Assembly (NCBI RefSeq): GCF_002153425.1
Contig: NZ_KZ119600.1
Span: 217,072 to 281,071, forward strand
DNA: 64,000 nt
Direction of reading: 5' to 3'
Source of the DNA: Litchfieldia alkalitelluris
GTDB lineage: Bacteria; Bacillota; Bacilli; Bacillales; Salisediminibacteriaceae
Part shown: piece after piece, positions 1 through 64,000 of the stretch
Layout: every line of letters begins with the position of its first letter
Position numbering within the stretch: the stretch's first letter is position 1
Program-made: the position numbers and the translations under genes
The notes under the pieces: model-generated
What the model saw: only the letters and a program-made list of their open reading frames with translations
Told to the model about the DNA's origin: nothing
The model's database searches: none

Positions 1-761
<761 letters not shown>

Positions 762-844
762 ATTTTAAATCTTCTTTAAGTCTTATCAATCCAATATGTT
801 ATCTAGTTTTGAGAGGACAATTCATTTTGTTTTATCTCAATCAA

Positions 845-960
845 GTCCAGTGACGATAGCGGAGAGGTCACACCCGTTCCCATGCCGAACACGGTAGTTA
901 AGCTCTCCAGCGCCGATGATAGTTGGGGTTCACCCCTGTGAAAGTAGGACGTTGCTGGGC
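845..960 (+). rRNA. 5S ribosomal RNA
   Basis: This is a complete 5S gene of about 116 bases. Its ends GTCCAGTGAC and GTTGCTGGGC pair along ten positions to make helix I, which fixes both boundaries. The interior has the conserved CACACCCGTTCCCATGCCGA and GAAAGTAGGACG. It is the last gene of the rrn operon and a terminator follows within a few bases. A decayed second copy of its 3' half lies at 1462-1535. Confidence 0.96.
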
Positions 961-963
961 AGA

Positions 964-996
964 TAAAGACATTCTCAATAGAGGGTGTCTTTTTTG
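964..996 (+). terminator. rrn operon terminator
   Basis: AAAGACATTCTC and GAGGGTGTCTTT pair through 12 positions (two G-U pairs) around a short AATA loop, followed by a run of T. It sits directly after the 5S gene. The same hairpin is duplicated at 1540-1573. Confidence 0.9.
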
Positions 997-1013
997 TGTT
1001 TTAAATGATGTGA

Positions 1014-1274
1014 TGATTTTTTGTGTAAGGTACTCGCTTTCCGCGGGCGGCTGGTAAGCCTCCTCCAAATTTCGCCTAAGTACTTGCCCACGTCCTGTGG
1101 GCAACGGCGTAATGTCGGCGTCCTGCCTCCTGCATCTGCAGGGTCTTACCCCTGCCTTTGATCCCGCAGGAACGAGCATAAACATCACGAGTATGCTGCG
1201 AGTTGTCTCGACGGACACACTACGAAGCATTTGCTCGTAGAGGAAGAGACAGGTGTACCTTACACAAAAAATCA
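1014..1274. repeat. MITE-like palindromic intergenic repeat, copy 1
   Basis: The element is bounded by a perfect 19-bp inverted repeat: TGATTTTTTGTGTAAGGTA at 1014-1032 and its exact complement at 1256-1274. The core contains CTCGCTTTCCGCGGGCGG, GGTAAGCCTCCTC and AGGGTCTTACCCCTGCCTTT. The same core occurs in reverse orientation at 9175-9301, and a related form is at 7098-7223. No coding sequence is convincing inside. Small size, terminal inverted repeats and several copies fit a non-autonomous mobile or structured intergenic repeat. Part of the copy (about 1070-1130 and 1180-1250) has no counterpart in the 9.2-kb copy. Confidence 0.75.
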
Positions 1275-1461
1275 ATGTTTATAATTAAATTAACTTACAC
1301 CGAAAGGTGTATCTCGAAAATAAGTTAAATTTATTATACGAGGGAATTGAGGAGCAAGAAGGTCAAGGAAACAAGGGAGAGAGACTCGGAATGGGCTATG
1401 CCCATGAGAATCGAACGAGTGCAGTTGACGCAGAGATTCGTAGGTCATCGATTCCCGCAGT

Positions 1462-1535
1462 CCGAACACGGTAGATAAGCTCGAGCGCCGATGATAGTTG
1501 GGGTTTACCCCTGTGAAAGTAGGACGTTGCTGGGC
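1462..1535 (+). pseudogene. Truncated 5S rRNA duplicate
   Basis: From CCGAACACGG to GTTGCTGGGC this repeats the 3' two thirds of the 5S gene at 845-960. It has a T-to-A change (GTAGATAAGC) and a small deletion (GCTCGAGCGCC against GCTCTCCAGCGCC). The 5' strand of helix I is absent, so it cannot fold as 5S rRNA. The duplication continues through a copy of the terminator (1540-1573) and into the start of a second repeat element, so 5S end, terminator and repeat were copied together. Confidence 0.88.
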
Positions 1536-1589
1536 AGATAAAGACATTCTCAATAGAGGGTGTCTTTTTTTGTGTTTTAAATGATGTGA

Positions 1590-1785
1590 TGATTTTTTGT
1601 GTAAGGTACTCGCTTTCACTTAAGGTATTTGTGCGATATCTGCTCATTCTTTGCAGTGGGCAATGCTTCAGGTCTTAGGTTATTTCAGCGTTAATTCGTC
1701 GACTATGTGGCGAGTTGTCTCGACGGATAAGATTCTTAGCTTATACTCGTAGAGGAAGAGACAGGTTTACCTTACGCAAAAATTA
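1590..1785. repeat. MITE-like repeat, decayed copy 2
   Basis: The left end (1590-1608) is identical to the 19-bp end of copy 1. The right end (about 1768-1785, TACCTTACGCAAAAATTA) is degenerate. It shares GCGAGTTGTCTCGACGGA and CTCGTAGAGGAAGAGACAGG with copy 1, but most of the core between them has been replaced by unrelated sequence. It forms the tail of the tandem duplication that includes the 5S fragment. Confidence 0.7.
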
Positions 1786-1796
1786 CTACTATAAGT

Positions 1797-2432
1797 AAAA
1801 TGTGGACTGAAACCTATGATAAATCAAACTTGAGTCCTCATTTTCAAAGAATGAGGACTGAAACTCATGATAACTAATATTTGAGTCCTCATTTTCCAAG
1901 AATGTGGACTAAAACCTATGATAAATCAATCTTGAGTCCTCATTTTCCAAGAATGTGGACTGAAACTCATGATAAATCAAATTTGAGTCCTCATTTTCCA
2001 AGAATGTGGACTGAAACTCATTAGAAATCAAATTTGAGTCTTCATTTTCCCAGAATGAGGACTGAAACCATCGAGAACTCATATTTGAGTCTTCATTTTC
2101 CCATAATGAAGACTGAACTCCATGAGAAATCAGGTTTGAGTCTTCATTTTCCCAGAATGAAGACTGAAATCCATGAAAACACAGATTTGAGTCTTCATTT
2201 TCTCAGAATGGAGACTGAAACTCATGAGAAATCAGGTTTGAGTCCACATTTTCAAAGAATGTGGACTGAAACTCATGAGGAATCAAAATTGAGTCTTCAT
2301 TTTCCAAGAATGAAGACTGAAACTCATGAGAACTCAAATTTGAGTCCACATTTTCCAAGAATGGAGACTGAACTGCACGAGAAATTAGATTTGAGTCTGC
2401 ATTTCCACAATATCAAGATTCAAGTACTATAG
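1797..2432. repeat. 51-bp tandem hairpin array 1 (about 12 units)
   Basis: Units start at 1831 and recur every 51 bases to 2392. Each has a hairpin of the form AGTCCTCATT, then a 7-base loop, then AATGAGGACT, followed by a spacer of about 20 bases (GAAACTCATGAGAAATCAAA type). The stem varies between units (TCCTCA, TCCACA, TCTTCA) and in several units both arms change together. Because 51 is a multiple of three, a frame stays open (2034-2432), but there is no ribosome binding site and I do not regard it as coding. Two other arrays in the window have the same period with different sequence. Confidence 0.88.
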
Positions 2433-2445
2433 GGGGAGATTTAAA

Positions 2446-2480
2446 GAAAGGCACCGAATCATTGAATATTCGTGCCTTTC
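2446..2480 (-). terminator. Hairpin, probable former terminator of the 4.0-9.0 kb cassette
   Basis: GAAAGGCAC and GTGCCTTTC pair, extended by GAAT/ATTC after a bulged C. Read on the minus strand it is followed by TTTAAAT. The insertion sequence at 2528-4036 now separates it from the amidohydrolase stop at 4046, so before insertion it would have lain about 60 bases downstream of that gene. Confidence 0.55.
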
Positions 2481-2527
2481 TATTGCCCTCTAATATTTTT
2501 TTCCAAAAAAGCTAGCTAATTAAAATT

Positions 2528-4036
2528 GGCTCCTCGCTATTTTGTATGGAATACTAGATATTCTGATAGATTACAAGGTTATCATTTGTATCAGCTTAGC
2601 TAGTATTTCAAACCTGAAATTGCCAGTCAAGGAAAGCACTTGACAGCCAATTTCAGGTTTGAACATTAGTGGTTAGCTGACACAAGGACAAATATTAGCC
2701 ATGAGGCTGAACCTCTAAGTCAAACTTATTTGCTGTCGCATAAATCATGGCGATAAAGTTTGATACAGATCTGTACCCTCTTGCTTTTCGTTTCGATGCT
2801 TGAACAAGACTATTGATACCTTCAAGTAGACCATTGGTTATCTTAGAAACAAAATAACGTAGGATGCCACCTTCATGTTTTTTAAGTGATTTAGCTAAAT
2901 GAACCATCGGTTCCAAACGAGACCTTATTGCCCATTGGTACCATTCATCAAAATACCAACCCGCAAAAGCAGGGGAAGCAGTCCACATTATTTGTAGTGT
3001 TGTTTTTAGTCGATAAGCTTTAGCCGTTTTTAAATGGCCGTCCTTCAGTTTCAGTAGGTTATCTTTTTGCGTATCATTTAGATTCTTTTCGTTTTTCAGC
3101 CAAAGGTATCGTGTCTTTTTGAGGAGTGGTTCCTCACGCTGTTCTTGTCTGCGAACTTGATCCACGGCTTCATTAACCATCTTCATGACATGGAATTTAT
3201 CAAAGGTAATTTCAGCATTTGGAAATGTCTCTTCAATGCCTTTAATAAAAGCTGGAGACATATCACAACAGCACTCTTTAATGGATTCTGCTTGTGCACC
3301 TTTGCTTTCTAGAAGTTCCTTGAATGTTTTTATTACTGAAGCATCCTTTCCTTCAGTGGCAAAGATAACACGTTTTGTATCGACATCCACAAATAGTGTC
3401 ACGTAGTTGTGGCCTCGTTTACTAGAGGTTTCATCAATAGCAATTCGCTTAACGTTTGTAAGATCAATTTCATCCATATGTCTATCGACATAATAATGAA
3501 AGACACGCCAAAGTCGAGTGTCATGTTCTTTTACCTTACGAGAAACAGCAGCTACCGGCATTTCTTTCATGAGTTGCATGACTTCAGCTTCGAAGAACTA
3601 TGTAAAGCTTGAACGAGGACGGGACCAATCAACCACAACGGTACGTATTTTACTGCATAGACTACACTTTACCCGTGGCATCTCTGCATGAAGATGAGTT
3701 TCATATTGCCAAAAGTTCATATGTCTCCAAGTTCTCTCTTCTGGTAATCGATCATAGATCGACGTATGAGAGGAACCACAATGGGGACAAATAAACTGAG
3801 CATTACGTTTATAATCTAGATAAATATGGAGCTTTTCTTCTTCTTGGTCCAGTTCATACCCTGTGACATACCATGGATCTTCAATTTTAAGAGCAGCTTG
3901 AAACACACTATATTCTTGTTCAAAACCTTTGTTCATTATTCATTCACCTCTGGTCATAGATTCATAGTCTTTATATCCAGTATGGTCAATGAATCTTAAA
4001 TCTAGTCTTTCATTTCATATTAAATAGCGAGGAAGC
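2528..4036 (-). mobile_element. ISL3-family insertion sequence with 8-bp target duplication
   Basis: The terminal inverted repeats are GGCTCCTCGCTATTT at 2528 and, on the other strand, GCTTCCTCGCTATTT ending at 4036. The 8-bp direct repeat TTAAAATT flanks it at 2520-2527 and 4037-4044. An 8-bp duplication, a length of about 1.5 kb and the transposase type fit the ISL3 family. The intact duplication suggests a fairly recent insertion. It landed immediately downstream of the stop codon of the amidohydrolase gene and leaves that gene whole. Confidence 0.92.
2695..3936 (-). pseudogene. ISL3-family transposase interrupted by one TAG codon
   Basis: The first 112 codons (3936 down to 3601) encode the zinc-finger end typical of ISL3 transposases (CPHCGS and CSLC pairs). 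A TAG at 3598-3600 then interrupts the frame. The same frame continues as FFEAEVMQLMKEMP and runs to 2695 with the DDE-type catalytic domain (AIDETSSKRGHNYVT, CCCDMSPAFIKG, and ITNGLLEGINSL near the end). No frameshift is needed; changing one base (TAG to TTG, Leu) would restore a product of about 413 residues, close to family length. As written it is a pseudogene or an amber-truncated gene, so the copy is probably immobile without suppression or a trans source. Confidence 0.9.
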
Positions 4037-4045
4037 TTAAAATTT

Positions 4046-4900
4046 CTATTGTGCTGTTTTTCTAGTTGTAGGGTAATCGTCAACTAAGCTTGAAAAAACA
4101 TGATAAAGTCTATTCTTAATATCTCTCATTCTTAATAAATCAACTTCAGTAGGGTGGATAGAAGTAAGATTAGAAGCAGGTAAATACATTTTTCTATTAA
4201 TCTCTATTTGGATCCATGGAATTCTTCCACGCGTACCATGAAACCTCGTAATATAGCCACCTTTAAATGGGTTATTAATCTCTACTAGAGGTAGACCATC
4301 TGTTGAAATATGGCTAAAAGTAGATTCTATTAATATCTTAAGTTTTTGGAGGAGCTCTGCTGGCGCAGTTACCTGAAGACCTCCAAGGAAATGACCTGTT
4401 CTCGAGCCCCCATTACTTATACAAAACATGGGCCGCTTCTCCCAATGGGCACTTTTTGTTGCAGGACCAACATCGAGCATAGTATGGCAATCAATCCCTA
4501 AAACAACTTTAGGATCAATGGCTGCTGCCCCTAACTTGTAATGGTATCTATCATAGTATTTTAAAAATAGTTGGTTTGTTTCTGATTGTGTGAGACGCCC
4601 ATTTGTTGAATTCCATACTTGCTTCCCAGAGACAGTTAGCATTTTTACAACGCCATCTGGGTTACCCGGTGGAGTGTCTTGTTTGTCACGGTTCATATCA
4701 ACGACGATTCTTGCGATATTTGTAAAAATATATTTTTCAACATCGTCTTTATAGTGATATAAGTGTTGTGACCAAGTATCGGAATCCATTAAGATATCAT
4801 GATTCGTCACTAAACATTTTTTTCGTAATGGCTGTGGAACCATCAGTCCCCCGTGGGGGACTGATATAACAATGGGTAGTTTTCGCTCCACTATAATCAT
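4046..4900 (-). CDS. N-formylglutamate amidohydrolase family protein
   Basis: This is a 284-residue protein of the N-formylglutamate amidohydrolase (FGase) fold, a zinc-dependent hydrolase family that cleaves N-acyl amino acids. The family marks are visible: SVPHGG near residue 14, VDMNRDKQDTPPG, GIDCHTM near 137 (likely metal binding) and INNPFKGGYITRFHG. No signal peptide is present, so it should be cytoplasmic. Its ATG overlaps the stop of the upstream ligase gene by one base (TAATG), which points to translational coupling and a shared pathway. I infer hydrolysis of a product or by-product of that ligase, not histidine degradation, because no hut genes are nearby. The ISL3 element begins nine bases beyond the stop codon. 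Confidence 0.85.
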   Translation of the reverse strand: MIIVERKLPIVISVPHGGLMVPQPLRKKCLVTNHDILMDSDTWSQHLYHYKDDVEKYIFTNIARIVVDMNRDKQDTPPGNPDGVVKMLTVSGKQVWNSTNGRLTQSETNQLFLKYYDRYHYKLGAAAIDPKVVLGIDCHTMLDVGPATKSAHWEKRPMFCISNGGSRTGHFLGGLQVTAPAELLQKLKILIESTFSHISTDGLPLVEINNPFKGGYITRFHGTRGRIPWIQIEINRKMYLPASNLTSIHPTEVDLLRMRDIKNRLYHVFSSLVDDYPTTRKTAQ

Positions 4901-7047
4901 TACTCTTGGTCCATTAAATACAACGCTAGCAAGAGGGATCGTTCAATTAACTCCCTACGGTGGATTGCCTCGTTTGGCGTGTATAATCCTTTACTTGCTG
5001 GTGCAAAACCACAAATGACAGAGACTTCAGACGTAACTTCCCCAGCTGCAGTTGAAAGAAGACTTGATTCTGAGCCAAATGGAATATTCCAATCTTTGCT
5101 CAGTTGACGCAGTTTTTTCGTGATAGGATTATTCTTCTTTTTAAGCAGTGGAGGACGATCCTCTATTTTTTCGACATACGTAATCATACCTTCACTAGAA
5201 TTGGTTTTAAAAGTATTGCGAATTTGGTCTTCCACATTGTCAGCAAGTGCTTCATCTATATAAGTGACAGTAATTGTTGCATTCACTCGGTGTGGAAGTA
5301 GGACACTGTGTCTTTCGGAATGGACGTCTTGCAATGCTACTGTAAGTTTTTTTGCATCACTACTAATTTCTTTAAGCTTCTCGGCTTTTTGAATAAAGTA
5401 GCTTAATACATCAAGCTGTTTATGTTTTCCAACTCGTTGTGGATCTCCTTCCACAATTACACTGAATTTCTTTGATCCTCGACGTTGCTCCGAAATTTTC
5501 CCATTCAAAAATCCAGGTTGAAGGACGATAACTTCTTTAGCAAGCCTTGAAGCCTTATATAGCATGTCACTACTGTAACGCATCCCACGACCTTCGTCTG
5601 AGTAGAAGAAAATACCCACCTTTTTTTTCTGAAGGAGTTTGTGATCTTTCAATGCACTTAAAGCGCTTAGTATAGTGACTAAGCCACCGCGGCTAGCTGC
5701 AACCCCTTCTCCAAAAATCCATTCTTGCTCTGTACGGAATGGGATTGGGAATCCAGATCTTTCACCTGGAACGTCGATTGGAACGACTAAGAGGGTACCG
5801 TCCTTAAAGCCTGCTTTTGTTTCCCAAGTCCAGGCTGATCTTCTGTTAGTAAAGTCCTCAGACCGTTTTAAGTTAAGCTTCTTCAAGCGGTCATCTAATT
5901 TTTTTCTCACGGCATTTAATCCTACTGGATCCTCTGTACGGCTTGATAAGTTAGTCCAGGCCTTTAAGTCACTCTCAATTTTGTCACGTTTGTTCGTAAT
6001 GGAATTAAAGACTTCTTTATTTTTCTCACTACCGTCGCCACTATTATTATCTAGGAAGTATGGTCCAAAGTAACGCTCACATGTTATGTCGATAATGCGG
6101 TTCATTAAGTCAGCGTATGATAAGCCCATTTTTTCTGCAGCAAAAACGAAGGATCCATCTGCACCTAAGCTTGCCATAGAGTTTACCTCAAGGATATATG
6201 GGTTACCATCTTTATCTATGCGAAAATCTACTCGAGCACTGTCGTAGCAACCGAGTGCGTTAAATGTGTCTATTGCTAATTGCTGCACCCTTTGTGTCTG
6301 TTCTTCCGATAATGGGGCAGGGCAGACTTTTTCAACCGTACGACCACTCTTATTTTTCTTATCTTCGTAAGTAAAGATCTGTTCTCCTTCGCCGAAAACA
6401 AGCTCTACTGGAGGGAGTGCCTGCACTGGATTATTTCCTAATAATCCTACGTTCACTTCTCGGCCATCGATATATTCCTCCACGAGTGTTGGAGAATGAA
6501 AAGTTTCGTATATCGTTTGTACCCCTTCGCGAAGTTCAGCTTCATTATGAACGATTCTCAAACCAAACGAGACTGCTTCATCTTTCGGTTTCACAATTAA
6601 TGGATATTGAAGAGACGGATCTGCTGGTGAGTCAGGATTGTCCATTACTGTGAATTTAGGTGTAGGAAGGCCTTTCTGGATCAAGATCATTTTTGTAACT
6701 ACTTTATCTAAAGCTAACGCATGGGTTTCTGGTCCAGACCCTACGTAAGGGACGCCGATCATTTCCAATATACCTGGTACATGCATATAGCGTCCTTTCC
6801 CTTGAATACCGTAGCTCAAGTTAAACACAAGGCCAGGGCGTTCACCAGAGACGACCGATGGCATAAACTCTTCTAGCTTGGAAATGATATTTTTATCACC
6901 TTCGAATGTTTTCACTTGATGTCCGCCAGCAACGAGGCCATCTTTTATATTACGAATTGTCTCAAGACCATATTTTTCACGATTTAATGTTCCGAACAGG
7001 TTAATAACAGCTTTACTTTCACGATTATAAACAATAGCTATTTTCAT
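4900..7047 (-). CDS. ATP-grasp (Ddl-like) ligase fused to an M20-like domain
   Basis: This 715-residue protein joins two domains. Residues 1-330 form a D-Ala-D-Ala-ligase-like ATP-grasp domain (ALDKVVTKMILIQKGLPTP at 112-130, IVKPKDEAVSFG at 151-162, metal ligands D274 in ARVDF, E287 and N289 in LEVNS). The Ddl substrate motif NTxPG is replaced by NSMAS, so the amino-acid substrate is probably different. Residues 410-715 follow the M20 metallopeptidase pattern but lack the ligands: GHxDVVP reads VVPIDVPG (423-428), the Asp of GRGxxDxKGG is Ser in GEGVAASRGG, DEExG reads DEGRG (484-488), and the C-terminal His is Tyr/Thr in GLYTPNEAI. I infer a carboxylate-amine ligase with a non-catalytic M20-like domain. 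The ATG at 7047 has a GAGGAAGTG ribosome binding site. The next gene overlaps it by one base. Confidence 0.82.
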   Translation of the reverse strand: MKIAIVYNRESKAVINLFGTLNREKYGLETIRNIKDGLVAGGHQVKTFEGDKNIISKLEEFMPSVVSGERPGLVFNLSYGIQGKGRYMHVPGILEMIGVPYVGSGPETHALALDKVVTKMILIQKGLPTPKFTVMDNPDSPADPSLQYPLIVKPKDEAVSFGLRIVHNEAELREGVQTIYETFHSPTLVEEYIDGREVNVGLLGNNPVQALPPVELVFGEGEQIFTYEDKKNKSGRTVEKVCPAPLSEEQTQRVQQLAIDTFNALGCYDSARVDFRIDKDGNPYILEVNSMASLGADGSFVFAAEKMGLSYADLMNRIIDITCERYFGPYFLDNNSGDGSEKNKEVFNSITNKRDKIESDLKAWTNLSSRTEDPVGLNAVRKKLDDRLKKLNLKRSEDFTNRRSAWTWETKAGFKDGTLLVVPIDVPGERSGFPIPFRTEQEWIFGEGVAASRGGLVTILSALSALKDHKLLQKKKVGIFFYSDEGRGMRYSSDMLYKASRLAKEVIVLQPGFLNGKISEQRRGSKKFSVIVEGDPQRVGKHKQLDVLSYFIQKAEKLKEISSDAKKLTVALQDVHSERHSVLLPHRVNATITVTYIDEALADNVEDQIRNTFKTNSSEGMITYVEKIEDRPPLLKKKNNPITKKLRQLSKDWNIPFGSESSLLSTAAGEVTSEVSVICGFAPASKGLYTPNEAIHRRELIERSLLLALYLMDQE

Positions 7048-7097
7048 TGTTTTTCACTTCCTCATTTATTTGATTGTGTTTCCCTAAAAATAGAATT

Positions 7098-7223
7098 GTT
7101 GATGAGACTTGCGCAAACTCGCTTTCCGTAGAGAAGCCGACAAGCTGCTTCGAGCTACGCTCTGCAGGGTCTTGCCCTGCCTTCCTTTTCCACAGGAGTC
7201 TCGTTTGCTCCAGTCTCATCAAC
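7098..7223. repeat. Palindromic intergenic repeat between ggt-like and ligase genes
   Basis: A perfect 12-bp terminal inverted repeat, GTTGATGAGACT at 7098-7109 and its complement at 7212-7223, encloses a core with CTCGCTTTCCG, CTGCAGGGTCTTGCCCTGCC and CAGGAGTCTCGTTTG. The core resembles the elements at 1014-1274 and 9175-9301, but the terminal repeats are different. It occupies most of the 293-base gap upstream of the ligase gene and would be transcribed if the three minus-strand genes are one operon. Confidence 0.75.
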
Positions 7224-7340
7224 TATCCATAAATAAGGAGTTTTGAATATTGGTGCACTAACAAATCAATATTGTTTCTTTTTCATTTGCCTCGGTCCTA
7301 TAAAAACTATTCAAAAAACAATAATATCGTTTAAGGTAGT

Positions 7341-8951
7341 CTATCCATTAATAAAAGTAGGTCCTATAGCTGTGCCGTCTCTTCTTGGGTCAGCTACACC
7401 AAGAAAAGGTTCGTGGCTGTTCTGTGAGATTTGTATTCCTTGGACACAGCCGAGATAAAAACTGTATGGCCCTCGATTTTTTAACTGGAAGCCAGTGCGG
7501 TGAAGGGCATCTAATACATCAGAGTTGAACCTCTTTTTTTCTATTTGAAGGTGTCCTGTGTCAGAGGAGTGAAATCTAGGTGCCCCAATGGCTTTATCCA
7601 ATGTTTCCCCTCGATCAACGACTCGTGTGATTACCTGTGCCAAAGTCGTTGATATACGGCTGCTCCCTGGACTCCCTAATAAAAACCGTGGCTGCCCGTT
7701 GTTAAATAATAAGACGGGTGCGACACTACTCCATGGTTTTGCCCCAGGTAACAGATAGTAAGGGTGCGTCATATTTTTATACTCAAAAGCACTCATATAA
7801 TTGTTATAGAAGAAGCCTAAGCCATCAGCTACCGTTTTACTTCCAAAGACTAGCTCAATAGATTGTGTGATGCCAACACAGTTCCCTTCTTTATCAACCA
7901 CAGATAAATGTGTTGTCTCCCCTGAATGTGGGGGAGGACTATATTTATCTTGCAAAGCGAATGTATATATTTCCTTTATTCTTTCAGATAGTTCTCGTCC
8001 GTACCCTTTATCGAGCATCATTTTATTAACTGTTTGTAAGTAGTAATCAGGGTGGATAGGAATCCGTTGTCTATTAATGAGAGCAAATCGGAATGCTAGG
8101 GCAAAAATTGATGCACCGATGGGATCTTCTGAGTTTAGTATTTCAGAAGGAAACCCTTCTAATGTATTTAATATTTGTACGAGAACTCTTCCTGCCCCAG
8201 GAGGAGGAAAAGTATAAATTTGATAATTTCGATACGTGCTTTCTAGTACTTCCCTTTCAATAGGCTGAGGAATTTGGCACAAGTCTGCCGCAGTAATTAA
8301 TCCTCCCCTATTTTCCATATCTTTAATGATTTGTTGACCGAGTGTTCCTACATAAAAATCGTGCCAGCCAGCCTGCGCCATTGTTTTCAAACATTCAGCT
8401 AATTCAGGTTGGCGAATCACATGTCCAACTGGAGCTGGAACATTATCTATAAAATAATTTTTGAGAACAGTAGGGTCTTTTCGAAGCTGCTGTTCTTCTT
8501 TTTTTATTAGTTTGTGTATTAAAGGTGTAGTGACAAAACCATTTTCAGCCGCAATAATAGCCGGCTCTAATATTTCAGCCAGCGATAGTTTTCCGTATTT
8601 CTCCTGCATATACCCGATTGTTGCCGGAGTAGAGGGCACAGTTGATGATGTTATTCCTAATTTAATGGGCTTTTCAGGTGTTTTCGTAGGCTGTACTTGA
8701 AACGGCGCCCTTGATGAACCATCTAACGCAAAAACTCGATTCGTTTCTTTTTGATAAATGAGAGCCATAGACTGTCCGCCAAGTCCAGAAGCCTGTGGTT
8801 CAGTAACCCCTAAGCAAATAGCGGCTGCTGCAGCTGCATCAAAGGCATTTCCACCTTTTTCAAGCATTTTCACTCCAGCGTCAGTGGCATATTTTGAGGC
8901 TGTGGAAACCATTCCTAAGCTATTTGTTGAACTGTTTATCCTTCGTTCCAT
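7341..8951 (-). CDS. Gamma-glutamyltransferase family protein, no signal peptide
   Basis: This 536-residue protein has the full gamma-glutamyltransferase layout. It starts with GNAFDAAAAAAICLGVTEPQASGLGGQ, the large-subunit signature, and has the autoprocessing and nucleophile motif GETTHLSVVDKEGN near residue 343, where the first Thr of TTHLS would become the new N-terminus. PGSSRISTT near the C-terminus matches the small-subunit glycine-rich loop. Most bacterial GGTs are exported; here the N-terminus (MERRINSSTNS) has no hydrophobic segment, so the enzyme should act inside the cell. It lies upstream of, and on the same strand as, the ligase and amidohydrolase genes, which suggests it transfers or removes an acyl group on a related small peptide. 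The ATG at 8951 follows GGGGATAGG. Confidence 0.88.
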   Translation of the reverse strand: MERRINSSTNSLGMVSTASKYATDAGVKMLEKGGNAFDAAAAAAICLGVTEPQASGLGGQSMALIYQKETNRVFALDGSSRAPFQVQPTKTPEKPIKLGITSSTVPSTPATIGYMQEKYGKLSLAEILEPAIIAAENGFVTTPLIHKLIKKEEQQLRKDPTVLKNYFIDNVPAPVGHVIRQPELAECLKTMAQAGWHDFYVGTLGQQIIKDMENRGGLITAADLCQIPQPIEREVLESTYRNYQIYTFPPPGAGRVLVQILNTLEGFPSEILNSEDPIGASIFALAFRFALINRQRIPIHPDYYLQTVNKMMLDKGYGRELSERIKEIYTFALQDKYSPPPHSGETTHLSVVDKEGNCVGITQSIELVFGSKTVADGLGFFYNNYMSAFEYKNMTHPYYLLPGAKPWSSVAPVLLFNNGQPRFLLGSPGSSRISTTLAQVITRVVDRGETLDKAIGAPRFHSSDTGHLQIEKKRFNSDVLDALHRTGFQLKNRGPYSFYLGCVQGIQISQNSHEPFLGVADPRRDGTAIGPTFING

Positions 8952-9356
8952 GTCCTATCCCCATTCATGGTTTCATAAAAAAGTGTATAATGTTTTCAAT
9001 AGTTTATCACATGGGAACGAAGTAAAGTATGTTTTTTTTTCGTCAAATTGCAATTTATATTTTTTTTACATGGAAGGTGTTAAAATGACTGTATATCAAG
9101 AGTTAAGGGGCATGAGAAAGACTTTTTTTTTATTGAAAAGCTCTGTTAAAGGATAATGTTGATATTTAACACTTTTGATTTTTTGAGGAAGGTATGAGAC
9201 TCCGGCGGGATTAAAGGCAGGGGTAAGACCCCGCAGATGCAAAGCATCGAGGAGGCTTACCAGCCGCCCGCGGAAAGCGAGTACCTGTAACAAAAAATCA
9301 ATATCTAAGTTTAACAGAGCTTATCGAAAAATGATGATGAGGCAGGGGTGTTGTAA
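8952..9356. other. Intergenic region between divergent genes
   Basis: These 405 bases separate the minus-strand ggt-like gene from the plus-strand PLP enzyme. They are AT-rich up to 9136. A 23-codon reading frame (9085-9156) has a GGAAGGTG sequence before its ATG but no recognisable product. From 9137 the space is taken by a palindromic repeat. I see no riboswitch such as an S-box upstream of the PLP gene. Confidence 0.6.
9175..9301. repeat. Palindromic intergenic repeat, reverse-orientation copy
   Basis: The ends TTGATTTTTTG and CAAAAAATCAA pair, followed inward by GGTA/TACC. The core (GGCAGGGGTAAGACCCCGCA, GAGGAGGCTTACCAGCC, CGCCCGCGGAAAGCGAG) is the reverse complement of the core at 1014-1274. 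An outer pair, AAGCTCTGTTAAA at 9137-9149 and its complement at 9311-9324, brackets the element, so about 190 bases could fold into one long imperfect hairpin upstream of the PLP gene. Confidence 0.72.
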
Positions 9357-10481
9357 ATGCGATTTCAAACAAAAAATGTTCACTTTCAAGAAAAGCTAGA
9401 TACAAAGGAAATAAGTAAGTCTAAGCCTATCTATCAAACATCTGCATTTTCCTTTCATGACTTAGAGGATATGGAAGCTTTCTTTTCCGGAGAAAAATCT
9501 TATATGTACACTCGCATGGGGAATCCCAATACAGATGATCTCGGTAAAGGCGTTGCGGATTTAGAAGGCGCTGAAGCTGGGGCTGCTTCCTCTTCAGGTA
9601 TATCAGCTATCTTGGCAGGAGTTCTTGCTGTGGCGAAAACTGGAGACCATATCATTGCGACGGAAGACCTTTATGGTGGTACATATCAACTGCTTGCTCG
9701 CGAAATCGGTAATTTTGGCATAGAAGTGAGCTTTGTGGACTTCTCTAATAGAGATGAAGTAGAAGCTAAAATCAAACATAATACCGTCCTTTTATACACA
9801 GAGTCTATCACAAACCCCCTATTGCGGGTGGAAGACTTAGAGGAGCTTGTTTCTATTGGGAAAAAACATGGTCTAAAAACGATGGTAGATAATACATTTG
9901 CTACACCATATTTGATTCGTCCACACGAGGTTGGGGTGGATTTAGTTGTTCACAGTGCGACGAAGTATATTGGTGGCCATAGTGATATATCTGCTGGAGT
10001 AATTACAGGAAATAAAGCATTGATGAAAAAAGTAAAAGGGAAGATTAGTAATTTAGGAAGCAATCTTGGACCATTTGATGGCTGGTTAGGATGTAGAGGT
10101 CTGAAAACGCTCAGTTTACGTATGGAAAAACAAAGTAGCAATGCAAAAGGCTTAGCTGAAGCTTTACGGAAACATGAGAAGATAAAGAAGGTCTATTATC
10201 CAGAAGGTGTTTCCTCTCGTGGAGACGGGGCGATAGTAACAATAGATCTAGGAGATGACGTGGACGTATACAAATTCTTCCGACAGTTATCTTGGGTGAA
10301 GGTAGTCCCAACTTTAGCTGGGGTAGAGACATCAGTGACTCACCCTGTGGGGACGTCCCATCGCCCTGTGCCAGTCGAATTGAGAGAAAAACTAGGTGTG
10401 ACGCCATCACTAGTAAGGATTTCCGTTGGTATTGAAGATGTAGAAGATATTATAGAAGCATTTCAAAGCGCACTACAATAG
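9357..10481 (+). CDS. Trans-sulfuration family PLP enzyme (cystathionine lyase/synthase type)
   Basis: This 374-residue protein belongs to the Cys/Met-metabolism PLP family, which includes cystathionine gamma-lyase and -synthase, methionine gamma-lyase and sulfhydrylases. It has YTRMGNPNT (51-59), SSSGISAIL, MVDNTFATPYL (176-186), and the PLP lysine K203 in HSATKYIGGHSD. GVETSVTHPVGTSHR near 330 binds the substrate carboxylate. At 374 residues it is slightly short for the family but complete. Sequence alone does not tell synthase from lyase. It is transcribed away from the ggt-like cassette; a link through sulfur or gamma-glutamyl-cysteine chemistry is possible but unproven. The ATG is preceded by GGCAGGGGTG. 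Confidence 0.85.
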   Translation: MRFQTKNVHFQEKLDTKEISKSKPIYQTSAFSFHDLEDMEAFFSGEKSYMYTRMGNPNTDDLGKGVADLEGAEAGAASSSGISAILAGVLAVAKTGDHIIATEDLYGGTYQLLAREIGNFGIEVSFVDFSNRDEVEAKIKHNTVLLYTESITNPLLRVEDLEELVSIGKKHGLKTMVDNTFATPYLIRPHEVGVDLVVHSATKYIGGHSDISAGVITGNKALMKKVKGKISNLGSNLGPFDGWLGCRGLKTLSLRMEKQSSNAKGLAEALRKHEKIKKVYYPEGVSSRGDGAIVTIDLGDDVDVYKFFRQLSWVKVVPTLAGVETSVTHPVGTSHRPVPVELREKLGVTPSLVRISVGIEDVEDIIEAFQSALQ

Positions 10482-10580
10482 TTTTGTGTTAGCCGCAAGA
10501 ATATTGTTCAAATTGTATTACATGTTAGAAAACAAGGGAATTCTAAGTAAGTATAAACTGTAGTTAAGGTTGTTGAAACG

Positions 10581-11570
10581 ATGAATAATGAAATGAATTG
10601 GATAAAAAGCATAACACCTGATACACAGCAACAGCCTTCCTTAAAAGTTGGCATTGGCGATGACGCTGCTATTTTTTCCACAGAGACTGATATGGAATCA
10701 GTAATAGCAGTAGATACGATGGTAGAAGGAGTGCACTTCACCAAAGAGACAATGACAATGAAGGCCTTGGGGCATAAAGCATTAGCAGTAAATGTTAGTG
10801 ACTTAGCTGCAATGGGGGCTGTTCCCCTTTATTATCTCGTATCCATTGCCATTCCTAAAACAGGGTGGGACAAACAAGAATTAGATGACATTTATCAAGG
10901 AATGAGGCATTTAGGTAATCAATTTCAGATGGACTTGATCGGTGGAGATACAGTATCAACAAGTAAAGAGCTCGTGTTAACCGTTACTGTGGTAGGAAAG
11001 GTAGAGAAGGACCGCCATCTTCTCCGATCCCATGCAAAACCAGGTGATGTATTATTTGTAACAGGTCCTTTAGGTTTATCTGCGTACGGCTTGGAGAAAT
11101 TATTGGCTCATGGAAGAAAAGCTGCTGATGAAGCTACGTTAGCCGAGTATTTGAAGGCACACCAGTATCCGCAACCTAGAGTTAAAGCAGGTCGAGTTTT
11201 AGCAGAGAGTGGCTTTAAGATTGCTTTAAATGACATTAGTGATGGAATTGCTAGTGAGGCCATGGAAATAGCACAAGCAAGTGGAGTTCGGGTGACCCTT
11301 CATTGGGAGGAGATTCCTACAGCGCCGTTGATTAAGGAAGGAACACAGGAACAACAGGAAAACTGGGTTTTGTATGGAGGCGAGGACTTTGAGCTAGTGG
11401 GAACTGTAAGTGAAGCAGATCTGCCATCATTGGAGAAGATGTTTACTGAACAGGGGTTGCCCTTTTTTCCCATTGGTCGCATTGAAGCCAGTGATCAACC
11501 ACAAGTAGTGTTAGAGCGGAATAAGGGTGAAGTCATTCCTTTGACAAAAACAGGGTATGACCATTTGTAA
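10581..11570 (+). CDS. thiL: Thiamine-monophosphate kinase
   Basis: ThiL phosphorylates thiamine monophosphate to thiamine diphosphate with ATP, the last step of cofactor synthesis. The 329-residue protein has the PurM-like fold marks: IGDDAAIF near residue 25, DTMVEGVHF (45-53), NVSDLAAMGA with the ATP-binding aspartate, GGDTVST near 118, and NDISDGIASE in the C-terminal half. The next gene, tsaE, starts 15 bases after its stop. From memory, this gene order (thiL followed by the t6A genes and rimI) is that of B. subtilis ydiA-gcp, which supports the call. Nothing in the sequence looks damaged. Confidence 0.95.
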   Translation: MNNEMNWIKSITPDTQQQPSLKVGIGDDAAIFSTETDMESVIAVDTMVEGVHFTKETMTMKALGHKALAVNVSDLAAMGAVPLYYLVSIAIPKTGWDKQELDDIYQGMRHLGNQFQMDLIGGDTVSTSKELVLTVTVVGKVEKDRHLLRSHAKPGDVLFVTGPLGLSAYGLEKLLAHGRKAADEATLAEYLKAHQYPQPRVKAGRVLAESGFKIALNDISDGIASEAMEIAQASGVRVTLHWEEIPTAPLIKEGTQEQQENWVLYGGEDFELVGTVSEADLPSLEKMFTEQGLPFFPIGRIEASDQPQVVLERNKGEVIPLTKTGYDHL

Positions 11571-11585
11571 TTGGAGGAAGTTAAG

Positions 11586-12047
11586 ATGAATGAAGGATTT
11601 GAATTTATCTCCCATGCCCTTGAAGAAACTCAGGGGCTTGCTGAACAGTTAGCAGAGCGGCTGCAACCTGGGGATGTCATTACCCTTGAGGGAGATTTAG
11701 GCGCAGGAAAGACAAGTTTTACAAAAGGTTTGGCGAAAGGGCTTGGAATAACTAGAAATGTAAATAGTCCGACCTTTACGATCATAAAGGAGTATAAAGG
11801 AAGGCTGCCTTTATATCATATGGATGCGTATCGGATAGAAGATGAATATGAAGATTTTGGTCTAGAAGAGTACTTTGAAGGAGAAGGGATTACCGTTGTG
11901 GAATGGCCATCGATGATTTCTGAACAGCTACCTTCTGAAAAACTAGCAATCACTATTGAACATTCAGGGGAAACGGAAAGAAAGCTACGTTTTCAACCGC
12001 AAGGAGAGCACTTTATTTCAATTTGTAAGGAGATTTTTAATCGATGA
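11586..12047 (+). CDS. tsaE: tRNA t6A synthesis ATPase TsaE
   Basis: TsaE is the small P-loop ATPase that works with TsaB and TsaD to place threonylcarbamoyl on A37 of ANN-decoding tRNAs. The protein has Walker A GDLGAGKTSFTKGL, the family motif NSPTFTIIKEY, HMDAYRI and VVEWP. I start it at the ATG at 11586, which has GGAGGAAG ten bases upstream; an in-frame TTG at 11571 overlaps the ribosome binding site. The length, 153 residues, is normal. Its stop overlaps the tsaB start (ATGA). Confidence 0.94.
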   Translation: MNEGFEFISHALEETQGLAEQLAERLQPGDVITLEGDLGAGKTSFTKGLAKGLGITRNVNSPTFTIIKEYKGRLPLYHMDAYRIEDEYEDFGLEEYFEGEGITVVEWPSMISEQLPSEKLAITIEHSGETERKLRFQPQGEHFISICKEIFNR

Positions 12048-12745
12048 ATGTATTAGCAATTGATACTTCAAGTTATGTGTTAGGTGTTGCTGTCATGAAG
12101 GATGGCTGGCTCGTCGGTGAATATATTACATATTTGAAGAAAAACCATTCCGTTCGTCTGATGCCAGCGATTCGTGCCTTAATGGAGGAGGTAGACCTAA
12201 CTCCTAATCGACTGGATCGGATCGTCGTATCAGAAGGACCAGGGTCGTACACAGGGGTTAGAATTGGCGTGACTACGGCTAAAACTATGGCCTGGTCATT
12301 AAAGATTCCAGTGGTGGGTGTCTCAAGTCTTGAAGTTTTAGCTCAAAATGGACGTCATTTTAATGGCTACATCTCACCGTTTATTGATGCTCGGCGTGGG
12401 CAGGTGTACACAGGTCTTTATGAGAGCAAAAATGGAATCGTTCAGCAAGTGAAGGAAGATCAAATTATTATCCACCGAGAGTGGTTAAACCAATTAAAGG
12501 AAATGGACAAGCCTGTGTGCATGTTAAGCATTGATATGAACAAGCACAATGATGATATTCACGCTATTCTAGGTGAAAAGGGGATCATCGCTACTGTAAC
12601 AGACTGTATGCCACGACCAGGAGAATTAGCTCGAGTAGGGATGGAAAAAAAGGTTGAGGGAGAAACACACGATTTTTCCCCAAATTATATTCGTTTAGCA
12701 GAAGCGGAAGCTAAATGGATGGAGAGTCAACAAACTAGCAAGTAA
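12044..12745 (+). CDS. tsaB: tRNA t6A synthesis protein TsaB
   Basis: TsaB is the catalytically inactive ASKHA-fold partner that dimerises with TsaD in the t6A complex. The 233-residue protein opens with VLAIDTSSYVLGVAV and has VSEGPGSYTGVRIGVTTAK near residue 64, the family signature. The ATG overlaps the tsaE stop by four bases, so translation is probably coupled. The C-terminal half (from about 110) is less conserved, as usual for TsaB. Confidence 0.94.
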   Translation: MNVLAIDTSSYVLGVAVMKDGWLVGEYITYLKKNHSVRLMPAIRALMEEVDLTPNRLDRIVVSEGPGSYTGVRIGVTTAKTMAWSLKIPVVGVSSLEVLAQNGRHFNGYISPFIDARRGQVYTGLYESKNGIVQQVKEDQIIIHREWLNQLKEMDKPVCMLSIDMNKHNDDIHAILGEKGIIATVTDCMPRPGELARVGMEKKVEGETHDFSPNYIRLAEAEAKWMESQQTSK

Positions 12746-12767
12746 TTTGTCATATAGGGGTATGCTT

Positions 12768-13220
12768 ATGGGGGAAGAAGTTCGTATTAGATTAATGGAA
12801 ATAGCTGATCTTAATCAGGTGATGGAAGTGGAGCATGCCTGCTTTCCAACACCTTGGAGCAAAGGTGCCTTCGTTAATGAATTAACGACGAATCAGTTTG
12901 CAAATTATTTAGTTGCTGAGATTGATGGACGTGTTATTGGCTACTGTGGTGTTTGGATCATCATTGATGAGGCACATATTACGAATATTGCCGTTTCACC
13001 TGAGTATCGAAGACTTGGCATTGGTGAACGCCTTCTTCAAGGGGTTATTGAAATGGCAAAGACCTTCAGGGCGAAAAAGATTACCCTAGAGGTTCGTCTA
13101 TCCAATGAAACAGCAATTAGAATGTATCGGAAAAATGGTTTTCAAAATGGCGGCATCCGAAAAAATTACTATACAGATAATCAAGAGGATGCACAAATTA
13201 TGTGGGTGATGTTAGAGTGA
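12768..13220 (+). CDS. rimI: Ribosomal protein S18-alanine N-acetyltransferase family (RimI)
   Basis: RimI is a GNAT-fold acetyltransferase that acetylates protein N-termini, classically ribosomal protein bS18. Seen here: [20 protein letters not shown], the acetyl-CoA loop (Q/RxxGxG/A), and [19 protein letters not shown] with the Asn and Tyr typical of the family. The ATG at 12768 is preferred because AGGGGT lies six bases upstream; an in-frame ATG at 12762 abuts that site and a TTG at 12747 has none. It sits between tsaB and tsaD, and its TGA overlaps the tsaD GTG. Confidence 0.93.
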
Positions 13221-14251
13221 CGAATAATGGAAAGAATACGCAAGATACGATCATACTAGGAGTTGAGACGAGTTGTGATGAGACTGCAGTTGCAGTGGTA
13301 AAAAACGGCCGTGATATTTTAAGCAATACGGTTTCGTCTCAAATTGAAAGTCATAAACGATTTGGTGGCGTAGTACCTGAAATTGCTTCTCGCCATCATG
13401 TGGAACAGATTACATATATCTTGGAAGAAGCTATGGCGGAAGCAGAAGTGTCCTTCGATGATATCGATGCTATTGCAGTAACAGAAGGTCCAGGCCTTGT
13501 TGGTGCCCTCCTCATTGGTGTTAATGCAGCGAAAGCCATTGCGTTCAGTCAAAATAAACCACTAATCGGGGTACACCACATTGCAGGTCACATTTATGCA
13601 AATCATATTGTGGAAGAACTGACCTTTCCTTTGTTGACCCTCGTCGTGTCTGGGGGCCATACGGAGCTAGTTTATATGAAAGAGCACGGCAGCTTTGAAG
13701 TCATTGGTGAAACAAGGGATGACGCCGTCGGGGAGGCATATGATAAGGTTGCTCGTACGTTAGGCTTACCATATCCAGGAGGCCCTCATATTGACCGCCT
13801 TGCCCATGAAGGAGAAGCTAGCATTACATTACCTAGGGCATGGTTAGAGCCTGATTCCTTTGATTTTAGCTTCAGTGGTTTGAAATCTGCAGTGATCAAC
13901 ACCTTGCATAATGCAAAACAACGTGGAGAAACGCTGCCCGTGGAAAACTTGGCAGCAAGCTTTCAAGAAAGTGTGATCGAAGTATTAGTCACAAAAACAA
14001 TGAAGGCAGCTAAGGAAAAAAATGTGGACAGGGTTCTACTTGCAGGTGGTGTTGCTGCAAATAAAGGGCTGCGTAAGGAATTGAGTGATGCTTGTGAAGC
14101 AGAAGGGTTAAAGCTCACAATCCCTCCAATGTCCCTATGTACGGACAATGCTGCAATGATCGCTGCAGCTGGAACAATCTTGTATGAAAAAGGATATCGT
14201 TCTGGTGACCGTTTAAACGGGCAACCAGGGTTGGAATTATCTAGCCAGTAG
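13217..14251 (+). CDS. tsaD: tRNA N6-threonylcarbamoyltransferase TsaD
   Basis: TsaD transfers the threonylcarbamoyl group from TC-AMP to tRNA A37. Motifs: [14 protein letters not shown] near residue 15, the metal-binding HHIAGH near 115, [10 protein letters not shown], and [12 protein letters not shown] near the C-terminus. I take the GTG at 13217, which overlaps the rimI stop (GTGA); this puts the ETSCDE motif at the usual distance from the start. A GTG at 13202 is possible but has no ribosome binding site. It is the last gene of the operon, with a strong terminator 150 bases downstream. Confidence 0.95.
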
Positions 14252-14398
14252 TAGGGAGGAAGGCGAGCTGATTAATTCTTAAGTTGCAGTGCTGAGCTCG
14301 TGTTGATGATCCTGATGTAGATGTTGACGATGCTGCTACTGGTTTTGGTGCTGTTGCTGAAGATTATGCTGATGATGTGATTTGGATTTAAAATCAGG

Positions 14399-14433
14399 CC
14401 TTCTTGTCTAGAATAAGACAAGAAGGTTTTTTT
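14399..14433 (+). terminator. Terminator of the thiL-tsaD operon
   Basis: CCTTCTTGTCT (14399-14409) and AGACAAGAAGG (14416-14426) pair perfectly around AGAATA and are followed by seven T. The stretch between the tsaD stop and this hairpin has a run of GAT/GAC-rich sequence without a usable start codon. Confidence 0.95.
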
Positions 14434-14520
14434 GTGGATGATGATCATGGGCTAGTGATTTTTCTAGATATACTTGGCTTATCGCCAAGTCCATTTAGAC
14501 CTACCCTTACCAGTGATATT

Positions 14521-14712
14521 AAATAAGCGGAGAAATTCCGTTTAAAAATAAAATGCACCTAATTTTGTGGAGAATAAGGGGAGTTTTTACGCCTATGCAA
14601 AGGAAATTCCTCATTTTTAAATAGATTGGAGTCAATAAGCGGAATTTCTCCGTCTAATTAGACGTTTTTTCGTGCTCTTTATTAATTAAGGGGAATATTT
14701 CCGCTTAAAGGA
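14521..14712. repeat. Degenerate cluster of small hairpins (possible decayed array 4)
   Basis: At least three short inverted repeats of one type are spaced by 50-60 bases: TAAGCGGAGAAATTCCGTTTA at about 14523, AATAAGCGGAATTTCTCCG at 14634, and TTAAGGGGAATATTTCCGC at about 14695, with weaker forms near 14573 and 14602. The layout recalls the three regular 51-bp arrays but the period is not kept, so I call this a decayed relative with caution. Confidence 0.5.
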
Positions 14713-14933
14713 TAAGAATTTATATGATTGTTCGAGTTCATGTTATGTCTAGCTTCAGCTTTAGGATGGTTAATAGGCAACTAGTACTTTTTCGAGCCTT
14801 TATATCGAACAAGAGACGCATGGGACTTTAGTACCTCTATTCTCGGTGGGTGTTCTATATATCGGTCGGTTACCTGGTAACGGGAAAGGTAACGCGAATG
14901 TACGATCTTGTTAATAACATGTTGTGCACAACT

Positions 14934-15092
14934 TGTGGATAATGGGGAAAAACATGTCGAAACGTGACAAACTAGGGATTTGAGTTGTTAACAATAAAAC
15001 TGTGGATAAGTGTGTGTAAATGTGAATAACATGAGTGAACGCTTTTATTTATTGATTATAACTGTGGATAGGGTTGTGGATTATGTGGATAT
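14934..15092. promoter_or_regulatory. DnaA-box cluster downstream of tsaD
   Basis: Exact DnaA boxes (TGTGGATAA) occur at 14934-14942 and 15001-15009. One-mismatch copies occur at 15021 (TGTGAATAA), 15063 (TGTGGATAG), 15075 (TGTGGATTA) and 15084 (TGTGGATAT). More exact boxes lie inside the following gene at 15448, 15709 and 15748, and one in the other orientation at 16135. Six exact 9-mers in about 1.2 kb compares with about 0.01 expected by chance. DnaA-box clusters outside oriC are known in B. subtilis, and I recall one near gcp (tsaD). This is not oriC: dnaA and dnaN are not here. Confidence 0.8.
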
Positions 15093-17302
15093 GTCAGAAA
15101 ATTAGCTTGATTAGAGTATTTGTTCTATTAATAATCGCATTTATGTGTGCGACGCCTTTTATAAAAGCCAATGAAGCTGAAACGGATTCAGCTTTGAATC
15201 CTCCTGTGGAAAAACACCTTGTCCTATTACTTGTCCCAGGACTTAGTTTTTCAGAAATTGAACAGCTTCATGATGCTTCAGATTATAAACATTGGGAGAC
15301 TGGTACTTTTGCAGTCGTAAACTTAAAGCCTGATGGCAACTATTCCTATTTAAATAATACCGTGAGCTTGGCTAGTGGAAAAAGGGCACTGGGGATAATG
15401 GGCTGGAACGGATTTGAAAAGGGTGAAACTTGGGAGGAAGTTATCCCTGTGGATAATATTTTTCACCGTTGGCATGGTTATATCCCCAACGCCCCCATCA
15501 TTCATCCACAAATTCATGAGTTGATAAAGAAGAATGAGAAGTCGAGTTTCCATGCTTCTATAGGTTGGTTTGGAACAATGCTAAAAGAGGAGGGGGTAAA
15601 GGCTACAACCATTGGAAACTCTGATACTTCTGATGAGAGGATTAGGTATGGCTCTTTATTTGTAATGGATCAGGATGGGGAAGCAGATGGATCACTTCAT
15701 GATGTCGTTGTGGATAAACCAAATTATCCAGGTGGCAAAAAAATGAGTGTGGATAAGATTATAGAGAAATTAACAACTATTCATGAAGATAACTCAACCA
15801 CATTCACGGTTATAGAATGGGGGGACTTACATCGTTTTTTTCACGAAAGAACAAAGATGACGGACGCCCACGCAGATCAGATGTATGAAAAGCTACTATT
15901 TGAATTGGATCAGGCGTTGAGCAGGATTTTACATGACACATCTGGAGAAGTGTGGCTCTTATCCCCGGCTGTGAATGACATATCTTATAAAGAGCGAAGG
16001 CAATTGGGGCCATTGTGGATTTGGGATGAAACCCGTGAAAAATTAGGAAACGTCTATTCATCAACAACGAGAAGGGATTACTTAGTCAGTAATACAGATG
16101 TTGTCCCTACATTGGCAGAGAGACTTGGATTGACTTATCCACAGGAAAAAGTGTTAGGATCTCCACTTCGCAAATTACCAGTTGTGGATAGGGAGGAATT
16201 TCGAGAGTTTTCTACGAGAATTGACGAAATCAATAAAGTTTTTGCTAATCGAGGGTCCGTCTTGTCTAGTTACATCTCAGGGCTAGTTGCCATGCTTGTG
16301 ATTGTTTCATGTGTGATCTGGTTCTTTAAGAAAAAAACGAAGTGGAAGCGACTCGCAAGCACACTTCTCTTAAGTGGTGTGCTGTCTCCATTTTGGTTTT
16401 TAATAACTGTGGCGCTTGTTTTACCATTATCGTCCTATCAATATGTACTGGTCATTATCATGGCAAGTGTTTTATCAGGACTAGTTCTAAATGGGACCAC
16501 GAAAGCACCATTCAGTGTAGCTTGTGCCATCTTTTTTGTGACACTCACTGTAGATGTTGTCGTGTTAGGGAGCTTTTTTACAGAACGTTCCTTTCTTAGC
16601 TATGATCCTGTCATCGGTGCGAGGTATTATGGGATCGGCAATGAGTATGCGGGGATATTTATCGTTTCGGGATTGCTCTTAACTGCGCCTTTGTTAGAAA
16701 GGGAAAGGCTAAATCCCTATTGGACTGGTGGAATTCTACTCCTCATCGTCACGTGGCTCATTGGAGTCTTGGGAAGTGCTTCCTTTGGGGCGAATGCAGG
16801 GGCAAGTCTAGCCACAGGTGTTATGTTTCTGTATGTGTTGAATCGACTATTTTTTGCGAAAAAAAAGGTAGGGTTTCAAGTACTCCTATTCCTTTTGTTC
16901 TTTGTAGGAGTATTGATTACTTTGTATATGGTTCAATTATCCCAGCCAATAAGTCATATCACCATTGGCTTTCAACAACTCTTAAGTGGAGATTGGCAAA
17001 CCATTTTACAAACGATCAGTAGGAAATTGCAAATGAACTGGAAGATTTTCAAAGTATCTTATTGGACTCAGTTATTTATTACGAGCTATTTCTTAATAGG
17101 GTTGATTTTGTGGAGGCGTCGGAAAGAGCATTTATCCAGACATCAAGATTTCCTCATTAACTGCTGTATTGTGGCGTCCCTGGCCCTGCTAGTATTAAAT
17201 GATTCAGGAATTGTAGCGGCTGCCACCTCCATGTTTATAACGTTATCTGTCTGCTATGGTTGGTCCTTATCGAAGAAGCAAGGGGAAGCAAATAGCGGGT
17301 GA
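15083..17302 (+). CDS. Membrane protein with N-terminal alkaline-phosphatase-superfamily domain
   Basis: I do not recognise a named gene. The protein has a signal-anchor-like segment (about residues 8-27), an extracellular domain with alkaline-phosphatase-superfamily traits (VLLLVPGLSFSEIE after residue 45, TTIGNSDTSDE, and SNTDVVPTLAERLGL near 330, a stretch common near the end of such domains), then from about residue 395 some nine or ten hydrophobic segments. It might act on a lipid or cell-surface phosphate or sulfate ester; that is inference. The start is uncertain: ATG at 15083 or TTG at 15074, both inside DnaA-box-like sequence and with only weak ribosome binding sites. Three exact DnaA boxes lie in the first 700 bases of coding sequence. 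Confidence 0.75.
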   Translation: MWICQKISLIRVFVLLIIAFMCATPFIKANEAETDSALNPPVEKHLVLLLVPGLSFSEIEQLHDASDYKHWETGTFAVVNLKPDGNYSYLNNTVSLASGKRALGIMGWNGFEKGETWEEVIPVDNIFHRWHGYIPNAPIIHPQIHELIKKNEKSSFHASIGWFGTMLKEEGVKATTIGNSDTSDERIRYGSLFVMDQDGEADGSLHDVVVDKPNYPGGKKMSVDKIIEKLTTIHEDNSTTFTVIEWGDLHRFFHERTKMTDAHADQMYEKLLFELDQALSRILHDTSGEVWLLSPAVNDISYKERRQLGPLWIWDETREKLGNVYSSTTRRDYLVSNTDVVPTLAERLGLTYPQEKVLGSPLRKLPVVDREEFREFSTRIDEINKVFANRGSVLSSYISGLVAMLVIVSCVIWFFKKKTKWKRLASTLLLSGVLSPFWFLITVALVLPLSSYQYVLVIIMASVLSGLVLNGTTKAPFSVACAIFFVTLTVDVVVLGSFFTERSFLSYDPVIGARYYGIGNEYAGIFIVSGLLLTAPLLERERLNPYWTGGILLLIVTWLIGVLGSASFGANAGASLATGVMFLYVLNRLFFAKKKVGFQVLLFLLFFVGVLITLYMVQLSQPISHITIGFQQLLSGDWQTILQTISRKLQMNWKIFKVSYWTQLFITSYFLIGLILWRRRKEHLSRHQDFLINCCIVASLALLVLNDSGIVAAATSMFITLSVCYGWSLSKKQGEANSG

Positions 17303-17343
17303 TGGAAAAATAAAGTGGGTGGTTTTGGAAGGGAAAATTGTGT

Positions 17344-18385
17344 ATCTCGTACCAGATCAAGGGGGGAATTAGGTATGAGAATGGGCGGAAGTGTGAATTT
17401 CACCAAATCAAAAGTCGATCAGGTATGAGAATTGGAAAAGTGTGAATCTCATACCAGATCAAGGGCCGATCAGGTATGAGAAAGTGAAAAGTGAGAATCT
17501 CATACCAGATCAAGGGTCGATCAGGTATGAGAATTGGAAAAGTGTGAATCTCATACCAGATCAAGGGCCGATCAGGTATGAGAAAGTGAAAAGTGAGAAT
17601 CTCATACCAGATCAAGGGTCAATCAGGTATGAGAACTGGAAAAATCCGAATCTCATACCAGATCAAGGGCCGATCAGGTATGAGAAAAGAAAAATCCATA
17701 ATCTCATACCAGATCAAAGGTCAATAAGGTATGAGAACTGGAAAAATCCGAATCTCATACCAGATCAAGGGTCGATCAGGTATGAGAATTGGAAAAGTGT
17801 GAATCTCATACCAGATCAAGGGCCGATCAGGTATGAGAAAGTGAAAAGTGAGAATCTCATACCAGATCAAAGGCCGATCTGGTATGAGAAAGTGAAAAGT
17901 ATGAATCTCATACCAGATCAAAGGTCGATCAAGTATGAGAAACAAGAAAATGTGAATCTCATACCAGATCAAGGGCCGATCAGGTATGAGAACAGGAAAA
18001 AGAAGAATCTCATACCAGATCAAGGGTCGATCAGGTATGAGAATGAGAAAAATGTGAATCTCATACCAGATCAAGGGTCGATCAGGTATGAGAATGAGAA
18101 AAATCCGAATCTCATACCAGATCAAGGGTCGATCAGGTATGAGAATGTGAAAAGTGAGAATCTCATACCAGATCAAGGGCCGATCAGGTATGAGAAAAGA
18201 AAAATCCAGAATCTCATACCAGATCAAGGGTCGATCAGGTATGAGAATGTGAAAAATGTGAATCTCATACCAGATCAAGCGTCGATCGGGTATGAGAATG
18301 TGAAAAGTATGAATCTCAGACCAGATCAAAGGCCGATCAGGTATGAGAATGTGAAAATCCAGAATCTCATACCAGATCAATCGAC
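17344..18385. repeat. 51-bp tandem hairpin array 2 (about 20 units)
   Basis: From 17447 to 18365 the phrase TCTCATACCAGATCAAGG recurs every 51 bases exactly, with two imperfect units before it (17344 and 17398, the latter two bases short). Each unit folds as TCTCATACC-A-GATC, a loop of about 7, GATC-A-GGTATGAGA: a 13-pair stem with one A-A mismatch. A variable 16-base spacer (for example GAAAGTGAAAAGTGAG) separates hairpins. Frames are open on both strands (plus 17442-18431, minus 17721-18380) because the 51-base unit lacks stops; no ribosome binding site supports either. It sits between convergent genes. Confidence 0.92.
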
Positions 18386-18509
18386 GCCCGCGATACCTCG
18401 ATATGATAGGGAATACCCCGCCTATACTTAATAGCCTTTACAAACTAGCATCAGATTCTGAAACAAGATCATCCCCGTTTTGCCCTGGAAGTTACTCCAG
18501 TTACTCCAG

Positions 18510-20459
18510 TTACTCCATTTCATCTAGCTGCAGTTCTTCCCATTCTTCCATTAATGCTTCAATGTTAGTTTTTGCTTTTTCGAGTGATTCGTTAATTTCA
18601 AGGGATTTTTCGTGGTCTTGAAAGATCTCAGGGTCACAAAGATCTTCTTCCCATTGAGCAATTCGTTCCTCTTCCTGCTCAATTTCCTTCTCTAATTCTT
18701 CGATTCTTCGCTGGCGTTGGCGCTGCTTTTTCTTGAGCTCTTTCTCTCGCTCATAATCTTGCTTCGTTTGTTGTTCGACCTGGCCAGGTGCAGGATCCTT
18801 TCTACTAGGTGACTGCTCTTTATCCTTTAACTCCTCAAGTTTTTTCCACTCTTCCTGCTCAAGTTTCTTTGCTAGATAGTAGTCGTAGTCGCCTAAGTAG
18901 TTAGTAATCATCTTAGGGGATAATTCCACAACCCTAGTAGCCATGCGATTTACGAAATAGCGGTCGTGGGAGACGAAGAGCAGTGTGCCAGGGTAGTCAA
19001 TGAGCGCAGATTCTAAAACCTCTTTACTATCCAAGTCTAGATGGTTTGTAGGCTCGTCCAGAATTAATAGGTTGGCTTTCTTCATCATTAACTTTGCTAA
19101 TGCAAGGCGGGCTTTTTCTCCACCACTTAAATCGTAAACGATCTTTAAAACATCTTCGCCACTAAACAGGAAGTTTCCAAGAATAGTTCTTATGTCCTTT
19201 TCAGGTGTTTGAGGATATTCATCCCATAATTCTTGGAGAACTGTCTTGTTCGATGTGAGTTCCGTTTGTTCTTGATCATAATAGCCAATAGTAACGTTAC
19301 TGCCGTATTGAATATTTCCTTCCAGAGGTGCAATTTTCTTAGAGATGGCTTTAATAAGCGTGGATTTACCTATTCCGTTAGGTCCGATTAAAGCAACACT
19401 TTCTCCTCTAGTTAATTTCAAATTGATGTTTTCAATAAGTGTTTTACCACCGTAGCCGAGCTTTAAATGATCTATGGAAAGAACGTCATTCCCACTTTGT
19501 TTTATGATCTCAAATCTAAAGTTCGCAGAAGCATCGTCGTCTTGAGGACGGTTCTTGACACTTATTTTTTCGAGTTGTTTCCGTCGACTTTTTGCACGAT
19601 TACTGGTGGAGGCACGGGCAATATTCCGTTGTACAAAATCCTCCAGTTTTTTAATTTCATCCTGTTGTTTTTCAAAATTCTTCATTTCTATTTCTAAGCG
19701 CTTCGCTTTTTCAGAAAGATAATTACTATAGTTACCTGTGTATTTCACAGTTTTATTAAAGGAAAGCTCGTAGACTTGATTCACGACATTATCTAAAAAG
19801 TAGCGGTCGTGGGAAACGATCAAAATTGCCCCGTCATATCCAGATAAATAGTTTTCCAACCAAGTAAGTGTTTCAATATCTAAATGGTTCGTAGGCTCAT
19901 CAAGAATCAATAAGTCAGGCTTTGTTAATAAGAGCTTTCCAAGGGCTAGACGGGTTTTTTGTCCACCACTCAAAGAACTAATTTTCGTTGCGTAATCAAA
20001 GCTAGCAAAATTGAGTCCCGATAGGATACCGCGAGTATCAGCTTCATACTGATAGCCACCTTGATCTTTAAAGTCCTGCTGTAATTGGTCATACTCCATG
20101 AGGACTTTCTCGTAATTTGGGTTCTCAGTATCACTCATTTTTTCTTCTAAACGACGTAAAGCTTGTTCCATTTTTTGAAGGTGTTCAAATACAGTCATCA
20201 TTTCATCCCATATAGATCGGTCGGATTCCAAGCCACTATCTTGGGCAAGATAACCAATACGAGCGTCCTTTGGTATGATCAAATCTCCAGTATCAAAAGA
20301 CATTTCACCTGCAATTATTTTTAATAGAGTTGACTTTCCAGCACCGTTTCGACCAACGAGGGCGACGCGATCCCGGCTTTGTACTTCTAATTTAACATTT
20401 GATAATATTTCTTCAGCACCAAAGGATTTGGATAACTGAACACATTGTAATAGAATCAT
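18510..20459 (-). CDS. ydiF: ABC-F family ATPase, YdiF type
   Basis: ABC-F proteins are soluble twin-ATPase factors that bind the ribosomal E site and rescue or tune translation. This 649-residue protein has two ATP-binding domains: Walker A GRNGAGKST near residue 38 and GPNGIGKST near 350, signatures LSGGQKTRLALGK and LSGGEKARLALAK, and two LILDEPTNHLD Walker B motifs. The linker between the domains (240-320) is basic, and a charged coiled coil follows from about 540. Length and position next to moaC and rex match B. subtilis YdiF. It is convergent with the upstream membrane-protein gene across array 2. The stop is followed by a 9-bp tandem repeat (GGAGTAACT) that repeats in-frame stop codons. 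Confidence 0.92.
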   Translation of the reverse strand: MILLQCVQLSKSFGAEEILSNVKLEVQSRDRVALVGRNGAGKSTLLKIIAGEMSFDTGDLIIPKDARIGYLAQDSGLESDRSIWDEMMTVFEHLQKMEQALRRLEEKMSDTENPNYEKVLMEYDQLQQDFKDQGGYQYEADTRGILSGLNFASFDYATKISSLSGGQKTRLALGKLLLTKPDLLILDEPTNHLDIETLTWLENYLSGYDGAILIVSHDRYFLDNVVNQVYELSFNKTVKYTGNYSNYLSEKAKRLEIEMKNFEKQQDEIKKLEDFVQRNIARASTSNRAKSRRKQLEKISVKNRPQDDDASANFRFEIIKQSGNDVLSIDHLKLGYGGKTLIENINLKLTRGESVALIGPNGIGKSTLIKAISKKIAPLEGNIQYGSNVTIGYYDQEQTELTSNKTVLQELWDEYPQTPEKDIRTILGNFLFSGEDVLKIVYDLSGGEKARLALAKLMMKKANLLILDEPTNHLDLDSKEVLESALIDYPGTLLFVSHDRYFVNRMATRVVELSPKMITNYLGDYDYYLAKKLEQEEWKKLEELKDKEQSPSRKDPAPGQVEQQTKQDYEREKELKKKQRQRQRRIEELEKEIEQEEERIAQWEEDLCDPEIFQDHEKSLEINESLEKAKTNIEALMEEWEELQLDEME

Positions 20460-20603
20460 GGTTATTCATCCTCTGCAACTATCATTGCTATCAACGTTAG
20501 TTTACAGGAATAAACAGCATTGTAGCAACTCATTTAGAAAGATATGCAGATTGTGAAACAATAGTGTACAATAGAAGAAGAGACTGACAGGGGGATACTT
20601 AAA

Positions 20604-21086
20604 ATGGGTTCATTTACACATTTTAATGAGCAAGGTAGGGCAAAGATGGTCGATATATCTGATAAGAAAGAGAGCATCAGAACTGCTGTAGCTAAAGGAA
20701 GTATAGAAGTTAATCAAGATATTTATGAAGGAATACAAGGGGGGAAGATGAAGAAAGGCGATGTCCTGTCTGTTGCACAAGTAGCTGGAATAATGGCTGC
20801 TAAAAATACTTCACAATGGATTCCCATGTGTCACCCGTTATCGTTATCAGGTGTGAACATTCATTTTGATTGGGAAATAAGTGAACAAACCTACATTCTA
20901 CATATTGAAGCAGAGGTTAAAACGAAGGGGAGTACAGGTGTCGAAATGGAAGCTTTGACAGCTGTGTCTGCTACTGCCTTAACCGTGTATGATATGTGCA
21001 AAGCAATCGACAAGGGAATGGTCATTGGCCGTACATACTTAGAAGAAAAGACAGGCGGGAAGAGTGGGGACTTTAAACGCAGTTAG
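20604..21086 (+). CDS. moaC: Cyclic pyranopterin monophosphate synthase MoaC
   Basis: MoaC converts the MoaA product to cyclic pyranopterin monophosphate in molybdenum-cofactor synthesis. The 160-residue protein has [14 protein letters not shown] at the start, [19 protein letters not shown] (77-95) with the active-site His, [18 protein letters not shown] and the catalytic Lys/Asp pair in MCKAIDKGM. The ATG follows GGGGGATACTT closely enough for initiation. It is divergent from ydiF and followed by rex, as in B. subtilis. No other moa or mob genes are in the window. Confidence 0.95.
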
Positions 21087-21140
21087 TAGTGCATATGAAA
21101 TCATTGTTATGTAAAAATTTTTATGTGGAGGGGAGTTATT

Positions 21141-21776
21141 ATGGATATCGATCAAGCTAAAATACCACAAGCAACTGCAAAGCGATTACCTTTATACTAC
21201 CGTTTTTTAGAAAACTTACATGCATCAGGAAAACATCGTGTCTCCTCATCTGAATTAAGTGAAGCAGTAAAGGTTGACTCCGCAACTATTCGCAGAGATT
21301 TCTCATACTTTGGTGCCTTGGGGAAAAAAGGTTATGGCTATAATGTAAATTATTTATTATCATTCTTCCGTAAAACATTAGATCAAGATGAGGTAACGAA
21401 AGTAACGTTAGTTGGGGTAGGTAACCTAGGAACAGCACTAATGAACTATAATTTTTCCAAAAACAACAGTACTAGAATTGAAATGGCATTCGACGTAGCA
21501 GAAGATAAAGTCGGGAAAAAAATTGGAAGCGTTCCCATTTATCATTTGGACGAGTTCAAGGAGCGTGTGGCTAATGAAGTGGAAGTTGCAATACTAACTG
21601 TTCCAGCCAACGCAGCTCAGCAAATCGCCGATCAATTGGTAGCTGGTGGAATTAAGGGGATTTTAAACTTTACGCCAGCAAGATTAACGGTTCCAGACGA
21701 TGTTCGAGTTCATCACATTGACCTATCAGTGGAACTACAATCATTAATTTACTTTTTAAGACATTATCCAATTTAA
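21141..21776 (+). CDS. rex: Redox-sensing transcriptional repressor Rex
   Basis: Rex represses fermentation and respiration genes and leaves DNA when NADH rises. The protein has an N-terminal winged helix ([26 protein letters not shown], 42-67), a Rossmann NAD(H) fold with [13 protein letters not shown] near 92, and a C-terminal swapped helix ([13 protein letters not shown]). I start at the ATG at 21141 behind GGAGGGGAG; the in-frame ATG at 21123 precedes that site. Length, 211 residues, is normal. A terminator-like hairpin follows at 21799. Confidence 0.95.
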
Positions 21777-21798
21777 AAAATGTAATGTAATAAATATC

Positions 21799-21843
21799 AA
21801 GAGGCTATTGGGTTCATGTATAGGACCCTGATAGTCTTTTTTT
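21799..21843 (+). terminator. Terminator after rex
   Basis: An imperfect hairpin (AAGAGGCTATTGGGTTC pairing with GGACCCTGATAGTCTTT) is followed by a T run starting near 21837. Confidence 0.75.
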
Positions 21844-21882
21844 GATTTTTAAATGCGCAATCATAATCATGTTAGGGTTGCT

Positions 21883-22256
21883 AGGAAATGCGGCCTAGAA
21901 TATGGGAAATGTTTGAACTTAGTCCGCAATTTGAGAAAATGGGGCCTAGATTATGAGGAGTGGTTGAACTTAGTCCGCAATTTAAGAAAATGCGGCCTAG
22001 AATAAGGAAAATGGCAGAACTTAGTCCGCAATCTGGGAAAATGTGGACTAGGATAAGGGAAATGGTTGAACTTAGTCCGCAATTTGAGAAAATGCGGCCT
22101 AGAATATGGAAAATGGTTGAGCCTAGTCCGCAATTTGAGAAAATGCGGACTAGGAATAAGGAAAATGGCAGAACTTAGTCCGCAATCTGAGAAAATGCGG
22201 CCTAGAATATGGAAAATGGTTGAGCTTAGTCCGCAATTTAAGAAAATGCGGACAGA
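21883..22256. repeat. 51-bp tandem hairpin array 3 (about 7 units)
   Basis: CTTAGTCCGCAATTTGAGAA recurs at 21918, 21969, 22020, 22071, 22122, 22173 and 22224, exactly 51 bases apart, with a partial unit before. Each unit pairs TAGTCCGCA(ttt) with (aaa)TGCGGACTA or TGCGGCCTA, then a spacer of about 20 bases of the type GAATATGGAAAATGGTTGA. It shares period and hairpin-plus-spacer design, but no sequence, with arrays 1 and 2. Short frames on both strands are side effects of the 17-codon period. Confidence 0.9.
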
Positions 22257-22625
22257 AATATATGTATTTGCAGGATCTATTCCACATTGTTAGGAAATGT
22301 ATTCAAGATCCTAGCTATTGGTTTCAATTCTTAAAAATCTTAATTTCCCACACATCGACAACTATCTCATGGTATAGTTATATTAATGTTTCGACTATCG
22401 AAGTGAATTTCAACAGACAGGATTACCGCCGTAGTAGGTTTACACACAACAGTGGAAGTACTATCATAAGTAGGATTAACCATAACAATGGAAATAACAT
22501 CATAACTAGGGTTAACCTATACAACAACAGCGATAATTCGAACATAAGTGAAAGCGACAAAACAAAACAAACTTCAAACTTAAAATAACACTACCAAAAT
22601 ATTTAATTGTGCAGGTGACTACATA
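22257..22625. other. Intergenic stretch upstream of the MFS gene
   Basis: About 370 bases with no gene I can support. A frame at 22220-22588 begins in array 3 and encodes low-complexity Asn/Ser/Thr text with no ribosome binding site. The stretch near 22370-22390 (ATGGTATAGTTATATT) could hold a -10 element for the MFS gene, but no matching -35 is clear. Confidence 0.5.
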
Positions 22626-24038
22626 GTGAGTAAAATACCGCAAAAATGGCTTGTCATTATTACAGTGCTTTTAGGAACGTTTACAGTAATTCTTAATAAC
22701 AGTATGTTAAACCCAGCTGTACCTCATCTAATGAATGTGTTTGGGACAGATGCAGTCGCAACGGGGTGGATCATCACCATCTTTATGGTAACGATGGGGA
22801 TTACAATGCCGATTACAGGATACCTTGGTGATAGAATTGGGAAAAAACAGCTCTATATGCTAGGACTCTTGTTATTTGTTATTGGCTCACTGTTAGGCTC
22901 TATTTCATGGAGCTTACCATCATTAATTGTATTTCGCGGACTTCAAGGAATCGGCGGAGGCATGATGATGCCAATTGCTATGGCATTAATATTTGAAGTT
23001 TTCCCAAGAAAAGAGCGGGGCTTGGCTACAGGGGTTTATGGGATCGCCGCAATGATGGCGCCAACGATTGGGCCTACATTAGGTGGAGTCATTATTGAAA
23101 TGGGGAGCTGGCAATGGCTATTTCTTTGTAATATCCCAACAGGAATACTAGGGCTAGTCTTTTCAGCAATCTATCTAAAACGAACAGTGAAAGTTACTAA
23201 TATATCATTTGATCTATCTGGATTTGTTACTGTGACGCTTGGAGTAGGAGCAATTTTATTTGCCTTGGCCAGAGTATCGGAGTTCACCCACTTAAGGGAT
23301 CCATTGAATATTCTATTATTTATTCTAGGTGCATTTGCTATGTGGCTGTTTATTAGGATCGAAAACAACAAGGAACAGCCTTTACTAGATTTGTCGATTT
23401 TTAAAGTGCCAGCATATACGTATTCCGTATTAGTAGGAAGTGTTAGTTCGATCAGCTTGTTTGGTGGAATCTTTCTTTTACCATTACTAATACAAAATGT
23501 ATACGGATATGGAGCGATCATGACAGGACTAACCTTTTTGCCATCCGCACTACTGACGGGGATTTTTATGACAGTAGGGGGACGTGCTTTAGATAAAAAG
23601 GGACCATCCTTAGTTGTTACTTTAGGTTTGTCTCTTATTGCATTAGCAACAGTATTTCTCGGATTTTTGTCAATGGAATCAGGCCTATGGATCATTTTCT
23701 TGTTAAATGCCATAAGAGGGATAGGTATGGGGCTGAGTACGATGCCATCAACTACGGCTGGAATGAATGCGATACCTGAGCAGTTTGTATCTAGGGGCTC
23801 TGCCATGAACAATGTTTTAAGGCAGATGAGTTCTTCCTTAGGAATTGTGTTCTTTTCAATCTACTTTGAAGTGAGACGCTCACAGATTGAGGCCGTTAAT
23901 GGATTAACGATTCAAGAGGCGAGCCTACAGGCGATCAATGAAGGTTTTATTGTAATGGCAGTTCTTACCATTATCACTATTCCACTTGGACTTTTATTAG
24001 GGAAAGAATATAAAAAACAACAGCAGAAGGAAAACTAG
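22626..24038 (+). CDS. MFS drug transporter, DHA2 (EmrB/QacA) type
   Basis: This 470-residue membrane protein has about 14 hydrophobic segments, as expected for proton-coupled DHA2 drug exporters. Motif A is seen as GYLGDRIGKKQLY (65-77), and motif C as GPTLGGVII after residue 150 in the fifth segment. The most likely role is efflux of a toxic compound; the substrate cannot be read from sequence. The start is GTG at 22626 behind CAGGTGA. No regulator gene is adjacent. It lies between rex and ydiK, where I recall tatAy-tatCy in B. subtilis, so it may be a later arrival. Confidence 0.88.
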   Translation: MSKIPQKWLVIITVLLGTFTVILNNSMLNPAVPHLMNVFGTDAVATGWIITIFMVTMGITMPITGYLGDRIGKKQLYMLGLLLFVIGSLLGSISWSLPSLIVFRGLQGIGGGMMMPIAMALIFEVFPRKERGLATGVYGIAAMMAPTIGPTLGGVIIEMGSWQWLFLCNIPTGILGLVFSAIYLKRTVKVTNISFDLSGFVTVTLGVGAILFALARVSEFTHLRDPLNILLFILGAFAMWLFIRIENNKEQPLLDLSIFKVPAYTYSVLVGSVSSISLFGGIFLLPLLIQNVYGYGAIMTGLTFLPSALLTGIFMTVGGRALDKKGPSLVVTLGLSLIALATVFLGFLSMESGLWIIFLLNAIRGIGMGLSTMPSTTAGMNAIPEQFVSRGSAMNNVLRQMSSSLGIVFFSIYFEVRRSQIEAVNGLTIQEASLQAINEGFIVMAVLTIITIPLGLLLGKEYKKQQQKEN

Positions 24039-24048
24039 GGAAAACGAG

Positions 24049-24103
24049 GGGACGGTTCTTGCGTTTACAATTGTCCGACAATTGTAAACGCAAGAACCGT
24101 CCC
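24049..24103. terminator. Perfect 26-bp hairpin between convergent genes
   Basis: GGGACGGTTCTTGCGTTTAC plus AATTGT (24049-24074) is followed by CCG and then its exact complement (24078-24103). It sits between the stop of the MFS gene and the stop of ydiK, so it can end transcription from both sides. The GGGACGGTTCT core resembles a repeat I recall from other Bacillus genomes. Confidence 0.8.
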
Positions 24104-24108
24104 TATGT

Positions 24109-24318
24109 TTATTTCTTTTTGTCTTCCGAGTTTTTTAACTTACTAGCAAGGGAGAAGTAGCGGAAAGCAATCATGAAATCAATTGCAGCTACTGCCATAA
24201 ATAGAATGGTGAAGAAATCCCATTCACCTGTTCTGTTTGTCTGATGAATCGCAAAAAACACTAATGAGACACCGAAAAAGAAGTATAAATATCCTGTAAC
24301 CCGCGGAGATCTAGGCAT
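24109..24318 (-). CDS. ydiK: YdiK family small membrane protein
   Basis: This 69-residue protein has two hydrophobic segments (about 10-25 and 34-52) and a charged C-terminus (KLKNSEDKKK). Its function is unknown. Its size and its place directly after ydiL and near groESL match B. subtilis YdiK. The ATG is adjacent to the ydiL stop, and its GGAGG ribosome binding site lies inside the end of ydiL, so the two are probably co-translated. Confidence 0.85.
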   Translation of the reverse strand: MPRSPRVTGYLYFFFGVSLVFFAIHQTNRTGEWDFFTILFMAVAAIDFMIAFRYFSLASKLKNSEDKKK

Positions 24319-25050
24319 TTAAAAATAACCTCCAATAATTGAGTATAGAAAAGACTGCATATCTTCCATTTGATCCATGATTCGTTGCAGGTCTTCTCCA
24401 AAAATAACTTGCACAATCATGACAAAGGAATTGATACCTGCATGGGCCATGATTGGGACAATAATTCGTTTTGTTTTCACATAAAGGAATGCGAAGACGA
24501 CGCCAACAACTAAATATCTTAATAGGTGCTCGAAGTCCATGTGAACAACTGCAAATACGAAACCACTAGCAAGTGCTGCAATCCAAAAACCGAAGCGCTT
24601 ATAAAGGCTGCCGAAGATGACCATCCTGAATACAATTTCCTCCATAATAGGTACAAATACGGCTACAACGATCATGAGGAGTGGAACAGCTGTTGCTAAT
24701 TCGACGATAAATTGCGTGTTTTCTGACTCAGGTTCAATTCCGAATACACCCATCTCAATTAATCCTACAATGATTTGGGCGAAATAGGCCATGAAGAAGC
24801 CTAAGATGATCCAAAGTACTGTTTGTGAGGTATCAGCTCGATCTCTGATAAACTCATGATCAGGTTTAGCAGTGACTGATAAAAATAAGATGACAAAGAA
24901 TCCGATGGAAAAGCAGATTAGAAGGGTGGTTCCTGCCAGTTCAGCCTCTGTTCCACTATAGCCTAGTTCAACTAATAATGGGATAACAACTGCAGGACTT
25001 AACTGCATTAATATAAAGCTAATTAAAATAAGCCAGTATCTTCTATTCAA
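24319..25050 (-). CDS. ydiL: CPBP-family intramembrane protease, YdiL type
   Basis: CPBP (Abi/Rce1-like) proteins are integral-membrane glutamic proteases. This 243-residue protein has about seven hydrophobic segments and the three motifs of the family: EEIVFR near residue 136, FAVVH near 167 and HAGIN near 205. The substrate is unknown. The start is TTG at 25050, with AAAGGAG nine bases upstream. It is divergent from groES and shares its upstream region. The position matches B. subtilis ydiL. Confidence 0.9.
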   Translation of the reverse strand: MNRRYWLILISFILMQLSPAVVIPLLVELGYSGTEAELAGTTLLICFSIGFFVILFLSVTAKPDHEFIRDRADTSQTVLWIILGFFMAYFAQIIVGLIEMGVFGIEPESENTQFIVELATAVPLLMIVVAVFVPIMEEIVFRMVIFGSLYKRFGFWIAALASGFVFAVVHMDFEHLLRYLVVGVVFAFLYVKTKRIIVPIMAHAGINSFVMIVQVIFGEDLQRIMDQMEDMQSFLYSIIGGYF

Positions 25051-25314
25051 TGTTAAATCTCCTTTTTATAAATTGATCCGCTATGGCTATTTGTATAATG
25101 AACTTGTTTCATTTATACTTTAATTTGTTTCATCACACAATTTTTGATACTTTCTATTGATATGTGTTGGTTAATTCGTACTTATTTTACCATATGTCAA
25201 ACATTGTCTCGAATAAGAAGGCTTTTCGTATCAAGATGAATATTTTACCAAAGATATGCCGAATCTATATGTGGAAATTTTAAAATTTTTTTACATAAAA
25301 CATAATCAAAATAC

Positions 25315-25349
25315 TTGCAAAAAAAAATTCATTTGATTATTATTATAAT
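25315..25349 (+). promoter_or_regulatory. Probable sigma-A promoter of groESL
   Basis: TTGCAA at 25315-25320 and TATTAT at 25338-25343 are 17 bases apart; a perfect TATAAT at 25344-25349 overlaps but would be 23 bases from that -35. It lies just upstream of the CIRCE operator, as expected for a HrcA-controlled promoter. Confidence 0.65.
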
Positions 25350-25353
25350 TGTG

Positions 25354-25380
25354 TTAGCACTCATAAAGGTCGAGTGCTAA
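25354..25380 (+). promoter_or_regulatory. CIRCE operator (HrcA binding site)
   Basis: TTAGCACTC (25354-25362), nine bases, GAGTGCTAA (25372-25380): a perfect CIRCE element. HrcA bound here would repress groES-groEL until heat or unfolded-protein stress occupies GroE. Confidence 0.98.
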
Positions 25381-25453
25381 TAATAAAATTATAAATCGCG
25401 CAGATCAACATTTGTTGGGGCTGCCGCAATAAATTTAAAGGAGGGTGTTTTCC

Positions 25454-25738
25454 TTGTTAAAACCATTAGGAGATCGTTTAGTAATTGAGTTGGTAGAACA
25501 AGAAGAAAAAACAGCTAGCGGGATCGTTCTTCCTGATTCAGCAAAAGAAAAGCCACAAGAAGGTAAGGTTGTTGCAGTAGGTACTGGACGCGTTACTGAA
25601 AATGGTGAGCGTGTAGCACTAGAAGTGAGTGCAGGAGACGCTATTATTTTCTCTAAGTATGCAGGTACAGAAGTGAAGTACGAAGGCAAGGAATATTTAA
25701 TCCTTCGTGAGTCTGACGTATTAGCTGTGATTGGCTAA
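25454..25738 (+). CDS. groES: Co-chaperonin GroES
   Basis: GroES caps the GroEL ring. The protein begins [12 protein letters not shown] and has [20 protein letters not shown] (the mobile loop region, about 19-38) and [20 protein letters not shown]. The start is TTG at 25454, placed by homology and by AAAGGAGGGTG nine bases upstream. At 94 residues it is full length. It is followed by groEL after 78 bases and is under CIRCE control. Confidence 0.97.
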
Positions 25739-25780
25739 TCACCTTATTTTTTAGAAAAGCAGAACTAAAATCGATTCTGA

Positions 25781-27454
<1,674 letters not shown>

Positions 27455-27462
27455 ACTGCCCC

Positions 27463-27490
27463 TCAAACCCTTGATACGACTGGGTTTTGG
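27463..27490 (+). terminator. groESL terminator
   Basis: TCAAACCC and GGGTTTTGG form a short stem around TTGATACGACT. It is weak for a terminator but rightly placed ten bases after groEL. This region is also the likely attachment area for the adjacent integrase. Confidence 0.6.
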
Positions 27491-27508
27491 AGTAAGGTGA
27501 GAGTGAAA

Positions 27509-27528
27509 TGCTAACATTTTGCTAACAT
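27509..27528. repeat. Direct repeat TGCTAACAT x2, possible integrase arm sites
   Basis: TGCTAACAT occurs at 27509-27517 and 27520-27528, 11 bases apart (one helical turn), just downstream of the integrase stop at 27538. Short direct repeats in this position are typical arm-type sites for phage integrases. Confidence 0.5.
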
Positions 27529-27537
27529 GAGGTAAAA

Positions 27538-28752
27538 TTAATGGAGGCTTCTCATGAGTTCAGCGAACTTTTGAGAGGCTTCTTTTTTCATTTCTTGCGT
27601 CACATGAAGGTAGACATTTTTCGTAATTTGGTCATCCGTATGGCCTAATCGGTCCATGATTTGCTCGAGTGACACACCGGCCTCAGCAAGAAGGGACGTG
27701 TGCGTATGCCTTAAGCTGTGTGGCGTTAGTTCTTGGTTTAAATCTGCCAAAGCAAGTAACCGAGCCATTCGGTTTTGCACTGTCTTAATGACAATGGGAT
27801 AACCATGTTGACGCTCCATTTTGGCAAAGATAAAGTCGTGGTTGTAGTAATCGTTACCGATTTGTTCCATGACTTTCTTTTGTACTTCTTTGTGTTTCTT
27901 TAGCGCGTTAATGACCACTTCATCGACCACAATCTTTCGTCGTGACTTTTTCGTTTTTGGTGTTACTAACTGATAATTCCTCGTATTATTATTTGGATTA
28001 TAATACGTTTTCGTAATGCTAATGGTGTGGTTCAGGAAGTCAATGTCTTTCCACTTGAGTGCGACCAATTCTCCAACACGAATTCCTGTATAGGCAAGAA
28101 CAAGGAACACCAAGTAATCAAGTTCTAACCCAGCATTTTTAGCGGTTTCTAAGAATAAGGCAAGCTCTTCCTTTTCCAAGTACTTAGGAACTTCCTCTTC
28201 CTCCAGCTGTTCAATGGTCTTCTTCTCCCTTTTTACATAAGCAAACTCTGTCGGATCCTTCTTAATTACCTCCAGCTCCAACGCCTTTCGGAAAATCATT
28301 CTTCCTGTTTGATGAATTCCTTCCCTGGTCCTATCGGAATACCCTTGAGCCACTAAATCGTTCAGAGCATCTTGGTACATTTTTCTTGTGATGTCTTTTA
28401 ATTTTAGTTGCGCAAAGTAGGGCAACAATTTCCCAATTTCATGGAGACGGACGCGAATGGTTCCTGGCTTGACCTCTTTCGATTCACTGTAAATTTGGAG
28501 CCACTCTCTTGCAAAGTCGCTGAAGGTTTGAACCGTTTCTTCCACATAGGTTCCTTCATTTAACTCATAAATAAACGTGGCCGCAGCGGTTTTGGCTTCT
28601 TCGTGGGTTCGAAAACCGCTTCTTGTCTTTTGTTTTCTTTTGCCAGTAAGGGGGTCTATTCCGACGTCTACGACAAAAGCCCACTTCGCACCACAAGTAC
28701 ATTTTCGCTTCTTCTTGCAGGTGCAACCTCTTCTGTAGATGTGTCCTTTCAT
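27538..28752 (-). CDS. Phage-type tyrosine recombinase (integrase)
   Basis: This 404-residue site-specific recombinase has an N-terminal arm-binding domain with a Cys cluster (CTCKKKRKCTC, residues 10-20) that may bind zinc, a SAM-like core-binding domain, and a complete catalytic set: Arg in TGIRVGEL, Lys in TPKTKKSRRK, HSLRHTHTSLL, and HTDDQITKNVYLHV with the nucleophilic Tyr. It is intact. It lies 83 bases from groEL with the stop side facing the chaperonin gene, a usual place for an integrase next to its attachment site, but no phage structural genes follow. A relative of about half its residues is at 45847-47073, with the same upstream AAAGCGAGGT sequence. Confidence 0.92.
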   Translation of the reverse strand: MKGHIYRRGCTCKKKRKCTCGAKWAFVVDVGIDPLTGKRKQKTRSGFRTHEEAKTAAATFIYELNEGTYVEETVQTFSDFAREWLQIYSESKEVKPGTIRVRLHEIGKLLPYFAQLKLKDITRKMYQDALNDLVAQGYSDRTREGIHQTGRMIFRKALELEVIKKDPTEFAYVKREKKTIEQLEEEEVPKYLEKEELALFLETAKNAGLELDYLVFLVLAYTGIRVGELVALKWKDIDFLNHTISITKTYYNPNNNTRNYQLVTPKTKKSRRKIVVDEVVINALKKHKEVQKKVMEQIGNDYYNHDFIFAKMERQHGYPIVIKTVQNRMARLLALADLNQELTPHSLRHTHTSLLAEAGVSLEQIMDRLGHTDDQITKNVYLHVTQEMKKEASQKFAELMRSLH

Positions 28753-29116
28753 TTCATTGCATAACCTCGCTTTCCTAAAATGATATGTTACAAAATACCA
28801 TTATTCCCATTAAAGAAGAAATAATTCGGAAGGGACTGACATAGGAATACGATGATCTATGATATTGTTTATCTTTACATTCAAAAAATCGGTTTAAACA
28901 AAAAATGGTTTATTTAAGATGATAAATGGCAACTCTTAATTATAAAAACATGAACTTTTTTCTTAGTGCTGAACATTATGATATAGTGTAATTGGAAGAA
29001 TAAGAAAAAATTAATAATAGAAAATTATTTTATTGAGCACTTATTTTTTCTAATAAGTTCAGAACAAGAAGAGTATTGGACTTAAACAAAATAAATATTA
29101 TTGGAGAATAGTAAAA
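28753..29116. other. AT-rich intergenic region between integrase and RNase J gene
   Basis: A 364-base, very AT-rich gap between divergent genes. TATAGT near 28992 is a possible -10 for the RNase J gene. I see no gene, hairpin or riboswitch in it. Confidence 0.5.
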
Positions 29117-30781
29117 ATGAAAGCAAAAAACCATCAAGTGTCCGTATTTGCCCTCGGAGGTATGGGGGAGATCGGAAAAAATATGTATGCTATACAATTT
29201 CAAGATGAGATTATTATTATTGATGCGGGACTAAAATTTCCTGAGGATGAATTATTAGGAATTGATTTAGTTATTCCAGATTATACGTATTTAGAGAAGA
29301 ATAAAGATAAAATTAAAGGGCTGTTTATCACGCATGGCCACTTAGATCATATAGGTGGTATTCCATATTTACTTCGGCAAATAAATATTCCTATTTATGG
29401 TGGGAAATTAGCCTTAGGACTTATTCGTAATCATCTAGACGAACATGGGTTACTCAGGGAAGCAAAATTAATCGAAATTCACGAAGATGAGGTAGTGAAG
29501 TTCACCAAAACATCCGTTTCCTTTTTTAGGACGACCCACAGTATCCCTGATTCCTACGGTGTCGTTGTAAAAACACCACCTGGCAACATTGTACACACAG
29601 GGGATTTTAAATTTGATTTTACCCCTGTCGGTGAACCAGCAAATTTGACTAAAATGGCCAAATTAGGAGAAGAAGGAGTCCTATGTCTTCTATCAGATAG
29701 TACAAACAGTGAAGTTCCAGGCTTTACCATGTCTGAGCGGAAGGTAGGGGAAAGTATTGATAATATCTTCCGAAACGTAGAGGGGAGAATTATTTTTGCG
29801 ACTTTTGCATCAAACATTTACCGTCTTCAACAAGCAATAGAAGCAGCAGTTAAATACGGTAGAAAAGTCGCTGTCTTTGGCCGAAGCATGGAAAGAGCGG
29901 TGGATTTGGCTTTAGGTTTAGGTTATATCAAGGTGCCCAAGAACACATTTATCGATGCCACACAATTAGGTAAGTTGTCCAGTGAGCAAGTTGTAATCTT
30001 ATGTACAGGGAGTCAAGGGGAGCCGATGGCAGCCCTTTCTCGTATTGCTCACGGAAGGCATAATAAAATTGAAATTATCCCTGGAGACACAGTAGTATTT
30101 TCAGCTTCCCCAATCCCTGGTAATACATTAAGTGTAAATAAGATTATCAATCAGCTTTATCGTGTAGGGGCGGATGTTATTCATGGTCCATTAAATGACA
30201 TTCATACATCAGGTCATGGCGGGCAAGAGGAGCAAAAACTAATGCTTCGCCTATTACAACCTAAGTATTTTCTTCCTATTCACGGAGAATACCGGATGCT
30301 GAAGCAACATGTTCAATTAGCTAAAAGCTGTGGTGTTGATGAAGAGAACTGTTTTATTTTGGATAATGGTGAAGTTTTAGCTTTAGATCAAAATGAAGCG
30401 TCCTTAGCTGGTAAAATCCCATCGTCATCCGTCTATGTTGATGGAAGTGGGATCGGGGATATTGGGAATATTGTAATAAGAGACCGGCGAATTCTATCGG
30501 AAGAAGGGCTTGTCGTGGTTGTTGTTACATTAAACATGAAAGAGTTCCAGGTGACTGCAGGACCGGATATTATTTCTCGTGGTTTTGTATATATGCGGGA
30601 GTCAGGAAACTTAATTAATGAAGCACAAGAAAAAATTTCAGCACATCTCCATCAGTTAATGGAAAATAAAACAACACAATGGTCGGAAATCAAGAATGAA
30701 ATTACGGATGTCCTTGGCCCATTTTTATATGAAAAAACAAAACGTAAACCAATGATTCTTCCAATCATTATGGAAATATAA
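29117..30781 (+). CDS. Ribonuclease J family protein
   Basis: RNase J is the Firmicutes 5'-3' exonuclease and endonuclease for mRNA and rRNA. This 554-residue protein has the beta-lactamase-fold metal site [10 protein letters not shown] (73-82), [20 protein letters not shown] and SGHGGQEEQ with the beta-CASP motifs between. The length fits J1 (about 555). B. subtilis rnjA lies elsewhere, next to rpoY, so I infer that this is an extra copy or RNase J1 paralogue in an accessory region. GGAG lies before the ATG. A terminator follows at 30816. It is divergent from the integrase. Confidence 0.9.
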
Positions 30782-30815
30782 AATAAATATAAAATAAATA
30801 TAAAATAAATAAATC

Positions 30816-30845
30816 AAACCCGTCTAACAACAGACGGGTTTTAAA
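30816..30845 (+). terminator. Terminator of the RNase J gene
   Basis: AAACCCGTCT (30816-30825) and AGACGGGTTT (30832-30841) pair around AACAAC and end in a short T run. Three copies of AAATAAATAT lie between the stop codon and the hairpin. Confidence 0.88.
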
Positions 30846-30877
30846 ATAGCACTGAATCAAATACAATTATCAAAAAA

Positions 30878-30907
30878 GAATTCTCTCCTTGGAAAAGAAG
30901 AGAATTC
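30878..30907 (-). terminator. Terminator of the minus-strand SulP-UspA pair
   Basis: GAATTCTCT and AGAGAATTC pair; read on the minus strand the hairpin is followed by TTTTTTGATAA. It lies about 85 bases beyond the stop of the UspA gene. Confidence 0.75.
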
Positions 30908-30991
30908 AAGTGTGAGAGGCGATAGATATATCCTTATTTGTACTTTATTCATTACAGTATTTTTGGTTCGTTTATAATGTGTCTAGTGTCA

Positions 30992-31405
30992 TTACTTAAT
31001 TATCATCACCGCACAGCAAGCTCTTTTTGCTACCTTATGACTTACACTACCAAGAACTAATTCTTGAAGGCGATTACGTCCACGGCTTCCAACAACAACG
31101 AGATCAAAGTCATTTTCATTAGCGTGTTTAACGATTGCTGGACCTGGTTCTCCGTGCAAATACTTAACTTCGTATTTAATTCTTGCGGCCTCTAATTTTT
31201 CTACACTCGGACTAACTTTTTCTTTCCTTTTATCTTGGGCACCAAGGGTGTTCCAATTCTGTAATACATCGCCCTTGGAATCGCCTGCAACATAAACAAC
31301 ATGAATAGTCGTTTCTGGGTTACATTTTGCTACTTCTATTGCTTTTTCTGTTGCGCGAATGGCATATTCAGATCCGTCCGATGCCAATAAAATTTTATTG
31401 AACAA
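30992..31405 (-). CDS. UspA-family universal stress protein
   Basis: This 137-residue protein has the universal-stress-protein fold with the ATP-binding pattern GSRGRNRLQELVLGSVS near 107-123 (G-2x-G-9x-G-S) and the N-terminal ILLASDGS. It probably binds ATP. The start is TTG at 31405 behind AAAGGAGGG. The gene follows the SulP gene after 17 bases, so the pair is one operon; UspA proteins often partner ion transporters. A paralogous pair in the opposite orientation is at 36924-38864. Confidence 0.9.
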   Translation of the reverse strand: MFNKILLASDGSEYAIRATEKAIEVAKCNPETTIHVVYVAGDSKGDVLQNWNTLGAQDKRKEKVSPSVEKLEAARIKYEVKYLHGEPGPAIVKHANENDFDLVVVGSRGRNRLQELVLGSVSHKVAKRACCAVMIIK

Positions 31406-31422
31406 ATCTTATCCCTCCTTTT

Positions 31423-32871
31423 TTAATGACTACTTAATTTATGTCTTAACTTATCTACTAAAAGGGTACTGGCTTCGTTAAGTCCTGTGACTTCAACATC
31501 AGTTCCGTTATCTTCAAATTTTGTGATGATTTTTTCCATGGCTGCAACAGCAGAGTCATCCCAAATATGGGCATGGGTAAAGTCAAGCACGACTTCGTTC
31601 AATTCTTCCTTAAAATCAAATTCTGCAATTGGCTCCGTAACGGACGCAAAGAATAATTGTCCTTTAATGAAGTACGTTCTTTTTTTCTTATTTGTATCCA
31701 ACTCACTTTTTATGGATATTTTCGATATTTTAGAGACAAAAAAGATGGCACTTAAAAGAATCCCTGCGAATACTCCTTTAGATAAATCATGAGTAAGTAC
31801 AACCGTAACGACTGTAACTACCATTACAATAGAATCAGTAGCTGGAACGATTAATAACGTTCGTAAGGAGTTCCAATCAAATGTGCTAATAGATACCATT
31901 ACCATTACACCAGCTAACGCTGCCATTGGAATTTGTACAACAATGTTTCCTAACAGCAGAATCAATAAGATTAATACAATACCTGATACGAGGGAGGATA
32001 ACCGACCTCTACCACCAGACTTCACATTAATTACCGATTGCCCTATCATTGCACAGCCAGCCATCCCACCAAAAAAACCTGTCACGATATTGGCAATTCC
32101 TTGTCCACGACTTTCTCTGTTCTTATTACTACCTGTATCTGTCATATCGTCTACAATGGTCGCTGTAAGTAAAGATTCCAATATACCGACTACCGTTAAG
32201 GCAAGTGCGAAGGGGAAGATGATTGCCAAAGTTTCATAAGATAATGGAACATTTGGTATTAAGAATATAGGTAATGTCTCTGGGAGTGCCCCCATATTAC
32301 CCACTGTAAAAACGTTTAATCCGGTGAACATAGTGTAACCAGTGATAATAACAATGGCTACAAGAGTAGAAGGTATAACTTTAGAAATATAAGGAAATAG
32401 GTAAATAATCGCCAAGGTTGCACCTGCCAAACCCAAAACGAGCCAACCTTGTCCAAATAAATGGGGAATTTGTGCCTCGAAAATAAGGATAGCCAATGCA
32501 TTGACGAAGCCGACCATTACAGAACGGGGGATAAATTTCATATACCGTGCAAGTTTCAAAACACCGAAAAGAATCTGTAATATCCCTGTTAGGATTGTTG
32601 CTGCGAGTAAATATTCCAGACCATATTGGGCTATCAGGGGAATCATTAGGAGAGCCATTGCACCAGTAGCCCCTGATATCATTCCTGCTCGACCACCAAC
32701 AAAAGCGATTACTACTGCTATTATAAAAGAAGCATACAAGCCTACCATAGGGTCAACTCCTGCAATAATAGAGAAAGCAATTGCTTCTGGAATCAAAGCG
32801 AGGGCGACAACGATCCCAGCAAGAATATCGCCTCTTACATTTCCAAACCATTGTTCTTTTATTGTATTCAC
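31423..32871 (-). CDS. SulP-family anion transporter
   Basis: SulP proteins move sulfate, bicarbonate or other anions, often with Na+ or H+. This 482-residue protein has the core fold (about 10-14 hydrophobic segments; [20 protein letters not shown] near 15-34, [10 protein letters not shown]) and a C-terminal STAS domain ([20 protein letters not shown] near 410). [18 protein letters not shown] near 240 is a loop conserved in the paralogue. The anion is not determined. GTG at 32871 follows AAAGGAGG. It is divergent from pfkA across 277 bases. Confidence 0.9.
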
Positions 32872-33148
32872 AAGAAACCTCCTTTTCGTGTAATATCTTT
32901 TCTTAATTTGTGAAAAAGAACGTAGGTTTATATTTGGTAAATAGTAGAATATATTTTTGTTGCTAAAACAGGAGACTCGCTAAGAGGTATTCGAGATAAG
33001 GCATAAAGACATAAAGGATAAATATTTTATATTGCTATTATTTGAATTGAAAAATAAAGAGTAGTAAAATATCAAAACAAATGAAGTTAACTATTTCACA
33101 TAATAATATAAACAACTAAGAAGAAGTTCTAATATAAGGAGGCTGTAA

Positions 33149-34111
<963 letters not shown>

Positions 34112-34267
34112 TTTTAGATACAAACATAATCTTTAGACAAGTAGACCCTTTGTAGTTCAGCAGTCTTTTTTGATAGTATATAGTTAAATATGTTTTTCCG
34201 GACCTAATGGCATGCGGGACTAGCCCATGCCTTTAATTATATACTAGCCATATGGTGAGGAGGATGT

Positions 34268-36541
34268 TTGTTGGATGCACGAGAACACCAAGATTTCAAG
34301 AAGGAAAAAGAAAGGCTTGAGTTTACAAAGAATTATATAGAAATTGTTTTAGAAGCTGCAGAAAAAAGTAAATCCGACTATCAGGGGAACATAAAACAAG
34401 CCTTAGTGGATTTGGATTATTTAGATAGTTCTTTGAGTTATGTGAACGTTTTAGCCAACGCTAATATGCTACAAACGACCGAAAAGGATTTACGAAATTT
34501 ACGTTCCATTCAAAATAGGCCTTACTTTGCAAGAATTGATTTTACTCCAAAAGATCAAAGTCAAGAAGAGAAGCTGTATATCGGCAAGACCTCCCTTTAT
34601 AAAAAGGACACTCGTGAACCGGTAATTGTGGACTGGCGTTCGCCAATTGCTAATGTTTATTACGAGGGACAGCTTGGAGATGTAAGTTATGAAGCGAACG
34701 GAGAAACCCTTGAAGGGGAACTATCCTTAAAGCGCCAGTACGTCATTGAAGATAATCAATTAGAGGAAATAAGAGATATCGATCTTACAGCAAGGGATCA
34801 AATTCTTCAAGAGTCCTTAACAACAAGTGCCAGTAATCGATTAAAAGAAATTGTTTCTACCATTCAAGCAGAACAGAACCGGATTATTAGAGCTGATATG
34901 GATAAACCTTTAATTGTTCAAGGGGTAGCAGGAAGTGGGAAAACAACGATTGCCCTTCATCGGATGGCATATTTTATCTATACGTATGCCGAAAACTTTG
35001 ACCCACAGCAACTCATGATTTTAGCCCCCAACCGTTTATTTCTTGATTATATTTCAGATGTGCTCCCAGAGCTTGGGGTAGACCAAGTAACACAAACGAC
35101 ATTTACCGATTATGTCCAAGGTGCTCTAGGTCAATCTCTCAATTTTATATCAAAAGATCAGAAGCTTATTCAGCTAATTGAGAATGAAGAATCGAGGGAA
35201 CTACAATGGGTTTCTCATTTTAAGGGTTCACTAGATTTTTATCATTTACTAACTGAATACATGGAATATTTAATTCAAGATTGGATTCCATCCGAAGATA
35301 TGAAGTTGGAGCGTTATACTGTTTTTTCAGCGAAAAAAATGAAACAACTATTCTTTGAAGAGTATACGTATTTACCTCCATTTAAGCGTTTAGAAAAATT
35401 AAAAGAGATGGTAAAAAAGCAGGTGAAATCGAAGACAACGGAGATTATTGAAAAAGTAGAAGAAGTATATGATAGACAAATTGATAAGGCTAGATACGGA
35501 ATTCGGGATGAAGAAAAACGCAGCCAGAAAACAGTAGCATTATGGGATCGAAAAGAAGCACATGTGAAAAAATTGGAAAAGGAAGCGAAAAAGCTTGTCC
35601 CTACCTTTGTACGAAAGATGCCAAAAGGGGATGCATTCCTGTATTATCAGCGTCTTATTACACAACCAAAGGTAGTTCAACAAGTGGCTAAAAACTATTT
35701 AAATAAAGAAGAGCAAAAAGTGTTCTTGGAATGGAATAAGCAAAACAAGCAAGAAGGAAAATTAGACTTAGAAGATGCAGCACCAATACTTTACATTCAA
35801 CAAGCAATATATGGAATAGAGAAAAAATGGATGTTTAAGAATGTGTTTATTGATGAAGCCCAGGATTATTCACTTTTTGAATTTGAAGTCTTAAAAAAAG
35901 CGTGCGGAACTTCCCTGTTTACTATCTTAGGTGATTTGTCCCAAGGAATTCATAGTTACAGAGGAATCAATAATTGGGAAGATGTAACGGAGTATATTTT
36001 TCCAAAAGCAACCTATTTAACGTTGAAGCAGAGCTATCGATCCACTGTAGAAATTATGGAAGTAGCAAACAAATTGATGCAACTCCAACCATATAAAGGG
36101 ATGATATTAGCAGAACCGGTTGTTAGGCACGATAAAGCCCCTGAAGCAATGGCTTATTCTGATTCTAAGGGTGCTATTACAAAGATAATCCAGCAAATTC
36201 ATGAAATGAAAGGCGAGAATTATCAATCCTTTGCTATTATTGGTAAAACAACAGAAGATTGTGAAAGGATTTACCGCTCCATAGAGGAGTTGGATCCGAA
36301 GTTAGAAGCAGCTCTGTTAAAAGAGGACGAAGAAAACTATCATCACGATGTGGTAATCGTTCCCTCTTATCTATCTAAAGGACTAGAATTTGATGTGGTC
36401 TTCATTATGACAATGGACAAAGCCTTTGAAGAAACGGAGTTAGATATAAAGCTACTTTATGTAGCTATGACCCGGGGACTCCATCGATTAAATGTTTATT
36501 ATGATCAAATGTATCCAGGGATAATGAAAAAAATATTTTAG
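34268..36541 (+). CDS. helD: RNA polymerase recycling helicase HelD
   Basis: HelD is a UvrD-like superfamily 1 ATPase that removes stalled RNA polymerase from DNA and recycles it. The 757-residue protein has a long N-terminal coiled arm (1-100), Walker A GVAGSGKTTIAL near 219, a charged helical insertion (about 390-470) as in HelD clamp arms, DEAQDYS near 534, LKQSYRST, and KLLYVAMTRGLHRL near 735. Two TTG starts (34268 and 34271) follow GAGGAGG; the second has better spacing. HelD-like proteins can protect polymerase from rifampicin in some bacteria, which would fit an accessory copy, but that is inference. Confidence 0.9.
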   Translation: MLDAREHQDFKKEKERLEFTKNYIEIVLEAAEKSKSDYQGNIKQALVDLDYLDSSLSYVNVLANANMLQTTEKDLRNLRSIQNRPYFARIDFTPKDQSQEEKLYIGKTSLYKKDTREPVIVDWRSPIANVYYEGQLGDVSYEANGETLEGELSLKRQYVIEDNQLEEIRDIDLTARDQILQESLTTSASNRLKEIVSTIQAEQNRIIRADMDKPLIVQGVAGSGKTTIALHRMAYFIYTYAENFDPQQLMILAPNRLFLDYISDVLPELGVDQVTQTTFTDYVQGALGQSLNFISKDQKLIQLIENEESRELQWVSHFKGSLDFYHLLTEYMEYLIQDWIPSEDMKLERYTVFSAKKMKQLFFEEYTYLPPFKRLEKLKEMVKKQVKSKTTEIIEKVEEVYDRQIDKARYGIRDEEKRSQKTVALWDRKEAHVKKLEKEAKKLVPTFVRKMPKGDAFLYYQRLITQPKVVQQVAKNYLNKEEQKVFLEWNKQNKQEGKLDLEDAAPILYIQQAIYGIEKKWMFKNVFIDEAQDYSLFEFEVLKKACGTSLFTILGDLSQGIHSYRGINNWEDVTEYIFPKATYLTLKQSYRSTVEIMEVANKLMQLQPYKGMILAEPVVRHDKAPEAMAYSDSKGAITKIIQQIHEMKGENYQSFAIIGKTTEDCERIYRSIEELDPKLEAALLKEDEENYHHDVVIVPSYLSKGLEFDVVFIMTMDKAFEETELDIKLLYVAMTRGLHRLNVYYDQMYPGIMKKIF

Positions 36542-36551
36542 ATTTTGAGAA

Positions 36552-36586
36552 CGCGAATGCTATAAAGTGGCATTCGTGATTTTTTG
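36552..36586 (+). terminator. helD terminator
   Basis: CGCGAATGC and GCATTCGTG pair (one G-U) around TATAAAGTG and are followed by ATTTTTT, 11 bases after the helD stop. Confidence 0.88.
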
Positions 36587-36923
36587 TTTTAAATTGGGGC
36601 AAATAATTTGGTTAACTTGAAGCTGTTTCCAGCTCAACGGAAATTAAATGATTGTGAAACATATCAACTATCATAGATCCACTAATAATAATTATAATTT
36701 TCAAATAAAAACAACTTTTTAAATGTGTCTATTTTATGAACTTGGACAGCATGTTAGAGAAAAAGAGAGAATTTACGTGTATTTAGCTTATGATTGTCGC
36801 TTACATGCCGTTTTCGTTTTTTTTCGTATAATGGTAAACTCATTCATGTTCATGCCGACCGAACTTTCTGCGGGAGAGTTCAAACAATACAAACAAAATT
36901 TTAAAAATGGAAGAGGTGCATCA
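36587..36923. other. AT-rich region upstream of the second SulP gene
   Basis: The gap has TATAAT at 36827-36832 as a possible -10 for the SulP gene; no well-spaced -35 is visible. A reading frame that is open from 36723 merely extends the SulP gene upstream without a ribosome binding site. Nothing else is recognised. Confidence 0.5.
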
Positions 36924-38384
36924 ATGAGTTTAACAGAAAAATTAAAAATAGAATGGCTGGGGAACATTCGCGGAGATGTCTTAGCAGGAATTGTGGTGGC
37001 ATTAGCCTTAATCCCAGAAGCGATAGCCTTCTCTATCATTGCAGGATTAGACCCTATGGTAGGACTGTACGCATCCTTTTGTATCTGTCTTGTAATTGCT
37101 TTTATTGGAGGACGTCCTGGAATGATTTCAGGAGCAACAGGTGCTATGGCCCTTCTAATGATTACATTAGTTGCTGAGCATGGTCTGGAGTACTTATTGG
37201 CAGCAACGATATTAACCGGTATTCTGCAATTTTTATTTGGGGTATTTAAGCTTACGGGCTTTATGAAGTTCATTCCTAGATCTGTAATGGTAGGATTTGT
37301 TAATGCTTTGGCAATTCTTATTTTCACTTCTCAATTACAACACTTTGTGAATGAGACGTGGGTTATGTTTGCCTTAGTAGCGTTAACGCTTGCAATTATT
37401 TATATTTTACCTCGTTTTACAAAGGCAGTACCTTCTACACTAGTAGCTATCATTGTAGTAACGGCGATCGCTATTTTTATGAATGCAGGAGTTCGTACAG
37501 TTGGAGATATGGGTACATTAACACAATCATTGCCAATCTTTGCTTTACCTAATATCCCGTTAACCTTCGAAACACTTGCGATTATCTTTCCTTACGCGTT
37601 AGCATTAACGATTGTTGGTTTATTAGAATCCCTTTTAACAGCATCGATCGTTGACGATATGACAGATACGGAAAGTGACAAAAACAAAGAAAGTCGTGGG
37701 CAAGGGATTGCTAACGTGGTAACAGGTTGTTTTGGTGGTATGGCAGGTTGTGCCATGATTGGTCAATCTGTTATTAACGTCAAATCTGGCGGACGAGGAC
37801 GTTTATCTTCTCTAGTAGCTGGTGTCGTTCTTATATTATTGATTATTGTCCTTGGTGGTGTCGTTGTACAAATACCAATGGCTGCACTTGCTGGTGTCAT
37901 GATTATGGTTGCCATTGGAACGTTTGATTGGAGCTCTCTACGTAATATTCACAAGGTACCAAAAACAGATGCTGCCGTGATGGTTGTTACAGTTGGTACA
38001 GTTGTATATACCCATGATTTATCAAAAGGGGTATTAGCTGGTGTCGTTTTAAGTGCCATATTCTTTGCCGTTAAAATATCAAAAGTAAAAGTAGAAGCTT
38101 CATTAGAATCAGATTCGATAAAAGTGTACAATGTTCGCGGACAATTGTTCTTTGCTTCTGTAACGGATTTAGTAGATTCATTTAACTTCAATGACGAAGT
38201 AAAAAAGGTTATAATAGATGTATCTGGGGCACATCTGTGGGATGACTCTGCCGTTGGAGCGATGGACAAAATAGAAGCTAAGTATGAACAAAAGGGAATA
38301 GAAGTTGTCATACGAGGATTAGACAAAGAAAGTTCGCGCTTAATGGATAAAATCGGCGGCCTAAGTAAAGCTTCAGGACATTAA
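36924..38384 (+). CDS. SulP-family anion transporter, second copy
   Basis: This is a close paralogue of the transporter at 31423-32871; the N-terminal membrane blocks ([52 protein letters not shown]) are nearly identical. It too ends in a STAS domain ([21 protein letters not shown]). I start at the ATG at 36924, behind GAAGAGGTG, which gives 486 residues and matches the paralogue; longer starts back to 36723 are not supported. A UspA gene follows 60 bases later. The two SulP-UspA pairs face outward around pfkA-helD. Confidence 0.9.
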
Positions 38385-38444
38385 TGGGTTAGTAGTATTG
38401 CTAGAAACTAGTCAATACTATGTTACTCAGCAGGGGGAACTAGC

Positions 38445-38864
38445 ATGTTTACAAAACTAGTATTGGCTACCGATGGTTCCGATCATTCGCATCGTGCAGC
38501 AGACAAAGCTATTGAACTAGCAAAACTATCTGAAAAGGCAAGTATTGAAATTATCTATGTAGTGGACGGCAGTAAATCTAAATCCGATGTTTTACAATAC
38601 GGAGATACAGCTGCGGCAACCAAAAAACGGGAAGAAATTTTATCCGTTTTTAAAGATAAGATTGAAGGGGAAGGGATTTCATCCAGAATTACCGTTCTTC
38701 ATGGGGTACCTGCGGAAACGATTATAAAACATGTAAATGAAAATAACTATGACTGTTTGGTTTTAGGCAGTCGTGGTAGGGGTAGAGTTCAAACCATGAT
38801 ACTAGGTAGTGTTAGTCATAAAGTAATGAAGTACGTAAAAGCACCTGTATTAATGGTTAAATAA
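38445..38864 (+). CDS. UspA-family universal stress protein, second copy
   Basis: This 139-residue UspA protein has LVLATDGSDHSHRAADKAIE at the start and the ATP-binding motif GSRGRGRVQTMILGSVSHKV near 109-128. It resembles the protein at 30992-31405 (shared ENDFDLVVVGSRGR-type block). The ATG follows AGCAGGGGGAACT. It is downstream of the second SulP gene and ahead of a terminator, so the pair is a two-gene operon. Confidence 0.9.
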   Translation: MFTKLVLATDGSDHSHRAADKAIELAKLSEKASIEIIYVVDGSKSKSDVLQYGDTAAATKKREEILSVFKDKIEGEGISSRITVLHGVPAETIIKHVNENNYDCLVLGSRGRGRVQTMILGSVSHKVMKYVKAPVLMVK

Positions 38865-38871
38865 CAGATGG

Positions 38872-38906
38872 TTGGGCCAACACTTATAGTGTATGGTCCA
38901 ATTTTT
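38872..38906 (+). terminator. Terminator of the second SulP-UspA pair
   Basis: TTGGGCCAACACT pairs imperfectly with AGTGTATGGTCCAA and is followed by TTTTT. Confidence 0.8.
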
Positions 38907-38932
38907 GATTCTAAGAACAGAGGAGGGCGAGG

Positions 38933-39136
38933 ATGGTAATAACGTTTATGCGTGAATTGACAGATGAAGAAAAGGAAAGGTTGAGAACGTATGTTGGTTT
39001 TTATCGTGGTGTCGCAAGTTTCATTGGAGATAATGTACTAGAAATAAGACCAAAAGATAAGTTTTCGGAAGAAGAGTTAATGACCACACTAGAGTCGCTT
39101 CAGATTCCCATAGAAAACGTTGATGTTACTAGTTGA
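38933..39136 (+). CDS. Small protein of unknown function
   Basis: A 67-residue protein, acidic and charged, with no membrane segment or known motif that I recognise. A strong GAGGAGGGCGAGG lies before the ATG, so it is very probably translated. Predicted text such as MRELTDEEKERLRTYVGFYR suggests a helix followed by an alpha-beta fold. It sits between the terminator of the second UspA gene and a bidirectional hairpin, as its own small unit. Confidence 0.65.
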   Translation: MVITFMRELTDEEKERLRTYVGFYRGVASFIGDNVLEIRPKDKFSEEELMTTLESLQIPIENVDVTS

Positions 39137-39171
39137 ACATTAACGTTTTTTCTATAGAAAAACCACGCTTC

Positions 39172-39191
39172 ATCAAAGAATTTCGCGTGGT
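39172..39191. terminator. Bidirectional terminator hairpin
   Basis: ACCACGC (39172-39178) and GCGTGGT (39185-39191) pair between two convergent genes. Confidence 0.65.
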
Positions 39192-39202
39192 CTTTAGTTT
39201 AC

Positions 39203-39814
39203 TTATTTGGTTGCAATAGCCACGCCAAGAGGATAATGCCGACTTTCCTGTGGTGGCTCGAACATAACTCCAGACTGAAAATAAAACTTCACATTAGAAA
39301 AATGATGAAATAGTCCTTTGAATTCCTCAGGTGTAAGCTGAAAATAATGAAATGGTGAGCCAGATGGATAATCTCTTCCTTCTCCAAAAGGAGTGGACAA
39401 AATTAATGTTCCATTTGATTTTAATAACGAATGCATTTGTTCAATAAAGAACTGATCATCCCTGACATGTTCAATTGTCTCAAACGAAACAATGGTGTCA
39501 AAGGTACCTAACTTACTTACGAGTTCATTGTCCATTACGTCAGCCGTTATAAAACTCATTTTCGGTCCTAAATAATGCATACTAGCATAGGCAACTGTTT
39601 TTTCGTCAATATCAGCCCCCACAACTTCGGAAATTTTATTTCTCGAATAATCTAAGAGCATCTTCGATCCATACCCAGTACCGCATGCAATATCTAGTAC
39701 TCTTCCATGTGCGTACATACTAGCTAAGTAATATCGGGCACAATGCTCTAACAAAAGTCCGTTATCTGGCTTCATTAGTTCTGGGATTACCCGTTCCCCA
39801 GTATATTCCAACAT
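39203..39814 (-). CDS. Class I SAM-dependent methyltransferase
   Basis: This 203-residue protein has the Rossmann methyltransferase motifs: I VLDIACGTGYGSKMLL near residue 38, II around GADIDEKTVAYA, and IV FDTIVSFETIEHV near 108. The opening LEYTGERVIPE is common in methyltransferases near glycan or polyketide genes, but no such genes are here, so the substrate is unknown. A relative at 42423-43064 shares the LEHCARYYLA-type segment before motif I. The two genes flank the CBS and prfC genes. Confidence 0.82.
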   Translation of the reverse strand: MLEYTGERVIPELMKPDNGLLLEHCARYYLASMYAHGRVLDIACGTGYGSKMLLDYSRNKISEVVGADIDEKTVAYASMHYLGPKMSFITADVMDNELVSKLGTFDTIVSFETIEHVRDDQFFIEQMHSLLKSNGTLILSTPFGEGRDYPSGSPFHYFQLTPEEFKGLFHHFSNVKFYFQSGVMFEPPQESRHYPLGVAIATK

Positions 39815-39842
39815 ATAAAATCACCGCTTAATTATTTTGTTT

Positions 39843-40034
39843 TTAAAATTTCACCGTTTGGTGGAAAAAAGATTTATTACGAGGTTTCGAGGATAGAGAG
39901 GAATCTTTTAAGGAAGATTGAATCCTTCCTTTACCTTTACAATTAGAACAGTCTGACAAATTTTTCGATAAGAAACTTTTCTTTACAACTTTTCCAGTTC
40001 CACTGCATGTTTTACATATTGTCCAAATGGCCAT
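39843..40034 (-). CDS. Small DnaJ-type zinc-ribbon protein
   Basis: A 63-residue basic protein with CKTCSGTG (8-15) and CSNCKGKG (32-39): two CxxCxGxG motifs, enough for one DnaJ-type zinc site. There is no J domain. Such minimal zinc domains can bind protein or RNA; the role is unknown. A GGGAGGCGAT sequence lies upstream of the ATG at 40034, so translation is likely. It precedes the methyltransferase on the same strand by 28 bases and may be co-transcribed with it. Confidence 0.72.
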   Translation of the reverse strand: MAIWTICKTCSGTGKVVKKSFLSKNLSDCSNCKGKGRIQSSLKDSSLSSKPRNKSFFHQTVKF

Positions 40035-40106
40035 TTAATTAAATATCGCCTCCCATTTATCGGATATTTTCATTTTAACATAATAAATAGGGCCTTTGTA
40101 GTAAAA

Positions 40107-40130
40107 CAACCGCCTTGATGAAGGCGGTTG
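40107..40130 (-). terminator. Terminator of the CBS-protein gene
   Basis: CAACCGCCTT and AAGGCGGTTG form a perfect 10-bp stem with loop GATG; on the minus strand TTTTAC follows. It lies just beyond the CBS stop. Confidence 0.8.
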
Positions 40131-40141
40131 TCAAAGCGAAA

Positions 40142-40582
40142 TTATTGGTTACTATTATTGTTATGTGTAGGAATTGATATGTTGGAAAGGGCTTCGCCAG
40201 CTTCATTTTGAAAGATATTTTCTGTTGCTAAATCTCCAATGGAAAGCATTCCAACTAACTGATTATTCTCCACAACAGGAAGTCGTCTGATTTGTTGTTG
40301 AGCCATCATTTGGGCTGCCTCATGAACATCCATATTCACATCGGCAACAGTTAACTTCGTACTCATGCATTCGGATACTGTGGCATTTCCTTGTAAGCCA
40401 TGGGCAGTTGCTCGTAAAGTAATATCACGGTCGGTAATAATCCCAGTCACTTGCCCATTTTCTACTACAGGGATGGCGCCACAATCGTGTTGCTCCATTA
40501 AAGCAGCAGCTTCCTGAATAGATTGTTGTGGTGATACAGAAACCACATTGCTACTCATTAAATTTCTTATAGATTGGTTCAT
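40142..40582 (-). CDS. CBS-domain pair protein
   Basis: A 146-residue protein made of two CBS domains (about 7-62 and 70-125), each with the GIITDRDI or GMLSIGDL signature at its end. CBS pairs bind adenine nucleotides and act as energy or redox sensors. There is no attached effector domain, so it may regulate a partner protein. The C-terminus is a short Asn/Ser-rich tail. Similar stand-alone proteins (YhcV/YtoI types) are stress-related in Bacillus. AAAGGAGTG precedes the ATG. Confidence 0.88.
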   Translation of the reverse strand: MNQSIRNLMSSNVVSVSPQQSIQEAAALMEQHDCGAIPVVENGQVTGIITDRDITLRATAHGLQGNATVSECMSTKLTVADVNMDVHEAAQMMAQQQIRRLPVVENNQLVGMLSIGDLATENIFQNEAGEALSNISIPTHNNNSNQ

Positions 40583-40844
40583 ATTTTATCACTCCTTTTT
40601 AACTAGAGTTTGCAGTTAAGAGGGATTTATACGAAGGAAGGAGAATGTTTTTGAGAAGGATGCTTAATAAATTCTGTTTGGTAATATAGCCGAGGTATAT
40701 TTGCATATACGTTAATTTGCATTCAAAAAAACGTAACAGAAAGAGAATAAATTTGATAACATAATATTGTTGTTGCGCTGAGTATGATTTAGTGTCTTTG
40801 TTTTTGACCATAATGATTATTTAAGTATTTTTATAGAAAGGGTT

Positions 40845-42395
40845 ATGTATATGAGTAATGAACAACCAAGACGAACCTTCGCAATTATCTCCCACCCAGA
40901 TGCAGGAAAAACGACGTTAACGGAAAAATTGTTGTATCTCGGGGGTGGTATTCGAAGTGCGGGAACAGTAAAAGGAAAAAAATCAGGGAAATTTGCCACA
41001 TCTGATTGGATGGAAATTGAAAAACAACGGGGGATTTCTGTAACCTCTAGTGTCATGCAGCTGATTTATAAAGATGTTCAAATAAACATTTTAGATACCC
41101 CTGGTCATGAAGACTTCAGTGAAGATACGTATCGAACCTTAACAGCTGTAGATACTGCAGTGATGGTCATTGATAGTGTGAAAGGGATTGAAGCACAAAC
41201 CCTTAAGTTATTTAAAGTTTGTAGTATGCGGGGAATTCCTATTTTAACGTTCATAAATAAACTAGATCGAGAGGGGAAAGAACCGCTAGAACTATTAGCC
41301 GAAATTGAAGATGTTCTAGAGATGGAAACGTATCCAATGAACTGGCCAATTGGGATGGGGAAAACCTTACGAGGTATTTATAGTATTCCTGATAAGAAGA
41401 TAGAAGTATATAATGAATCTCACGAACGGGAAATAGTTCCCTATGAGAAGCAACAGGTACTACAATCCTTTGAAAAGGAGAAATTGGAAGAGGACATCAT
41501 GCTCTTAGAGGAAGCAGGTAATGAATTTACGGAAGAAAAGGTACAGAATGGCCAATTAACGCCTGTCTTTTTTGGTAGTGCTTTGTCTAGCTTTGGAGTT
41601 CAATCCTTTCTAGACAACTTTGTACAACTTGCAGCGGAACCGATGCCAAGAAAAGCATCTGGAGAATGGGTGAGTCCAAACAGTAATACATTTACTGGCT
41701 TTATTTTCAAAATTCAAGCCAATATGAATCCTAATCACCGTGACCGAATTGCCTTCCTACGTATTTGTTCTGGTAAGTTTGAAAGAGGTATGGAAGTCAT
41801 GTTATCAAGAACAGGAAAGAAAATGAGGCTTAGTCAATCGCACTCCTTTTTTGCTTCAGAAAGGGAAAATGTAGATACAGCGATGCCTGGTGACATTATC
41901 GGGCTGTATGATTCAGGAGTCTTTCAAGTTGGTGATACACTAGTCAATGGCAATGAAATGCTTTCTTATGAAGAAATGCCGCAATTTCCTCCCGAAAAAT
42001 TTGCCAAAATCATGGCAAAGAACGCTTTAAAGCATAAGCAATATCACAAAGGTATTTCTCAACTGGTCCAAGAAGGTACCATACAATTATATAAAACGCC
42101 ATATTTTGAAGATTTCATTATTGGTGCTGTAGGAGAACTTCAATTCCAAGTGTTTGAATATCGTATGAAAAACGAGTATAACACGGATATAGAATTTCAG
42201 CATTTTAGTTATGAATTAGCCCGATGGGTAACAAAAGGTGAAGTAACAGATAAAATGCTGGATAATCGTAAAATGCTCGTGAATGACCAACAAGGACGTC
42301 CTGTTATTCTTTTCGAAAATGAATTTACTCTTCGCTTTTTCCAAGATAAATACCCTGAACTAGAACTCTCTACTGGTTGGGAATTATTAAAATAG
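40845..42395 (+). CDS. prfC: Peptide chain release factor 3
   Basis: RF3 is a GTPase that removes RF1 or RF2 from ribosomes after termination. The 516-residue protein has G1 [15 protein letters not shown] near residue 15, the TPGHEDF box, [10 protein letters not shown], and the RF3-specific [20 protein letters not shown]; the length is normal. Among Bacillus the gene is patchy (B. subtilis lacks it, as I recall), which suits an accessory region. The ATG at 40845 or 40851 follows GAAAGGG. It stands alone between oppositely oriented CBS and methyltransferase genes. Confidence 0.93.
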
Positions 42396-42422
42396 TTAAT
42401 GCATTGTTCAGAGTCTTAGTGA

Positions 42423-43064
42423 TCAAAGGGATACTTCTAAGTCTTTTCTCGCAACAATAATACAATTTGTATTTTGATTTGCAGGACCTTTTTTTCCTTC
42501 AATAACAACACCATGTTGATAATAAAAATCGACATTATGGAAGATTAACTTTTCATGATGAAGAAAGCCTATTAGTTCGCTTTCTGTTAACGTATAAGGA
42601 TGTAGAGGTTTTTCGGTGCTAACTTCCCTTGATTCCAAGGCTACTGTAAGAATTAACGTACCTCCTGGATTTAGTAACTGGAAAACAGATAACAAAAATT
42701 CTTGAGGATTTGGGAGTTGTCCAAATAAATCAAAAGAAAAGATTGTATCGAAAGTACCTAAGCTCTTAAAGCTTTCTTCGTTAGTATCTTCTATAAATTG
42801 AAACGATAATAATGGATGGTATTGTGTTTTATGAGCCTCATTAATCATCTCTTCGTTAAAATCAATACCGATTATTTCCGTTATTATCTTTTTCTTTGCT
42901 TTTGCCACTAATTTTGTACCATAACCACTTCCACATCCGATTTCTAGAACCCGCCCTTTACTCAATGGTAACGTAAAATAATAACGAGCTAAATATTCCA
43001 AAAATAGATGATTCGTTGGTTCCATTTCTTTGTTCGTTGTTTCTTCTCTAACATCTTTTAACAC
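42423..43064 (-). CDS. Class I SAM-dependent methyltransferase, second copy
   Basis: A 213-residue methyltransferase with motif I VLEIGCGSGYGTKLVA near residue 39 and FDTIFSFDLFGQL near 107. It is related to the protein at 39203-39814: both have an LEY/LEH-ARYY segment followed by GRVL(D/E)I(A/G)CG(T/S)GYG. The start here is unclear upstream of MEPTNHLF; the ATG at 43064 is taken. The substrate is unknown. It is convergent with prfC with a gap of only 27 bases. Confidence 0.8.
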   Translation of the reverse strand: MLKDVREETTNKEMEPTNHLFLEYLARYYFTLPLSKGRVLEIGCGSGYGTKLVAKAKKKIITEIIGIDFNEEMINEAHKTQYHPLLSFQFIEDTNEESFKSLGTFDTIFSFDLFGQLPNPQEFLLSVFQLLNPGGTLILTVALESREVSTEKPLHPYTLTESELIGFLHHEKLIFHNVDFYYQHGVVIEGKKGPANQNTNCIIVARKDLEVSL

Positions 43065-43494
43065 ATTTTTTCACCGCTATCTTTCAATATTTGCCCCATT
43101 CACTTGGAACTCTACAATTAATATAACAAATGGATGAGATTAAAAACAATTGCTATAAGAAATGGCAATTCATTTCTTAAGAGATTTTGTATCAAAAACT
43201 TCTTAGAACAAAATACTATAGAGAATATTATTGTTTTTAAATATGATAGAAAACAAAAGAAAAGGGAAGGATTATTAAACAAACCAATAATGATGTACGC
43301 TTACATGAAATTTCGGGAATACGATAAGTTATGATAGGATTTTATTGTAAGATTAATTTACATTAAATACATATTAACAATCTACGAGTTTTAGGAGTTG
43401 GAATGCTGGATAGTAAAAGCTAGACAAGCTGTTATAAAATTCGTGATTGTTGAAAATAAAGTTATTTATTCATTATTAAGAGGGAGGAAGGAAT
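43065..43494. other. AT-rich region between methyltransferase and aldolase genes
   Basis: The 430 bases between divergent genes are AT-rich. A 66-codon frame (43134-43334) has no ribosome binding site and I reject it. TTGAAA near 43450 could be a -35 for the aldolase gene, with a poor -10. No hairpin or riboswitch is evident. Confidence 0.5.
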
Positions 43495-44358
43495 ATGCCA
43501 TTAGTTTCCATGAAAGAAATGCTAGTAAAAGCAAAAGAAGAAGGGTATGCTGTTGGTCAATTTAACCTAAACAACCTTGAGTTTACGCAAGCAATTTTAC
43601 TAGCCGCAGAGGAAGAAAAATCGCCTGTTATTTGTGGTGTGTCAGAAGGGGCAGCCCGTTATATGGGTGGTTTCAAAACAGTTGTGGGAATGGTTGAAAA
43701 TCTAATGGAAGAGTACGATGTTACTGTGCCGGTAGCTATCCATCTTGACCACGGTTCAAGTTTTGAGAAGTGCGTAGAAGCAATACATGCTGGATTCACT
43801 TCCGTGATGATCGATGGTTCTCATCATCCGTTAGAGGAGAACATTGCCATCACGAAGCAGGTAGTAGCTGTAGCTCATACGTTGGGGGTTTCCGTTGAAG
43901 CGGAACTTGGACGTATCGGTGGACAAGAGGATGATTTAATCGTAGATGATGCCGAAGCTGCTTATGCTATTCCAGCTGAGTGTAAAGCACTTGTAGAAGC
44001 AACGGGTGTTGATTGTTTTGCACCAGCATTAGGATCTGTCCATGGTCCATACAAAGGGGAGCCTAACCTTGGATTTGCACGCATGAAAGAGATCGATGAG
44101 TTAGTTGGTATTCCTCTTGTATTACACGGTGGTACTGGTATTCCAACAGCAGATATTCAAAAAGCAATCCAATTTGGACATGCAAAAATAAATGTAAATA
44201 CAGAAAACCAAATTGCATCTTCCAAAGCGGTTCGTGAAACTCTTGCTGATAACCCAGGTCAATATGACCCACGAAAATATTTAGGACCAGCACGGGACGC
44301 AATAAAAGCGACGGTAAAAGGAAAAATGCGTGAGTTTGGTTCATCCAACAGAGCATAA
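43495..44358 (+). CDS. fbaA: Class II fructose-bisphosphate aldolase
   Basis: This zinc enzyme cleaves fructose 1,6-bisphosphate in glycolysis and works in reverse in gluconeogenesis. The 287-residue protein has [11 protein letters not shown] (82-92, metal His), [14 protein letters not shown] with the second metal residues, [13 protein letters not shown], and [10 protein letters not shown]. It is very close to Bacillus FbaA in length and text. In B. subtilis fbaA is near spo0F and pyrG; here it is alone, so I infer an extra or relocated copy. GGGAGGAAGG precedes the ATG, and a strong terminator follows. Confidence 0.94.
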
Positions 44359-44377
44359 AGGAATATATTCAATACTT

Positions 44378-44412
44378 AACAACAACTGTCATGATGGCGG
44401 TTGTTGTTTTTT
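44378..44412 (+). terminator. fbaA terminator
   Basis: AACAACAACTGTC pairs with GGCGGTTGTTGTT (44396-44408) and the T run continues to 44412. Confidence 0.92.
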
Positions 44413-44424
44413 GTATGCATAAAA

Positions 44425-44458
44425 AAAGTATAAAATCGATTTTACGATTTTACACTTT
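44425..44458 (-). terminator. tRNA-Asn terminator
   Basis: AAAGTATAAAATCG and CGATTTTACACTTT pair with one mismatch; on the minus strand a run of seven T follows. It is placed directly downstream of the tRNA gene. Confidence 0.8.
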
Positions 44459-44473
44459 ATCATATTTTTAATA

Positions 44474-44549
44474 TGGCTCCACAGGTAGGACTCGAACCTA
44501 CGACCGATCGGTTAACAGCCGATTGCTCTACCAACTGAGCTACTGTGGA
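44474..44549 (-). tRNA. tRNA-Asn (anticodon GTT)
   Basis: On the minus strand the 76-base gene starts TCCACAGTAGCTCAG and ends CTGTGGAGCCA. The acceptor stem TCCACAG/CTGTGGA is perfect, the anticodon loop CTGTTAACC contains GTT, the T loop is GGTTCGAGTCC, and CCA is encoded. It is a single tRNA gene with its own terminator. Confidence 0.97.
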
Positions 44550-44816
44550 ATAGTATTTAAATTCTTAATGTAATTATCTTACCAGTTCTAGTATGAGCAA
44601 TCAATATTTTTTTAGACCATTAATTAAAAAATTAAAAACTACGATCTTAATGAAGTATAATTATTGTTAAATTGGAAATGCAGCACATTGTGGTGCATTT
44701 TGGTTACATTATCACGTAAATATTCGATTTTTTTAGATAGGATACGTTCCTGAGGTCCTACGGTATAACAGATAATTGTATAGTGAAATATGAAGGAGTC
44801 TCTAGAATTCGCCACA

Positions 44817-45596
44817 TCATAATAAGAGGCTATATATAATAATCAAAGCTGGCCATGACAATGCATTAAAGCTAGCATGGCATATCCATGCGGCTAAAAA
44901 ACCATACCTTATGAAACACCACCCAAATGCAAAACCTGGTAGAAAATATAAATGGAAATTAGTGATATCTGGTCCGTGGGCAAAAGCAAATATAGAAGAG
45001 GTCAATAGCAGCCAAGAAAATAAATAATATTTATTTTTTTTGAAAAAAAGTTTTTCTCTTAATTCAATTAGAAATTCGATTACTTTAAAGGGTGGCTTAG
45101 ATCCACTTTTATGATGATGAGGGAGGGGGGCAACTAATTGATTAAGGAATAGGAACAATCCTCCAAAAGCTAAATATCTAAATGCAACCTCTTCAGTAAA
45201 TCCTGTAAATAAAGAAACCAACAAAAACTTTCCTACAGTACTTAATTCATTAAAGTCAGTACCTTGCTTACTACCTACCCCAATTATTTCTCCACCATAA
45301 TAAAGCGGAACAAACCTAGATGCATTAATGACAAAAACTAAAAAAAGTGATAAGAATATAGGATAACAGATAACCTTATACAACTCTCTTGTCAAAATAA
45401 ATCGTATCAAAAAATCTTTCCGGAAAGAAGTATAAACAAATATAAAATATACCATCAATAAAAACGGAGTTACAAATGAGTTGTACATGTCTTTTGTTAA
45501 ACCAAGGTTAATAAACTTATCTAACAAAGCAAGACTAAATATTAATATGAAACTAAAAAGAATGAAAATAACTATCTTTAAAATGCTTCTAACCAT
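44817..45596 (-). CDS. CPBP-family intramembrane protease
   Basis: A 259-residue membrane protein with about seven hydrophobic segments and the CPBP motifs TEEVAFR near 136, FAFAHG near 205 and HASFN near 240. It is not a close copy of YdiL (24319-25050). Stand-alone CPBP genes next to mobile elements may serve immunity to peptides or processing; the role is unknown. I take the ATG at 45596, eight bases after GGAAGAGG; a TTG at 45602 is an alternative. It lies between tRNA-Asn and an integrase gene. Confidence 0.82.
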   Translation of the reverse strand: MVRSILKIVIFILFSFILIFSLALLDKFINLGLTKDMYNSFVTPFLLMVYFIFVYTSFRKDFLIRFILTRELYKVICYPIFLSLFLVFVINASRFVPLYYGGEIIGVGSKQGTDFNELSTVGKFLLVSLFTGFTEEVAFRYLAFGGLFLFLNQLVAPLPHHHKSGSKPPFKVIEFLIELREKLFFKKNKYYLFSWLLLTSSIFAFAHGPDITNFHLYFLPGFAFGWCFIRYGFLAAWICHASFNALSWPALIIIYSLLL

Positions 45597-45690
45597 TACC
45601 AATACCTCTTCCTATGATTTTTTTAATACATATGTGGTAATGTACAAGCTTATGATTTATAGTTATCGATTTTACGGAAATAATAATCAA

Positions 45691-45720
45691 GACACGAAGA
45701 ACAGTTCTCCGTGCCTTTTT
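45691..45720 (+). terminator. Terminator-like hairpin in an otherwise empty gap
   Basis: GACACGAAG and CTCCGTGCC pair (with wobble) and are followed by TTTTTG. No plus-strand gene is seen upstream, so it may be a relic. The rest of 45597-45846 shows no gene. Confidence 0.45.
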
Positions 45721-45846
45721 GTATGCGAGTTATACAGTATTTTCTGTTGTGGTTTTCATTGTGTTTTGCCTAGCGATATATATTATTCCATCGAATTTTC
45801 AAAGTGAATGCAAATTGATACATTCTACTGTCACTTTAAGCGATTA

Positions 45847-47073
45847 CTAAGCGCTTTCCATGAAGTTATCAAATTTGTCAGATGCTTCTTTCTTCACAGG
45901 ATCTGTTACATGAAGATATATCTTCCTGGTTATTGCATCATCAAAGTGGCCTAAGCGATCTTTAATGTCCTCGAGCTCTACTCCAGCTGCCGCAAGTAGT
46001 GAAGTGTGCGTATGACGTAAGCTGTGAGGAGAAAGTTTTGTATTTAAATTGGCTAATTTAAGTAATCTTGTCATCCTATTTTCCACTAACTTTGTTAAGA
46101 TAGGTAGGCCTTGATGGCTTTTAACATTTGTAAAAACAAATTCCCTATTATTGTATGAATCCCCTAATCTAGCAATGATATTTTCTTGTTCTTCCTTATG
46201 TCTTTTTAGCATTTCAATAACAAGGTTTGATACCACAATTTTTCGTTTAGATTTCTCTGTCTTAGGTAGTACTAATTCATATTTAGCGATATTGTTATAT
46301 TCGTTATAGTACGTTTTGTTAATGCGGACAGTTCGCTTTGTGAAATCAATATCTTTCCATTTAAGTACAACTAACTCACCTACCCGCATACCAGTATAGG
46401 CTAACAATGTGAAGATGAGATTATCCATAAATCGTCCATCTTTTTTAGCTACATCCAAAAAGACCTTGAGTTCTTCTTTTTCAAAGTAATTTGGGAGCTC
46501 TTCATCCTGATTCTTCTCATCATCCGTTTCATTGATTACTTTCGGATCTTTTTTAATATAGGCCTTCTTTGCCGGGTCTTCTCTTATAAGTTTCTTATGG
46601 ACGGCCATATCAAAAATCATTTTACCAGTTGCAAGGATGCCCTCCAGTGTACTTTTGGCCAAGTTACTAGCTTTTAAATCATTTAATGCTTCTTGGAACA
46701 TTTCCTCTGAAACATTTTTTAGCTTTATGTGAGCAAGGTAGGGGAGCAATTTATTTATTCCATATTTTCGAAGCCGAATGGTTCCTGGTTTAGGACAAGT
46801 TCGGTCAATGTACATAGGCAACCATTGCTCAGCAAAGTCCTTAAATAAAATCTTTGACTCCTTGATAAAAGTACCTTGTTTCACATCAGTTATTAACGCT
46901 GCTACAGCATCTTCTGCATCTTTCCTTGTTTTAAATCCACCTTTACTCTCCTGTCTTCTTTCTCCAGTTTTCGGGTCGGGTCCAATGTCTACCCAGTATG
47001 TCCATGATTTTCCACAAGAACATTTTTTAGGGTCATCACACTTACAATTCCTTCTTTTATAATAACCTTTCAT
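45847..47073 (-). CDS. Phage-type tyrosine recombinase (integrase), second copy
   Basis: This 408-residue integrase is clearly related to the one at 27538-28752 along the whole length, including the N-terminal Cys cluster (CKCDDPKKCSC). The catalytic residues are present: TGMRVGEL, LPKTEKSKRK, HSLRHTHTSLL and GHFDDAITRKIYLHV. The upstream GAAAGCGAGGTAAT sequence is also shared. Two small excisionase-like genes lie upstream on the same strand, so int plus xis form a likely recombination module. tRNA-Asn is 1.3 kb away with a protease gene between, so it is not an obvious attachment site. Confidence 0.92.
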   Translation of the reverse strand: MKGYYKRRNCKCDDPKKCSCGKSWTYWVDIGPDPKTGERRQESKGGFKTRKDAEDAVAALITDVKQGTFIKESKILFKDFAEQWLPMYIDRTCPKPGTIRLRKYGINKLLPYLAHIKLKNVSEEMFQEALNDLKASNLAKSTLEGILATGKMIFDMAVHKKLIREDPAKKAYIKKDPKVINETDDEKNQDEELPNYFEKEELKVFLDVAKKDGRFMDNLIFTLLAYTGMRVGELVVLKWKDIDFTKRTVRINKTYYNEYNNIAKYELVLPKTEKSKRKIVVSNLVIEMLKRHKEEQENIIARLGDSYNNREFVFTNVKSHQGLPILTKLVENRMTRLLKLANLNTKLSPHSLRHTHTSLLAAAGVELEDIKDRLGHFDDAITRKIYLHVTDPVKKEASDKFDNFMESA

Positions 47074-47179
47074 ATTTATTGATTACCTCGCTTTCAAGTT
47101 TATATATTAGGATGAACTAAGGGAGGAAGAGGCTCATATAACTAGAGCCTTTTCCAATTACATTTGTTTCCATCAACCA

Positions 47180-47410
47180 TTATGCTGATTTCTTCTCTTT
47201 TAATTGCTTAATCCACTCTATAAGATCGGCTTTTTCCACTCTTTTTGAATTACCAATTTCATAGTTGGGAATTCCACCCTGATGAACAGGAACTTTAAAT
47301 AACTCGTAAACTGTTTTTCTAGCTAATCCAAGGAATTCGCTAATTTGTTGTGCTGTCAAAATATCTGGTAAAGATTCCCAAGTTGTGTGTCTTTTTGTTT
47401 CCTTCATCAT
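47180..47410 (-). CDS. Excisionase-like helix-turn-helix protein 1
   Basis: A 76-residue protein of the excisionase/MerR-like winged HTH type: ILTAQQISEFLGLARKTVYELFK is the DNA-binding helix pair, followed by IGNSKRVEKADLIEWI. Such proteins steer phage integrases towards excision. Starts at 47410 or 47407 both follow AGGAGG; the latter aligns with its neighbour. About half its residues match the protein at 47621-47848. It lies directly behind a 116-base palindrome. Confidence 0.85.
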   Translation of the reverse strand: MMKETKRHTTWESLPDILTAQQISEFLGLARKTVYELFKVPVHQGGIPNYEIGNSKRVEKADLIEWIKQLKEKKSA

Positions 47411-47436
47411 AATTACCTCCTGTTGGGTCAAAAGAA

Positions 47437-47552
47437 AACCCCACAGATGTGATATAAGAGGCACACTCCTCCCAAGACAACAAGGTGGTGTAATACCAAC
47501 CATCTTATTTCTTGGATTGGATGGGTGCTTCCTCATACCAATCTATGGGGTT
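47437..47552 (-). promoter_or_regulatory. Leader palindrome upstream of excisionase gene 1
   Basis: AACCCCACAGAT...AGAGGCAC at 47437-47466 pairs with the sequence ending GGGGTT at 47552; most of about 30 positions match. An inner part (CCCAAGA with TCTTGG) also pairs. The palindrome ends 27 bases before the start codon and would lie in the 5' leader of the mRNA. A similar palindrome with the same AACCCCACAGAT ends precedes the next gene. Confidence 0.7.
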
Positions 47553-47620
47553 TAATTTTATTTTTTCTTGTTTCCATGTTAACTAAGTTGCTATCTGTAA
47601 CAGTTAAGTTAACGTGTTAT

Positions 47621-47848
47621 TTATCTAGAATTGTTACTTTCTCTCCTATCATTCCATTGTTTAAAATCCTTTTTGTCCACCTTTATTGATGCTCCAATTT
47701 GAAAAGTAGGTATCCCCCCATAATCAACATGAATTTTAAACAACTCATAAACCCTTCTTATTGGTATCTCTAGGACTTCGCATACTTGTTTTGCTGTCAA
47801 AGTATCCGGTAGAGATTCCCAAGGGATGCGCTTTTCAGTTTTTTTCAA
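47621..47848 (-). CDS. Excisionase-like helix-turn-helix protein 2
   Basis: A 75-residue paralogue of the preceding protein, with TLTAKQVCEVLEIPIRRVYELFK and IGASIKVDKKDFKQW. The block WESLPDxLTAxQ is shared. I choose TTG at 47848, which has AGGAGG eight bases upstream and matches the start of the paralogue; GTG at 47857 is too close to that site. It sits upstream of copy 1 on the same strand. A second palindromic leader precedes it. Confidence 0.78.
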   Translation of the reverse strand: MKKTEKRIPWESLPDTLTAKQVCEVLEIPIRRVYELFKIHVDYGGIPTFQIGASIKVDKKDFKQWNDRRESNNSR

Positions 47849-47880
47849 CTTGATCACCTCCTGGTTTAATCAAAAAGAAA

Positions 47881-47989
47881 AACCCCACAGATATGGTAAG
47901 AAAGGCAGACTGCATCCCAAGAATAAGATCATAAGTTAATAATCTTATACTTGGATTGGCAGGTCCTTCCTAGTCCAATCTGTGGGGTT
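47881..47989 (-). promoter_or_regulatory. Leader palindrome upstream of excisionase gene 2
   Basis: AACCCCACAGAT at 47881 pairs exactly with ATCTGTGGGGTT ending at 47989, and pairing continues inward with GGTAAGAAAGG-type matches and CCCAAGAATAAGAT with ATCTTATACTTGG. Both ends and the layout are those of the leader at 47437-47552, while the middle differs. Confidence 0.7.
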
Positions 47990-48350
47990 ACCTATCGATT
48001 TATTTTTATTTTGAATAAAAAATTTGATTATGTAACACATCATAAAGTGAAATATAATGAACTGTCAAGAACAAAATTGCGTTTTTATGATTTTTTTTTG
48101 ACAGCAATGAATCTAAGTGGAAATAGATATACTTCGTTATCACCTAATATTGTGTAGTGAAACTTTTATTTAAAAGCATGTATATTATTCTAATTCTTAA
48201 CCCAAAATATTATTCTTAAAATTTTTTTACTTATGGTTGCAAAGGATATTATGGATATGATAGATTTTAATTACAAGCAATCAATAAAAAATTCTTTCAA
48301 AGCTTAGCGATAAAATTTAATAATCTATTTTATCAATAGATCTAGAGCAG
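47990..48350. other. AT-rich region between excisionase and recombinase-trio genes
   Basis: About 360 bases of very AT-rich sequence between divergent units. A 68-codon frame (47951-48157) is not credible, as it starts inside the palindrome. No inverted repeat was found that would mark a left end of the recombinase-trio element. Confidence 0.45.
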
Positions 48351-48425
48351 AAGCACTGTCTCTATATCTGGCAGAAGTACACCATACGTGTGCCTTCTAC
48401 AGATATAAGGGCAGTGCTTTTTTTT
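48351..48425 (+). terminator. Large terminator-like hairpin ahead of the recombinase trio
   Basis: AAGCACTG pairs with CAGTGCTT; then TATATCTG with CAGATATA; then AGAAG and ACAC with GTGT and CTTCT, around CATAC. Six or seven T follow. It lies 74 bases before the first recombinase gene in the same direction, so it may end incoming transcription or act as an attenuator of the operon. Confidence 0.8.
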
Positions 48426-48498
48426 GTTGCTATAGGCTATTGAAAAAATGATTTCCGTTTTAAGTTTTGAAAAAAGAATGTGAAAGGGGGACTTATTT

Positions 48499-50160
48499 AT
48501 GCAAGTCAAAGATCCAATGCAGCTATCTTTATTTGATTTTACTTTTGAAGAAGCGGATCAACAGAGAAGCATAGATGAGCATTTTACGGAAGGTAATTTG
48601 ACTGTTTTTGAAAATGACTTTTCTGAATTAAGCGGTGCTGATATGGAAGAGAAACCATCCGTCGAGAAAGAAGGAGAGACCATCTCGGAATTTGACGGGA
48701 TAAGCAGCGTAGAAGGCTTTTTGAATAAGTATATTTCTGGAACTGGAGGAGGGAACTTAAGTGCATGGTCCGGTTGTTATCTGAACAAAAATTCGCAGGA
48801 ACTAGGTATAAAATCGAATATGCTTGCTCATAATGGAGATAAATTCAAGCAGAAAGAGTTGATCTCCATTATGGAAAGCTTATTTCAAACCTCTCATCAA
48901 AAGAATGTGATTCCCTTAGGAGAGAAAGGGTTAAAGCAGTGGTTTATTGACAATCTAATCAGCGAACTAGAGTCCAAGCTGATTCGTCAGTTTTTAGTAA
49001 AGCGGTCGAAGCAACTCAATTATAAGTCGTTGTTCCTCCTCATTTTACGTTTTACCGAATTTGAGTCATTGGTTAGTAAGGCAACTCGAAAAAGAACATC
49101 TGAACTTGGACGAGAAGACTTTTTAAATCTAGAACTCTATGAGGAGGTAATGACGAGTCAGTTTTATCACCAAAACTTTGCTTTATTTTACAAACAAATG
49201 AACCCCTTTACCGAATCGTCTTTAACGTATACACCCAAAGGACGGATAGAGTTGGTGCTGCCGCCGGCCGTGCAATCGTTTCTGACATATAAAAAGCAGC
49301 ATGGAACTAAACCAGACCGGTTAGATAAGTATCGATTTGATCTGCATCGTTACTTACGATGGTCCTGCAATGTTCTAAATGAATTTAGTGCTTATCCCAT
49401 CGAGAAAGTTCCCTTTACCTTGTTTACACAAGAACACTTAAAGACGTATAAAAACTATCTCATCAAGGGAGTCCAAAGCGGCCGGTTTGCAGAAAATGGT
49501 TCTATGAAACATTTCAAAAATATTAAAACGGTCTTTAGTACCCTCTATCATATGAGGTTTTTGAAAAACGATATTACAAGAGGCATACGGAATATTGAGG
49601 GGGATGACTATCAATCTCGTTATATGCCAACGGATGCGGAGATCGAAAAGTTCTTTACCGCCATCGAGCAATATTCCGACACACCACAACTAGATAAACT
49701 CGCCTTCGGGTTTATGCTCTATCTTGGATTTCGTTCATGTGAACTGGCGAAATTACGTTGGGAAAATATTAATTGGAGCCTTCAGGACGTAAAGTTTACA
49801 GCAAAGGGAGGAAAGGTGCACTCCTTACCGCTACCTCCACGGGTAATGGATCTCCTACAGGAGGTAGAAAAACAAGAGAGCGGGCTTGTGTTTGGAAAAA
49901 AGGAACAACCACTAAGAGCCCTCTTATCTTTAAAGTACAGAATCTTTACCTTGATTGCAGACTGGAAAGAAGCGAGTGGTCCCCATCAACTGCGGCACAT
50001 TTATATTACGAGTCTGACCAAGCAAGATGTTGTACCTAAGGCACTTAAACGTTTGGCGCGGCACGAGGACCTAGCCACGACTTCCCTCTATATCCACCGG
50101 ACAGAGGACGAAGTGAACGAAAAAGCACAACAGATTTCGTTTCCGTGGGAGGTGAATTAG
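48499..50160 (+). CDS. Tyrosine recombinase, first of three (RIT-like)
   Basis: This 553-residue tyrosine recombinase has a long N-terminal region of unknown fold (1-260), a core-binding domain (about 265-370) and a full catalytic domain: Arg in LGFRSCELAKL, Lys in TAKGGKVHSLP, PHQLRHIYITSL and ARHEDLATTSLYI with Tyr. It is the first of three recombinase genes packed with a 1-base gap and a 1-base overlap, the hallmark of recombinase-in-trio (RIT) elements. Its length exceeds what I recall for the first RIT protein. ATG at 48499 follows AAAGGGGGA. Its bases look somewhat richer in GC than the surrounding gaps. Confidence 0.85.
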   Translation: MQVKDPMQLSLFDFTFEEADQQRSIDEHFTEGNLTVFENDFSELSGADMEEKPSVEKEGETISEFDGISSVEGFLNKYISGTGGGNLSAWSGCYLNKNSQELGIKSNMLAHNGDKFKQKELISIMESLFQTSHQKNVIPLGEKGLKQWFIDNLISELESKLIRQFLVKRSKQLNYKSLFLLILRFTEFESLVSKATRKRTSELGREDFLNLELYEEVMTSQFYHQNFALFYKQMNPFTESSLTYTPKGRIELVLPPAVQSFLTYKKQHGTKPDRLDKYRFDLHRYLRWSCNVLNEFSAYPIEKVPFTLFTQEHLKTYKNYLIKGVQSGRFAENGSMKHFKNIKTVFSTLYHMRFLKNDITRGIRNIEGDDYQSRYMPTDAEIEKFFTAIEQYSDTPQLDKLAFGFMLYLGFRSCELAKLRWENINWSLQDVKFTAKGGKVHSLPLPPRVMDLLQEVEKQESGLVFGKKEQPLRALLSLKYRIFTLIADWKEASGPHQLRHIYITSLTKQDVVPKALKRLARHEDLATTSLYIHRTEDEVNEKAQQISFPWEVN

Positions 50161-50161
50161 C

Positions 50162-51343
50162 GTGGCCCTAGAAAAAGAGGACCATCCTCAATTCACCATT
50201 CATAAAGAAATACAAGGGATTTTGAATAAATACGGCCAAGTTCAAGTGGAAAAAGAACTTGGCTCCATCGGTGTTCTTTTAACGGAACCGAAGAACTCTA
50301 AAAGTAAAGAGATGACGTTGCTGGAGGGAGCGCAGCACTTTTTAGAGGATGAATTTTCAACCTACCAAAATGTTTCCCCTTCCTCACAGTCATCTTATAA
50401 AAGTGAAACGAGAAGTTTTTGTAAGTATTTTGGGGTCAATATCGATAAGGATATCTCAACAGATGTCTTGTTAAAAGAGGTATTAACCCCTCAAAAATTA
50501 GAGGACTATTTAGATCAAGTGGCTAAAACAGAGGCGACGCGAAGAAAAAAAGCGGCTTTTTTGAGAACGTTTATCGATTCAGTAGCAAGGGATCTGCTAA
50601 GTGAGAAAAAAATCAACCAATTAAATAAAAGGGCATTACATCTAGATAATCCAGACCCACAGCCCCCACGAGCCTTTACCGCAGAACAAATTGATTATTT
50701 GCTTAATTTGTCTCGCTTAACACGTTGTGCCCTTCGAAACTATACGATCCTTTGGACGCTCGTAGGAACAGGGATGAGAGTGGACGAGTTACATTTTCAA
50801 ATTGGGGATGTGAATGTAAAGCAAGGTTGGATAAAGGTGAAAGCCAAAGGTCGGAAAAAGCGAGCAAAAGTGAAACGGTATATGACACCAGGAGCCATCA
50901 AGGCAATGAAATACTATATTACTTTCACTTACTCCCATTTAATGAAGGTTCTAAAAGATAACGAGTATAAGAACCTATATGTTTTTTCTGATGACGCAGG
51001 GAGTAACCCTCTGTCCAATCGGGCCATTCAAAAAATGGTTAGAGGTTTAATTGATACGGCGATTGAGAATAACGTGATTCAAGATAAGGTATGGGACAGT
51101 GATCGTGGAGAAGAGGTGAAAGTGAACTATTCGACTCATTCCTATCGTCACTCCTTTGCGATCTATGCCCTTGAGAGTGGAATGGATATATACATTGTCC
51201 AAAAATTGTTAGGGCATAAATCCATTGCATCCACAGAAGTTTATTTAAATCTATTTGATGAGCAGTACCAAAAAGCAATAGATAAACATCCATTTGCACA
51301 GCTTGAAACAGACCAATTAAAACACTTAGGAGGTGATGTCTAG
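50162..51343 (+). CDS. Tyrosine recombinase, second of three (RIT-like)
   Basis: This 393-residue tyrosine recombinase has catalytic Arg in GTGMRVDEL, Lys in KAKGRKKRAKVKR, STHSYRHSFAIYAL and LGHKSIASTEVYLNL with the nucleophilic Tyr. GTG at 50162 comes one base after the stop of the first gene. The three proteins are not close copies of each other; each has its own core-binding domain, so they may act as a hetero-complex on DNA ends. Confidence 0.85.
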   Translation: MALEKEDHPQFTIHKEIQGILNKYGQVQVEKELGSIGVLLTEPKNSKSKEMTLLEGAQHFLEDEFSTYQNVSPSSQSSYKSETRSFCKYFGVNIDKDISTDVLLKEVLTPQKLEDYLDQVAKTEATRRKKAAFLRTFIDSVARDLLSEKKINQLNKRALHLDNPDPQPPRAFTAEQIDYLLNLSRLTRCALRNYTILWTLVGTGMRVDELHFQIGDVNVKQGWIKVKAKGRKKRAKVKRYMTPGAIKAMKYYITFTYSHLMKVLKDNEYKNLYVFSDDAGSNPLSNRAIQKMVRGLIDTAIENNVIQDKVWDSDRGEEVKVNYSTHSYRHSFAIYALESGMDIYIVQKLLGHKSIASTEVYLNLFDEQYQKAIDKHPFAQLETDQLKHLGGDV

Positions 51344-52260
51344 TGGAAGGAATTCTCTTTTCGTCGATGTACTTTCAGAAGTGGAAGGAACTTAATACCT
51401 TAAAGCCCAATTCTGTTCAAATGTATATTAGCCATTTAAAAGTCTTTGAGGACTATTTAGGGTTAGTGGGATGGAAGGGGGAGCTTGACTTTGACAAGTT
51501 TTATTACAGCAAGATTCATGATAAGTATGCCCCGATTGACCTTGATTTTATGGATGGATTTATTGAGTATCTTCACGATCATAAACCAAGATCACAAGCC
51601 AAACTTGGTTTTACCGTGGTAAAAAGCTTTATGGACTTATTGGTGGATTATGATTTGATGGAATATAATCCACTGAGACATTTTAAAAACCCATTCTACT
51701 ACGAATCCTTTAGAAACAGAGCGTTAAGTGAAGAGGATTGCATAAAGCTTTTAAAGGCAGCCTTTGATCTCGATCCTTTTTTTCAACAATACTATTTGAT
51801 TATTTTGCTTCAAACCACTTGTGGATTAAGAGCAAGGGAATTATGTAAGCTTACTGCTTCACAGATAGATTTGGATCGCAACATCATTGTCATTGATAAA
51901 GGTCGTAAAACGAAAATTGGTACGGTTCGCATGACAGATGCTCTCCAGAAGAAGCTTAAGGAATATATGGATCATCCCTATTTTAAAGATTGGTCAAAGG
52001 AACAAGATAAGGAGTTGTTTTTTGTTAAAAACAAGCCGTTCACCCCGACGGACCTTAATAAGTTACTGAATGAACTTAGAAAGAAAGCAGACATATCACG
52101 GAAAGTAACCAACCATGATCTAAGAGCCACAATGGCTTATCTATTGTATAAAGAGGGGAGCGATTACCGGTCAATTCAAAGACAACTTCGGCATAGTAAA
52201 TTAAAAACAACGCTCGGTTATTTACCAATTCATGTTGAATTAAACGGATACCTTGATTAG
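51343..52260 (+). CDS. Tyrosine recombinase, third of three (RIT-like)
   Basis: This 305-residue protein has Arg in CGLRARELCKL, Lys in DKGRKTKIGTV, NHDLRATMAYLL and LRHSKLKTTLGYLPI with Tyr, so it looks active. GTG at 51343 shares its first base with the TAG of the second gene. The N-terminal SAM-like domain (10-110) is compact. No cargo gene follows in the operon; a recombinase remnant lies 120 bases downstream. Confidence 0.85.
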   Translation: MEGILFSSMYFQKWKELNTLKPNSVQMYISHLKVFEDYLGLVGWKGELDFDKFYYSKIHDKYAPIDLDFMDGFIEYLHDHKPRSQAKLGFTVVKSFMDLLVDYDLMEYNPLRHFKNPFYYESFRNRALSEEDCIKLLKAAFDLDPFFQQYYLIILLQTTCGLRARELCKLTASQIDLDRNIIVIDKGRKTKIGTVRMTDALQKKLKEYMDHPYFKDWSKEQDKELFFVKNKPFTPTDLNKLLNELRKKADISRKVTNHDLRATMAYLLYKEGSDYRSIQRQLRHSKLKTTLGYLPIHVELNGYLD

Positions 52261-52382
52261 TTTCAATGGCAGTTTGAATAAGTAAGGGTGGTTATTTGTA
52301 AAGTACATCTATAACTACCCTTATCATGGATTAGCTGTTGAGAGAGAGAATCTTATTGAAAACAACGAAAGGAATGAGAAAA

Positions 52383-52517
52383 ATGAACAATAATTCAAAT
52401 ACTAGTCTTAATCAATGGAGGCACCTTGTTCTTTTAATGATTTCTACAGGAGCAAGGCAAGGGGAGCTTTTATCACTTAGATGGCACCAGAACGATTCAG
52501 GTAGAAAAATTAATTAA
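52383..52517 (+). pseudogene. Tyrosine recombinase fragment
   Basis: The 44-codon frame contains LVLLMISTGARQGELLSLRW, which is the first catalytic box (with Arg) of a phage-type integrase, and then stops. Upstream and downstream parts are missing. It is a remnant, not a gene, and does not match the neighbouring recombinases closely. The rest of 52261-52725 shows no gene. Confidence 0.8.
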
Positions 52518-52725
52518 CCATCAATAGGTTGTAGACTATCCTGGAGTATCATTTAAACTGGACATGAAATCGCAGTCTTTGAGGCTTCGTGAGCGATATT
52601 CACATTTAATGAATAATGTAGAATTTTTTTATCGCTAGTAATTGCTACGTAGTAATACCTTCAACTATAATGAAGGTAATTCAATATAGTTGCCTTATGT
52701 AAATACATTGCAGCAGGAAGAACCT

Positions 52726-52767
52726 GGGCGATGGATTAGTGAACTCACTATCCGTCTGCCCTTTTTT
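52726..52767 (+). terminator. Terminator-like hairpin
   Basis: GGGC, GGAT and AGTG pair with CACT, ATCC and GCCC, followed by six T. It may close the recombinase-trio transcription unit. Confidence 0.78.
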
Positions 52768-52974
52768 ATTTGTCAATTTGACCTTGTGTAACAATTGAAA
52801 GGGGTGATTCATGTAAAACAATAGATGTTTTTTATAAGTCAAAATCAATAAATAATGTTTAAACTTCATTAGATTCATAGATAGTTATGTGAAATTTTAA
52901 AAATAAAACAAGTAAGTATGTGTTTTGCAGTTGACGTATTGAACCAAACATACTTCAAAATTGGAGGTAAAAGG

Positions 52975-54144
52975 ATGATTGAGAAAGTAGTAATGGAAAA
53001 TGAAAAGAAAACTAGTTATGCAGTGATTTACGATGAGAGATTAGATTATAGAACTGGCAAACATTATATGAAGCAAAAATCATTTCCGACGAGTGAAGAG
53101 GCCGAAATGTTTCTTGAAGAACTTGGTAGTGATAACCGTGAATTAAGTATTTTAATGGAAACAGAACAAAAAGGGCAACAGGCAACGAAGGTCCTTTTTA
53201 ATGAATACGTAGAAGATTGGTTTTATGGGGAACACGCTCATGTGATTAAACTAACAACTTTCAAAGTGAGACAAGCTTTATTAAATAAACATATTGTTCC
53301 TTTTTTTGGTGATAAGTACCTTCATGAAATTAATGAACAGGAAATAGCAGAATTAATTGCTCAAAAAGACCGTGAAGGATATTCGAAAAGTACAATTGGT
53401 AGCGTTCATAACTTTTTATCTACATTGTTTCGTTCGGCTGTGAAGAAAGGATATCTCGATAAAAATCCTGTACGCTTTATGAACATGGTAAAATTTCCGA
53501 ATCGTATTCCGGTAATTTTGAGTGAATCAGAAGTAGAAAAGCTACTTGAAGTCGCTCACTCAGAAGGTGAAGGTATGATGTATGAATTTGAAATTAGTTC
53601 AGGAGTGAGGTTAGCAGAGATATTGGCCCTTTCGTGGAGTGATCTTGATTTTGAACGAGAGACAATAACTGTTAATAAGAATGTTGTTTCTGGCGGGGAC
53701 GTTAAACACGAAATTGCAAAATTAAGAAGAGGCTATCGAACGATACCATTGCCTACACATTTAATGCCTAAACTGCAAAAGCATAAAGAAGGACAGCAGT
53801 TGATGAAGGAACAACTTGGTGATGACTACCATCATGAATTAGATCTTATTTTTCCAAAGAAAGACGGTGGAATTCAAAGTACATCGACCGTTCGTGCAAG
53901 ATTTAATCGTTTAGTTCACAAAGCAAATATAAGGAAAATTAACTTCCATGATTTAAGGAAAACGCATGCTACCTTGCTAGTTAAAGCTGGTGAATCCCCT
54001 TACCAAGTAAGTATACGTTTAGGTCATAAAAGTATTGATTCGATAAATGAATTCGTAAGACCGTACTTACCGATTTCTGAGATCTCAATTCATCCCTTCA
54101 GTAAGAATACTAAAACCACTGATAAGGGGATTAAACAAGAATAA
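52975..54144 (+). CDS. Integrase-like protein lacking the catalytic tyrosine, copy 1
   Basis: This 389-residue protein has the phage-integrase plan: N-terminal arm domain (VIYDERLDYRTGKHYMKQK), core-binding domain (about 60-165) and catalytic domain with Arg in SSGVRLAEILALSW, FHDLRKTHATLL and His351 in LGHKS. The nucleophilic Tyr should be nine or ten residues after that His; the residues there are F360 and V361. The C-terminal 30 residues are unlike usual integrases. It may bind att-like DNA without cutting. ATG at 52975 follows GGAGG. The next gene is a close paralogue with the same defect. Confidence 0.82.
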   Translation: MIEKVVMENEKKTSYAVIYDERLDYRTGKHYMKQKSFPTSEEAEMFLEELGSDNRELSILMETEQKGQQATKVLFNEYVEDWFYGEHAHVIKLTTFKVRQALLNKHIVPFFGDKYLHEINEQEIAELIAQKDREGYSKSTIGSVHNFLSTLFRSAVKKGYLDKNPVRFMNMVKFPNRIPVILSESEVEKLLEVAHSEGEGMMYEFEISSGVRLAEILALSWSDLDFERETITVNKNVVSGGDVKHEIAKLRRGYRTIPLPTHLMPKLQKHKEGQQLMKEQLGDDYHHELDLIFPKKDGGIQSTSTVRARFNRLVHKANIRKINFHDLRKTHATLLVKAGESPYQVSIRLGHKSIDSINEFVRPYLPISEISIHPFSKNTKTTDKGIKQE

Positions 54145-54335
54145 CCTGTTATATTAAACTCGAAAATGAGGCTATTAGGGTTTAGAAGCATTTAGACGGG
54201 TATGATTCAGCAGAAAGTTTCATAGTTAAAATGATACTTGAGCTAAATAGTTAATGTTAATACAAAATAAAAAAGTAATTATGGGGGTAATGAGGAATCT
54301 ATCACCAATATACTTAAAACTTGGAGGTAAAAGAT

Positions 54336-55493
54336 ATGGCGAAAAAAGTAATCATCGAAAAAGGAAATAAAAAGAGCTATGCAGTGATTTTTGGTGAGGG
54401 AATAGACCCTCAAACTGGGATGTATCGTCTAAATCAGAAAGGATTTAGAACGAGTGAAGAAGCGGATGAATTTATTGAACAACTCGGAAGCATTAAAGAG
54501 GAAATGCGTATTGATATGGTAGTGGACCATAAAGGTGAAAAATCTACAAAGGTCCCTTTCAGCCAATATGCAAAAGACTGGTTTTACGGAGAACATGCCC
54601 ACATGATTGCAACACAGACATTCAAAGTAAGACAAGCCTTGCTAGAAAAACATATTGTACCGTACTTTGGTGACATGAATCTCCTTGACATTACCGAAAT
54701 AGAAATACTTGAATTGTTTAATCAAAAAAGTCGAGAAGGATATTCAGAAGGTACAATTGGTAGTATTCAAAACTTTTTATCCACTCTGTTCCGCTCGGCT
54801 GTTACGGAAGGTTTAATAAATAAGCATCCTATGCGTCGTATTAAAAAGAGACATACTTCAAATCGTAGTCCAATAATTTTGAGTGAATCAGAAGTACAAA
54901 AGTTACTTGAAGTCGCTCACTCAGAAGGGGAAGGTATGATGTATGAGTTTGAAATATCTACAGGATTACGACTTGGGGAGATTTTGGCTCTATCATGGAG
55001 TGATATTGATTTTGAGCATAAGATGATAATTGTTAACAAAATTGTGGATGCTGGAGTAGGTGGCAAACATAACATTGTGGAAATGAGAAGTGATTATAGA
55101 AAGGTAATGATCCCTTCACATTTGATACCTAAGTTACAAAAGCACAAAGAAGAACAGCAACTAATGAAGGAAGTGCTAGGTGGCCAGTACCACGATGAAC
55201 TTGATCTGGTTTTCCCTAAAAAAGGCGGTGGAATTCAAAGTCCATCGACTGTTCGTACTAGATTTAATCGTTTAGTTGATAAAGCGAATATTAGTAAAAT
55301 TACCTTCCATGATTTAAGAAAAACGCATGCTAGTTTGCTTGTTAAGGTTGGGGTCCCTCCTTACCTTGTAAGTAAACAATTGAGTTACAAGAGTGCTGAT
55401 ACACTTTATCACTTTTTGCCACTGCAATTTTCCGATTCCACGAAATCAATTAAACTGTTAAGAAACAATGACAAAGAGAATGACATTGATTAA
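54336..55493 (+). CDS. Integrase-like protein lacking the catalytic tyrosine, copy 2
   Basis: This 385-residue paralogue of the preceding protein has long identical blocks (SESEV, KLLEVAHSEGEGMMYEFEIS, FHDLRKTHA). Arg in STGLRLGEILALSW and the HxxR motif are kept, but the His position is Tyr351 (QLSYKS) and the nucleophile position is again F360, with Tyr at 358. So two catalytic residues are gone. ATG at 54336 follows the same TTGGAGGTAAAAG leader. It precedes the helicase-nuclease gene by 248 bases and a terminator at 55510. Confidence 0.82.
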   Translation: MAKKVIIEKGNKKSYAVIFGEGIDPQTGMYRLNQKGFRTSEEADEFIEQLGSIKEEMRIDMVVDHKGEKSTKVPFSQYAKDWFYGEHAHMIATQTFKVRQALLEKHIVPYFGDMNLLDITEIEILELFNQKSREGYSEGTIGSIQNFLSTLFRSAVTEGLINKHPMRRIKKRHTSNRSPIILSESEVQKLLEVAHSEGEGMMYEFEISTGLRLGEILALSWSDIDFEHKMIIVNKIVDAGVGGKHNIVEMRSDYRKVMIPSHLIPKLQKHKEEQQLMKEVLGGQYHDELDLVFPKKGGGIQSPSTVRTRFNRLVDKANISKITFHDLRKTHASLLVKVGVPPYLVSKQLSYKSADTLYHFLPLQFSDSTKSIKLLRNNDKENDID

Positions 55494-55509
55494 ATAACAA
55501 CTTAATGGA

Positions 55510-55543
55510 GAAGCTCAAACTTGATGTGTTTGGGCTTCTTTTA
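55510..55543 (+). terminator. Terminator after the integrase-like pair
   Basis: GAAGCTCAAAC (55510-55520) and GTTTGGGCTTC (55528-55538) pair with loop TTGATGT and lead into TTTTAATTTT. Confidence 0.9.
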
Positions 55544-55741
55544 ATTTTATTAATCTCCATTTGCAGGGTGATATATATTCAAGAATAATAATAGATTGAT
55601 AATAACTAAATTACATTTTTGGGTTAAATATTGAGTTGAGGTATTGTATTATGAGTATATCAGGGGAATTTTTAAAATTGTAATAAATCAATTAATAATA
55701 TAAGTGCTCATGTTAATTTAGAAATATGAAAGGAGAATAAC

Positions 55742-58700
55742 ATGGAGAAGAAATCGTATCCATTAAAACATTTATCCATTCGTGTACCTTGGCATGATAA
55801 TGGATGGAAAGGTACTGTCTGTCATAATCCAAGAAAGAATACAGCTTGCTTAAAATTAAAGAGGATTTCAGAGTCAAAAGATGATGTTCAAGAAGAAAGT
55901 GTTGCAGGTCAGTCAATTGAAGATTTATCACCTAGTGAATGGCCATGCTGTATTGGTGAACGTGGTATGTTTATGGCACCATTTGAATATACAAAACGAG
56001 TTAATCATCCTTATGTAAATAGTTCAAAAAACACTCATGGTCATATGAAAGAAACAACACTTCGATTTCCGGTGTATTCTGCAGCAGCTATACCGTTCCG
56101 GTGGATGCTAAAGGAATCGAGAACTGAATTAACTAAATCATACCCTATTGTAATAGATGAAGAAAGAGAACCAAAGTTAAGTTTCACATCTATTTGGTGG
56201 CAAGAGAAACATAATCAACAACAAATCTTAAATAATTTCATGAATCATATAAAGGATGAATCTCTGGTATTCTTTTATGCAAAGCAAGTACCGCATGTGG
56301 AAGATAATAGAAGAATATTAATTGGGGTTGGCCGGATTAACCATATTGGTGATTTGACTGAATACGAATATAAAAGTGATGGAATGAAGTCCATGCTTTG
56401 GGAAAGAATGATTCAACATTCAATACGTCCGGACTTTGTTGATGGCTTTATATTACCGTATCAAGAGATTTTTGATTATGTGGAAGAAAACCCTGAGTAT
56501 GATATTTCAAACATGATTGCTTTTGCACCTAGTGACAAGATGGTTGAATTTTCTTATGCCACAGAACATGTTTCCCATGATGGGGCGATTGAAAGTTTAA
56601 TATCCATTGCAAATGCACTTCAGGAGATTAAAAAGAAATTTGATGGTCCTTGGGAGAGCTGCCTTCAATGGATTGATAACCGTTTATCGGAGGCATGGCA
56701 ATTAAGGGGTCCATATCCTGGTTTAGGTTCAGCATTAACAGCTTTTGGGGTAGGATTAGGTTCGTTTGTTGCAAAAACATTGGAAGAACAATTAGAGGAA
56801 GAGCAAGATGTTTGGGAATTAGTAGAAGAAATGTTTCAAAAGCCTGAAAAACTACTACCACCTTACCTTGCTAGACATATTGGAAAAAGCCTCTTCCAAG
56901 TATGGAACACTCTACCAAATACCCGAAAAAAACTATTAAAACTGGTAAGTCGGTTTGAATTTTCAAATGAACATGCTAAGCTTGCTTTTATTAAAGCAGA
57001 ACGAGAACAGGAAAATGTAAAATTAACTGACGAAGAAATACTTGAAAACCCATATGTACTATATGAGAAAACTAGATTACTTGTTGATCCAATATCTGTT
57101 TTTACAATTGACAAAGGTGTTTACCCAACCGAGTCTATTTTGCAAGATTATCCTTATTTACATGGATTTTCTATGGACTCTCCATTGGATGAAAAACGAA
57201 TCAGAGCGTTTTCAGTTTATTTTCTTGAGGCTTCAACAGAGGAAGGTCATACACTACTCCCATATACTTCAGTGATACATAAGATTCGAGAGTGTGCATT
57301 AACACCTGCTTGCGAGGTGCATGAAGACATTATGCTTGGTGTAGAAAACTTTTTCTCTAAGGTTATTGATATTGTCGAGATGTCTGATGGAACCAAAGCT
57401 TACCAATTATCTAGAATAGCCGAAATGAGTCAGTTAATACGTGACAGAATTTCGGCTAGAATTAGCCAAAAAGCCAAGCGTCATGTTATTAATGTGGACT
57501 GGAGAGTGAAAATAGATTCAATTTTTAAGGATATTTCTATTTTAGTAAATGAAGAGAGAAAAAAGGAAGAGAAAGCACGAACAGAAAAGGCTGCTATATT
57601 ACAAGAATTAGCGGAATCTAGGTTTTCAGTTTTAATTGGCCCTGCAGGAACGGGGAAAACAACATTGTTGTCAATTTTAATAGATCAAGAAGAAATAAAA
57701 AAAGGAGAAGTTTTACTCCTAGCACCAACTGGAAAAGCGCGTGTTCGTATGGAACAGGTAACATCTGGATCGCATATTAAAGCTTACACGGTTGCACAGT
57801 TTTTAGGTAAAACAAAGAGGTATGACTTTAAAAATTATAGGTACCAGTTAAAGCACGAACCTGGTGAGCGTTGCCCTGAAACGGTCATTGTAGATGAAGC
57901 ATCTATGTTAACAGAAGAGATGATGGCGGCATTATTAGAGTCATTAAAAGGTGTAAAACGTTTAATTTTTGTAGGGGACCCTAAACAATTACCCCCTATA
58001 GGCCCAGGAAGACCTTTTGTTGATATTGTTTCCAAACTGAAACCAACTAATGTTGATAGTATATTTCCTAAAGTAGGTCAGGGATATGGTCAATTGACAG
58101 TAACTAGACGGCAAAATGAAGAGGAAGTGCAAGAACGGGAAGACTTAAGATTGGCTCAATGGTTCAGTGGTAATGAGTCAAATGTAGATGACGATTTTTT
58201 TGATACATCAATAAGTTTCACAGATTCAGAGACTTTACAATTTTACCAGTGGGAGAACGAAGAAGACTTACCGGGATTGCTAAAAGAAGTTTTAGTAAAA
58301 GAACTTGAACTTGATAGTACTCAAGATGAAAAAAAATTCGAAAAGACATTAGGTGGAATGGAAAATGACAAAGGGTATATTAATTTTTACTCAGATACAA
58401 GAAATAAAGATTCCAAAACTAGTCAATCAGCAGTAAAACAGGTTGAAGATTGGCAAATCTTAACACCGGTTAAAAATTCGCTATACGGTGTAAAATCCAT
58501 TAATAGAGAAATCCATCATTCATTTAAAAAAGGAAGAATAGAACAAGCGCAAAAAACGTTTAATCGTTTCTTTCCTAAACCACGAGGGTCAGAGCAAGTG
58601 GTATATGGAGATAAAGTTATTAATACTAGAAACCATAAACGAAATTATGTATGGCCAAGTGAGGCTGCATCAAAATATATTGCAAATGGTGAAATTGGAC

Positions 58701-59461
58701 TAGTAATAGGAGAGTTTTCTAGAAATGCTTCACATTTTAATGTTGAATTTTCATCTCAACTAGGCTCCCGATACGAATTTTTCTCTAGTGATTTTTCAGA
58801 AGAGGGTGAACCAACTCTAGAGCTGGCATATGCACTAACCGTCCATAAAGCACAAGGGAGCGAATTTGGGAAGGTCTTTGTTATTATTCCTGAAAATTGT
58901 CCACTTATATCACCAGAAATGTTATATACAGCCTTAACTAGACAAAAAGAAAAAGTCATCATTCTCCATCAAGGGTTACGAAGTAGTTTATTAAAATATT
59001 CTTCTGCTCAATACTCTGAAACAGCAAGAAGATACACAAACTTATTTGAAAAACCACAAATGATTCAATTTGAAGGGACATTCTTAGAGCAGCGGCTTAT
59101 CCATCGTACAACAAGAGGTGATTTAGTTCGTTCAAAATCAGAGGTCATTATCGCAGATATTTTACATTCTCATGGAATTGAATATGAATATGAAATTCCA
59201 CTAGTAAAAGGAAATTCAACAAAATATCCAGACTTTACAATCGAAGATGATGATACAGGAAACACCCTTTTTTGGGAACATTGTGGAATGATGTTTGATG
59301 AAGGATATAAGAGAAGATGGGAACGGAATTTACAATGGTATCGTGACCAAGGTATTAAGCCGATTGATGAGGGTGGCGAACTAATCATAACTCAAGACAA
59401 TGAAAACGGTGGAATAGATGCCGCGAAAATAAAAGAGATAATTAGTAATCTGTTTGATTAA
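55742..59461 (+). CDS. Large RecD-like helicase with C-terminal nuclease domain
   Basis: I do not know a name for this 1239-residue protein. Residues 1-600 have no domain I recognise; a charged helical stretch (EERKKEEKARTEKAA) precedes a superfamily 1 helicase core: Walker A IGPAGTGKTTLL near 633, VDEASML near 717, GDPKQLPPIGPGRP near 745, TPVKNSLYGVKSINR near 905, and the RecD-type AYALTVHKAQGSEFGKV near 1030 with LYTALTRQ. The last 120 residues look like a PD-(D/E)XK nuclease: RSKSEVIIADIL (1129), KYPDFTIED (1160) and FWEHCG (1177). A helicase plus nuclease next to a restriction operon suggests phage defence. ATG follows AAAGGAGAA. Confidence 0.8.
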   Translation: MEKKSYPLKHLSIRVPWHDNGWKGTVCHNPRKNTACLKLKRISESKDDVQEESVAGQSIEDLSPSEWPCCIGERGMFMAPFEYTKRVNHPYVNSSKNTHGHMKETTLRFPVYSAAAIPFRWMLKESRTELTKSYPIVIDEEREPKLSFTSIWWQEKHNQQQILNNFMNHIKDESLVFFYAKQVPHVEDNRRILIGVGRINHIGDLTEYEYKSDGMKSMLWERMIQHSIRPDFVDGFILPYQEIFDYVEENPEYDISNMIAFAPSDKMVEFSYATEHVSHDGAIESLISIANALQEIKKKFDGPWESCLQWIDNRLSEAWQLRGPYPGLGSALTAFGVGLGSFVAKTLEEQLEEEQDVWELVEEMFQKPEKLLPPYLARHIGKSLFQVWNTLPNTRKKLLKLVSRFEFSNEHAKLAFIKAEREQENVKLTDEEILENPYVLYEKTRLLVDPISVFTIDKGVYPTESILQDYPYLHGFSMDSPLDEKRIRAFSVYFLEASTEEGHTLLPYTSVIHKIRECALTPACEVHEDIMLGVENFFSKVIDIVEMSDGTKAYQLSRIAEMSQLIRDRISARISQKAKRHVINVDWRVKIDSIFKDISILVNEERKKEEKARTEKAAILQELAESRFSVLIGPAGTGKTTLLSILIDQEEIKKGEVLLLAPTGKARVRMEQVTSGSHIKAYTVAQFLGKTKRYDFKNYRYQLKHEPGERCPETVIVDEASMLTEEMMAALLESLKGVKRLIFVGDPKQLPPIGPGRPFVDIVSKLKPTNVDSIFPKVGQGYGQLTVTRRQNEEEVQEREDLRLAQWFSGNESNVDDDFFDTSISFTDSETLQFYQWENEEDLPGLLKEVLVKELELDSTQDEKKFEKTLGGMENDKGYINFYSDTRNKDSKTSQSAVKQVEDWQILTPVKNSLYGVKSINREIHHSFKKGRIEQAQKTFNRFFPKPRGSEQVVYGDKVINTRNHKRNYVWPSEAASKYIANGEIGLVIGEFSRNASHFNVEFSSQLGSRYEFFSSDFSEEGEPTLELAYALTVHKAQGSEFGKVFVIIPENCPLISPEMLYTALTRQKEKVIILHQGLRSSLLKYSSAQYSETARRYTNLFEKPQMIQFEGTFLEQRLIHRTTRGDLVRSKSEVIIADILHSHGIEYEYEIPLVKGNSTKYPDFTIEDDDTGNTLFWEHCGMMFDEGYKRRWERNLQWYRDQGIKPIDEGGELIITQDNENGGIDAAKIKEIISNLFD

Positions 59462-59479
59462 CTGATTAGTTATAAGTGT

Positions 59480-59521
59480 AAAAGACTCCCCATCTACTAC
59501 GTCAAGATAGGGGAATCTTTT
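59480..59521 (+). terminator. Terminator after the helicase-nuclease gene
   Basis: AAAGACTCCCC-ATCT pairs with AGATAGGGGAATCTTT and is followed by TTAT. Confidence 0.85.
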
Positions 59522-59635
59522 ATTTATGCTTTTCTATCAGCTGCTAGAGGAAGTAGTGCTGATTTATCAATTGCTTCAGATAGCTCGTTAGAGAACTAGA
59601 TAATTATATTAAATGGGTAAAATTTACTTATTATT

Positions 59636-59644
59636 TGTTATAAT
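59636..59644 (+). promoter_or_regulatory. Extended -10 promoter of the restriction operon
   Basis: TG-T-TATAAT at 59636-59644 is a perfect extended -10, 38 bases before the SNF2 start. No good -35 is seen. It indicates that the operon is transcribed separately from the helicase-nuclease gene. Confidence 0.6.
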
Positions 59645-59682
59645 GAAGGTAAGTAATGAGATGCAGGTAAGGGGGCTTGGCT

Positions 59683-62600
59683 ATGGAAATTTTCAACAAT
59701 ACTTCTAAAATTGTTAAAGATGATCTGGTTAAAGAAATAACACCTGGGAGTCGTATTTCTATCGCAGCTGCTTATTTCTCTATATATGCTTACCAAGAGC
59801 TAAAAACACAACTAAAAGATATAGAATCTTTGGAATTTATCTTTACTTCTCCCACATTTGTTACTGAGAAATTTCCAAAAGAGAGACGAGAATTTTATAT
59901 ACCAAGATTAAAGAGAGAAACTAGTGTATATGGTACTGAATTTGAAGTGAAATTAAGAAATGAATTAACTCAAAAATCAATTGCTCGAGAATGTGCAGAA
60001 TGGATTCAGCAAAAGGTTACCTTTAAAAGTAATTCTACGCAAGACAGCATGGGTGGATTTCTAAATCTTCAATCAAGTGATAAGCAAATTACATATATGC
60101 CCTTAAGTGGATTTACTACAGTAGATATAGGTTGTGAACGAGGAAACAATGTTTACAATATGGTAAATAAGTTTGACGCACCTTTTAGTAATGAATACAT
60201 ACGATTGTTTAATGATATTTGGAGTGACAAAAGCCGTCTGCAGGATGTTACTGAACAAGTCATAGAGATTATTTCTACTGTTTACCAAGAAAATTCTCCT
60301 GAGCTAATTTATTTTATGACACTATATAACATATTTAATGAGTTTTTAGAGGACATAACAGAGGATGTATTACCAAACGAAGCTACTGGATTCAAGGAGA
60401 GTACTGTATGGAATAAGCTCTACAACTTCCAAAAAGATGCTGCACTGGCTATCATTAATAAATTAGAGCAATATAATGGTTGTATTCTAGCAGATAGTGT
60501 TGGACTTGGTAAAACATTCACTTCGTTAGCAGTTATAAAATATTATGAAAATCGTAACAAGAATGTTCTTGTACTTTGTCCAAAGAAGCTGAAAGACAAT
60601 TGGCTCACATTCAGAGGGAATTTAATTAATAATCCCCTTGCTAAAGACCGTTTAAGGTATGATGTTCTCTTTCATACAGATTTGTCACGCGAAAAAGGCG
60701 ACTCCGTGATTGGCTTACCTCTTGACCGCATAAATTGGGGGAATTATGACTTAGTAGTAATTGATGAATCTCATAACTTTCGTAATGGTGGTGCTACATC
60801 TGGGGAGTTTGGAGAAAAAGAAAATCGGTATTTAAAGTTGCTTAATAAAGTAATTAAACCAGGTGTAAAAACAAAAGTCTTAATGCTATCGGCAACCCCA
60901 GTAAATAATCGTTTTCTTGATTTAAGAAATCAATTAGCTCTTGCATATGAAGGCCATTCTGACTTGATCAATAAAAAGCTAAATACAAAAACAGATATTG
61001 ATACTATTTTTAGACAAGCACAGAAAGTATATAACTCCTGGAGTAAACAACCACCCGAGACACGTACTACAAGTTCATTGCTAAAACAATTAGATTTTGA
61101 TTTTTTTGAAGTGCTTGATAGCGTCACAATAGCCCGCTCAAGGAAGCATATTCAACGTTACTATGACACTACTGAAATTGGTAGTTTTCCAAAACGCAAT
61201 GAACCTATTTCTAGACGTCCTAAATTAACTACTTTAAATAATGCAATTAACTATGAACAGGTATATGATCAGCTTTCTCAATTAAATTTATCTTTGTATA
61301 CACCAACTAATTATATACTCCCAAGTAGGTTGAGTAATTATATTGATTTAGATTCGGAAGATAGCAACCGCCTTTCTCAAAGTGGACGTGAAGAGGGTAT
61401 TCGCCGTTTGATGAGTATCAATTTGTTAAAACGAATGGAAAGTTCAGTCCACTCTTTTAAATTAACTGTTAAGCGTATTTATAATCAAATAATAGAAACA
61501 TTGAATGTCATAAAAGAATTTCGTACTAGCAAGGATATAACAATACAAGATTATAGCTCCTTTGATGAATTTGACTTAGATGACCAAAATATAGATTTAT
61601 TTACAGTGGGAAAAAAATATAGAATTGATATAAACGATATAGATTATTTATCCTGGCAACAGGATCTAGTTGCGGATAAAGAGATTTTGGAGTTATTAAT
61701 TTTAATGGTTGAAGACATCACTCCAGAATTTGATTGTAAGTTGAATGAACTTATAGAAGTTATCAGTCAGAAGGTTACAAAACCTATAAACAATGATAAT
61801 AAAAAGGTTATTGTTTTTACAGCATTTTCAGATACAGCCGAATATTTATATGAAAATATTAGTAGCTACGTAAAGGAAAAATTCGTGTTAAATAGTGCAC
61901 TAATCACTGGTTCTATTGAGGGCAAAACCACAATTTCTAGGTTTCGTAATGATATGAACACTATCTTAACTTGTTTCTCGCCTGTTTCTAAAGACAAAGC
62001 CCTAGTTATGCCAAATGATAAAAACGATATTGATATCTTAATAGCCACTGATTGTATTTCTGAAGGTCAGAACTTACAGGACTGTGATTACTGTATTAAT
62101 TATGACATACATTGGAATCCTGTACGTATCATTCAGCGTTTTGGACGTATAGACCGTATCGGTAGTAAAAACTCAGTTATACAGTTAGTCAATTTTTGGC
62201 CTGATATAACACTAGATGATTATATAAATTTAAAAAGTCGTGTAGAATCTCGAATGCGTATCTCTGTTATGACATCAACAGGTGATGACGATTATATTAA
62301 TCAGGATGAAAATGGAGACCTAATTTATAGACGGAAACAATTGGAAAAACTGCAAGATGAAGTAGTCGATCTTGAAGAAATGACAACGGGTATTTCAATT
62401 ATGGACCTTGGGTTAAATGAATTTCGTATGGATTTACTTGCATATATAAAAGAAAACCCGAATCTCGAGAGAACTCCTCTTGGAATTCATGCGGTTGTTG
62501 CTGGAGAAACTCCAGGAGTTATTTTTGTCTTGAAAAATACAAATAAATTAGGTAGTGGAGAAAGTCATAATCGTTTACATCCATTCTATATCGTATATAT

Positions 62601-62916
62601 TTCAGACGAGGGTGAGGTTGTTACCAATCATCTTGAACCGAAAGAAATTTTAGATTTAATGAGATATTTAACGCGTGATAGAAAAGATGCTGATATGAAG
62701 GTTTGCCGTATTTTTAACAAGGAAACTAATGACGGTAAAAATATGAAACGAATATCAAATTTATTGCATGCAGCAATTTCAACCATTATCAGTGTTAAAG
62801 AAGAAAGTGATTTAGACAGTTTTTTTGGAACAGATCAAACAACATTCTTAACAGATACTATTTCTGGTCTTGATGATTTTGAGTTAATCTGTTTTATGGT
62901 GGTGTTAAAATGTTAA
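59683..62916 (+). CDS. SNF2-type helicase with PLD-like N-terminal region
   Basis: This protein of about 1077 residues has an N-terminal region (1-190) that resembles the phospholipase-D-like segment found in front of such helicases (AAYFSIYAYQELKTQL, TTVDIGCERGNNVYNMVNKF), but I see no HxK motif, so it is probably not a nuclease. Then comes an SNF2/DEAD core: ADSVGLGKTF near 270, VIDESHNF near 360, LSATPVNN near 402, and the second RecA domain with TDCISEGQNLQ near 788 and QRFGRIDRIGS near 817. It would translocate on DNA and act with the methylase downstream. ATG at 59683 follows AAGGGGG. It overlaps the DUF4391 gene by seven bases. Confidence 0.87.
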   Translation: MEIFNNTSKIVKDDLVKEITPGSRISIAAAYFSIYAYQELKTQLKDIESLEFIFTSPTFVTEKFPKERREFYIPRLKRETSVYGTEFEVKLRNELTQKSIARECAEWIQQKVTFKSNSTQDSMGGFLNLQSSDKQITYMPLSGFTTVDIGCERGNNVYNMVNKFDAPFSNEYIRLFNDIWSDKSRLQDVTEQVIEIISTVYQENSPELIYFMTLYNIFNEFLEDITEDVLPNEATGFKESTVWNKLYNFQKDAALAIINKLEQYNGCILADSVGLGKTFTSLAVIKYYENRNKNVLVLCPKKLKDNWLTFRGNLINNPLAKDRLRYDVLFHTDLSREKGDSVIGLPLDRINWGNYDLVVIDESHNFRNGGATSGEFGEKENRYLKLLNKVIKPGVKTKVLMLSATPVNNRFLDLRNQLALAYEGHSDLINKKLNTKTDIDTIFRQAQKVYNSWSKQPPETRTTSSLLKQLDFDFFEVLDSVTIARSRKHIQRYYDTTEIGSFPKRNEPISRRPKLTTLNNAINYEQVYDQLSQLNLSLYTPTNYILPSRLSNYIDLDSEDSNRLSQSGREEGIRRLMSINLLKRMESSVHSFKLTVKRIYNQIIETLNVIKEFRTSKDITIQDYSSFDEFDLDDQNIDLFTVGKKYRIDINDIDYLSWQQDLVADKEILELLILMVEDITPEFDCKLNELIEVISQKVTKPINNDNKKVIVFTAFSDTAEYLYENISSYVKEKFVLNSALITGSIEGKTTISRFRNDMNTILTCFSPVSKDKALVMPNDKNDIDILIATDCISEGQNLQDCDYCINYDIHWNPVRIIQRFGRIDRIGSKNSVIQLVNFWPDITLDDYINLKSRVESRMRISVMTSTGDDDYINQDENGDLIYRRKQLEKLQDEVVDLEEMTTGISIMDLGLNEFRMDLLAYIKENPNLERTPLGIHAVVAGETPGVIFVLKNTNKLGSGESHNRLHPFYIVYISDEGEVVTNHLEPKEILDLMRYLTRDRKDADMKVCRIFNKETNDGKNMKRISNLLHAAISTIISVKEESDLDSFFGTDQTTFLTDTISGLDDFELICFMVVLKC

Positions 62917-63536
62917 TATTTCCAAAAAAGTCTAAAGTTGGACGCATCATGCCAAAAGAAGCCTTTTACAAACACCTTACACTAAAAGGTGATATTCGAG
63001 AAAAGTTCGTTTCTGATATTAAACGAATCGTGTTAGAGTATAAACTATCACCTGATACACTAAATGTGGAGAAAGGTGAAGAAGTAGCTGAAATCTTGGT
63101 GCTTTCACTTGAACTAAAGAAGAAAGAGCTTGATTATCGAACAGTTGAGGCTATTGCAAGGCAAAATTCGCATAAACTTCTTTTCATAATTAAGTATCAA
63201 GACCAGTTTCAGTTATCACTATATTATAAGAAGATATATAAAACTGACTGGATACCTGAACAAGATATTTCTCTGAATATGACTGGTCTTAATCTTGATT
63301 CAGTTTGGAATGGTTTAGTTGAGCAAGTAGCATTAAGAGAGGATATAAAAATTGCTCAGAATAATATTAGTGTTTCTGAAAGGCTAGAACAACAAGAGAG
63401 AATAATAAAATTACAAAAAGAAATAGACAAATTAGAGAAAGCCTCAAGAAATGAAAAACAACCAAAAAAGAGATTTGAGTTGTATACGAAATTACAAGAT
63501 TTAAGAAAGAAATTAGAGAAAGAGAAAGGAGATTGA
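62910..63536 (+). CDS. DUF4391-family protein
   Basis: This 208-residue protein matches the DUF4391 pattern as I recall it: an N-terminal alpha-beta domain (FYKHLTLKGDIREKFVSDIKRI, residues 19-40; EILVLSLELKKKELDYRTVEAI; KLLFIIKYQDQFQLSLYY) and a C-terminal coiled coil (160-205, highly charged). The family is usually found between an SNF2-type helicase and a type III methylase; its role is unknown. The start overlaps the end of the helicase gene, so translation is coupled. Confidence 0.82.
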   Translation: MLIFPKKSKVGRIMPKEAFYKHLTLKGDIREKFVSDIKRIVLEYKLSPDTLNVEKGEEVAEILVLSLELKKKELDYRTVEAIARQNSHKLLFIIKYQDQFQLSLYYKKIYKTDWIPEQDISLNMTGLNLDSVWNGLVEQVALREDIKIAQNNISVSERLEQQERIIKLQKEIDKLEKASRNEKQPKKRFELYTKLQDLRKKLEKEKGD

Positions 63537-63538
63537 AA

Positions 63539-64000
63539 ATGGATAAACTTAAAATGCAGTCAACAAATAAAGTGGCTGAGAATGTAAAAAAAATTGCTGA
63601 ACTGTTTCCCAACACACTGACTGAAGTTATTAGAGGATATCGAGAAGATGGATCACAAATCGTAGAGCGTGCAATAGATTTTGAAATGCTAAGACAAGAA
63701 TTATCCGACGTATTAGTAGAAGGTCCAGAGGAACGATACCAATTCACATGGCCAGATAAGAAGAAGTCGGTTCTGCTAGCTAATTCTCCTATAAATAAAA
63801 CTTTAAGGCCATACCGAGAAGAAAGTGTAGATTTTGAAGAGACTAAAAATTTATATATAGAAGGCGATAATCTCGATGCACTTAAGTTACTTCAAGAAAC
63901 ATATCTAGGAAAAGTGAAAATAATTTACATTGATCCTCCCTATAATACTGGGAAGGATTTTATATATGAAGATGATTTTGAACAACTAGAGAAAGATTAT
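63539..64000 (+). CDS. Type III restriction-modification methylase (Mod), 5' part
   Basis: The gene starts at the ATG at 63539, eight bases after AAAGGAG, and runs off the window end (154 codons seen). The text NLYIEGDNLDALKLLQETYL followed by KIIYIDPPYNTGKDFIY contains the SAM motif and catalytic motif IV DPPY of N6-adenine/N4-cytosine methyltransferases of the type III Mod (beta) class. It is the third gene of the operon. A Res-type helicase gene would be expected next, outside the window. Methylation of a short asymmetric site is the likely role. Confidence 0.9.
   Translation, partial: MDKLKMQSTNKVAENVKKIAELFPNTLTEVIRGYREDGSQIVERAIDFEMLRQELSDVLVEGPEERYQFTWPDKKKSVLLANSPINKTLRPYREESVDFEETKNLYIEGDNLDALKLLQETYLGKVKIIYIDPPYNTGKDFIYEDDFEQLEKDY

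Follow-up and report, generated by a model that had tools for sequence, protein, structure and literature searches.

What keeps the length of a repeat unit constant while much of its text is left free is the question raised by a window of 64 kb, the whole stretch of DNA analysed here, in which tandem arrays occur at three places with one and the same period. The initial annotation, made from the letters alone, had described repeats every 51 bases at these places, and this period was recovered by TRF in each of them (Table 1). The ORF that borders array 2 on the minus strand, whose product we take to be of the ABC-F type, encodes a protein with nearest named relatives in Evansella tamaricis (82%) and E. 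vedderi (80%). Four matches reached the gathering score in an Rfam scan of the window, none of them on an array; a Bacillaceae-1 RNA (RF01690) was found at 1060-1129 (+), directly past the 5S rRNA (36.4 bits, cut-off 35), and minor repeats of 36 bp and 11 bp were reported by TRF outside the arrays at 22433-22517 and 30774-30811.

Table 1. Positions, unit counts (TRF) and cores of the tandem arrays in the 64-kb window
Feature	Coordinates	Strand	Units or length	Core or structure	Placement
Array 1	1799..2404	+	11.9 units x 51 bp	family B, AGTCCTCATT-7-AATGAGGACT	3' of the rRNA operon end (LSU 1-762, 5S 846-960), ahead of ORF 2695-3579 (-)
Array 2	17331..18380	+	20.6 units x 51 bp	family A, TCTCATACC-A-GATC-7-GATC-A-GGTATGAGA	between convergent ORFs 15074-17302 (+) and 18510-20459 (-)
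Array 2, example unit (dyad/hairpin)	17447..17481	+	35 bases	DNA fold: 9-bp outer stem, A/A mismatch, 4-bp inner stem, 7-base loop	spacer of 16 bases directly after it (17482-17497)
Array 3	21886..22251	+	7.2 units x 51 bp (row at 153 too)	family C, TAGTCCGCA.TT / AATGCGG.CTA; same core superfamily as array 1	between ORFs 21123-21776 (+) and 22626-24038 (+)

The window arrays almost certainly belong to a class of bacterial tandem repeats with constant length (51-53 nt) and variable sequence, which Subirana and Messeguer described for Bacillus in 2021 (PMC8161180). Because the phenomenon has already been published for that genus, this genome joins a known class, and the remark that no described family with this property was known could not be upheld. 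In the accessible part of that paper, 1886 cases of 51-53 nt and 781 cases of 20-21 nt are given for 176 Bacillus genomes, the repeats are described as species-specific, with short sequences and their reverse often lying within one unit, genomes rich and poor in repeats of 51-53 nt are both listed, a polymerising protein or small RNAs are suggested as explanations, and a 2020 J Bacteriol paper of the same authors is cited for the class. The present arrays share these properties: the unit is 51-53 nt long, the 7.2-20.6 units of the window arrays exceed the published minimum of four, several families of the same size and different text (A, B/C, D, E, F and G/H) coexist in the genome, the texts are species-specific and non-coding, and short sequences together with their reverse occur inside the units. 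Families 37_52_10 and 61_52_6 of B. cellulosilyticus in Table 1 of PMC8161180 resemble, by eye, families P and Q of the congener G002, and families A-C are absent from that table. The words "orientation", "palindrom" and "hairpin" do not occur in the accessible text of PMC8161180, although the 2020 paper could report orientation or hairpins; relative to that text, the randomness of the spacer at fixed length, the replication orientation in Evansella and the folding statistics are new.

Of the 4.88-Mb genome, 853 kb including the window were examined, made up of stretches round BLAST matches (arrays 2, 1 and 3 had 56, 53 and 44 matches in the own genome, respectively) and of 19 stretches of 20 kb (380 kb) spread along the chromosome apart from those fetched earlier. 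In the 19 spaced stretches, the period was 52-53 in five of the six arrays with a period of at least 20 and at least 2.9 copies, and 24 in the sixth; these arrays differ in text from those of the window. Grouping hid a further locus of one spaced stretch (L082), where 21-bp blocks (3.0 and 3.3 copies) lie beneath a 103-bp row. Arrays of 51-53 bp occupied 7,425 of 444,000 bases in the spaced stretches and the window, the window's three arrays included. Over all stretches of the genome, a set enriched for relatives of the window arrays by the BLAST retrieval, 74 arrays reached 2.9 copies; 67 of them had a period of 51-53 (50 at 51, 16 at 52 and one at 53), one had a period of 102 and six had other periods; widely varied periods, which the initial annotation had named as counter-evidence, were thus not encountered in this set or in the spaced sample. 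Spacing is also regular from unit to unit: with N-containing arrays skipped, 508 of 530 intervals in the 51-bp arrays measured exactly 51 (range 49-53), 197 of 204 in the 52-bp arrays measured 52 (range 43-56) and 28 of 35 in the 53-bp arrays measured 53. Units within one array agree well (TRF matches mostly 80-99%), and single or partial units form 11 clusters outside arrays. The same periods bear on a reading as coding repeats, in which 51 bp would represent 17 codons; the ORFs 17442-18431 (+) and 17721-18380 (-) cover most of array 2. The coding reading has practically no probability: arrays of 52 and 53 bp in the same genome cannot hold a frame, the congeners use 52, and opposite frames are open over array 2, which is what a stop-free unit gives by chance.

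The array texts of the genome were sorted into family A (array 2), families B and C (arrays 1 and 3) and families D, E, F, G and H. A comparison of G with H gives scores of 20-24, above the 95th percentile of shuffles (18), so that at least six core texts look independent. The proposal that the three window arrays are unrelated in sequence therefore holds for array 2 against the others and fails for arrays 1 and 3, which have the core AGTC..CATT / AATG..G.CT in common, bridged by intermediate arrays elsewhere. In 43 B/C arrays centred on the 7-base loop, the left arm carries AGTC and CATT (or near forms) and the right arm AATG and G.CT, with few exceptions, and intermediates link the B and C consensus sequences. 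The TRF period was 51 in 42 of the 44 B/C arrays. An alignment of 41 arrays, which omits two of the 43 rows (consensus 50 long) and which one C array of period 53 never entered, gave a mean identity of 0.79 for the arms and of 0.95-1.00 for the best core columns, whereas 14 inner spacer columns reached only 0.25-0.39. When the spacers were compared pair by pair (780 pairs of 40 arrays, one array of period 50 also being omitted), their identity tracked the within-spacer shuffle null apart from a tail, in which 92 pairs shared at least 8 of the 14 columns and about 13 were expected. Single linkage at 9 of 14 matching columns divided the spacers of these 40 arrays, all of period 51 and all on one B/C core, into 18 text clusters, 13 of which are single arrays. 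The unit is an imperfect dyad, with conserved arms and a short loop of mostly 7 bases, joined to a spacer of fixed length and free text; in the B/C family the length is held at 51 while most spacer pairs match at chance level, and the earlier observation that the period is conserved while the text is not is borne out. At the junctions between families, unit spacings of about 53, 55 and 59 were read by hand from the sequence, so no exact register is kept across family joins. Composite arrays near C1 3758258 and 4092480 (L048 and L055) contain an identical join of a family-B unit into a family-D array (CGCTCCACTTCTATTACCGACAG), and such joined arrays therefore seem to be copied from locus to locus.

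A fixed length of 51 combined with free spacer text implies that the length is either selected or set by a mechanism. For selection, we propose that what is conserved is the distance between dyad sites, some five turns of B-DNA, and that a cooperatively binding protein or set of proteins would read the dyads at the DNA level, each on the same face of the helix. The arrays could grow and homogenise through unequal recombination or slippage, and length variants would be removed because they fall out of helical phase. For a mechanism, the machine and not selection would set the length: an amplification ruler, for which no lattice function is needed, would copy the dyad core together with a fixed length of adjoining DNA, and each new array would capture its local spacer. 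The 18 spacer clusters on one core suit such capture, under which this variety needs no long drift, as do the close agreement of units within an array beside spacers that differ between arrays, and the existence of single and partial units; the continuum of related spacers in the tail of the pairwise comparison, on the other hand, is what drift would give.

The dyads were examined by folding. Two-unit samples folded as DNA gave z -6.7 and -9.0 on the two strands for array 2, -1.7 and -1.0 for array 1, and -0.6 and -1.6 for array 3; a second test, on consensus units in doubled form and with a different shuffle, gave a score to array 1 (z -3.8 and -2.5) but not to array 3. The stem-loop assigned to every unit in the initial annotation is accordingly strong in array 2, whereas the samples of arrays 1 and 3 show it weakly. 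Of 67 arrays of the genome (doubled consensus, unit shuffled), 39 fell below z = -2 on the leading strand and 32 on the opposite one, the leading-strand proportion ranging from 13 of 15 arrays in family A to 3 of 13 in family C. Stable folding is not universal, 28 of 67 arrays missing this value on the leading strand, so that "hairpins at fixed spacing" overstates the pattern and the arms may matter beyond stable hairpins. The best inverted repeat had a 7-base loop in 50 of 84 arrays of the genome. Among 27 published consensus repeats, 15 had an inverted repeat that was matched by at most 3 of 60 shuffles, and in nine of these 15 the loop was 5 or 7 bases long. Odd loops were seen in the best dyads of 80 of the 84 own arrays, which are not independent, and of 13 of the 15 significant published repeats, as against about half in shuffles; they could mean that the dyad centre is a base pair.

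Covariation between the arms within units was found as well: 7505 Watson-Crick pairs were counted against 7469.9 (sd 8.4), a value reached in none of 2000 permutations, with gap handling uncontrolled. Counts of pairing across the spacer were set aside, since edge effects make them incomparable. The covariation leans to pairing rather than to independent half-sites, and to that extent counts against the lattice. It would be expected if the arrays acted as transcribed chains of RNA hairpins, as a source of small RNAs, a protein sponge or a 3'-end stabiliser. Transcription of 52-nt repeats in B. coagulans, seen by RNA-seq (PMC8625621, according to its accessible part), points in the same direction and may also weigh against the lattice, and the strong folding of family A fits an RNA. 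On the leading strand, G-T pairs exceed A-C pairs in families B (114 to 49) and D (52 to 20), which would suit an RNA, whereas A (33 to 44) and C (22 to 21) are unskewed; the overall ratio in a strand-symmetric recount (262 to 158) is driven by B and D. In arrays between genes that both run against the leading strand, the G-T excess leans to the gene strand (31 to 14). A larger skew of 722 to 107 was discarded as a sign of RNA selection because the pairs had been chosen by RNAfold, which biases the count. Set against an RNA role are the arrays that miss the folding value on the leading strand, the lack of a terminator-like site in 17200-18600 of the window in a simple scan, and the lack of Rfam matches at the gathering score on the window arrays; it also gives no evident ground for an exact spacing of 51-53. 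We consider this explanation rather improbable.

In relation to the surrounding genes, 49 of the 85 arrays of the genome lay in co-directional, 21 in convergent and nine in divergent gaps, and six were unclassed, whereas the background gaps of at least 100 bp, from simple ORF calls, comprised 233, 69 and 88, respectively. In these counts the background includes array-bearing gaps, stretch L172 overlaps L069, and a 49-bp array (2.3 copies) and periods outside 49-54, 43, 102 and 104 are omitted. Divergent gaps hold fewer arrays than the background predicts (9 of 79 against 88 of 390, p = 0.03), and convergent gaps are preferred over divergent ones (21 to 9 against a background of 69 to 88, p = 0.01), while convergent against all other gaps was not significant (p = 0.08). 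None of the 85 arrays lay inside a called gene (simple ORF calls, ORFs overlapped by arrays by at least 30% having been removed first). The placement of the arrays relative to genes is counted in favour of the lattice, and the depletion from divergent gaps agrees with a transcribed RNA as well. It is also a feature of REPs, which are not favoured between divergent genes according to the accessible part of PMC3733652, and the arrays might accordingly be REP/BIME-type elements moved by RAYT transposases. Four Y1 transposase frames of the genome are RAYT-sized (218-281 aa) and a fifth has 135 aa; for two of the four, an array is some 8 kb distant (3705334-3705936 and 3972768-3973179), which may be chance at this array density. 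A search of about 5 kb on each side of the four RAYT-sized genes revealed flanks without the array core, and an origin of the arrays from REP/RAYT is disfavoured on this basis. Moreover, the array consensus units gave a single 17-base match to the RAYT stretches (E 0.004, L176), four such genes face at least six core families, and the RAYT-type gene at C1 3980816-3981154 (L175) is followed by inverted copies of GGGACGGTTCTCCCGTTTAC, seen by eye, which form a separate REP-like element. A REP/RAYT explanation has very little probability, and the suggestion of a hairpin-cleaving enzyme in the initial annotation found nothing to rest on beside the five Y1 transposase genes, where the 17-base match was the only similarity and no array core was present.

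The orientation of the arrays was compared with replication, taking the sign changes of GC skew near 4.7 and 2.6 Mb as origin and terminus. The purine-rich strand is the leading one in 62 of 72 own arrays outside 0.48-0.52, and because the purine bias, though real, is modest in sum (0.555 in arrays against 0.523 in array-free gaps), the core sequence only was used for the test. Agreement with the replichore was found for families A (18 of 21), B (22 of 26) and C (15 of 16) in the own genome and for P (11 of 13), Q (7 of 7) and K (15 of 16) in the congeners; it was not significant for M (6 of 7), E (3 of 4) and D (3 of 6), the own-genome families D and E showing no replication polarity. The total of 100 of 116 arrays in the own genome, G002 and G005 is biased upward because the sense of a family is its majority by definition, and neighbouring and copied arrays in it are not independent. 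A reference core, which families F, G and H lack, could be given to 76 of the 85 arrays of the own genome, to 20 of the 24 of G002 and to 23 of the 26 of G005, three of those assigned being undecided. Agreement with replication persists in 53 of 64 arrays whose neighbouring genes do not both run in the leading-strand sense, namely 12 of 14 between genes both against it, 25 of 30 in convergent and 16 of 20 in divergent gaps. For most families of these three Evansella species, orientation agrees with replication rather than with the adjoining genes, which points to array use or spreading tied to the replichore there; the 12 of 14 arrays speak against a transcribed RNA, and a process at the replication fork, as under the amplification ruler, would suit this orientation. 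A more specific form of the ruler, in which a text-blind machine acting on the lagging-strand template in Evansella duplicates the dyad core with a fixed 16-20 adjoining bases, is regarded as unlikely; if true, a single core would come to carry many spacers of its own at an unchanged unit length of 51, 52 or 53, some five helical turns.

Replication orientation as a general property of the class was rejected by two genomes of other genera. Among the matches listed, one main family in G244 followed the replichore in the better sense at 17 of 27 loci (p = 0.25) and one in G338 at 18 of 31 (p = 0.47), with skew-defined replichores, the best 40 of 55 candidates per genome and loci collapsed by hand. 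The best fit over all cuts, again among the matches listed, was 19 of 27 in G244 and 24 of 31 in G338, values that 203 and 21 of 300 shuffles, respectively, also reached. This limits what the orientation in Evansella can mean, and it tells against the ruler in so far as the ruler draws on orientation.

Text and period were both followed into relatives. The text of array 2 was found in one of nine genomes of the genus, that of array 1 in one of 35 of the family and that of array 3 in one of 150 of the order (best four candidates per genome scored), in each case the own genome; array 2 gave no match to 50,697 phage and 72,556 plasmid records at the search sensitivity used. The congeners G005 and G002 had 25 of 25 and 21 of 21 arrays (at least 2.9 copies, 45-60 bp) at exactly 52 with other texts, two more in G002 lying at 104, in stretches mostly fetched round matches. 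In ten evenly spaced 20-kb stretches of each, a period of 52 was seen in two of nine arrays of G002 (one more at 104) and four of nine of G005, the rest being 18-42. One family from G002 and one from G005, each searched in the other congener, gave no match. The alignment of 14 arrays of family K in G005 has conserved arms on both sides of seven contiguous columns with identity below 0.4, at a fixed 52. In the wider family (18 stretches, six genomes), G023 has a 33-unit array of 51 bp and G021 has arrays of 20, 67 and 71 bp. A published B. litoralis core, TGTCGTTCAT-AAGGGTG-ATGAACGACA, explains matches in 12 of 18 matching genomes (397 genomes of the order searched); these span 10 genera, several at 52-base steps (best two candidates per genome scored), so that at least one core text seems shared, against the species-specific rule.

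The gap that holds array 2 measures 1207 bp here against 185, 143 and 56 bp in three named Evansella with the same convergent genes, where TRF found no array, and that of array 3 measures 849 bp against about 429, 276 and 176 bp. Among the four genomes compared, array 2 is a lineage-specific gain at its site. A gain that fills a short gap in this way is in keeping with the amplification ruler; among the relatives compared, neither an enzyme nor an empty-site flank with the captured spacer was found. The ruler is a possible explanation, less probable than the lattice.

The lattice of phased dyad sites at the DNA level is put forward tentatively, as a mechanism that falls somewhat short of probable; the best reading as a whole, membership in the published class combined with selected spacing of dyad sites, comes a little closer to probable without reaching it. 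The occurrence of a two-turn class of 20-21 nt in the same genus argues for the lattice. The strongest objection is the presence of six or more unrelated cores in one genome, which one sequence-specific protein could hardly read and which a text-blind duplication ruler explains better. Also against it stand the inexact junction spacing, the periods of the evenly spaced congener stretches, in which 51-53 is not the majority, and the missing polarity in two genera. A cooperatively binding array protein was not identified in this analysis. As to the mechanisms first suggested for the window, a constraint on length or a mechanism that sets it is well supported and a protein-binding lattice remains live, whereas the hairpin-cleaving enzyme is without evidence. 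A sequence class that keeps its length while its wording stays free is unusual, and a clean handle on it is offered here by a family of 44 arrays with a near-invariant core, a fixed 51 and spacers at chance level in most pairs; two congeners with other cores at 52 add to this handle, and a descriptive puzzle becomes a testable question.

Compared with the class of PMC8161180, in its accessible part, the large families of this genome have a mode of 51, whereas the published mode is 52. The second class of that paper, of 20-21 nt or two helical turns, is likewise constant in length, variable in text and species-specific; its members differ from the arrays of 51-53 in being direct repeats, no dyad being apparent in the examples here. 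Arrays of 18, 20-21 and 42 bp are also present in the congeners, and direct-repeat arrays of 20-21 or 42 bp were noted in L186, L188 and L189 (congeners), L202 (G021), L262 (G338) and L082 of the own genome, some of which may be coding. REP/BIME elements resemble the arrays in being palindromic and extragenic and in avoiding divergent gaps (PMC3733652, accessible part), the array unit being palindromic and extragenic and folding in part only. Unlike REP/BIME elements, the arrays are tandem at a fixed period, occur in many unrelated texts per genome and have no core beside RAYT genes. CRISPR arrays are regular and combine constant with variable parts, their spacers being non-repeating. The present arrays share with them a regular arrangement of constant and variable parts; PMC8161180 likewise compares its repeats with CRISPR. 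In contrast to CRISPR, the present arrays repeat whole units within an array and occupy tens of loci per genome.
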